Source: a virus
Virus record (IMG/VR): IMGVR_UViG_3300025168_000347
Location: 1-32,503 of that record
Direction: 5' to 3' (one strand)
DNA: 32,503 bases
In this document: positions 1 to 32,503 of the stretch, piece by piece
How the letters are laid out: every line of letters begins with the position of its first letter
How positions within the stretch are numbered: position 1 is the first letter of the stretch
Translations under genes and position numbers: made by a program
Notes under the pieces: model-generated
The model's input: the letters and a program-made list of their open reading frames with translations, nothing else
The model's database searches: none
What the model was told of the DNA's origin: nothing

Positions 1-2
1 AC

Positions 3-1274
3 TACTCAGAATTGTTGAGGGTCTGCACTATTGGGAATGCCCATAATGTGGTGAACACAATGCCATGTGACCAAATACCTTTTGTGTGCCTGACCCCAGA
101 TCCCACTCCTCACTCCTGGGACGGAGCCAGCATCACTGATATTGTTGCTGATATTCAGAGAATTAAGTCGGCAATCTTACGGAACGTGATGGATAGTTTG
201 GTTATGGCAGTGAATCCAAGAATGATGGTCCAGGAGGGTGCCGTAAACATGAAAGATGTGCTCAATACTGAAGTTGGAGCCATTATAAGAGCAAAAAACC
301 CTTCAGCAGTTACCCAACTTTCGATGCCATTTGTAGGTCAAGCTGCCTTACCAATCCTGGGAATGTTAGATGAGATAAAAGCCTCCCGGACCGGAATCAC
401 GAAAGTCAGTCAGGGTCTGGATGTAGAGTCTCTGACTTCAACTGCAAAAGTTGGAATTGATGCAGGTGTCAAAGCTGCACAAGCCCACATTGAACTAATT
501 GCCAGGATATTTGCCGAAACAGGTCTAAAACCATTATATAAAGGGGTCCTAAAACTTGTCTGTCAGCATCAGGACCGGGAAAAGATGGTTCGGCTCAGAA
601 ACCAATGGGTACCAATTGATCCAAGATACTGGGATTCAGACATGGATCTAACAGTTGATATTCCACTTGGTGGAGGTTCTGACATCGAAAAAATGCAGTT
701 TTTAGAGAATATAGCACAAAAGCAGGATGCCCTGCTACAGCAGTTGGGTCCTGAAAATCCGATAGTAACACTCAAGCAATACCATCTTACTCTCTCCAAG
801 ATCGTTGAGCTTGCTGGATTTAAGGACCCCTCAATGTTTTTTGGTGATCCTGCTCAGTACCAGGCACCAGAACCTCAACCACCACAACCTACACCTGAAG
901 AGCAGTATATTCAGATCCAGGGTCAAAAAGCACAATCTGATGCCCAGAATGATATGGGCAAACTTGAACTGGAACGTGAAAAAATGATCAGGTTGGATGA
1001 CAGAGAGAAAGACAGGACAGAAACTCAGGCCCAGCTTTCGGTGATGGATATGGAGGCAAAATACAATACCAAACTTGATACTGAGAAGATAAAAGCCAAT
1101 CTGGAACGGAACCGGGAAGAAGCAAGAGAGAGAGAAGCAATGATGAAAGCACATCAGGAACAGCAACAGGCACAACAACAGCAGGGAATGCATCAAATGC
1201 CAGATGGCTCTATGATGCCTGATTCAGAAATGCAACAGGGTCCTCCACAACCACAAATGCCCCCAAATGCCTAA
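3..1274 (+). CDS. Portal protein, P22 type, 5'-truncated by the window edge
   Basis: The reading frame is open to the left edge, so this is the C-terminal part of a longer gene. The first internal TTG at 12 is not a credible start. The middle carries the pattern of P22-like portals (P22_portal family): a stretch near residues 115-150 with GMLDEIKASRTGITKVSQGLD, followed by alternating helices. The portal is the dodecameric ring at the capsid vertex through which DNA is packaged and ejected. After about residue 285 the chain becomes Pro/Gln-rich, then a long charged helix (about 300-385, probable coiled coil), then a Gln/Met/Pro tail. Family members are usually 600-750 aa, so about a third is missing. 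The stop overlaps the next gene by 8 bp, suggesting translational coupling. The assignment is from motif recognition only. Confidence 0.85.
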   Translation, partial: YSELLRVCTIGNAHNVVNTMPCDQIPFVCLTPDPTPHSWDGASITDIVADIQRIKSAILRNVMDSLVMAVNPRMMVQEGAVNMKDVLNTEVGAIIRAKNPSAVTQLSMPFVGQAALPILGMLDEIKASRTGITKVSQGLDVESLTSTAKVGIDAGVKAAQAHIELIARIFAETGLKPLYKGVLKLVCQHQDREKMVRLRNQWVPIDPRYWDSDMDLTVDIPLGGGSDIEKMQFLENIAQKQDALLQQLGPENPIVTLKQYHLTLSKIVELAGFKDPSMFFGDPAQYQAPEPQPPQPTPEEQYIQIQGQKAQSDAQNDMGKLELEREKMIRLDDREKDRTETQAQLSVMDMEAKYNTKLDTEKIKANLERNREEAREREAMMKAHQEQQQAQQQQGMHQMPDGSMMPDSEMQQGPPQPQMPPNA

Positions 1275-3594
1275 ACAAGTTTATGATCAGTACAGATCAG
1301 AACTGACCCAGGGTAAACCAGATACCTGGTATGACCCTATCAAGTCTTATCTTGGGACCCTACCCGAATGGGACAGGACTCTCCCAGGAACCTCAGATGA
1401 TGCTACTTATCTCTTATCTGAATTCAGGAAAGATATAACCCCTGTTGAGGGTCCACTCAGATCTGGTGTCCGGTCCACCCAGGAATATAATAAAATGATG
1501 GGTCTTCTGGATGAAGGAGATTATCCTGGAGCAGCAGCAGCAGGGATATGGTCTGGACTTGAAGCAGTAGATGCTTGGTTATCTTCATTAGGTGTAGTAG
1601 GAGCAGGAGTATCTACCCCAATAAAAGCAACAAGAGTAATTAAGAATTTAACTAAATTAAATAAAGGGCCAAACAAGCCAGTTCTTTCTCTCCTACCTCA
1701 CGAGATCCCTAAATATGTTGGTAATATCCCAGATATAAAACCTGAGATGTTGAAGGGTAAGAAGGTGTTCCCAATACATGCTGACTTAACTGATGGTGGA
1801 TTGGCATATACAGGTATCGATTCTGCTAAATTAGAACAGGGTGTCCCATTACATGGGGGTAAGAAATACCCTAGTTTGGATCATGCTAGGTCTGGGAATG
1901 TGGTTTGGGCAGTTCAAGGTGGTGAAGATGGACTGATTAAAAGAGCACAAAATTCTGATTATGCAGTAGTGGTAGCAATGAGCCATGATGCACATAAGAG
2001 TAATACATCAGTTAATATGTCTGCTTTAGGGACAGTACAGGCATATATCAGGGAGGGGAGAATCAAACAGAGCAATATCGAAAGAATTAATAAACTGGTA
2101 AAAACTCCTGCTGGGAAGATGAAACCTGCAGTAAAAAAGGATGTGGCTAATTTTCCAGGGATAGAAAGTGAACTGGATGTATTAAAGGATTATTTTCAAA
2201 ATGTTTCTTTCGATGCAAGAAAGAGAGTTCTAACTCAATTATCATCATCAGATGCGGATAAATTTGGGGTCCCAAACATGCCAAGAATATTAAGGAAAGT
2301 TGAAGATCCAGATACTTATGGATCGAACTTAGGTGATGCACTACTTGTTCTTGAATTAGATAAAGGGAAAAATAATCTTGTTGAGTTAGGTGTCCACCCA
2401 GGGACAAAAGAACATCCATCTTATAAATATGGTGTTAAGGGTAAGGTAATAGGTAAGTTTCCAGCACCTACAGCATACCAATCTGTATTCCCTGATTTTG
2501 CAAATCCAAAATTAGCAGAAGGGAGAAGATTTGACAATATAATAAGGGCATCTACAATGTCAAATTTTAATCAGGTACTGTCAGAAGATGTTTTAAAAAA
2601 CATTCAATTCACTCCATTTCAGCATATTCAATCATCTAGACAGGCAGCACTTACGCTGGAGGCTGCAAGAGGGGAATGGATCTCATCTGGTATGACAAAA
2701 ACCGCAGGTGGAGTTTCTCCAGTTGATTTTGAAAAGGCATTAAAAAATTCTGATGCATCTTCCACACTGACACCTTACACTAAAGAGGAAGTAACAAAAG
2801 GTGCAAAAGATGGTTCTTTCCAGGTCTTTCAGTTGGGTAGGGCTAAGTTTGACAGTAAGGGTGGGCAAGGTGGTACTTCCCAGGTCTTTTTCGGAATAAA
2901 AGATACAGATTATAATGCAGATTATGGTTTTACACACCCTGATCTGGGACCAAATGAAAGGGCAGTAGTAGGAGTTGTAAACAATGAACCTGGTGCAAAA
3001 GGAGTTGCTGCCCCTGGAGTAATGGGAAAAGCAATCCAGGAAGGTGCAACTGCACTGGATGCATATGCAGTTCCAAGCAAAAAATACCCTGGTGGTTTTC
3101 TGCCAGAGGTGTATAATGATTATGGGTTTGTTGAACTGGACCGAATCCCTTTTGATGAGAAATATGTAAGGAACCCCAAATTTGGTGGTTCAGAAACTAA
3201 ATACCAAGACCTATTAGAATACTGGAGATCAACCGGATGGGATGAATCTCTTGGTATGCCTGAGATGGTCATAATGAAATGGAAAGGTGACGATGCAATA
3301 CGAACCGATGCAATTAGACTTATTAATGAAAATGGTAGCCTCAACCCTGGGACCCAGGTTGGAGGACTTAACCAAGCAGCAAGACAACATAATGGAAAAT
3401 CGTCTGGACTCAATCCTCAACAGGCACCAGGGTCAAGCCCAGTCAATAACCCCGGAGGAAATAGAGGGGGCATACGAAATAGCAATGCTCCACACTCCGG
3501 TCAACGATACCGGGATGTCCTCTCAGAACTTTCCCTCCTAAGTCCCAACCAACTCCAAAATCTTGGGTTGACTCCTGAATCTCTATTGCACTAA
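1267..3594 (+). CDS. Large polyvalent-type virion-associated protein, function unknown
   Basis: This 775-aa protein starts 8 bp inside the portal gene, a position that suggests a co-translated head or ejected protein. I do not recognise it as a named family. Residues 85-135 contain an Ala/Gly-rich hydrophobic segment. Residues 150-430 form a mixed alpha/beta region. Residues 560-660 contain a segment (GATALDAYAVPSKKYP, then YNDYGFVELDRIPFD, and a final MVIMKW strand) that resembles the C-terminal half of GNAT-like folds found in phage polyproteins. That is a pattern-memory inference and weak. The last 90 residues are Asn/Gly/Pro-rich and look disordered, ending in a short helix. Over the same DNA another frame (3287-3541) encodes a well-behaved 84-aa peptide. 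No catalytic motif is clear. Confidence 0.7.
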   Translation: MPKQVYDQYRSELTQGKPDTWYDPIKSYLGTLPEWDRTLPGTSDDATYLLSEFRKDITPVEGPLRSGVRSTQEYNKMMGLLDEGDYPGAAAAGIWSGLEAVDAWLSSLGVVGAGVSTPIKATRVIKNLTKLNKGPNKPVLSLLPHEIPKYVGNIPDIKPEMLKGKKVFPIHADLTDGGLAYTGIDSAKLEQGVPLHGGKKYPSLDHARSGNVVWAVQGGEDGLIKRAQNSDYAVVVAMSHDAHKSNTSVNMSALGTVQAYIREGRIKQSNIERINKLVKTPAGKMKPAVKKDVANFPGIESELDVLKDYFQNVSFDARKRVLTQLSSSDADKFGVPNMPRILRKVEDPDTYGSNLGDALLVLELDKGKNNLVELGVHPGTKEHPSYKYGVKGKVIGKFPAPTAYQSVFPDFANPKLAEGRRFDNIIRASTMSNFNQVLSEDVLKNIQFTPFQHIQSSRQAALTLEAARGEWISSGMTKTAGGVSPVDFEKALKNSDASSTLTPYTKEEVTKGAKDGSFQVFQLGRAKFDSKGGQGGTSQVFFGIKDTDYNADYGFTHPDLGPNERAVVGVVNNEPGAKGVAAPGVMGKAIQEGATALDAYAVPSKKYPGGFLPEVYNDYGFVELDRIPFDEKYVRNPKFGGSETKYQDLLEYWRSTGWDESLGMPEMVIMKWKGDDAIRTDAIRLINENGSLNPGTQVGGLNQAARQHNGKSSGLNPQQAPGSSPVNNPGGNRGGIRNSNAPHSGQRYRDVLSELSLLSPNQLQNLGLTPESLLH

Positions 3595-3604
3595 TGGAGG
3601 TTCA

Positions 3605-3874
3605 ATGGACGAAATAGATTTAGAAGAATTAAAAGACTCTCAACGAGCAAAAGAATTACTGGACGATCCACTTATCCAGAAGATATTCCAAGAATTAGAA
3701 TCTAAATACATTGATGCCTGGAAGGAATCTGATCCAAAAGATTCTTTAGGTAGAGAAGTGCTTTTTCAACTTCAATGGGCAATAGCAGAGGTACGCTCGC
3801 ATTTGTCTGTTATAATAGAAAAAGGCGAGTTTCATAAACAGACATTGAGTCGATCTATGAAACGTAAAAATTAA
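3605..3874 (+). CDS. Small acidic helical head-region protein
   Basis: An 89-aa helical protein between the portal module and scaffold. ATG at 3605 follows a GGAGG at the end of the previous gene, a good ribosome site. The sequence AKELLDDPLIQKIFQELESKYIDAW, with later REVLFQLQWAIAEVRSHL, follows a pattern I associate with short proteins that sit between portal and scaffold genes in many phages. Their role is not established. The C terminus is basic (SRSMKRKN). It could assist head assembly, but the sequence itself shows only predicted helices and location. Confidence 0.75.
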   Translation: MDEIDLEELKDSQRAKELLDDPLIQKIFQELESKYIDAWKESDPKDSLGREVLFQLQWAIAEVRSHLSVIIEKGEFHKQTLSRSMKRKN

Positions 3875-3892
3875 CCTAAATGGGAGCAACCA

Positions 3893-4840
3893 GTGGCAGA
3901 AGCAACAGGACTCCAACAGGCAGAAACAGTTTTTCAGTCGATGTTGTCCGGGGAACCCGATACACAACAGCAGTTGGAAGAAGAAATAACAGAAGAAGCA
4001 GAAGTTGAGGCAGAAGAACCTGAAATTGAAGCGGAAGCTGAAGTCGAAACTGAGGAAGAAGAACCTGAAGAAGCAGAACAGGAACCTGATAAATACTACC
4101 GGGTAAAGTTAGACGGTGAGGATTATGAGGTCACCCTGGATGAAGCACTAGCAGGTTATCAACGCCAGCAAGACTACACAAAAAAAACGCAAGCAATTGC
4201 AGAAGATAAGAAACAAGCACTTGCGGAACAGGAAGCAGCTAAAAATGAAAGGTTGCAGTACCAACAACGGTTAGAGCAGATGCTCCAGCATCAGCAATCA
4301 TCTCAGCCCCAAGAACCGGACTGGGATAATTTGTATGAAGCTGATCCTCTTGAGTGGATGAAGCAAAAGGAAAATTTTCGTTCACAAAAAGAGAGAAACC
4401 TGGAGTTGCAGCAGGAACAATTTAGAATGCGACAACAACAGGAATACGAGCAGCAGGAACAGATGAAAACTCATTTGTCCCAGCAACATCAAGCACTAAT
4501 TGATGCGGTACCAGAGTGGCAAGACCAAAAGGTGATGCAACAAGAGAAAGCTCAGATCAGGGATTATGCCGTCAATACTTTAGGCTATTCTGCTGAAGAA
4601 ATTTCTCAAGTGTATGATGCTAGAGCAGTTCAAGCTCTACGGCATGGAATGATTGCAAGCGGATTAAAAAACAGAGGTAAGGTAAAACTTAAATCTGCAT
4701 CCCCAGCAATTAGAGCCTTAACACCAGGTTCGGCACCGGAGCAACCCAGGAAACAAACTTCTGTTCATAAGGCAAAAATTCGGTTAGCTAAAACAGGCAA
4801 AATGTCTGATGCGGAGGCCGTTTTCAAACAACTGTTGTAA
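3893..4840 (+). CDS. Capsid scaffolding protein
   Basis: A 315-aa, very charged protein directly before the major capsid gene, the normal place for a scaffold. A GTG start is chosen because GGGAG lies 8 nt upstream; the ATG at 3880 is in another frame. Residues 20-65 are an almost unbroken Glu-rich stretch. Next comes a small conserved-looking domain (YYRVKLDGEDYEVTLDEAL) and the motif GYQRQQDYTKKTQ, typical of phage scaffolds. Residues 95-205 are Gln/Glu/Arg coiled coil, and the C terminus is basic (KHKAKIRLAKTGK-like), suited to contacting the coat protein. Scaffolds shape the procapsid and leave before maturation. Function rests on composition, motif and position. Confidence 0.85.
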   Translation: MAEATGLQQAETVFQSMLSGEPDTQQQLEEEITEEAEVEAEEPEIEAEAEVETEEEEPEEAEQEPDKYYRVKLDGEDYEVTLDEALAGYQRQQDYTKKTQAIAEDKKQALAEQEAAKNERLQYQQRLEQMLQHQQSSQPQEPDWDNLYEADPLEWMKQKENFRSQKERNLELQQEQFRMRQQQEYEQQEQMKTHLSQQHQALIDAVPEWQDQKVMQQEKAQIRDYAVNTLGYSAEEISQVYDARAVQALRHGMIASGLKNRGKVKLKSASPAIRALTPGSAPEQPRKQTSVHKAKIRLAKTGKMSDAEAVFKQLL

Positions 4841-4860
4841 CAATTAATTAAAAGGACAAT

Positions 4861-6079
4861 ATGGCAAAAGTGACGAATGCTTTTGACACTTATACCTCTG
4901 TAGGAAACAGGGAAGATCTTTCGGATGTGATTTATAATATATCCCCGGAAGAAACTCCTTTTGTCTCAATGGCAGGTAAGAGGTCAGTAAGCAATACTCT
5001 TTTCGAGCATTCTACGGAAAGTCTCCCAGCAGTATCGACAACTGCTCAATTAGAAGGTGATACGATTGCTGCTGCTGCATCGAACAATACAGTTCGGAAC
5101 AGTAACCAGTGTCAGATCCTCTACAGAAGTGCTGCAGTAACAGGTACTGAAGCAGCAATAAATCGTGCAGGTGTAGCCGATGCAATGGCTCATCAATTAA
5201 GTATCATGTCACGTGCCTTAGTGAATCAGGGCAATTATACAGCAATGTATAATTAAAAACACTGTGAATTGCTGGAAAAGCAGGAACTGCCAATCAGCAG
5301 CCAAGCCCGAAAGGGAAGGTCCAGAGACTATCCGAAAGGAGTACACTCAAGCGAGTGGAAGCGCAGTGCATCCCATAGGGATGATGATATAGTCCAATCT
5401 TGCGAGTCGAATCGTAAGCAGCCGAAAAGCGGTCCAAGAAATAGCGAACTTGGGCGAATGAAATGTGAAACGTGATGTAGAAAAGTTGATGCTTGGCAAC
5501 TCTGTTAAAAACAGTGGTGCAGCAGGTACTGCAAGAACAACTGCAGGTATCCTGGCAAAACTTGCAACCAACATCTCAAAAGGTGGAGGTTCATCAGCCA
5601 ATCCAACTGCAGCCCAAGCTGCTGTAGGAAGCACTGCACGAACCGATGGAACTGCAAGAGCTTTTACGGAAGTTCTAATGAAAGCAGTTATGAAACTCTG
5701 TTTTGACTCCTCTGGAGATCAACCAACAGAAATCATAATGTCTGCAGCAAATAAGCAGATTGCATCAGGATTTTCAGGAAGAGCATCTGCAACTCAGGTT
5801 GTAGCACTTCCAGGGAAAGCTGATGAAGTAAACGCAAATGTATCACTTTATTCGGGTGACTTTGGCGTTTATGCAATCCAAGCTGATCGTTTCATAAGAG
5901 GCGAGAAGGATGTGTTAATCCTTAACCCAGAATTTGTAAAAATTGCTCAGTTGCGAGCTTTCGAGACCCAGGACATAGGCCGTACAGGTGATGCCCAGGG
6001 CAAATACATAATTTGGGAAGGTGGACTTCAGGTAGATAATGAACTGGCACATGGCTTAGTTGCCGATTGTGGTGGTTGA
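4861..6079 (+). CDS. Major capsid protein (SU10/DUF5309 type), split by a group I intron: join 4861-5218 and 5466-6079
   Basis: The two open frames (131 aa from 4861, then a frame open from 5465) are halves of one coat protein. The first has the N-terminal signature of this family (FDTYTSVGNREDLSDVIYNI, then SPEETPFVSMAGK). The second continues with KRDVEKLMLG and the C-terminal GKYIIWEGGLQVDNE. Joining base 5218 to 5466 gives RAL-KRDVEKLML in frame and a 323-aa protein, close to the usual family length. In memory-based alignment, ADAMAHQLSIMSRALKRDVE matches the family spacing with no gap. Unspliced mRNA would give a truncated 131-aa product ending at TAA 5254-5256. A helix of this family forms the HK97-fold shell. 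The ribosome site AAAGGAC lies just before ATG 4861. Confidence 0.9.
5219..5465 (+). ncRNA. Group I self-splicing intron in the major capsid gene (247 nt, no endonuclease ORF)
   Basis: All four core elements are readable: P-like AATTGCTGGAAA (5267-5278), Q-like AATCAGCAG (5292-5300), R-like GGTCCAGAGACTA (5318-5330) and S-like GATATAGTCC (5386-5395). Pairings found by eye: P1, exon UGCCU (5214-5218) with GGGCA (5229-5233), placing the expected U-G wobble at the splice site; P3 5260-5266 with 5362-5368; P4 5269-5274 with 5295-5300; P5 5280-5283 with 5287-5290; P6 CCC/GGG around a GAAA loop (5306-5315); P7 GACTAT 5326-5331 with ATAGTC 5389-5394; P8 5370-5374 with 5378-5382; P9 5399-5405 with 5412-5418. 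The intron ends in G (5465). A 3-bp P10 (UCA 5226-5228 with exon UGA 5466-5468) is possible. The exons join in frame. The intron is short and encodes no homing endonuclease. Confidence 0.93.
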
Positions 6080-6107
6080 TCATTAACCTAATCTAACCCT
6101 TAAACTA

Positions 6108-6140
6108 CCCCTTCTCCGGAAGGGGTACCAACCAATTTTT
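6108..6140 (+). terminator. Stable hairpin after the major capsid gene, terminator-like or mRNA-stabilising
   Basis: CCCCTTC (6108-6114) pairs perfectly with GAAGGGG (6119-6125) around the loop TCCG. The run of five T residues comes only about 10 nt after the stem (6136-6140), so this is not a classical intrinsic terminator. It may act as a partial terminator or protect the 3' end of the abundant capsid message. It sits in the only sizeable gap (6080-6163) of the head module. Confidence 0.5.
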
Positions 6141-6163
6141 CTGGAGAGAGAGAATGGATAAAC

Positions 6164-6472
6164 TTGCCAAAAGCAACAACGAATTTAGGGACAGTAGACG
6201 GAGTTGAAACTGCAGTTCATACAGAAGATGGGACTGGTAGGTTTCATGTTACTAAAAAACAGAATGTCCAGCCAACTTTAGACTACACAAAATTCCTCAG
6301 AGAACAACCTGTCAACCGAAAAGCAGAAGACAGGCACATTGCCGAAATCCCCCCAGTATTAGCAGCAAAACTTATCAGAGATGGGATCATGGGTGATTCA
6401 AAAGCAATCCTGAAATGGTTAGATCAACCAGAGAATAAATGCTTCAAGACTGTTGAAGGGAGATTGGCCTAA
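6164..6472 (+). CDS. Small head accessory protein, function unknown
   Basis: A protein of about 102 aa between the capsid and adaptor genes. The start is uncertain. The reading frame has TTG at 6164 (or ATA at 6158), while the ATG at 6154, which is better spaced from GGAGAG, is in another frame that stops after 17 codons. The middle and C terminus, with HIAEIPPVLAAKLIRDGI and ILKWLDQPENKCFKTVEGRL, follow a pattern I know from short proteins beside capsid genes in marine phages, with no firmly known role. No catalytic residues or membrane segments are visible. A slip from the ATG frame into this frame cannot be excluded but is not needed. Confidence 0.7.
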   Translation: MPKATTNLGTVDGVETAVHTEDGTGRFHVTKKQNVQPTLDYTKFLREQPVNRKAEDRHIAEIPPVLAAKLIRDGIMGDSKAILKWLDQPENKCFKTVEGRLA

Positions 6473-7108
6473 ATGTCAATCACAACAAAAGCCGAATTAT
6501 ATACTGCAGTTGCAAATTGGCTGAATAGATCAGATCTAACCTCCAGGATACCAGAATTTGCTTCTCTTGCAGAAGCAGGGTTCAACCGCAATTTAAGAAC
6601 AAGAGAGATGCTTGTAAGAAGTACCGCATCAACAGTTACCCAATATGTCAGTCTTCCTACTGACTTCTTAGAGATGCTTAATATCGAACTAACTTCTACT
6701 TCTCCCCCAAAAAGACTGGTTTATATTTCTTCAGACAGATCTGATGATTATCGGGAGCAACAAAATAACAAAACAGGAACACCAGATTATTATACAATTG
6801 AGGGTGTTTCTATTCAGTTACTTCCAACTCCAAGTGCAGCAGTAACTATCCAATTAAATTACTATCAAGACATTCCTGCACTTTCAAGTTTGGCAGATTC
6901 AGAGCACAACTGGCTAATTTCGGCACATCCCGATATTTATCTTTACGCAATTTTAATGCAAGCATCCCCATATGTGATGGATCAGCAATCGACACAACTT
7001 TGGGATGGGTTGTTAGCAAGATCAATACAGGAACTTCAAGTGTCGGATGAAAAAAGCAAATATGCCGGGGGCACTTTAAATATGAGACCTAAATATATTT
7101 ACACATGA
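6473..7108 (+). CDS. Head-tail adaptor protein (SU10 adaptor-like)
   Basis: A 211-aa protein starting immediately after the previous stop (TAAATG). It opens with LYTAVANWLNRSDLTSRIPEFASLAEAGFNRNLRTREM, the usual helical start of phage adaptor proteins of the SU10-adaptor/P22 gp4-like group. It then has the beta-region features YVSLPTDFLEMLNI, YYTIEGVSIQLLP and LNYYQDIPALS, and a helical C-terminal part (AHPDIYLYAILMQASPY). Adaptors form a ring under the portal and connect it to the tail nozzle. Length and gene order fit. The stop overlaps the next start (ATGA). Confidence 0.85.
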   Translation: MSITTKAELYTAVANWLNRSDLTSRIPEFASLAEAGFNRNLRTREMLVRSTASTVTQYVSLPTDFLEMLNIELTSTSPPKRLVYISSDRSDDYREQQNNKTGTPDYYTIEGVSIQLLPTPSAAVTIQLNYYQDIPALSSLADSEHNWLISAHPDIYLYAILMQASPYVMDQQSTQLWDGLLARSIQELQVSDEKSKYAGGTLNMRPKYIYT

Positions 7109-7272
7109 ACGAAACTTGGGATCAAAAGTCACCTCCACTAGAACCCCAACTCTATGGGATTGGTATATATGGAGACTCTTACTATGGATCTATTAAGTGG
7201 ACCAATGAGCCACTATCTACAACAACCTGGTCAGAAGAGAACTTAGGCTCAACAACATGGACTGAACAATAA
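7105..7272 (+). CDS. 55-aa tryptophan-rich small protein
   Basis: ATG at 7105 overlaps the adaptor stop (ATGA), a typical coupling signal, and the frame runs to TAA at 7270-7272, one base before the next ATG. The peptide has four Trp residues in repeated settings (TWDQ, KWTN, TTWSEE, TTWTE) and a central Gly/Tyr stretch (YGIGIYGDSYYGSIKW). Repeated W-T-x motifs occur in small phage structural proteins and in carbohydrate-contact patches, but I do not recognise this one. Its exact fit between two genes supports it as a real gene. Confidence 0.7.
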   Translation: MNETWDQKSPPLEPQLYGIGIYGDSYYGSIKWTNEPLSTTTWSEENLGSTTWTEQ

Positions 7273-7273
7273 A

Positions 7274-8206
7274 ATGGCAAATACATTTACAACTAATTTT
7301 GACTTTATTAAAAGTGAGGTTGGTGGAGATAACCAATCCTGGGGGAATAATCTTCATTCTACACTGGATTTGGCTGACTTAGCACTGTCTAAAACTATTG
7401 AAGATCAACTAATATCTGGTATAACAAATATTGCAATTAACATAACTGCTGGTAGTGGGACCGGGATTATTTCAACTGCTGCCAATCTCAAATATTTTGA
7501 GTCAGTTGTAGTGGGGGATAAGATTCGTATTTCAACTACTAATACCAGTAATGCTGTAAATGGCACACCTACAATCCCAAAAATATATACAGTAACTGCA
7601 AAAACGAGTCAAAATTCCATTACAGTTGGTACACAATTAGTTACGGATACTGGATCAACTGTTACAGTTGCAAAAGTTCTGGAACCAGTGCATATCAATT
7701 CTGGACCAATTGTTTGTGCTCCACTTCAGAATTTAAGTGATAAAACTAGAGCAGCAGATGGTGGAACTGCAGTCCCAGGATCAGATACAACCGATGCACT
7801 AAAAGCAAATGGGAATGTAACACTTGGAGCATCTGATGCCAATACAGTTACAGTCACTGCTAAAATTGCATCTCATTTAATCCCAAGTACAAATGATAAG
7901 GATTTAGGGGCATCTGGTAGCAGTGCATGGAAAGATCTTCACATCAGTGGGACAGCTACATTAGGAACTGCTGCTATTTCTGCAGGAACGTTTACAGGAA
8001 TTACAGTTACAACTACTGGGGCATCAGGAAGTCCCGGTCCAGGTAGTGCAGAGAAGATTGTTAATCTTGCAGTAACAGGACAGTCAGGAAGTTTCACAAA
8101 CTTTAATATGGGATCAAATGGACAGGGGGCAAAAACAGTTTCAACTTCTGCACCATCATCCACAACAGGTTATGCAAATGGTGATGTCTGGTACGAGATT
8201 CCATAA
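7274..8206 (+). CDS. Tail fibre/adhesin protein 1
   Basis: A 310-aa Thr/Ser/Gly-rich protein. The N terminus (TTNFDFIKSEVGGDNQSWGN followed by STLDLADLALS) is like the virion-attachment start of the 635-aa fibre at 9313 (the WGTSIND motif). Residues 85-150 look like a beta domain. Residues 190-250 carry shaft-like NVTLGASDANTVTVTAKI and DLHISGTATLGTAAI segments. The C terminus ends in a short Trp/Tyr tip (YANGDVWYEIP). Such proteins form trimeric fibres that bind host receptors. The next gene begins directly at the stop codon. There is little Shine-Dalgarno sequence, so translation may be coupled to the gene upstream. Confidence 0.75.
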   Translation: MANTFTTNFDFIKSEVGGDNQSWGNNLHSTLDLADLALSKTIEDQLISGITNIAINITAGSGTGIISTAANLKYFESVVVGDKIRISTTNTSNAVNGTPTIPKIYTVTAKTSQNSITVGTQLVTDTGSTVTVAKVLEPVHINSGPIVCAPLQNLSDKTRAADGGTAVPGSDTTDALKANGNVTLGASDANTVTVTAKIASHLIPSTNDKDLGASGSSAWKDLHISGTATLGTAAISAGTFTGITVTTTGASGSPGPGSAEKIVNLAVTGQSGSFTNFNMGSNGQGAKTVSTSAPSSTTGYANGDVWYEIP

Positions 8207-9313
8207 ATGGGTAAATCATTACAAATTGTACATGGTACCGATGCTTGGAATACAGTAAAAATACCACATATTTTTGCAGATGGTGCGTGGGAAAAGACTT
8301 TTAAAACATATGTTCTAAATGGTGGAGTATGGAAAGAATCTCACAAAACCCTGCATACCAATTACAGTATTGGAACCGGAGGTCAGGCTGAAACACAATC
8401 AGATGGTTCATGGACTGTACCTGCAAAAACAAGATATATAAGAGTTAAAATATGGGGAAATAGTGCCTCTGGGGGAGGAGGAACATCAACAGAAAAATAC
8501 TATGAAACTGGTTCCTCACAGTATCCCAATGCCCCAGTGTATCAGACATATGCTTCTGGTGGTCCTGGTGGTTCTGGAGCATATGCAGAAGTAGTATTAG
8601 AAACAAAACCTGGTGTTACATTTTCATGGACAGGCTTTAGCAGTACACCATATTTAACCGGGGGTACTGGCTCAGAAAATATGAGTAGTCATTATGGTGG
8701 TACAGACACCCCTGCTACTGGCTTGCGACATATTGCACCACATACTTATACAGGATGGAATGTATACGAAACCCATGCAAGTGCTACAAATAATTCTAAG
8801 GGTGCATGGCATGCAGGACATGGATACGATGCACCTAATATAGTATTTACTGGAGATTCCCCAACTTCTGGTGATCCTTACATTTTAACTGCAGGGGGAG
8901 GGCATAAAGGATATGGTGCAGTTGTATGGATAACGGCAGGAAACAAAACTGGGGGTTACCTGGTAACTGGTCTCCACACTTATACGTTTGGTGTGAGTTC
9001 CGGGAATTCTTTTGCAAGGGGTATAAACCATCTAGGTAGTGCCTCCAATAGTTATTCCAGTTTTACTGGATCAGGAGCATTGGACTTTTGGAATCTCTCT
9101 AATTATTCAACAGGAGAATATCCTGGAAGTGCAACAATGACAGGCAATGGAAGTTCATTTGAGTCAACAACATTAACAAGTGGTGGTGGTATGTCAGGTG
9201 GAGCAGGAGGTGGAGTTACACTTGAATCTGATGGAGCAGGATCAAGTGAACGCAATGGAAAAGATGGAGGCGTTGGCACAAAAGGTAAAATTATAATAGA
9301 TACATATCAATAA
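8207..9313 (+). CDS. Glycine-rich adhesin/tail-tip protein
   Basis: A 368-aa protein. Its N-terminal 60 residues contain short repeated tryptophan hairpins (HGTDAWNTVKIPHIFADGAW, then LNGGVWKES). Next comes a glycine-rich domain that begins with GSWTVPAKTRYIRVKIWGNSA followed by SGGGG, the pattern of the Gly_rich_2-type domains found in phage adhesins. The rest alternates Gly/Ser/Tyr/Thr with Trp. It ends with GGGMSGGAGGGVTLESDGAGS and a short strand. By analogy with glycine-rich adhesins this is a likely receptor-binding tip protein. It follows gene 7274 with no gap and overlaps the next gene by one base (TAATG). Confidence 0.7.
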   Translation: MGKSLQIVHGTDAWNTVKIPHIFADGAWEKTFKTYVLNGGVWKESHKTLHTNYSIGTGGQAETQSDGSWTVPAKTRYIRVKIWGNSASGGGGTSTEKYYETGSSQYPNAPVYQTYASGGPGGSGAYAEVVLETKPGVTFSWTGFSSTPYLTGGTGSENMSSHYGGTDTPATGLRHIAPHTYTGWNVYETHASATNNSKGAWHAGHGYDAPNIVFTGDSPTSGDPYILTAGGGHKGYGAVVWITAGNKTGGYLVTGLHTYTFGVSSGNSFARGINHLGSASNSYSSFTGSGALDFWNLSNYSTGEYPGSATMTGNGSSFESTTLTSGGGMSGGAGGGVTLESDGAGSSERNGKDGGVGTKGKIIIDTYQ

Positions 9314-11220
9314 TGGCTAATCCAACAACAAACTTAAATATCACATTACCGGAACCAGGGGCAGAGTCAAGTCGGGGAACTTGGGGCACATCAATTAATG
9401 ATGCCATAAGTGATCTCGATGTGGGCATTGCAGATAGGGGTGTTCCTGCAGGTGGTACTGATGATCAGATCCTGACCAAGAACGGAACTGATGACTATGC
9501 AACCGAATGGGCAACTAGGTTAAGCTCAGTTGGGATAACTGGAACAGATGGTATTGAAGTTGACAGTGGGTCACCAGTCACAACTGCAGGTTCAATTACA
9601 CTTGGAATTAATAAGACAACTTTATTATCCTATCTGAATGCAGAAGATGGAGCAACTGCAGATCAGACTGCAAGTGAAGTCAAAACACTTTATGAGAATA
9701 ATTCTGACACCAATGCATTTTCAGATGCAGAACAAACTAAATTATCTGGGATAGAAACATCAGCTACTGCAGACCAGACTGCTGCTGAGATTAAAAGTCT
9801 ATACGAAAGTAATTCTAATACATCTGTTGCAAGTGCAACTACAGCAACCACTGCAACAACAGCAATTGAGGTAGCTGTAGTTGATGAGTCTGCTGACACA
9901 ACCTGTTTCCCATTATTTGTAGCTACTGCAACTGGATCGGTTCAGCCGAAAAGTGGAACAAATCTAACGTTCAATTCAAATACAGGAGCATTAAATTCAA
10001 CTTCATTTCATGGAGACTTAACTGGAGATGTAACTGGAACTGCTACCACTGCTACCACTGCTATTACTGCAACAAATGTAACAGTAGCATCAGAATCAAT
10101 TATATCATCTCAGGCAGTTTCTCATCAGGTGAATGCTAATAGTACAGTGTTATTCTCATGTGCCAATCATGGTCTTGCTGATGATCAACCTATAACATTC
10201 ACATTAGGCACAAATCCTCCAGATGGCGTAACTTCAGGAACAATATATTATGTCCGTCCGGGCCTTAGTGGAAGTTTTTCAGGTGGACTAACTGGAACAG
10301 CAAATACTTTCACGTTAGGAACTTCACCTGGTGGTGGGATCGGGAGTATTTCAACAACTTCCTGGAATGGGGCATCTAGTCATGTGTTTAATAAAGTTAG
10401 GTTCCCTTTATTTGCACTTGCACCAACTGGTGATCTTCCTGCAAAAAGTGGAGGTGGCTTATCATTGACTGCAGAAGGAAAATTAACTTCCACTACATTT
10501 GCAGGTGCATTAACCGGGAATGTAACTGGAACTGCTACCACTGCAACAAATGTAGCAGTAGTGGATGCAGGTGCAGTTACATCATTAAATGTGGGCACCA
10601 CTTCATCCCAAGAAAATGTTAATTCTACAGTATTATTTGGATTTACTGGTCATGGGTTTTCAATAGACCAACCAATAGTTTTTACTGACAGTAGTGATGC
10701 ATCATATAGTCTACCAGGAGGAATAGTTGAAGGGACTGTATATTATGTTCAGGCAGGTGAAGCATCTGCATATAATGCACCAGATGGGTTAGCAAATAAT
10801 TTTAAGGTATCTGCAACACCTGGTGGGAGTGCCATTGCTTGGACATCTGGATTTCAAGGTGCAGTTCCAGGAGTTGCCCATACTGTTCATTCAGCTTTAT
10901 ATTACCCTTTAATTTCATCATCAGCTACTGGGACTTTACCACCAAAAAGTAAAACTGCCCTTTCATATAATTTAGGTACAGGAGCATTAAATTCTACTTC
11001 ATTCTATGGGGATCTAACTGGTGATGTAACTGGGACTGCATCAGCAATTGCAGATGGAATTGTGAGTGAAGCAAAATTACACGTTAGCAATGCTCCAACA
11101 GACGGATACGTTTTAACTGCTCGTTCTGCTGCAGCAGGTGACATGACCTGGGAAGCAGCAGGGTCAGGAAGTTTTGAACCACTTGGTAACAGCATTGCGA
11201 TGGCAATTGCACTTGGATGA
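9313..11220 (+). CDS. Long tail fibre/spike with internal repeats
   Basis: A 635-aa protein. Its N terminus (ITLPEPGAESSRGTWGTSIND) is a common virion-attachment start in marine phage fibres. Two ATADQTA-E-K-LYE repeats lie near residues 114-129 and 151-166. After that come three copies of a shaft module (STSFHGDLTGDVTGTATTAT and relatives, near 229-248, 393-412, 561-577). These are separated by two related beta domains: NSTVLFSCANHGLADDQPI near 276 and NSTVLFGFTGHGFSIDQPI near 437, each followed by a TIYYV or TVYYV strand. The C terminus is short and lacks an obvious chaperone. It probably forms a trimeric side fibre. No enzymatic motif is visible. Confidence 0.8.
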   Translation: MANPTTNLNITLPEPGAESSRGTWGTSINDAISDLDVGIADRGVPAGGTDDQILTKNGTDDYATEWATRLSSVGITGTDGIEVDSGSPVTTAGSITLGINKTTLLSYLNAEDGATADQTASEVKTLYENNSDTNAFSDAEQTKLSGIETSATADQTAAEIKSLYESNSNTSVASATTATTATTAIEVAVVDESADTTCFPLFVATATGSVQPKSGTNLTFNSNTGALNSTSFHGDLTGDVTGTATTATTAITATNVTVASESIISSQAVSHQVNANSTVLFSCANHGLADDQPITFTLGTNPPDGVTSGTIYYVRPGLSGSFSGGLTGTANTFTLGTSPGGGIGSISTTSWNGASSHVFNKVRFPLFALAPTGDLPAKSGGGLSLTAEGKLTSTTFAGALTGNVTGTATTATNVAVVDAGAVTSLNVGTTSSQENVNSTVLFGFTGHGFSIDQPIVFTDSSDASYSLPGGIVEGTVYYVQAGEASAYNAPDGLANNFKVSATPGGSAIAWTSGFQGAVPGVAHTVHSALYYPLISSSATGTLPPKSKTALSYNLGTGALNSTSFYGDLTGDVTGTASAIADGIVSEAKLHVSNAPTDGYVLTARSAAAGDMTWEAAGSGSFEPLGNSIAMAIALG

Positions 11221-11242
11221 TACTGATATTAAAGGATAAATA

Positions 11243-11581
11243 ATGGCAAATACTTTTTTAAGAAAAACAGAACGAAATATTGGGACAACATTAACCCAAA
11301 TAGATTCGTATGCTGTATCGGCAAGTCCTGTAACAAAAACTACAGTTATCGGGCTAACTTGTGCAAATACTACCACATCCTCAGTAGATGTGGATGTAGC
11401 ACTAAATGATGGTACGAATGATTTTTACCTTTTAAAGTCTTGCCCAGTCCCATCTGGGTCAACAATTTGTCTGGTAGGAGGTGACCAAAAACTGGTCATG
11501 GAACCACTGGATAAAATTAAGGTTAAATCTACTGCAGCATCTTCAGTTGATGTAATTATGAGTATATTGGAGATTACATAA
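11243..11581 (+). CDS. Small beta-sandwich virion protein
   Basis: A 112-aa protein preceded by ATATTAAAGGATAAA, which contains an AGGA ribosome site. The same 15-mer precedes the gene at 15690. The chain is beta-rich with hydrophobic strands (TVIGLTCANTTTSSVDVDVAL, DFYLLKSCPVPSGSTICLV, KIKVKSTAASSVDVIMSIL). It looks like a single immunoglobulin-like or decoration-type domain, of a kind I recall from many marine phages next to fibre genes. Whether it decorates the capsid or a fibre is not visible. The stop overlaps the next ATG (TAATG). Confidence 0.7.
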   Translation: MANTFLRKTERNIGTTLTQIDSYAVSASPVTKTTVIGLTCANTTTSSVDVDVALNDGTNDFYLLKSCPVPSGSTICLVGGDQKLVMEPLDKIKVKSTAASSVDVIMSILEIT

Positions 11582-12483
11582 TGTCATATGTCGGGAAACC
11601 TCCAGCAAGTGCAGTTCTTTCAAGTGCAGATATTGCTCAGGGTGCAGTTACGTTGAACGATATCAACTTCACTGATCAGCCCACTAACATGGACATCACT
11701 GGAGTCATTGACAAGCACACAATGAGGCTTGCCGATGGAGTAACCATTACAGGTGATGTTACAATAAGTGATGATCTTGTACTGTCTAAGATCTCTGATG
11801 ATGGCAATGCTATAACAATGACGAATGATGGTTCTACCAGAACGATTACTGGGTCAGGTAGTATAGAGGCATCCACTCTGTCCCAGACTCCTAACCAGAG
11901 TCTTACAGGCATGACAGGCACTATTGGAAGTGCTGTTACAGGTGGAGCAGGGTTATCTGGAATGACATCTCTGGGGACTGTGACTACAGGAACTTTAGGA
12001 AGTGGAGTTGCGTTCCCTTCTGGGAAATTTATACCACTTAAAGATATAACACATTCAGACGGAAGTACTGGTTCTGGATATGATGTTGATATGTTATCAC
12101 TTTCTCTCGATCTAACATTATATGAAGGTTATACCTTATATGCTTGGTGTCATACTGCTATATCAGAAAATGCAAATACTGGTAATACTTCAATAATAAG
12201 AGCAAAATTAAACAATGGGAGCAGTACAACTTATTTTGCTTCACAAAGACAGGGCATTGCAGTATACAGTACTGTTGCTTGGTCAGGGGATTCAACAGCC
12301 TCTATATCATGCCAAGGTTATTTTGTTGTTACTAATGATTATGCAACTACTTGTACATTGTATATGAATGGTGGAATTAATAGCGGTGCATTTACATGGG
12401 GCGATCAGGGGAGTTATACTTATTTTGATGGTGAGACTCCAAAAGCAGGAGCAACCTTAGGATATATGCTTTTTCATCCATAG
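11581..12483 (+). CDS. Tail fibre with complete anchor, shaft and head
   Basis: A 300-aa fibre. The N-terminal MSYVGKPPASAVLSSADIAQGAVTLNDI segment is a known fibre anchor start. A shaft-like stretch follows (DGVTITGDVTISDDLVL, TMTNDGSTRTITGSGSIEA, then Gly/Thr repeats to residue 140). Residues 150-300 form a compact head domain (YEGYTLYAWCHTA..., ISCQGYFVVTNDYATTCTLYMN) with several Tyr/Trp/Cys residues that would be the receptor-binding part. It is the first unit of the fibre array. No chaperone gene follows directly; the next gene is a short anchor. Confidence 0.75.
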   Translation: MSYVGKPPASAVLSSADIAQGAVTLNDINFTDQPTNMDITGVIDKHTMRLADGVTITGDVTISDDLVLSKISDDGNAITMTNDGSTRTITGSGSIEASTLSQTPNQSLTGMTGTIGSAVTGGAGLSGMTSLGTVTTGTLGSGVAFPSGKFIPLKDITHSDGSTGSGYDVDMLSLSLDLTLYEGYTLYAWCHTAISENANTGNTSIIRAKLNNGSSTTYFASQRQGIAVYSTVAWSGDSTASISCQGYFVVTNDYATTCTLYMNGGINSGAFTWGDQGSYTYFDGETPKAGATLGYMLFHP

Positions 12484-12491
12484 AGTTAAAT

Positions 12492-12719
12492 ATGCCAAAC
12501 CTAATAATCAAACCACAAGCAACATCTGGAAATAAGGTCATTCTTCAGGATCAGGCAGGAGGTGCAGTTGTGACTACATTGGATGCAGGGGCAATATTCC
12601 AGAGTAAGGATACAATATCTGATAACATAACAATAGCATCTGGTAATAGTGCAATGGCAATCGGGCCAGTTAATTTTACTGGTACAGTGGCAGTAAACGG
12701 AAATCTAAGTATAGTTTAA
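12492..12719 (+). CDS. Short fibre anchor piece (cassette A)
   Basis: A 75-aa protein. Its first half (LIIKPQATSGNKVILQDQAG) is paralogous to the starts of the genes at 13618 (FVIKPGAGVSNKLILQTQDA) and 15084 (LIIKPSSGNSLVFQDEGG). It ends after a short shaft segment and has no receptor head. The head seems to be carried by the next gene. This could be a stand-alone anchor assembled with that head, or the remnant of a longer fibre. It has a weak ribosome site. Confidence 0.7.
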   Translation: MPNLIIKPQATSGNKVILQDQAGGAVVTTLDAGAIFQSKDTISDNITIASGNSAMAIGPVNFTGTVAVNGNLSIV

Positions 12720-12730
12720 GGAGTAAAATT

Positions 12731-13312
12731 ATGGCAACATTATCAGTCGGTGGAACAACAGTATTTGACGGATCGGCAACTCAGGGACTTACAAGTGCAA
12801 CAACATTTCCTGTAGGACATGTATTGCAATCACTTACAACAGATGTATCTTCAAACTCAGTAACTTGTACTACTAGTGCAAATGTGTTTACAACTGTTCC
12901 AACATTACAAGTAGCAATTACACCATCAGCCACATCGAGTAAAATTTTGGTTATAGTATATATAGGTGCTTTTAATTTTAGTTCTACAAATTATGGAATT
13001 GCTGGAATGGGGGCATTTCAGAGAAAAATCGCAAGTGGGTCGTTTACAAACATAGGACTAGGTAGTGGTAATGCTACTTGGAATGGCACATTTTCTCTAA
13101 ACCAAGATTCCAACGATCAGTATTATGGTGGTTTAACGGCACAATGTTCAGATGCACCTAGTACTACAAGTGCTTGTACTTACGCAATTGGTGTGGCTGA
13201 TCACAATAATGATGCCAGAACATTTTACTTAAATCGGAAAAACACAACAGGAGATAATCCGAGTGCCGGGTATTTTAGTTCAGCAATAACAGTTATGGAG
13301 GTAAAAGGATGA
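12731..13312 (+). CDS. Fibre head protein (cassette A)
   Basis: A 193-aa protein with good ribosome site AAGGAGT. A short start (MATLSVGGTTVFDGSATQGL) leads to FPVGHVLQS and then a beta-rich receptor-type head. The head contains ITPSATSSKIL, shared exactly with the fibre at 13618, and an aromatic/Asn-rich C-terminal half. Four Cys residues are present. The stop is fused to the next gene's start (ATGA at 13309-13312), linking this head to its own small partner. It likely binds the host surface; the target cannot be inferred. Confidence 0.75.
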   Translation: MATLSVGGTTVFDGSATQGLTSATTFPVGHVLQSLTTDVSSNSVTCTTSANVFTTVPTLQVAITPSATSSKILVIVYIGAFNFSSTNYGIAGMGAFQRKIASGSFTNIGLGSGNATWNGTFSLNQDSNDQYYGGLTAQCSDAPSTTSACTYAIGVADHNNDARTFYLNRKNTTGDNPSAGYFSSAITVMEVKG

Positions 13313-13614
13313 ATACTTTTAGAATTGATGCCGTTTATTCGACACATCCAGAAGCAAGAAGTAGTGATGATGACGGATTTTATAATAGTAACGGAGACAA
13401 AATTAGTTTAGATGAAAGCAAAGTAACAACTGAACTAGATCGTCTTCAAACAGAATACGATGCTCTCCAATACCAGAGAGACAGGCAGTATCCAAGCATA
13501 GGTAATCAACTAGACTTACTGTTTCACGACATGACAGCAGGGAAAGGTTCTAAAACAGGTGAGTGGTATAAAGAAATAGCAAAAGTTAAATCGGACAACC
13601 CTAAACCAGAATAA
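13309..13614 (+). CDS. Tail-fibre assembly chaperone-like protein (cassette A)
   Basis: A 101-aa acidic helical protein coupled to the fibre head by ATGA. Its C-terminal half, LQTEYDALQYQRDRQYPSIGNQLDLLFHDM, matches the pattern of phage tail assembly chaperones (Phage_tail_APC/XkdW-like: YPxxxDQLDxLxh, followed by a helix and a final NP-rich end). Similar proteins lie at 14238 and 15690. Such proteins help fibres trimerise or attach, and each usually serves the fibre encoded just before it. Confidence 0.75.
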   Translation: MNTFRIDAVYSTHPEARSSDDDGFYNSNGDKISLDESKVTTELDRLQTEYDALQYQRDRQYPSIGNQLDLLFHDMTAGKGSKTGEWYKEIAKVKSDNPKPE

Positions 13615-13617
13615 GTT

Positions 13618-14241
13618 ATGGCAGATTTTGTAATTAAGCCCGGAGCAGGGGTAAGCAATAAATTAATTCTACAGACACAAGATGCAACTGATGTTTTGAC
13701 AACAAGTGCTTCTGGAGTTACATTAGCTAGTGCTACACTCAACAGTCCAACACTTGTGACTCCTGCACTTGGAACTGTTGCTACAGGAAACCTGAGTAAT
13801 ACTGCTATTGTTTATCCTGCTGGGCATGTTTTGCAAGTTGTTCAGGGAACCGATTCAACTGAAAACGGAACTACCAGTACTGGTTTTGTTCCTACAGGAA
13901 TTGATGTAAGTATCACACCAAGTGCAACTTCATCTAAAATTTTAATTTTTGCAACTACAAGTGTTTTTCTACATCAAGCTGGCCATGTTGGTTATTATAC
14001 TATTTACAGAGACACAACACCCTTATCAGGAATAAATGGTATGGCTAACCTCCATCAAACAGGATCTAATTCTGGTTATGATTTAATTAGTCATATTAAT
14101 ATGGCGTATTTAGATTCACCAAGTACAACAAGTGCTACTACATATCAAATTTATGCAAGAGTTAATAGTGTATCTTTAACTACTAATTGGTCACAGAATG
14201 GGTCGTTGTCAACAATTATTTGTCAGGAGATAGCAGGATGA
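13618..14241 (+). CDS. Short tail fibre with anchor and head (cassette B)
   Basis: A 207-aa fibre that combines in one protein what cassette A has in two. Residues 1-30 are the FVIKPGAGVSNKLILQTQDA anchor. Residues 35-70 are a Ser/Thr/Val shaft. Then comes YPAGHVLQVVQGTDST and a beta head with ITPSATSSKILIFATT, clearly paralogous to 12731. The head's tip differs (HQAGHVGYYTIYRDTTPL, then GSNSGYDLISHINMAYLD). It looks like a duplicated and diverged receptor-binding unit. The stop overlaps the next start (ATGA at 14238-14241). Confidence 0.75.
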   Translation: MADFVIKPGAGVSNKLILQTQDATDVLTTSASGVTLASATLNSPTLVTPALGTVATGNLSNTAIVYPAGHVLQVVQGTDSTENGTTSTGFVPTGIDVSITPSATSSKILIFATTSVFLHQAGHVGYYTIYRDTTPLSGINGMANLHQTGSNSGYDLISHINMAYLDSPSTTSATTYQIYARVNSVSLTTNWSQNGSLSTIICQEIAG

Positions 14242-14531
14242 TACCAACTAGAGCAGATGCAATAAGGACATTAGTAGGAGGGCAAATAACAGTAAGATCA
14301 GATGGTAGTAATGCTATTTATCACGATGATCAGACACCACCTTCTGAAGCAGAAATAGATGCTGAGATAGTCCGTCTTCAAGCAGAGTACGATGCTTTAG
14401 CCTATGCCAGAAACAGACAACCTCTTTACCCTGACATTGGAGATCAGCTAGATGACCTGTATCATAAGGGTGCATTCTCAGCAGAGATGATTGCAAAACT
14501 AAAGAAGGTGAAAGACGATAATCCCAAATGA
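14238..14531 (+). CDS. Tail-fibre assembly chaperone-like protein (cassette B)
   Basis: A 97-aa protein. The start is set at ATG 14238, which overlaps the fibre stop; an upstream GTG in the same frame lies inside the fibre gene and is not needed. The C-terminal half, VRLQAEYDALAYARNRQPLYP followed by DIGDQLDDLYHKGAF, parallels the cassette A partner almost motif by motif. It is acidic and helical and ends KKVKDDNPK. The likely role is folding or attaching the cassette B fibre. The stop again overlaps the next gene start (ATGA at 14528-14531). Confidence 0.75.
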   Translation: MIPTRADAIRTLVGGQITVRSDGSNAIYHDDQTPPSEAEIDAEIVRLQAEYDALAYARNRQPLYPDIGDQLDDLYHKGAFSAEMIAKLKKVKDDNPK

Positions 14532-15067
14532 GCTACATTGGCAACGATCTAAGATCAGGCAGATCAGAGATATACTACTACACATCGGCATCAGGTGGTG
14601 AGACTACGATCACTTCATTAGCAGACGGCAGGAGTATCAACTACACTGTTGGTTGGTGCACAGTGTACCTCAATGGAGTTAGGATGCACGACACCGATGT
14701 GACTCTGACATCAGGATCATCTGTAGTGTTTGGACAGGCTCTGAATCAGGGAGATGTGGTCATTGTGGAGGCCAGTCATACATTCTCTGTCTCAGATTCA
14801 GTCCCCAAAAGTGGGGGTACGTTTGATGGAGCAGTTACTTTTGGTGATACTATAGTTCAAACAACAAGTAAGAACATAACAGGAACACTTACAGAGAATG
14901 CTCTGTATCTCTCAAATGCTTTTGTAATGACAGGCAATATAACGTTAGCAGGTAAGTCGACACTTGCAAGAATTACTCATGATCCTACAGTTACATTTTT
15001 AACAGATACTGACGGTCAGACTATTACTGGAACAGGGACTTTAACACTTGGAACATTAGTACAATAA
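14528..15067 (+). CDS. Tail-fibre anchor and shaft protein without a head (cassette C)
   Basis: A 179-aa protein. It begins with SYIGNDLRSGRSEIYYYTSAS, then TVGWCTVYLNGVRMHDTDVTL and DVVIVEASHTFSVSDSVPKS, a widespread anchor domain of marine phage fibres. A shaft follows (GGTFDGAVTFGDTIVQ and NITLAGKSTLARI), and the protein stops after a short GTGTLTLGTLVQ strand with no receptor head. The usual continuation would be a head domain. Here the next gene supplies another anchor plus head. It is either a stand-alone short fibre or a truncated one. Confidence 0.75.
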   Translation: MSYIGNDLRSGRSEIYYYTSASGGETTITSLADGRSINYTVGWCTVYLNGVRMHDTDVTLTSGSSVVFGQALNQGDVVIVEASHTFSVSDSVPKSGGTFDGAVTFGDTIVQTTSKNITGTLTENALYLSNAFVMTGNITLAGKSTLARITHDPTVTFLTDTDGQTITGTGTLTLGTLVQ

Positions 15068-15083
15068 TCATAAAGGATAAAAT

Positions 15084-15671
15084 ATGGCAGATTTAATAAT
15101 AAAACCCTCAAGTGGTAATTCCTTAGTCTTTCAGGATGAGGGAGGAGATCCAGCATTAACTGTAGGTACAACTGGTAATACTACACTAGCAGGAACAGCA
15201 AATAATCTTGGGACTGCAAGTGGTATTCTAACATTAAATGGTGGATCAATTCTAAACCATGATGCTAAAGAAAATTCTTGGAGTCGTTATGCAACAGGGC
15301 AAGTTGATATTGCAAGTGCAGCAGTTCTAAACTTTACAGCAGGGTATCAAGGCTCTAATATTACTCATAGCTCAGGGAGGATGACTTGTACTGTAGCTGG
15401 TTTGTATTTAATTATGCTTAATATGTCTCAACATTCTCGTGGCAATCGTGATCTTGCATTTAATTTACGCAAAAACACTACTAATGTGCCAGGGTTTTAT
15501 CTTTATGAAGATTCTGCTGGTGACGGCACTTATTATAGTGGGTCTGCAGCCATAATTATGGTAGACGTTGCCGCAAATGATATTTTAGACATCTATGGTA
15601 CTGGTAACTATTCAGGCGCTGCTGATTCTCAAACCTGTTGGTCTGGTATAAGGTTAGGTGCTATTTCATAA
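15084..15671 (+). CDS. Short tail fibre with anchor and C1q-like head (cassette C)
   Basis: A 195-aa fibre preceded by TAAAGGATAAA. Residues 1-20 (LIIKPSSGNSLVFQDEGGDP) are the third copy of the anchor seen at 12492 and 13618. After a short shaft (NTTLAGTANNLGTASGILTL) comes a beta head with NSWSRYATGQVDIASAAVLNF, HSSGRMTCTVAGLYLIMLNM, FNLRKNTTNVPGFYLYED and a final SQTCWSGIRLGAIS. The strand order and the TCTVAGLYLI motif resemble C1q/TNF-like jelly-roll heads found on many phage fibres. It probably forms a trimeric receptor-binding tip. Confidence 0.75.
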   Translation: MADLIIKPSSGNSLVFQDEGGDPALTVGTTGNTTLAGTANNLGTASGILTLNGGSILNHDAKENSWSRYATGQVDIASAAVLNFTAGYQGSNITHSSGRMTCTVAGLYLIMLNMSQHSRGNRDLAFNLRKNTTNVPGFYLYEDSAGDGTYYSGSAAIIMVDVAANDILDIYGTGNYSGAADSQTCWSGIRLGAIS

Positions 15672-15689
15672 CAATATTAAAGGATAAAA

Positions 15690-16013
15690 ATGGAAAACCC
15701 AATATCAAAAATAGAGGCAGTAATAGAATTATATGGCGGAGATTCTTATAACCAATGTACTGGTGATGGTATAGTTAATTGGAAGGATGGACACACAACT
15801 ACTGATGCTGAAACGACTGCAATTGATTCTAAATATGATGAGCTTGTTGCCGAATGGACAGCCCAAGAATATGCTCGCAATCGTCAAGCAGAATACCCCG
15901 ATTATGGTACTCAGCTCAATAAAATTTATGATGACGGACTAACGAAATGGAAGAGTGAAATGGTTGATCCAGTTAAAACTAAGTGGCCTAAAGATAACTC
16001 AGGGCCAAAATGA
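15690..16013 (+). CDS. Tail-fibre assembly chaperone-like protein (cassette C)
   Basis: A 107-aa acidic protein preceded by the same 15-mer (ATATTAAAGGATAAA) as gene 11243. Its C-terminal half, ELVAEWTAQEYARNRQAEYP followed by DYGTQLNKIYDDGLTKWK and a final TKWPK, matches the tail-assembly-chaperone pattern of the two partners at 13309 and 14238, with a diverged N terminus. The stop overlaps the next start (ATGA at 16010-16013). It likely serves the cassette C fibre. Confidence 0.75.
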   Translation: MENPISKIEAVIELYGGDSYNQCTGDGIVNWKDGHTTTDAETTAIDSKYDELVAEWTAQEYARNRQAEYPDYGTQLNKIYDDGLTKWKSEMVDPVKTKWPKDNSGPK

Positions 16014-16204
16014 CAAGAGCTAGAGACAATGCAGATTTAGCAAATGAAATTAATTCCAGTGCAGATGCTACTGCAATCACAATTGATGTCAACGAAAATG
16101 TAACACTGGCTGGTGATCTTGAAACTGCAACGAATAAAAAGATAAAACAGAAAGGTTCTGCCTTTCAATCACATATAACAGCAAGTTTAGCATTAGGAGG
16201 ATAA
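16010..16204 (+). CDS. Short fibre anchor piece (cassette D)
   Basis: A 64-aa protein starting with MTRARDNADLANEI, an N-terminal pattern common to marine phage fibres (TRARD-type anchors). A short shaft follows (DVNENVTLAGDLETATNKKIKQKGSAF), then it stops. A GGAGG just before its stop serves the next gene, which begins at 16205 with no gap. As in cassette A, the anchor is separate from the head. It may be a split or worn-down fibre gene. Confidence 0.65.
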   Translation: MTRARDNADLANEINSSADATAITIDVNENVTLAGDLETATNKKIKQKGSAFQSHITASLALGG

Positions 16205-16609
16205 ATGGCAATTCCAACAGGAAGTGGTAGCGAAGTTTTACGAAATTTTGCAATTAATGCAAATAATGCGTCAGCAGCTAGAGTAGATTTTGGAGGTACA
16301 ACAGGCACAGGATCAGTTAGAAGTTCTGGAAATACTTCTGGTGTTACTGCTGTTCCAGCAAATGTAATTATCACAATACTTAATATTACATGTACTGCTG
16401 GAGGTACTCATACTAATATTTATGGAACAGTAGATTGGCAAGGGAGTGGTACAGATATTAAGATTTTTCATTCGCCCACTCTGACAGATAATACAACATT
16501 TATTTACAATGACAAGATTGTGCTAAGAGAGGGTGATATTCTGAAACTTTATAATAATGCCTCATCTTGCGATTGGTCAGGCAGTTTTATCTACCAAGAT
16601 TGGAGTTAA
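16205..16609 (+). CDS. Small beta-rich fibre or decoration protein (cassette D)
   Basis: A 134-aa protein with a strong ribosome site (GGAGGATAA). It is beta-rich with VPANVIITILNITCTAGGTHT, KIFHSPTLTDNTTFIYNDKIVL and a C-terminal WSGSFIYQDWS. The sequence VPANVIITILNIT then LREGDILKLYNN resembles a single jelly-roll or immunoglobulin-like virion domain. It could be the head for the anchor at 16010. I do not recognise a specific family. Confidence 0.65.
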   Translation: MAIPTGSGSEVLRNFAINANNASAARVDFGGTTGTGSVRSSGNTSGVTAVPANVIITILNITCTAGGTHTNIYGTVDWQGSGTDIKIFHSPTLTDNTTFIYNDKIVLREGDILKLYNNASSCDWSGSFIYQDWS

Positions 16610-16613
16610 ACCA

Positions 16614-17060
16614 ATGTCAGGATTAATTGGATCAGCCGGATCGAAGTCAGGTGTAATCGGCACAACTGAACTGGAATATGAAGAAGGGGCTTGGACTGCA
16701 ACAGGGGGGGGTATTAACGGCATAACTATATCAGTTTCATCTGCTACTGGAGAGTATACTAAAATTGGCCAACAGGTTTTTTTATGGGGTTATGTAACTT
16801 TTGGCTCGCATACTTCCGATGGTAACAATACCTATACAGGTTCATTGCCATTTACACCAAAAACAGGAACTTATGCTTACGGTAAAGTTGATAATATTTC
16901 AGGCGATTCTTCTTTAGATGGCGTTTTTGTTGAGATTAGAAACGGAGAGGCATTTCTCCGATATGGGAAAGATACTGCAAACAATTCCGGTGCTAATTTG
17001 GGAAGGGAAGACTCTGCTGGGCATTCTTTTCGTTTTTCAATATCATATATAGTCGCATAA
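16614..17060 (+). CDS. Tail-fibre tip protein (cassette D)
   Basis: A 148-aa protein. The start is set at ATG 16614, with GGAG 9 nt upstream; the frame is open further back but that part lies inside the previous gene. MSGLIGSAGSKSGVIGTTELEYEEGAW is a frequent C-terminal-domain start in marine phage fibres. It is followed by a beta sandwich (YTKIGQQVFLWGYVTFGS, GSLPFTPKTGTYAYG) and an aromatic end. Such modules are normally the end of long fibres; here one is a separate gene. It probably assembles with other cassette products as a receptor-binding unit. Confidence 0.7.
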   Translation: MSGLIGSAGSKSGVIGTTELEYEEGAWTATGGGINGITISVSSATGEYTKIGQQVFLWGYVTFGSHTSDGNNTYTGSLPFTPKTGTYAYGKVDNISGDSSLDGVFVEIRNGEAFLRYGKDTANNSGANLGREDSAGHSFRFSISYIVA

Positions 17061-17070
17061 AAAGAGAATT

Positions 17071-17298
17071 ATGAAATTAGATAAAATAGATATTTTAACA
17101 GAGTTTAAACATTTTAATATTCGTGAGATTACGGATACAGGCGGTTATAATCGAAGGGTACTTTCATCAGATGTAGTTTTAGAAGATGACGAACACCAAG
17201 AAGTGAAGGACAAAGCAGAAGCAGAATGGACTGATGAAGTTAAGACTGCATGGACAACATTTCAAGAAGAACAAGAAGCATTAAACAATCCAGAATGA
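17071..17298 (+). CDS. Small fibre-partner protein (cassette D)
   Basis: A 75-aa acidic protein with ribosome site AAAGAGA. The centre, GGYNRRVLSSDVVLEDDEHQ, and the end, AEAEWTDEVKTAWTTF, follow a pattern I recall from short proteins that come directly after fibre genes in marine phages (an R-R-x-L/I ... EV ... W-T-x-E-V motif). It differs from the three Phage_tail_APC-like partners of cassettes A-C. It is likely a fibre-assembly helper and closes the fibre array. The inverted repeat at 17299-17314 begins right after its stop. Confidence 0.65.
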   Translation: MKLDKIDILTEFKHFNIREITDTGGYNRRVLSSDVVLEDDEHQEVKDKAEAEWTDEVKTAWTTFQEEQEALNNPE

Positions 17299-17314
17299 CG
17301 GACATTGTTGTCCG
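17299..17314. repeat. 16-bp palindrome, copy 1 (nearly identical to copy 2 at 30496)
   Basis: CGGACATTGTTGTCCG, an inverted repeat with arms CGGACA and TGTCCG, directly after the stop of the last fibre-partner gene. The same sequence with one base changed occurs at 30496-30511, 13 kb away. There is no T run, so a terminator is unlikely. A protein-binding site or a recombination mark are possibilities. Confidence 0.6.
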
Positions 17315-17354
17315 ATACAACATTGAATATTAGAAGTATAACTCCGAAATTACA

Positions 17355-17504
17355 ATGAACCCTCAGATCCTTTTCGCATTCGGTTTAATAGTTTCAATAC
17401 TGGGGTGGACACTAATTTCTGTCTCAGATTTAAAAGCAGATATGAAATTACTCAAGTATCAAGTAAACGCAATTCATGAGTCTGTAAATGCAAAAACTGA
17501 TTGA
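17355..17504 (+). CDS. 49-aa single-span membrane protein
   Basis: A short gene between the fibre array and the lysis region. ATG at 17355 starts a hydrophobic segment (ILFAFGLIVSILGWTLISV, residues 4-22) followed by a charged helix (DLKADMKLLKYQVNAIHESV). That is one membrane span with a short cytoplasmic or periplasmic tail. It overlaps the next gene by 17 bp. Size and place suggest a holin or antiholin component, but no family is recognised and the ribosome site is weak. Confidence 0.6.
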   Translation: MNPQILFAFGLIVSILGWTLISVSDLKADMKLLKYQVNAIHESVNAKTD

Positions 17505-17904
17505 TAACGCAATCACGATTTTTCTTGGCCTAGTCATTGGTAGCCTATTCTTTTTTGTGGTCCAGGCTAAAGCTGAACCTCCAAATTTTGATCAATATGG
17601 TTATCGAGATTCACCGCATCCTGTTCAGCAAAAGAGTAATGTAAATACCGCAATCGATGATGTGATTAACCTGATTCTTAAACAGGGTTTTGCAGGAGCA
17701 ATAATTGTCTGTCTTGGGATCTGGACCTTTCGGACTGATAAAGTAAATCGGGCAATGCAGAAAGAGAATATTGATAAGTTTGTAGCAATCAGTGCTGAGT
17801 GTTCTGGACACATGGCAAGTGTGAGTGCAAGGTTAGAAAACATTGAAAGGGAGATAGAATCAACGAAACAACTGGAGTTGCTCCAGGCAACAAGAAAGGG
17901 ATAG
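17488..17904 (+). CDS. Membrane protein of the lysis region (holin-like)
   Basis: A 138-aa protein. Residues 8-28 are a hydrophobic span or signal (IFLGLVIGSLFFFVVQAKAEP, possible cleavage after AKA). Residues 60-78 form a second span (LKQGFAGAIIVCLGIWTF). The rest is a charged coiled coil (ARLENIEREIESTKQLELLQAT). Two spans plus a charged tail beside an endolysin-like gene are consistent with a holin. If the first segment is cleaved it could instead be a one-span inner-membrane spanin-like protein with a coiled coil. It overlaps the gene upstream. The role is inferred from topology and context only. Confidence 0.65.
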   Translation: MQKLIDNAITIFLGLVIGSLFFFVVQAKAEPPNFDQYGYRDSPHPVQQKSNVNTAIDDVINLILKQGFAGAIIVCLGIWTFRTDKVNRAMQKENIDKFVAISAECSGHMASVSARLENIEREIESTKQLELLQATRKG

Positions 17905-17917
17905 TATCAGATTTATT

Positions 17918-18058
17918 ATGCTAGCAATTTTACTTACAGGATGTTCAGCCACTTCAAACTCACCTGGTTATGGTCATTGGATTGACACTTACCCAAGTGA
18001 GTATTCTATCTTTCAGTGTGTTGAGCCATTTTCACCATTCAGAAATAAGGAGTGTTAA
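17918..18058 (+). CDS. Small lipoprotein, possible outer-membrane spanin
   Basis: A 46-aa product from ATG 17918 with a classic lipobox: MLAILLTGC, predicted cleavage before Cys9 with lipid attachment there. The mature part is 38 residues, rich in Tyr, Pro and Ser, with two more Cys. Very small lipoproteins beside holin-like and endolysin-like genes are often outer-membrane (o-) spanins in phages of Gram-negative hosts, which supports a Gram-negative host. The n-region is short and lacks Lys/Arg, so a slightly upstream non-ATG start (the frame reads RFIMLAILLTGC) is possible. Confidence 0.65.
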   Translation: MLAILLTGCSATSNSPGYGHWIDTYPSEYSIFQCVEPFSPFRNKEC

Positions 18059-18059
18059 T

Positions 18060-18236
18060 ATGCCTTTTTTAGTGCCAATAATTACAGGAACACTTAAGGG
18101 AATGCTGACAACGTTCTTCACCCAGAAGATGGTAGAAGAGCTTATATTTCAGTTACTTAGGTATGCTGTCTCCAAGTCATCAAACACATTAGATGACAAA
18201 ATTTTGGAGTCATTTGAAGCCCAACGATCTAAGTAA
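18060..18236 (+). CDS. 58-aa small protein of the lysis region
   Basis: The start is set at ATG 18060 with AGGAG at 18047-18051 (the end of the lipoprotein gene). The in-frame upstream start at 17970 lies in the lipoprotein gene and is unlikely. The N terminus is mildly hydrophobic (MPFLVPIITGTLKGMLTTFF). A helical part follows (EELIFQLLRYAVSKSSNTLDDKILESFEA). It may associate with the membrane. I do not recognise it. Confidence 0.6.
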   Translation: MPFLVPIITGTLKGMLTTFFTQKMVEELIFQLLRYAVSKSSNTLDDKILESFEAQRSK

Positions 18237-18304
18237 ATTAGTCCCTTTTGGGTACTGTTTATACTCGTAGAGAATTTGGGAAAATCATTTTATTAGGAAC
18301 AATT

Positions 18305-18697
18305 ATGTGGTCATTCAAAAACGAAATTAAGTCCTTCACTTTTGATGAAATGGCGTGCAAGAACTGTCCTCACTGTGGTGGGATCTCAGACATGAATGAA
18401 GACTTTATGATGAAGCTCCAGCAGCTTAGAGATTCATGCAATTTCCCTCTTCATGTGAATTCAGGTTTTAGATGCAAAAAAAAGAATATAGATTGTGGTG
18501 GTCACGAAAATTCAGCACATTTAACTGGGGAAGGAGCAGATTTAAGGTGTGAACGAAATCAAGCCCGGACTGTAATTCAGAAAGCTATTGAGATGGGATT
18601 CTCAGTTGGCATCCAGCAAAAAGGAACCAGTCGTTTTGTGCACGTTGATTCTAAGTTACGCTCCTCAGGAAATCCAAATTTATGGTCATACGCTTAA
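18305..18697 (+). CDS. M15-family peptidase, probable endolysin
   Basis: A 130-aa enzyme from ATG 18305, which has AGGA 6 nt upstream. The domain pattern is Peptidase_M15_3: FTFDEMACKNC near residues 11-21, SGFRCKKKNI with G-G-H then SAHLTGEGADLRC, and a final FVHVD. The zinc ligands are His72, Asp79 and His113. Such enzymes cut peptide cross-bridges (D-Ala-D-Ala or L-Ala-D-Glu bonds) in peptidoglycan. In this region it would release progeny at lysis or, less likely, help entry. A longer form from TTG 18248 would add a segment beginning TRREFGKIILLGTIM, which looks like an export signal. There is no Shine-Dalgarno for it, so the choice is open. Extra Cys residues (six in the domain) are notable. 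Confidence 0.85.
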   Translation: MWSFKNEIKSFTFDEMACKNCPHCGGISDMNEDFMMKLQQLRDSCNFPLHVNSGFRCKKKNIDCGGHENSAHLTGEGADLRCERNQARTVIQKAIEMGFSVGIQQKGTSRFVHVDSKLRSSGNPNLWSYA

Positions 18698-19029
18698 AAT
18701 GGAAATCAAATTTGAACTGGAAGATTCTGATCTCGATTGTGTTTTTGAGCCTGATTTTGATATTCCAATCAACTGTTGTGACATCGAAAGAGTCTCTTGG
18801 AAATTTCACAACGGAAGCCATTCGGGAGTTGTGGCAAGCTTGCTCAGTAGCTCATCAGAGCATGAATACCCCACAACACATATACTACCGATTGTGTGAT
18901 TGTGCCGTTGATGTTATGAGGGTAAATTATGATAATGTGACTAAAGTAAAACAAATGTCATTAGAAGAATCCAAAAAATTTGCAGTAATTTTGAGACTAA
19001 ATTGTAACGAATGGAAATTCAATGGGTAA
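18682..19029 (+). CDS. Secreted small protein with Cys motif
   Basis: A 115-aa protein overlapping the endolysin end by 16 bp and the nozzle gene by 8 bp. Residues 1-14 are basic, 15-28 hydrophobic (ILISIVFLSLILIF), and residues 29-36 (QSTVVTSK) could hold a signal-peptidase site, so it is probably exported. The mature part has LWQACSVAHQSMNTPQHIYY followed by RLCDCAVDVMRVNY, a Cys-rich pattern I recall from small periplasmic proteins of marine phages. No enzyme motif is seen. An alternative frame starting at ATG 18699 is rejected (see rejected list). Confidence 0.7.
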   Translation: MVIRLKWKSNLNWKILISIVFLSLILIFQSTVVTSKESLGNFTTEAIRELWQACSVAHQSMNTPQHIYYRLCDCAVDVMRVNYDNVTKVKQMSLEESKKFAVILRLNCNEWKFNG

Positions 19030-21202
19030 ATTAGTCCCCTTCCAACCACCTCCAGGTGTCTTTAAGAATGGCACTCCATACCAGGCAAAAGGCCGATGGT
19101 CTGACTGCAACCTGGTGAGATGGAAAGATGGTAGGCTTCAGCCATTGGGAGGTTGGGAGAAAGTAATTGGTTCTACCATCACTGGTATTGGTAGGGCAAT
19201 GATAACCTGGAGAGATTCTACAGGTGCAAGATGGATGGCAATTGGCACTAATTCAAACCTGTATATTTTCACTTCACTGTCCGGGACATCATCTGATATA
19301 ACTCCAGTTATAGCTGAACCAAATGCATTTGTATCCGGTAATGTAGATGGTGAAGTTGGTCTTGGATTTGGAACAGGTGATTTTGGAGGCTATGTAACAA
19401 GAGCAACTGTAACAGGAACTGATATTAGCTTTACTGCAAGTGGTTCAGTAATTTCTAGCACATCAACTAGATTTACTGATACAACAACAACACCACTTGG
19501 TCCCAATCCTTTTGCTGCTGGGGATGAGATTGAAATATCTGGATCACTTCAGAGTGATAATAATAAAGAGTATCCACTTTCACATAGAGTTGTTTCAGTA
19601 ACTACAAATGCTAATTCTGGAGCATCAACAATGACAGTTGGTCCAACTAATGGACCAGTAATTTATACTGGGACAATTACTGGATTAACTATAACAACTG
19701 CAGGTACAGGATATTCTGCAGGAACACTTTCAGCAACTGGAGGTGGAGGAAGTAGCTTTGCAGGAACTTATACTGTGATTGGTGGTGTTGTGGCTACTGT
19801 GACCATCACAAATGCAGGTTCTGGATATACTTCTACACCAACTATAGTTATTTCTGAGTCAGGTGACTCAAATGCAGTTATTACAGCAGATCCAACAGGT
19901 TTAATAGTAAATGATGCTGCTGCAGGGAATGGTGATGTAACAATAAAAAGAACCAGAAGATTTGGCAATGAAAATGCTGCAACATCATCTCTGGTTTTGG
20001 ATGCATCTTCCTGGATATTCGATTTGTGGGGGGAGAACCTAATTGGGATGAGTACAGCAGATGGGAGGATATTTGAGTGGGACCCAATAACAACTGGAGC
20101 AACCTCAGTTAAGGCTGCAGTTATTGGTGGTGCTCCAATAGACAACTCTGCAATCCTGGTATCAAAGCAACGGCACTTATTTGCTTTCGGAGCAGGTGGT
20201 AACAAGAGAAAGATCCAATGGTCCCATGCTGAGGTCAACACTACCTGGACAGCAACATCAACTAATCAGGCAGGGAGTTTTGAGATTGATACTTCTGGTG
20301 AGATCCTGGCAGCTAGGACTGTTGGAGACAGGATTTTGGTTTGGACATCAACAGATTTACATGCAGTTGACTGGGTGGGGATGCCATATGTGTACGGACG
20401 GAAGAAGGTTGGAGACAGTTGCGGTAGCATCAGTAACAGGGCAATGATTACAGTAGGTGACAGAGCATTTTGGATGTCTCAGGGTGGATTTTTCCAGTAT
20501 CAGGGTACTGTACAACCATTAAAATGCGATGTACAGGACCACATCTTTAAGGATATTAACCGGGTACAGGATTCTAAAATTTATGCATCAATGAATCCAG
20601 AGTTTTTTGAAGTCACATGGTGGTATGCATCTTCCACCTCAGATGAGATATTGAAGTATGTAACATATAATTATGCAGAAGGGTGGTGGAGTGTAGGAGA
20701 ACTATGCCGGACAGCATTTGCAACTGGGTCTCCAGGTGTGTTTGAGAATCCAATTGGAATTTCAGATGATGGCAAAATTTATGAACATGAAATTGCAGTA
20801 TCTACTGCGAAAAGGACTACAGGTCAAATTGCAACAACTAATGCGAATGTTTCAGATTTTGACCGGAAATTGGTGACTGGTACAGATGCTACCGATGATG
20901 TTGGGTTGTGTTTTGCTGAGACAGTAATGGAAATTGGAGATGGAGAAAATGTTGCTAATGTCACACAACTGGTGACCGATACTGCTTCAGTTGGAGATAA
21001 TGGATTAAGGTTCAAATTCAAGACATCATACACCCCCAATGGAACTGAATCAACTTCTCAGAATTATGACCTAGCTGTAGACGGATACACTGATGTCAGA
21101 GAACAGGGTAGGCAGTTCACCTACAGGGTGGAAAGTGGTTGGGACCAATTCTGGGAGATAGGTGGCATCAGGGCAGAGATGTCTGCAGGAGGTAGGAGAT
21201 GA
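19022..21202 (+). CDS. Tail nozzle / packaged-DNA stabilisation protein (P22 gp10-like) with a large insertion
   Basis: A 726-aa protein. The N terminus, NGTPYQAKGRWSDCNLVRW and DGRLQPLGGWEKV, is the signature of Phage_stabilise (P22 gp10-like) nozzle proteins, which close the tail channel. It continues with MITWRDSTGARWMAIGTNSN and later WIFDLWGENLIGMSTADGRI, HLFAFGAGGNKRKIQWSHAE and SSTSDEILKYVTYNYAEGWW, all expected beta-propeller-type segments. Between about residues 126 and 325 there is a Thr/Gly/Ser-rich beta region with GTGYSAGTLSATGGGGS and GSGYTSTPTIVIS, not usual for the family; it resembles immunoglobulin-like or bacterial adhesion modules. The start overlaps the previous gene by 8 bp; the stop overlaps the next (ATGA). 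Confidence 0.85.
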   Translation: MGKLVPFQPPPGVFKNGTPYQAKGRWSDCNLVRWKDGRLQPLGGWEKVIGSTITGIGRAMITWRDSTGARWMAIGTNSNLYIFTSLSGTSSDITPVIAEPNAFVSGNVDGEVGLGFGTGDFGGYVTRATVTGTDISFTASGSVISSTSTRFTDTTTTPLGPNPFAAGDEIEISGSLQSDNNKEYPLSHRVVSVTTNANSGASTMTVGPTNGPVIYTGTITGLTITTAGTGYSAGTLSATGGGGSSFAGTYTVIGGVVATVTITNAGSGYTSTPTIVISESGDSNAVITADPTGLIVNDAAAGNGDVTIKRTRRFGNENAATSSLVLDASSWIFDLWGENLIGMSTADGRIFEWDPITTGATSVKAAVIGGAPIDNSAILVSKQRHLFAFGAGGNKRKIQWSHAEVNTTWTATSTNQAGSFEIDTSGEILAARTVGDRILVWTSTDLHAVDWVGMPYVYGRKKVGDSCGSISNRAMITVGDRAFWMSQGGFFQYQGTVQPLKCDVQDHIFKDINRVQDSKIYASMNPEFFEVTWWYASSTSDEILKYVTYNYAEGWWSVGELCRTAFATGSPGVFENPIGISDDGKIYEHEIAVSTAKRTTGQIATTNANVSDFDRKLVTGTDATDDVGLCFAETVMEIGDGENVANVTQLVTDTASVGDNGLRFKFKTSYTPNGTESTSQNYDLAVDGYTDVREQGRQFTYRVESGWDQFWEIGGIRAEMSAGGRR

Positions 21203-21486
21203 TATTGCCCCCAGTAACTCCAGAATATGATTCATCTGCTCAGTCAGTTTTAAATGATGCACTAACAGAAGCAGATGGTCAGAATTTTAAATTAGATCAA
21301 GATAACTTTTTTACAACTGGGAGCATTTGTCTGCAGTCTGCAAATGGCAAATGGTGGCAAATTACAATAAGTGATGCTGGTGTTCTGGGAACATCAGAAT
21401 TATTATCAACCGGAGCAAATGCAAGAGTGGACTCAGATGGCAGACCAGTTATTGCTTCAACTAATCCATATTACGTAGCACCATAA
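21199..21486 (+). CDS. Small tail-associated protein
   Basis: A 95-aa protein overlapping the nozzle stop (ATGA). The centre, ICLQSANGKWWQITISDAGVL, is a short beta motif (S-x-N-G-x-W-x-I-T-V/I-x-D-x-G-x-L) found in many small phage tail or fibre proteins. The N-terminal part is acidic. Its place between the nozzle and internal virion proteins suggests a structural role. No specific family is claimed. Confidence 0.7.
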   Translation: MILPPVTPEYDSSAQSVLNDALTEADGQNFKLDQDNFFTTGSICLQSANGKWWQITISDAGVLGTSELLSTGANARVDSDGRPVIASTNPYYVAP

Positions 21487-21494
21487 GAGGATAT

Positions 21495-22883
21495 ATGAGC
21501 ACAAAAAGTTGGTTTCAAGATCCATTTAACACTTCCATGCCTACTAGGAAGAGAGAAAAAACAAATACCAATACAACTGATACAACATCTGGATCAGCAT
21601 TGGGTGAAGGTTATGGAGCATATGGTTTGGATCAGTATAAGGGTATGATGGACCCAACTGCATATGGTGGCAATGTTCCTGGTGCCCAGGGTCCAAATGC
21701 AGCCCAGAATCAACAGTACAATATGCTCACTGGGATGCAAACTGGTTATGGATCACCAGGGGGTTACCAGGATATGTATCAAAATCTTAGTGGAGCAAAT
21801 GCTCAACAACTTGGACCTATGAGCAGGAGTGGTGGTCCTGGTGCAGGGTACATGAATCCATACCAAGATGAAATGATTGCCGGAGTAGATGCGGATATGA
21901 AAAAGGCAATGGAAATGGCAGGTAGTATGGAGAGTGATTTGTCACAACAGTATTCATCCGGTGGTCCATCATCAGTTCGATCTACAAATCAGGGATATGG
22001 TGCAATGGGTGATGTTGGATTAAAATATGCTAATATGAAAAGAGGGATTAGATCAGACTCATTTGATAAAGGTATGGGTTACATGGGGCAAGATCAGAAT
22101 AGAAATATTGCATTGGCCCAAGCTAACAATCAAGCAAATTTAGGTTTTGGTGCTATGAATATGAATGCAGCAGGGGGAGATATGAATAACCGGATGAATA
22201 TGTCAAATGCATATGGCAACTATGGACAGAATCAGCAGAACCAGCAGAACATGGCAGATACATTTAATTATGGTGAGTTCAATCGGATGCAGGATTGGAA
22301 ACCAAATATGATGAATAACTATATGTCAGGAGTAAGAGGTACTCCCTGGCAGAATACTACTACCTCCACCTCAACAAACAATTCAAGCCAGACTGGTCAG
22401 GGTAATAAATCTAATTTTGAGAAATCACTTGGTCTAGGTCTAACTGTAAAAAGTTATATGATGTGTATTCCAGAAGGAACCAAAATAGACACTCAAGGTG
22501 GTAGTCAGATTGCAATTGAGGATATTAAAGCAGGTACGAAAGTTAAAGGGTACTATGGTGAGACTGAGGTACTTCAGGTACATCAGTATAAAGAAGATCC
22601 TAAACCTCATAGATTTTATCGTATTACATTTGATAATGGTGGAACAGTTGACTGTTGTGATATGCACAAAATCTATAATAAACGTGCAAAAGATTATAAG
22701 GTGGGGGATAGAATATCGGCTTATAAAGTTACAAGTATCACCCGGTACAACGGAGTTGAAAGATCTTATGATCTTCTGACTGCAGATGGTGGTTACCGGA
22801 TTGGTAACATTCCGGTTAATTCGATGATTGAAGAACTGGCAGAATTAACAGTAGAACTTAAACAAGCATCAGAAGCAGCATAG
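21495..22883 (+). CDS. Virion protein with C-terminal Hint (intein-like) domain
   Basis: A 462-aa protein. Residues 1-310 are Gly/Asn/Met/Gln-rich and low in complexity, with NPYQDEMIAGVDADMKKAMEMA (120-142), a motif of phage internal or tail virion proteins. Residues 324-442 form a Hint fold: CIPEGTKIDTQGGSQIAIED (block A-like, Cys324), DCCDMHKIYNKRAKDYKVGD (block B-like His391) and ERSYDLLTADGGYRIGNIP with VN at 441-442 and Ser443 (block F/G-like, Asn442 followed by Ser). Cys at the start and Asn-Ser at the end are the splicing residues of inteins. The penultimate residue is Val, not the usual His. If it splices, YMM would join SMIEELAEL. No homing endonuclease is inserted. Cleavage without splicing is also possible. 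Confidence 0.8.
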   Translation: MSTKSWFQDPFNTSMPTRKREKTNTNTTDTTSGSALGEGYGAYGLDQYKGMMDPTAYGGNVPGAQGPNAAQNQQYNMLTGMQTGYGSPGGYQDMYQNLSGANAQQLGPMSRSGGPGAGYMNPYQDEMIAGVDADMKKAMEMAGSMESDLSQQYSSGGPSSVRSTNQGYGAMGDVGLKYANMKRGIRSDSFDKGMGYMGQDQNRNIALAQANNQANLGFGAMNMNAAGGDMNNRMNMSNAYGNYGQNQQNQQNMADTFNYGEFNRMQDWKPNMMNNYMSGVRGTPWQNTTTSTSTNNSSQTGQGNKSNFEKSLGLGLTVKSYMMCIPEGTKIDTQGGSQIAIEDIKAGTKVKGYYGETEVLQVHQYKEDPKPHRFYRITFDNGGTVDCCDMHKIYNKRAKDYKVGDRISAYKVTSITRYNGVERSYDLLTADGGYRIGNIPVNSMIEELAELTVELKQASEAA

Positions 22884-22890
22884 GAGGATT

Positions 22891-23760
22891 GTGGACTATA
22901 ATTACTTTGCATCACCAAGAAATTCGGACAGAGCAAAACGATTCCGGGAGGCATATGGCAGGGCTAATATCGGGCAGAATTTTGATTTTGAAGGACAACC
23001 ATATGCTGGACCTTCTGCTCCTCCTGGGGGATGGACTAATGGAATAAATCCTTTAGAACTTGCTGCTAAGAATCAGATGCAGGAAGTTGCCCCAAGTGAT
23101 GGGGGTATGTCCCCACCACCTCCAGATATAAATTCAGATTATTATGCCCAAAACTACTTCAGGGAATTCCCAGTTGGTCTTGATGGTAACCCAGTTTATG
23201 GGGCAACCCCAGGTATGCCCTCTCCAAGTGAGGGTAAGGGTGCTATGTTTGATCTGGAGGGGAATTTAATACCTCCTAACTCTGGAGGAACAAGCCTCCC
23301 ATTCGATCACCCATCAATAGCAGGAACCAGGATACCTTTCCCGGAGCAGTCAGCAGATCAACAGGCAATGGCTTTAAGTCGAGTTGATGACCCTTCTGGT
23401 CCCAGATTTGGTGCAGCCAATCAAATGGGAGTTGCAGAAGGTTATAATCACCAAATGGTTAATGCCCCTATGGGATTTGGGATGTCTGGACCAGGTCAGG
23501 ATACCGGACAACTTCCGGGACTACTGGCTGATGATATGTCTGGTCCAAAATGGACTGATGGAATGAAATTAAGACAGAAAGCAGAAAGGGACAGGAAGAG
23601 GAAACTAGGTCTACTTGGAGATGCATCGGATACAAATCAATCAACCAATAAATCTGGTTGGGAGAAAGATAAGAAATTTTCAAATACACAAAATCTATTA
23701 ATGGAGTTGGGTATGAACATGTATAAGGATGAGAGTGACCCTTTTGGAAGTGAGTGGTAA
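22891..23760 (+). CDS. Gly/Pro-rich internal virion protein
   Basis: A 289-aa protein with GTG start preceded by TAGGAGGAT, a very good ribosome site. Composition is Gly/Pro/Asn/Met-rich and mostly disordered. The helical end, LRQKAERDRKRKLGLLGDAS, then LLMELGMNMYKDESDPFGSEW, is basic then acidic. It lies in the block of internal (ejection) proteins. I recognise no family. It probably sits inside the capsid and is ejected or lines the tail. Confidence 0.7.
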   Translation: MDYNYFASPRNSDRAKRFREAYGRANIGQNFDFEGQPYAGPSAPPGGWTNGINPLELAAKNQMQEVAPSDGGMSPPPPDINSDYYAQNYFREFPVGLDGNPVYGATPGMPSPSEGKGAMFDLEGNLIPPNSGGTSLPFDHPSIAGTRIPFPEQSADQQAMALSRVDDPSGPRFGAANQMGVAEGYNHQMVNAPMGFGMSGPGQDTGQLPGLLADDMSGPKWTDGMKLRQKAERDRKRKLGLLGDASDTNQSTNKSGWEKDKKFSNTQNLLMELGMNMYKDESDPFGSEW

Positions 23761-23761
23761 T

Positions 23762-25231
23762 ATGGGACTATTTGAAGATTATCCAGACTACGCAATGATG
23801 ACTAATGACCAGGGGGAAAGGGATACTAAACCCTGGGTCTCCTCCGGTATGTCTCCATTAAAAATGGGATTAATGTCTGCAGGGCTAGGGATATTAGCTG
23901 CTCCTGATGTTACATCTGAATGGGTAGGTGGAGGTGGTGGTGGAGAAAGTTTAGGGAGAGGTGGACTGTTAGGTCTCCAGGCATTTCAACAGGGTCACCA
24001 GGATCTACAGGGTCAGAGGAATGATTTTTATACTCACCGGAATGCCCAGGAAGATCAGTTAATCCAGAATATGCAAGCCAAGAGACAGGAGGAAGAATAC
24101 CAGAGATTGCAACAGGGAAGAGAAAAGAGGGATGAGTCATTCCCTGGTCTTCTGCAAATGTTAAGGAATTCAGGTAGACAGGAATACATGGATGCAGTCC
24201 CAATGTTGCAACAACTGTATGCAACTTCTCCAGAAAAAGCAGTTGCTGCTTCAATGAATATTGTCTCTCAGTTAAAAAAGGCACCTGGTGCAGTAGAGGT
24301 AAAGCCAATTATTGATCGAGAAGGTAACCCCACCGGACATTCTTACATTACTCAAAATGGAGAATATAAGACTACAGTAAAAACTGGGTCCGATAGTATT
24401 GGTGATCTCAAGCTCGATACAAAAACATTGAATGGAATTCTGTTTAAGGGATCTCAACCTGACAGTAAAATGACTCCAGCTAACTATCGAAAATATTACA
24501 AGATGCTACAGCAGAATGAACTTGTTAAGGGAGTTGTAAAGGATGGGGAAAAGCAGAAGTTGGGAATGTTTGCAGGACCATTGGAGTCATTTCAGTCCCC
24601 CTGGGAATTTGGCAAATCAAGAGGGTTAAGTGAAGCAGCAATGACAAAAATGGGTTGGAAGAAAGACGCATCCATTGAACAGTTTATGCAAGAAGGAGTG
24701 GGATTACCAGGAACTGAACAGTCAAAATCTGGATTTAAGTTTGGTCAGATTGCCCAAACAGAAGAAGATATATCGGCATTAATAAATGAAGGTTATGATC
24801 CAACTGAAGTGGCAAGACCTGCAGATTGGGCACAGTATATTATGGGGACTAATAGAATTAACCCATTTGGTCAGACACCAGAGCTAAGGTTAGCCAGGTC
24901 TGCAGAGAATGCCTATATGGGTGGTGCCCAGGGTTTTGCATATCTCTTTTCAGGTGCGACTGTCAGGGCAGAAGAATTAACCCAGTTCAGGTTGATCATG
25001 TATCCTGTTCCTGGAGATAGTCAATTTGATGTTAAGAGAAAAGAAGCAAGAAGGAAAAGGATAATGGACCTGTATAATTCAGTATCTCCAGACAGTATGA
25101 AACAGGCTTATAAGTTAGCAAGCCAGGCATCTATTGAAGATGGTGCAGGACCACTGAAAAGAAAATTGAAGAGGAAGAAAAAGATTACGGATATGAGTAA
25201 AGAAGAAATAGCAGAAGAGGCATTTCAATGA
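23762..25231 (+). CDS. Internal virion (ejection) protein
   Basis: A 489-aa protein. The start is set at ATG 23762, two bases after the previous stop; an in-frame upstream start lies inside the preceding gene. Residues 60-75 are Gly-rich. Residues 80-130 are a Gln/Glu/Arg coiled coil. A helical region follows (LLQMLRNSGRQEYMDAVPML), and the part near 385-430 (ELRLARSAENAYMGGAQGFAYLFSG, then ATVRAEELTQFRLIMYPVPGDSQ) is a pattern seen in ejection proteins of marine podoviruses. The C terminus is strongly basic (KRKLKRKKK), apt for DNA contact. The stop overlaps the next start (ATGA). Confidence 0.75.
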   Translation: MGLFEDYPDYAMMTNDQGERDTKPWVSSGMSPLKMGLMSAGLGILAAPDVTSEWVGGGGGGESLGRGGLLGLQAFQQGHQDLQGQRNDFYTHRNAQEDQLIQNMQAKRQEEEYQRLQQGREKRDESFPGLLQMLRNSGRQEYMDAVPMLQQLYATSPEKAVAASMNIVSQLKKAPGAVEVKPIIDREGNPTGHSYITQNGEYKTTVKTGSDSIGDLKLDTKTLNGILFKGSQPDSKMTPANYRKYYKMLQQNELVKGVVKDGEKQKLGMFAGPLESFQSPWEFGKSRGLSEAAMTKMGWKKDASIEQFMQEGVGLPGTEQSKSGFKFGQIAQTEEDISALINEGYDPTEVARPADWAQYIMGTNRINPFGQTPELRLARSAENAYMGGAQGFAYLFSGATVRAEELTQFRLIMYPVPGDSQFDVKRKEARRKRIMDLYNSVSPDSMKQAYKLASQASIEDGAGPLKRKLKRKKKITDMSKEEIAEEAFQ

Positions 25232-27597
25232 CAAACGCCAAAATCTTAAAAGCATATAATATATTAAAGGATTCCGGGAAGCATTCTGAAGAAGAAATCC
25301 TGGAGTTATTTAAAGAGAAGGGTGTGGACATCCAGGGAATGAGAGATGCAGGTACCCTGGTTCCACCTGAAGAAATGAAAGAGTTCTCACCTACAGTGGA
25401 TATCGGGATGGGGATTAAATTGGGTAAGGGAGAGTATGAGGATAAACGAAAACAGTTAGATCAGTTTGGTGAGTTCCTGGCAGGAATGTCCAGGAGTTTT
25501 GGTCAGGGTCTGACATTTGGTGGTGCAGATGAGTTGGAAGCATACCTGAGATCAAAAGTTAATGATACCAAATTTGATGATGAGGTTGCTAATGTCAGGA
25601 AGAACTTAAAAGAATTCAAGACTGCACATGAGGGTGCAGCACTGGGTTCAGAAATAGCAGGTTCTCTTGCAGTTCCATTTTACCTGGTTGGAAAACTTGC
25701 ATCCTACCTTCCATATGTAGGCAGGATAAAGGAAGGACAGTGGGCACAAAATCTCCTGAAAAGAAGTCTGATTGGTGCAGGAGTTGGTGCAACAGATTTT
25801 GCCCTTTACAGTTATGGAACAGGTGAAGGTGGTTGGGCATCTCAAGACAGAATACAGAGAGCAAAAGATGCTGCTCCAGTTGGTGCAGGTTGGGGGGTCC
25901 CATTTGGCATTGCAGGTTATGCTCTGGAATCTGGTGCAAAAGCCATTTCAAATAGGATGGCAAAAAAGGGGATGGATGTTACAGACCTGGATGGTAATAC
26001 AATTGTTGAGGGTCAACCTGGAAAAGTAGATCGTGAGGCATCCCAGACAATCAACAATGCAGTTGTTGCATCTCACCAGAGTCTAGATGACCTGTCAAAA
26101 GCACTGGATGATATAGTTGCACTTGACCCAAAAATTGCAGAGATTACCCAGTTGGCAGACCTGACAAAAGCAAACTCCCAGTTAAGATTACAACACCAGG
26201 AAATAGGACAGACTGCTCCATCAGGAACCCAGAGTGCATTTGAGGCATTGAGTGCAAAAGCTGCAGAGTTTCCAGAGATAGCAAAAACTTCAGTTAAGAA
26301 GTTCCTGGGCAAGAGAATAGATGATGTGGATCACATGGAAAAAGTCCTGGAGAAATGGTTTAAGAGAGTGGCAAAACCATTCTATGCAAAAGCAAATCCT
26401 GTAATTATAGATGACCCTGCACTCTTCACTGAGATCAACAGATATTTAAAAGAAGGAAGTAGCCCCACATCAGGAGGAGGGAAAGGAGGTTTAAAGATCA
26501 GTTATGAAGGAAAAGATTCAAGAATTGAAATACCTGGAACAGTAAAAACAAAAAAACCAGGTGCCACTTTTGTTGGTAAAAAGATTAAAGAAGCGTGGAA
26601 TGAAGCAAAAGTGAGGATACCAAAATTTGTCCGGGATACAAATTTACTGAAGGAAGGTACTGATGAACTATGGGGTACCCTGGGTGATAGGTTGAGTGGT
26701 CCACTTCCACTTACCCATCTGCATACATTGAAGGTTAAGATAGGTGATATGGCAACCGCAATGGAAACAAATCTGAAAACTGGAGCACATTACAGGGAGT
26801 CAGATTATAATGAGTTGATGGGTCTGTATGGAAAGATAAATAAGGTCCTGAAAGATGCATCTCCAGATTATAAAACAGCAACCAAGTATATAGAGAATGG
26901 AGAAACATACAAGAAAGCATTCCACCAGGGAGTCAGTGCACATAAGAAGGGTGCTGATGTTTCTGCAACTCTGATGCAGAGACAATTGAATGGTTTGTCT
27001 GATGCAGACAAGAATGCATACCGTCTTGGATATGCTTCCCAAATGTATAATAGAATTCAGAAAGCAAACGTGAACTGGCAGAATGAGGAGAAGATACTGA
27101 GACTGTTGTCTGGAGAGGAGAGAGATAAAATTAAGGTAATTGCCAGGACACCTGAAGCTGCACTGGAGTTTATGAAGAAAATGAGGTATGTGAGTGACAT
27201 GGATGCAAGAGCTAAAAAGCTAATGGGTAGTCAGACCCACCAGATGCAACAGGTTAAAGCCTCATTGGAAGCACCTCCCTCTATGCCTGGTCAGGCACTT
27301 GGTGCTCTCAGCAAACTCAGGGGTGGAGCAACTCAAACTGCTAATACAGTGGGTGATGTTCTGGATAATGATGCAGCCAAAAGGAAAGTTGCAGGTATGA
27401 GTTCTATGATGGACCCATTGGGAGAACCACATTTAAGGAAGACCTTAAACAGACTTGGGAATGAGAATAGAAGGGGTATGTCGGAGGTAGGGAACAGGTC
27501 AATGTATCCATCAGCAATACCAGGGTTGCTCTCCCCAGTTGAGAAGATGAGAGAGCAAGATCCCTATTATTCATTGTTCGGGTCCAGGACATACTAA
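25228..27597 (+). CDS. Large internal virion (ejection) protein
   Basis: A 789-aa mostly helical protein, last of the structural operon. Residues 75-110 (FGEFLAGMSRSFGQGLTFGGAD then ELEAYLRSK) and 140-165 follow a pattern of big ejection proteins of marine podoviruses. Residues 130-215 contain two hydrophobic stretches that could insert in membrane (GSLAVPFYLVGKLASYLPYV and GAGVGATDFALYSYG). The remainder is long helices with many charged residues. Such proteins leave the capsid with the DNA and build a channel through the host envelope. No peptidase or transglycosylase motif is seen. Its stop overlaps by 4 bp the end of the convergent minus-strand gene. Confidence 0.75.
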   Translation: MTNAKILKAYNILKDSGKHSEEEILELFKEKGVDIQGMRDAGTLVPPEEMKEFSPTVDIGMGIKLGKGEYEDKRKQLDQFGEFLAGMSRSFGQGLTFGGADELEAYLRSKVNDTKFDDEVANVRKNLKEFKTAHEGAALGSEIAGSLAVPFYLVGKLASYLPYVGRIKEGQWAQNLLKRSLIGAGVGATDFALYSYGTGEGGWASQDRIQRAKDAAPVGAGWGVPFGIAGYALESGAKAISNRMAKKGMDVTDLDGNTIVEGQPGKVDREASQTINNAVVASHQSLDDLSKALDDIVALDPKIAEITQLADLTKANSQLRLQHQEIGQTAPSGTQSAFEALSAKAAEFPEIAKTSVKKFLGKRIDDVDHMEKVLEKWFKRVAKPFYAKANPVIIDDPALFTEINRYLKEGSSPTSGGGKGGLKISYEGKDSRIEIPGTVKTKKPGATFVGKKIKEAWNEAKVRIPKFVRDTNLLKEGTDELWGTLGDRLSGPLPLTHLHTLKVKIGDMATAMETNLKTGAHYRESDYNELMGLYGKINKVLKDASPDYKTATKYIENGETYKKAFHQGVSAHKKGADVSATLMQRQLNGLSDADKNAYRLGYASQMYNRIQKANVNWQNEEKILRLLSGEERDKIKVIARTPEAALEFMKKMRYVSDMDARAKKLMGSQTHQMQQVKASLEAPPSMPGQALGALSKLRGGATQTANTVGDVLDNDAAKRKVAGMSSMMDPLGEPHLRKTLNRLGNENRRGMSEVGNRSMYPSAIPGLLSPVEKMREQDPYYSLFGSRTY

Positions 27598-27896
27598 TAC
27601 AGAACCCTCAACCCCCTCCAGGTAGGACCATCCCAACCCCATCCTGATGATTCTCTTTTGGGATTGTCATTCTTTAATGGAACATACTTATTACGTTTCT
27701 TAATCCATTTAGCCCAAGCTGCAAGGTCTGGATCTAGAACTATTTTGTATGTCTCTTCCACAATAGTGCAGGTGGGGCATGTTCCATTGACCACTGGACA
27801 CCCCTCAGTCCTCTTACAGACCACCTCATAGTGGTCTTGCCCCTGAATAATAAATGGAGCAGTGAGGAGGGATATAAGAATGATTATGTGTTTCAT
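27594..27896 (-). CDS. Secreted cysteine-rich small protein
   Basis: A 100-aa product on the minus strand, last of the leftward operon. Start ATG at 27896 has the excellent site GAGGAGGAAGT just upstream; the in-frame codon further out (27920) would add eight residues and is not preferred. A signal peptide is clear: MKHIIILISLLTAPFIIQGQ. The mature part has four Cys (VVCKRTEGCPVVNGTCPTC), a KIVLDPDLAAWAKW helix and a Trp-rich end (GWGWDGPTWRG). The paired Cys suggests disulphides in the periplasm. Its function is unknown; a lysogenic-conversion or envelope role is possible. Confidence 0.75.
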   Translation of the reverse strand: MKHIIILISLLTAPFIIQGQDHYEVVCKRTEGCPVVNGTCPTCTIVEETYKIVLDPDLAAWAKWIKKRNKYVPLKNDNPKRESSGWGWDGPTWRGLRVLY

Positions 27897-28045
27897 ACTT
27901 CCTCCTCTTCTGCTAACCACTCATTCATGCCAACCTCAAAAGCAATAGGATCACCCTTCCTATATAATAATCCATAGTTGGGAGCATCATAAATTTCTTC
28001 TAAGTAATCCATGTAATCAATTTCTTCTTGTGTAAAATGACTCAT
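27893..28045 (-). CDS. 50-aa acidic small protein
   Basis: Minus strand. ATG at 28045 is preceded by AAAAGGAGGAAGT. The product MSHFTQEEIDYMDYLEEIYD... is strongly acidic and ends MNEWLAEEEEV. Its stop overlaps the next ATG (ATGA). Each gene in this operon has a strong ribosome site, supporting this short frame as real. It is probably helical; no function is recognised. Confidence 0.65.
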   Translation of the reverse strand: MSHFTQEEIDYMDYLEEIYDAPNYGLLYRKGDPIAFEVGMNEWLAEEEEV

Positions 28046-28185
28046 ACTTCCTCCTTTTCTTTTTTGATTAAATCTAAACAGGCTTTTTCAACCCATGATT
28101 TCAATAATACTCTCAACTCCTTTTTCTCCAGGTGCTCCAATATTTTGGCATGAATCTCTGGAGATATTCTGACTTGTTTTCTCAT
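28042..28185 (-). CDS. 47-aa basic protein, possible ribbon-helix-helix type
   Basis: Minus strand. ATG at 28185 follows TAAGGAGGCTGC. The sequence MRKQVRISPEIHAKILEHLE with LLKSWVEKACLDLIKK resembles a ribbon-helix-helix DNA-binding protein (a short beta strand K-x-V-R-I-S followed by two helices with V-E-x-A). The stop overlaps the next gene by ATGA coupling. The assignment rests on length and strand/helix pattern only. It could be a regulator of this operon. Confidence 0.65.
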   Translation of the reverse strand: MRKQVRISPEIHAKILEHLEKKELRVLLKSWVEKACLDLIKKEKEEV

Positions 28186-28385
28186 GCAGCCTCCTTAGAA
28201 AATCCATCAAACCATTTACCCTGATTCTCAGTCCTTCTTTTACCTGCACTGTTTGTGCAAGTGGAAGAACTGGTCTCCGGGTCATTGCAATGTGCCATTG
28301 CTGCTTCTTCAGTGAGTCCTTTTTTAATGGTCCTGTTTGAAACATTCTCATCAAAAAAGAATCTGATTATTTTAAATTTATTCAT
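28182..28385 (-). CDS. Small conserved-pattern phage protein (C-x-DPETSS type)
   Basis: A 67-aa minus-strand product. The sequence KKGLTEEAAMAHCNDPETSS followed by CTNSAGKRRTENQGKWFDGF is a pattern I recall in many phages and some plasmids (LTxEEAxxHCxDPETSS ... WFDG), with unknown function. It is basic in the middle and ends KEAA. The ribosome site AAAAGGAGACAGT lies before ATG. The stop is coupled to the downstream gene by ATGA. Confidence 0.75.
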   Translation of the reverse strand: MNKFKIIRFFFDENVSNRTIKKGLTEEAAMAHCNDPETSSSTCTNSAGKRRTENQGKWFDGFSKEAA

Positions 28386-28402
28386 ACTGTCTCCTTTTCT
28401 AA

Positions 28403-28657
28403 TTAAAATAAAAATAAGTTTTCTAGATCTTTAACTCTTGGCTTATATTCAAGACTTCTAGCATCTAGATATTGTTTTGCCCCAGCTATTGAGAATCTTT
28501 TACCATCAATCTCAATCACTTTCTGAGGTACAGAAGTGGACCCAAGAGATGAATGTCTCCTATAGTGACCTCTAGAGTTTTTAATTACTTCTACTTGGCA
28601 ACCTAATATATTTGCTCTTTCTAGAAGTTTTTCTACTGCAGTTTTTCTTTTACTCAT
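28403..28657 (-). CDS. 84-aa basic hypothetical protein
   Basis: Minus strand between the recombinase and the DPETSS-type gene. The start at 28657 follows TAAGGAGAGAGAAA. The product is basic (MSKRKTAVEKLLERANILGC, GHYRRHSSLG) with a mixed alpha/beta middle (KVIEIDGKRFSIAGAKQYLDA). I do not recognise it. It might be a nucleic-acid-binding accessory factor; adjacency to the recombinase raises the possibility of an excisionase-like role, but no HTH is evident. Confidence 0.6.
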   Translation of the reverse strand: MSKRKTAVEKLLERANILGCQVEVIKNSRGHYRRHSSLGSTSVPQKVIEIDGKRFSIAGAKQYLDARSLEYKPRVKDLENLFLF

Positions 28658-28668
28658 TTTCTCTCTCC

Positions 28669-29238
28669 TTACAAGTTAATTGATTTCGCCAACTCAAGTG
28701 CTGAGTTGTCGGTTACGCCAAGATAGGCAGATGTTGCTGTGACACTACTCTGTCCTAACAACCGTCTTACTGCATCAACATCATGTGTCTCTTCATAAAT
28801 TGCTGTTGCCTTACTTTTCCTCATACTATGAGTGGAAAATTCTGAGACATCTTCCAAACCTAGTTCCTTCATCCAACCCTTAACAATCCTGCCATACTGC
28901 TGACCGGAAATGGGCTGCCTGGTGTAGTTGGACTTCCTTCCTCCAAATACAAACTCATCCTGAGATTTATCGCTCAAGTGTTCTGCAATTGAATTCCTGG
29001 AATTGTCCATGATAGGCATTGCTAAGGTTCGCTTGCCAGTCTTAATCTGTTTGACTGAAACTGATTCCTTAACAGTGCCTGACGGATTCATGACATCAGA
29101 GACCTTTAGGTTCCTGAGATCAGAACTTCTGAGCATCAGATCGATGCCCAGGTTGAGCAGCAGTTCGTGAAGTGGCTTACCCTTCACCAGAATTCTTATC
29201 TGCTGGATCTGTTCTCTCGTTAGTGGTTTCTTACCCAT
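28669..29238 (-). CDS. Minimal tyrosine recombinase/integrase
   Basis: A 189-aa minus-strand catalytic domain. Box I Arg37 is in LRSSDLRNL. Lys66 lies in QIKTGKRTLAMPI. His137 and Arg140 form HSMR. The nucleophile Tyr172 is in SAYLGV. The position usually held by His/Trp (LGH motif) is Gln163 (LLGQSSVTATSAYL). The N-terminal core-binding and arm-binding domains of standard integrases are missing, giving FimB/FimE-like size. It likely catalyses strand exchange between phage and host att sites, or inverts or resolves a segment. The start has a good upstream site (AAGGAGAGCA). Presence of a recombinase supports a temperate lifestyle. Confidence 0.8.
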   Translation of the reverse strand: MGKKPLTREQIQQIRILVKGKPLHELLLNLGIDLMLRSSDLRNLKVSDVMNPSGTVKESVSVKQIKTGKRTLAMPIMDNSRNSIAEHLSDKSQDEFVFGGRKSNYTRQPISGQQYGRIVKGWMKELGLEDVSEFSTHSMRKSKATAIYEETHDVDAVRRLLGQSSVTATSAYLGVTDNSALELAKSINL

Positions 29239-29246
29239 TGCTCTCC

Positions 29247-29843
29247 TTATTTATTATAGTGTTCAGTGTTTGGTGTCCAGACACACCAATCTTGATATGG
29301 GTGTATTGTTGGGTCATCACCAATTGTGTAAGGTTGATCATTAAAGAAAACATAATAATCTTCTCCAATATCTGCAAAGTGTGAACACACTAAATGAAGA
29401 TCTGCTACAGAGTCACCCACAAAGTGGAACGTACCCTGTACACGCATAATTTCTTCTTCAATTGTAATAGGTTCCGGGATGGGTTCCATATTGCAACTCA
29501 ACTTAGGATAATATTCCCCTCCTGCATATCCATATTCCCCAGGGGAGTAATCAAAAAAATCTTCCCTCCAAAATGCATCACATGAAGTATGAATTGCCGT
29601 ATCTGCAAATGCCCTTTTATTGAGTGTTGCTTTTTTTCTAAGCTCAACCAAATGGTTTTGTGTCTTTTCTAGTTTTTGAATTTTAATATTATCATCACCA
29701 CAAGCTTTTTGAAGTGCCTCAAATCTATTCTCTAGGTTAATTCCTGCATTCTTCAAATCCTCAACTTTTTCAATTAAGATTTTAATTGCTTCTGCTTGAA
29801 CTACTTGCATTTCCATTAGTTCTTTTTTAGTTTTAGTTGACAT
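29247..29843 (-). CDS. Coiled-coil hypothetical protein, first gene of the leftward operon
   Basis: A 198-aa minus-strand product with ribosome site AAAGGAGAGAAC. Residues 1-75 are a long charged coiled coil (LIEKVEDLKNAGINLENRFEAL and KIQKLEKTQNHLVELRKKAT). Residues 85-198 form a different, acidic and aromatic-rich domain (FWREDFFDYSPGEYGYAGGEYY, FHFVGDSVADLHLVCSHFAD, YVFFNDQPYTIGDDPT). I do not recognise it. As the first gene after the leftward promoter it would be expressed with the recombinase. Confidence 0.6.
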   Translation of the reverse strand: MSTKTKKELMEMQVVQAEAIKILIEKVEDLKNAGINLENRFEALQKACGDDNIKIQKLEKTQNHLVELRKKATLNKRAFADTAIHTSCDAFWREDFFDYSPGEYGYAGGEYYPKLSCNMEPIPEPITIEEEIMRVQGTFHFVGDSVADLHLVCSHFADIGEDYYVFFNDQPYTIGDDPTIHPYQDWCVWTPNTEHYNK

Positions 29844-29871
29844 GTTCTCTCCTTTAGGGTTAACTTAAAAA

Positions 29872-29887
29872 CCATCATAATTGATGG
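29872..29887. promoter_or_regulatory. Palindrome at the leftward start, candidate operator
   Basis: CCATCATAATTGATGG, perfect arms CCATCA/TGATGG around TAAT. It lies just downstream (leftward) of the leftward -10 box, overlapping the probable transcription start. This is a typical place for a repressor site. Confidence 0.55.
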
Positions 29888-29893
29888 TGACTA

Positions 29894-29922
29894 ATTATCA
29901 CCTTTTGTCATCCTTTTGTCAA
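29894..29922 (-). promoter_or_regulatory. Leftward sigma-70 promoter
   Basis: On the minus strand TTGACA (29917-29922) and GATAAT (29894-29899) are separated by exactly 17 bp. The first is a perfect -35 and the second 5/6 of the -10 consensus. It points at the gene starting at 29843 and should drive the leftward operon including the recombinase. Confidence 0.75.
29901..29921. repeat. Direct repeat CCTTTTGTCA, two copies, in the leftward promoter spacer
   Basis: CCTTTTGTCA at 29901-29910 and 29912-29921, one base apart, so one copy per helical turn. They fill the spacer and part of the -35 box of the leftward promoter. They could be an activator or repressor site recognised in tandem. Confidence 0.5.
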
Positions 29923-30051
29923 GCTTTATTTTCAATTAAATTAAAATAAATGAAAGATATCTTGGATGGGATTGATTTTACAGGGGAATTATTTTAATAA
30001 TAATTGAAAGTTTTTTAGTAGTTTTTGAATTTTTTTGAAACTACCTTCAAA

Positions 30052-30074
30052 ACTTGGTACTATACTTGGTACTA
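30052..30074. repeat. Tandem 12-bp direct repeat (ACTTGGTACTA)
   Basis: ACTTGGTACTA at 30052-30062 and again at 30064-30074, a 12-bp period. It lies in the middle of the divergent region. Two close copies look like iterons or a regulator site; the function is not visible. Confidence 0.5.
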
Positions 30075-30111
30075 AGGTTTTTATTTATTAGGGGGTATGT
30101 GAATTGCATGG

Positions 30112-30134
30112 ACACTATAGACTGTCTATAGTGT
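30112..30134. promoter_or_regulatory. Long perfect palindrome, candidate repressor operator
   Basis: Arms ACACTATAGA (30112-30121) and TCTATAGTGT (30125-30134) with a 3-bp centre. It lies about 30 bp upstream of the rightward -35 box. Perfect 10-bp arms are rarely accidental. There is no T run, so not a terminator. Near 32437-32445 part of one arm recurs (TATAGTGT). Confidence 0.6.
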
Positions 30135-30163
30135 GACTATTTTTAATTATTTACAAATAAATC

Positions 30164-30192
30164 TTGACAACTTCACTGGATTAGTATATAGT
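30164..30192 (+). promoter_or_regulatory. Rightward sigma-70 promoter
   Basis: TTGACA (30164-30169) and TATAGT (30187-30192) separated by 17 bp, so a perfect -35 and 5/6 -10. It reads toward the HTH gene at 30274 and, if terminators are passed, toward the recombination operon. Confidence 0.75.
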
Positions 30193-30273
30193 ATATCAAA
30201 ACAGTAAGTTAGGAGTAAGTTCAATTAATGCAAAAACGAACTTAATATATAACACATATATATAGGAGATGAA

Positions 30274-30474
30274 ATGGGGAATTTGAGACACCGATTGAAG
30301 AGATCTGGTGTCACGTTGAAAGATGTTAGTCAAGAAATTGGAATTGCTGAGTCCACCATCTGCCATGTATTAAACGAAGCTTTGAGTAGCAAAGTTAAAT
30401 ACGGTGCAGAGAAACTGATTCAGGATAGGATTGCGGAGTTCACTGCTTCTGAAGCATCTACAGTTTCGCAATAG
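30274..30474 (+). CDS. Small HTH regulator (Cro/CI-like)
   Basis: A 66-aa protein with an HTH reading LKDVSQEIGIAESTICHVLN (residues 15-34), the lambda-repressor-like fold with a helix-turn-helix around IAESTICHV. The ribosome site is AGGAGATGAA. It is the first rightward gene after the promoter at 30164 and is followed at once by a terminator, so it would be made early and alone unless transcription reads through. It likely represses one of the two divergent promoters. It is short for a repressor and more like a Cro or Cox/excisionase-type regulator. DNA target unknown. Confidence 0.7.
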   Translation: MGNLRHRLKRSGVTLKDVSQEIGIAESTICHVLNEALSSKVKYGAEKLIQDRIAEFTASEASTVSQ

Positions 30475-30494
30475 CACCCTGGAGGGTGTTTTTT
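30475..30494 (+). terminator. Intrinsic terminator after the HTH gene
   Basis: Stem CACCCT (30475-30480) with AGGGTG (30483-30488) and a tight 2-base loop, then six T (30489-30494). It begins right after the HTH gene's stop. It ends the short rightward transcript or serves as an antitermination point before the recombination genes. Confidence 0.85.
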
Positions 30495-30495
30495 A

Positions 30496-30511
30496 CGGAC
30501 ATTGATGTCCG
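30496..30511. repeat. 16-bp palindrome, copy 2 (see 17299)
   Basis: CGGACATTGATGTCCG, arms CGGACAT/ATGTCCG. It matches copy 1 at 17299-17314 in 15 of 16 bases. It lies between the terminator at 30475 and a second hairpin (30521-30549). Confidence 0.6.
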
Positions 30512-30520
30512 GTTTATTGT

Positions 30521-30549
30521 GGTCCCACCTAGCTGAGTCAGGTGGGGCC
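30521..30549 (+). terminator. Second hairpin, terminator-like
   Basis: GGTCCCACCT (30521-30530) pairs with AGGTGGGGCC (30540-30549) through 10 pairs (one G-U), loop of nine. It is followed by TTAACTTTAAT rather than a clean T run, so termination strength is uncertain. It could also shield the leader of the DUF3127 gene. Confidence 0.6.
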
Positions 30550-30578
30550 TTAACTTTAATATATAATAGGAGAAGTAT

Positions 30579-30893
30579 ATGAGTGATGCTTATACAGTGT
30601 CAGGGAAAATAATCGAAATCTATGATGTTCAAGTGATTTCGGACTCGTTTAAGAAACGAGAATTCATCCTCAAACATGCACCAAACCCAGAGTATCCAGA
30701 CTTCCTGAAGTTGGAAGTGGTGCAGAACAAAACGGACCTTTTAGATAAGTATAAAGTTGGTGATAATGTCGATGTAGACATTAATCTGAAGGGGAAAAAG
30801 TGGGAGAAAGGCGAGAAGTCAGGATACTTTAATAGTCTTCAAGCCTGGAGAATTCAACCTGCTAATGCTTCAGCAGATGATGAACCCTGGTAA
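30579..30893 (+). CDS. DUF3127-family OB-fold protein
   Basis: A 104-aa protein with ribosome site AGGAGAAGT. The body follows DUF3127: GKIIEIYDVQVISDSFKKRE, FLKLEVVQNKTDLLDKYKVGD then VDVDINLKGKKWEKGEKSGY, and FNSLQAWRIQ. This family is predicted to have an OB fold and is often placed beside phage recombination genes, like ssDNA-binding proteins. It ends in the acidic tip DDEPW, like the C-terminal tip of SSB proteins. It probably acts with the exonuclease and annealing protein downstream. Confidence 0.85.
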   Translation: MSDAYTVSGKIIEIYDVQVISDSFKKREFILKHAPNPEYPDFLKLEVVQNKTDLLDKYKVGDNVDVDINLKGKKWEKGEKSGYFNSLQAWRIQPANASADDEPW

Positions 30894-30902
30894 ATCTATG
30901 AT

Positions 30903-30937
30903 ACCCACATTGACCTTCCGGTTGGTGTGGGTTTTTT
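30903..30937 (+). terminator. Intrinsic terminator after the DUF3127 gene
   Basis: A 13-bp stem (ACCCACATTGACC, 30903-30915, with GGTTGGTGTGGGT, 30920-30932, including three G-U pairs), a UUCC loop (30916-30919), then six T (30932-30937). It is very strong. It lies between the OB-fold gene and the nuclease gene, so the latter needs read-through or another start. Confidence 0.85.
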
Positions 30938-30954
30938 AATATAAAGGAGAGAAT

Positions 30955-31779
30955 ATGGATAAATATGAAGGAAAGTTAATCTCAGACATGGACTTTCAGA
31001 AGTACCTGAATCTGCCAAAATATCTGCATTGTTCTGAACTGAAGCTGTTGCAACAGTCAGTCAATCATTGGCTCAGTAAAAGAGAATATCCAGAGACTAA
31101 AGCACTCATACTGGGAAGTCTTGGTCACACTATGATCCTGGAGATGGATAAGTTAACTGAGAGGTATCTAGTGATGCCGAAAGTAGATGCAAGAACTAAA
31201 GGGGGTAGAGAGCAGAAAATGCTGGCCCAGGAACAGGCTAAATTAGAAGAGAAGGTCCTCATTAGTCAGGAGGATTTTACTCAGGCACTTGGATGGAGAG
31301 AAAATATATTAAAAAATCCTGTTACTTCAAATGTCTTTCAGAAAGCGAAAGGAGAAAATGAGGTTTCAGGTTTTTTTAGACATCCCGATTTTGATAATAT
31401 TTTAGGTGCATTTAGAGTTGATAAACTATTGGAAGAACAGAAGATTGCAATTGACCTAAAAATCATGTTATCTGCTAATCCTTATGCGTTCATGTCATCA
31501 GTTAAAAAGTTTGGTTATCACATGCAAGCAGCATGGTATTTGGATGGTTTAAAAGCAATTACTGGTGATGATTACGATTTCATTTTTGTAGTGTGTGAGA
31601 AGAGCAATCCTCACAACGTACAGTCTTATAGGTTGTCTGAAAAAGACCTGGAAAAGGGCAGAGATGACATCAGGGCAATAGTTAAGAAGTACCAGCAATA
31701 TCAGGGTGCTAATGAAGATCAACGCAACAGATTATCTGGATACTACGATGGTATCCAGACACTTGAAGTTTTCAATTAA
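30955..31779 (+). CDS. RecE/exonuclease VIII-like nuclease (PDDEXK)
   Basis: A 274-aa protein of the DUF3799/exodeoxyribonuclease VIII-type group. Motifs: HCSELKLLQQSVNHW, LILGSLGHTMILE (51-63, with Glu63), VSGFFRHP, GAFRVDKL with Asp156, AIDLK with Asp167/Lys169, and YHMQAAWYLDGL (188-199). The RVD plus DLK pair is the metal-binding core of RecB-like PDDEXK exonucleases. It would chew 5' ends of double-stranded DNA to leave single strands for the ERF protein. The ribosome site is AAGGAGAGA. It is the first gene after the strong terminator at 30903. Confidence 0.85.
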   Translation: MDKYEGKLISDMDFQKYLNLPKYLHCSELKLLQQSVNHWLSKREYPETKALILGSLGHTMILEMDKLTERYLVMPKVDARTKGGREQKMLAQEQAKLEEKVLISQEDFTQALGWRENILKNPVTSNVFQKAKGENEVSGFFRHPDFDNILGAFRVDKLLEEQKIAIDLKIMLSANPYAFMSSVKKFGYHMQAAWYLDGLKAITGDDYDFIFVVCEKSNPHNVQSYRLSEKDLEKGRDDIRAIVKKYQQYQGANEDQRNRLSGYYDGIQTLEVFN

Positions 31780-31791
31780 TGAGGAGAGAAA

Positions 31792-32403
31792 ATGGAAAAT
31801 AATTTTAAGATAATAGGAACAGGTAAAAATGTTTTGTCTGCAGTTTATAAGGCAAAAGGTGAACTGGGAAGTACAATTTATGCCGGGGGTATAAACCCAC
31901 ATTTTGGTAATGATTTTATTCAGTTTCACGCACTTGTTAAAAAGATAGATCCAATCTGTCAAAAGTACGGATTGGGTATAATGCAATTTCCAACTGGAGA
32001 GGGATTAGTAACACTTCTATTCCATGAAGAAAGTGGAGAGTTTATCACCAGTTACTATGAATTAAAACTGGATAAACAGACAAGCCAGGGAATCGGATCG
32101 GCTTTATCCTATGCCAAGAGGCAAATTTACCAGGCGATTTTCGGACTGTCTGCTTCAGAGGAGGAAGATGATGATGCTGAAGTGGCAACTCAGGAAGAGA
32201 ATCAGTTTGAGTCTCAGAATCCAGTTCAGGGGAAAGTCGATAATGCAAATGCATTCCAGATTGCAAAAGTAGCACTTCAGGAAATTAACTCCCTGGAGGG
32301 TCTGAAAGTTTGGAAGGAAGCACAACCTGAAATCATCCGAAATAATAGTAAGGTTGGTGAGTTATTTAAAGCCAAAATGGCTGAGCTAAAAATGGCTGCA
32401 TAA
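31792..32403 (+). CDS. ERF-family ssDNA annealing protein
   Basis: A 203-aa protein. The N-terminal part (FHALVKKIDPICQKYGLGIM, then FHEESGEFITSYYELK) and the signature QGIGSALSYAKRQIYQAIFG followed by LSASEEEDDDAEVATQ match the ERF recombinase family (P22 Erf). These anneal single strands, helping genome circularisation and recombination with the exonuclease encoded 5' to it. After residue 130 an acidic linker is followed by a short helical C-terminal domain (QIAKVALQEINSLEGLKVWK). The ribosome site is GAGGAGAGAAA. Confidence 0.9.
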   Translation: MENNFKIIGTGKNVLSAVYKAKGELGSTIYAGGINPHFGNDFIQFHALVKKIDPICQKYGLGIMQFPTGEGLVTLLFHEESGEFITSYYELKLDKQTSQGIGSALSYAKRQIYQAIFGLSASEEEDDDAEVATQEENQFESQNPVQGKVDNANAFQIAKVALQEINSLEGLKVWKEAQPEIIRNNSKVGELFKAKMAELKMAA

Positions 32404-32412
32404 GTGACCCCC

Positions 32413-32428
32413 TATATATATATATATA
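32413..32428. repeat. TA dinucleotide repeat before the next gene
   Basis: An unbroken TA run (eight units) in a 90-bp AT-rich gap after ERF. It is followed by TATATAGTGTC, which shares TATAGTGT with the palindrome at 30112-30134, so this gap may be a regulated promoter. Easily melted AT tracts near replication genes can mark an origin. There is no further support. Confidence 0.5.
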
Positions 32429-32493
32429 AGTATATAGTGTCTATATTTACGAATATATATCAACCAATCTAATAGTAAAACAGGAGAGTCAAA

Positions 32494-32503
32494 ATGACGA
32501 CAA
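32494..32503 (+). CDS. Start of the next gene, cut by the window edge
   Basis: ATG ACG ACA at the very end with AGGAGAG 8 nt upstream, so the rightward operon continues. The product cannot be told from three codons. Confidence 0.55.

Follow-up and report, generated by a model that had tools for sequence, protein, structure and literature searches.

The window, that is, the whole stretch of 32,503 nucleotides analyzed here (positions 1 to 32,503 of the IMG/VR virus record IMGVR_UViG_3300025168_000347), encodes a virion-cassette protein with a Hint module at its C-terminus (Table 1). The motifs CIPEGTKID (block A), CDMH (block B), SYDLLT (containing Asp426), and PVN-SM (containing Asn442, Ser443, and Met444) were all recovered from its open reading frame where an earlier note, made from the letters alone, had placed its block A, B, and F/G features, and the start and end that it gave for the Hint domain were correct by the same reading. 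The intron that it mentioned was also identified, as a group I intron at 5195-5418 of the plus strand with a full-length match to the Rfam model RF00028 (83.6 bits, E-value 4.3e-20).

Table 1. Features of the Hint-bearing gene and its surroundings, in window coordinates.
Feature	Position	Strand	Basis
Virion-cassette protein, 462 aa, with C-terminal Hint module	21495..22883	+	ORF reading
AGAGGA-type ribosome-binding sequence	before ORF 21495..22883	+	sequence
N-terminal part, residues 1-323, Gln/Gly/Met/Asn-rich	21495..22463	+	composition
Lys319, position -5 relative to Cys1	22449..22451	+	kept in 80/84 relatives
Hint domain, residues 324-443	22464..22823	+	AlphaFold2 models, VIA alignments, family alignment
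Cys324, block A nucleophile (Cys1)	22464..22466	+	84/84; pairs with intein residue 1 and Hedgehog residue 258
Block B motif C-D-M-H, residues 388-391	22656..22667	+	family alignment; His391 84/84
Asp426, block F Asp, position F:4	22770..22772	+	84/84; F:4 role from PMC4031507
Asn442-Ser443-Met444, altered block G	22818..22826	+	family alignment; seats from structural alignments
Asn442 codon	22818-22820	+	ORF reading; Ser443 next
C-terminal tail IEELAELTVELKQASEAA, predicted helix, lower model confidence	22827..22880	+	AlphaFold2 model, family alignment
Downstream genes 22891-23760, 23729-25231, 25228-27597	22891..27597	+	positional counterparts of larger ejection proteins

Residues 1-323 of the carrier had no PHROG or Pfam match, and they end in a Gly/hydrophobic segment resembling the natural C-terminus of a homologue without the Hint domain (L047). 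At 11 phage loci, the carrier gene was followed immediately by genes of increasing size, commonly including one that encodes about 450-730 residues and one that encodes more than 900-1000; in the window, the gene at 25228-27597 matches phrog_5880. Passages of PMC8954989 describe the gene of gp14, the outer-membrane pore protein, as being followed by those of gp15 and gp16 in T7- and P22-type phages, and the carrier was the first gene of such a series at all 11 loci. The gene order fits a gp14-gp15-gp16 ejection cassette and so makes it probable that the carrier is an ejection protein of the gp14 kind, an analogy to which its composition and a hydrophobic Gly/Ala-rich segment also contribute. 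The carriers share with T7 gp14-like proteins the position before two larger genes and the presence of hydrophobic segments, while they are bigger (390-1270 residues, compared to about 200 for gp14), and the comparison draws on gene order and composition rather than on sequence homology. The gp14 passages of PMC8954989 make no mention of a Hint domain.

Hint fold and distribution of the family

With the single sequence as query, nothing above threshold was found in Pfam, NCBIfam, PHROGs, or the PDB. The profile check proposed in the earlier note did return the Hint (Pfam, E-value 0.0023), intein_Nterm (TIGR01445, E-value 0.017), and Hint_2 models, as well as Vint, but all of these matches were below threshold. 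A profile of the family aligned with five unrelated bacterial Hint domains at an hhalign E-value of 5e-15, with Cys1 on Cys1, and a profile search of PDB sequences recovered an engineered intein at 2.4e-5. An AlphaFold2 model of the window domain, built with 34 relatives, had a mean pLDDT of 86.5 and exceeded 90 across most of the domain, and a further model, built for a member from Verrucomicrobia, reached a pLDDT of 87. A Foldseek search of the window model against the PDB ranked a bacterial intein-like (BIL) domain and many inteins at the top (E-value 1.6e-6 for the BIL domain). Structural alignment of the two models by VIA gave Z scores of 14 to 17.5 to inteins, Hedgehog Hog domains, and BIL domains, including a Z of 17.5 and 1.6 A over 116 residues for the MchDnaB-1 intein. 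Because the horseshoe beta fold, Cys1, and the block B His were all found, the module as modelled is a genuine member of the Hint superfamily, with a likeness far beyond chance. The fold models and alignments likewise bear out the earlier proposal of a small Hint domain, devoid of an endonuclease, located towards the C-terminal end of the virion-cassette protein.

A total of 84 distinct full members were found in IMG/VR, in scans covering 84,980 species of bacteria and archaea, and by genome sampling, and their hosts were uncultivated phages and Verrucomicrobiota. In the phage members, the Hint domain was always the C-terminal module of a virion-cassette protein, with upstream parts that vary widely. 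A divergent phage subfamily (L133-L136) is devoid of Lys -5 and of the otherwise near-invariant Tyr42 and Glu44, and retains Cys1, His68, Asp103, and the N-S-M motif. All 27 bacterial loci of the species scan belonged to Verrucomicrobiota, where the form observed was a predicted lipoprotein of about 190 residues, in which a lipoprotein-type signal is followed by a hydrophobic stretch of about 22 residues, the Hint domain, and a tail of 9-38 residues. A strict lipobox was present in 38 of the 45 lipoprotein sequences scanned, and the rest of those inspected ended in similar x-C motifs. The spacing from the lipobox Cys to Cys1 was mostly 22 residues and otherwise mainly 18 or 26; it appeared quantised at these three values in nearly all sequences (L024, L029, L037, and others), as if whole helical turns had been added.

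The verrucomicrobial gene usually occurred in one copy per genome. Within one verrucomicrobial order, about 39 of the 289 genomes sampled carried it, compared to a single clear carrier among 289 genomes drawn evenly from the whole phylum. The neighbors of the gene looked chromosomal at the loci inspected, and none was conserved. A prophage origin was considered for these loci and rejected, as the neighboring sequences appear bacterial-chromosomal and differ between genomes. A search for related phages in the carrier-rich order gave a single match, a phage-like contig of 9.4 kb in which the cassette gene is cut off. Phage and bacterial members formed separate clusters in the family tree, which does not decide between a single and a repeated origin of the phage members. 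One verrucomicrobial locus (L054, 1330-3210) encodes two tandem ordinary Hint domains near the N-terminus of its protein, with the ends LVHNKG and AVHNKG in the manner of type A BILs. A tblastn search of cultured phages with the Hint domain and the N-terminal parts either hit only genuine inteins located in other genes or gave no match, a literature search on Verrucomicrobia with Hint and intein turned up no more than a single mention, and the family looks undescribed.

In the family numbering, Cys324, Asp332, His391, Asp426, Thr429, and Gly433 are positions 1, 9, 68, 103, 106, and 110, and at the C-terminal end Asn442, Ser443, Met444, and Glu447 are positions 119, 120, 121, and 124. Except for Asn119, all of these were invariant among the 84 members, the lowest pairwise identity of which was 28%. 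Asn119 was present in 83, and the only exception (L100, 4909-6426) has Asp at this position (IDSMIEEM) and is thus a naturally occurring variant for probing the role of the Asn in N-S-M. The usual Thr of block B is replaced by Cys in 78 members and by Ser in five, giving C/S-x-x-H in 83 of the 84 and G-x-x-H in one; the His of block F is absent. The S-M-I-x-E motif of the tail travels with the Hint domain, and dN/dS ranged from 0.04 to 0.31 among the pairs tested.

An N-S acyl shift would need Cys1, the block B His, and the block F Asp (roles from PMC4031507), and the invariance of Cys324, His391, and Asp426 in sequences as little as 28% identical suggests an active chemistry. It appears unlikely that the Hint domain is non-catalytic and merely caps the ejection protein in a structural or binding role, for example by holding it closed or by docking it at the envelope. 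Such a cap would account for the invariance of residues that have no known catalytic role (Asp332, Thr429, Gly433, Met444, and Glu447), but a structural role would not require a Cys at the first position, and it is precisely the acyl shift residues, Cys1 included, that are invariant.

Register of block G and homologues without the module

The earlier note had taken Asn442 as the terminal Asn, Ser443 as the +1 residue, and Val as the residue preceding the terminal Asn. When the window model was aligned structurally, the final pair matched its residue 140 (Ser443) to the terminal intein residue of Mtu RecA (440), Prp8 (170), and PI-SceI (454), and the same offset was observed for MchDnaB-1 (6riy, Asn145) and BIL2 (6y75, Asn143). 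Ser174 of the verrucomicrobial model mapped identically, to a seat that corresponds to Hedgehog residue 400. As the penultimate His is residue 439 in RecA and 169 in Prp8 (PMC8529194), Asn442 falls in the penultimate-His seat. The register proposed earlier therefore appears to be one residue off: in both models Ser443 sits where the terminal Asn would be, and the +1 residue is Met444, compared to Ser under the former assignment. A MAFFT alignment with ordinary verrucomicrobial Hint domains also placed V-H-N-K over V-N-S-M, and hhalign, which introduced gaps around block G, was indecisive. The structural register is read from the ends of the alignment ranges and from the MAFFT alignment, and a local shift is possible. 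TIGR01443, the curated model of intein C-termini, matched nothing in the window even at an E-value of 10, and neither it nor PF14890 matched in the carrier genomes, although both searches gave matches in control genomes.

The statement that all residues needed for protein splicing are present thus does not hold in the structural register, which has neither a cyclising terminal Asn nor a +1 nucleophile, and the splicing apparatus of the modelled domain looks incomplete. A splicing mini-intein with its ends at Cys324 and Asn442, Ser443 as the +1 residue, and a penultimate Val, which would join YMM to SMIEEL, is rather improbable. In its favor, Cys1, the block B His, the block F Asp, the Asn, and the Ser are all but invariant, and inteins that have no penultimate His are known (works cited in PMC4031507). 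It is opposed by the register of the two models and the failure of TIGR01443 to match, by the location of the module at the C-termini of diverse proteins rather than inside one conserved protein, and by the conservation of the tail, which extends past the +1 position despite unrelated N-terminal partners.

Homologues that have no Hint domain provided a further comparison. L047, with an N-terminal part 58% identical to that of the window protein, stops after GGAALSGGMFKA, where the Hint domain of the latter begins, and L145 simply ends. L144 and L146, 77% identical to a Hint-bearing protein, continue from the same junction into a different module of 76 residues, which also begins with Cys and is weakly related to CFI-box-CTERM (NF041770, E-value 0.0026, below the cut-off). 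This module also closes gp25 of the cultured phage HMO-2011, so that two unrelated Cys-first C-terminal modules swap at one site (L144 3001-3630, L146, and L147, the last being HMO-2011 gp25 at 4102-6222, with CWVAREVYGE at the start of the module). The SMIEE tail was absent from L047, L144/L146, and L145, none of which is an intein-free allele that keeps both exteins. Because the tail is missing in these homologues, it is considered part of the Hint module rather than a C-extein, and splicing YMM onto SMIEEL, as proposed, would not bring back the protein of an ancestor.

Release of the 20-residue SMIEEL tail by cyclisation of Asn442 is likewise given a low probability. It would be in line with the retention of Asn442 in all members but the one with Asp, and with a tail helix that docks only loosely in the model. 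Asn442 is, however, in the penultimate-His seat, the His residues of blocks F and G that aid Asn cyclisation in inteins (PMC4031507) are both missing, and S-M-x-x-E is kept more strongly than expected of a discarded tail.

These results also bear on the class of the module. It is not classed as an intein, since block G in the structural register does not end in His-Asn with the Asn last and no intein-free allele was found among the homologues. Type A BILs do not accommodate it either, the C-terminal His-Asn being replaced by Asn-Ser in 83 of the 84 members, and it differs from a Hog domain in that the sterol recognition region is missing from the 20 residues after Asn442 (9-38 in the lipoproteins). 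The most fitting description is that of a BIL-like Hint domain of a new type.

Proposed autoprocessing and comparison with known systems

The module is probably a small, Cys-first autoprocessing domain, and the arrangement of its active site is more in keeping with self-cleavage or transfer of the protein than with splicing. Our preferred reading, held with moderate confidence, is that a C-terminal Hint autoprocessing module on a gp14-like virion protein would cleave or transfer the N-terminal part through a Cys324 thioester. Cys324 would attack the carbonyl of Met323 with the help of His391 and Asp426, and, as the structural register offers neither a +1 nucleophile nor an Asn placed for cyclisation, water or some other nucleophile, perhaps Ser443, a thiol, or an amine, would resolve the thioester. 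The virion protein of the phage, or the lipid-anchored peptide in Verrucomicrobia, would be cut off or handed on, and the part composed of Hint and SMIEEL would be set free. The product would keep a native hydrophobic C-terminus, such as the Hint-less homologue has by itself.

Cleavage or transfer is supported by the fold, the invariant Cys1, His68, and Asp103, the dN/dS values, the register of block G, the prevailing lipobox-to-Cys1 spacing of 22 residues, the example of the type B BILs, and the junction, at which the Hint-less homologues end or carry another Cys-first module. Counting against it are the replacement of the block B Thr by Cys or Ser, the missing block F His, and the near-universal Asn442, for which even the lone Asp variant could still cyclise. 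A shifted register would permit C-terminal cleavage or splicing at Asn442, which is possible but less likely. The two known settings suggest an action at the cell envelope. A prokaryotic transfer of the Hedgehog kind, where the Cys1 thioester would ligate the upstream C-terminus to an envelope nucleophile (e.g., an amine-bearing lipid or peptidoglycan) and so anchor the phage ejection pore protein or the verrucomicrobial lipopeptide, with Asn-Ser-Met as the acceptor-binding block G, is given a low probability.

To our knowledge, Hint domains that are neither intein nor Hedgehog rarely have a clear biological setting. Here, one family with an invariant active site is shared by two settings that are both linked to the envelope, namely a predicted podovirus-like ejection cassette and a predicted single-copy lipoprotein of Verrucomicrobiales. 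It allows one to ask cheaply whether phages mature or release ejection proteins by Hint chemistry, and, if active, it would be a small natural Hint domain with a new arrangement of the C-terminal active site.

Among known systems, type B BILs or Hog domains are, on the best reading of these analogies, the nearest functional kin. Hog domains transfer their N-terminal partner. The Hog domain of Hedgehog (1at0) shares with the family a C-terminal Hint domain with no splicing partner (Z 17.1-17.5) and a counterpart of Cys258, and Ser443 is located at the seat of Cys400; it differs in its sterol recognition region, in place of which about 20 residues follow here, in having Cys rather than Ser at residue 400, and in TxxH compared to C/S-x-x-H. 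The mini-inteins MchDnaB-1, Ssp DnaB, Mtu RecA, and gp41-1 share the fold and the Cys1, His, and Asp residues (Z 16-17.5), whereas the family has no in-register His-Asn or +1 nucleophile and does not split a conserved host protein. The Pfam family Hint_2 (PF13403) was matched by 28 of 34 members at an E-value of 0.1 or below, over about 40 of its 147 positions in the block A region only, and one tested member, L024, scored 30.3 bits, above the curated cut-off of 28.4. Type B BILs resemble the family in the Hint fold, in N-terminal splicing residues that are intact, and in a block G that departs from the intein form (PMC4031507), with a Z of 15.8 and 26% identity between the C. thermocellum BIL (2lwy) and the window model, and cleavage rather than splicing has been reported for them (PMC4031507, PMC7765530). 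The family is distinguished from them by its own Asn-Ser-Met block G, the S-M-I-x-E tail, the Lys at -5 in most members, the Cys or Ser in place of the block B Thr, and its location on phage virion proteins and lipoproteins.
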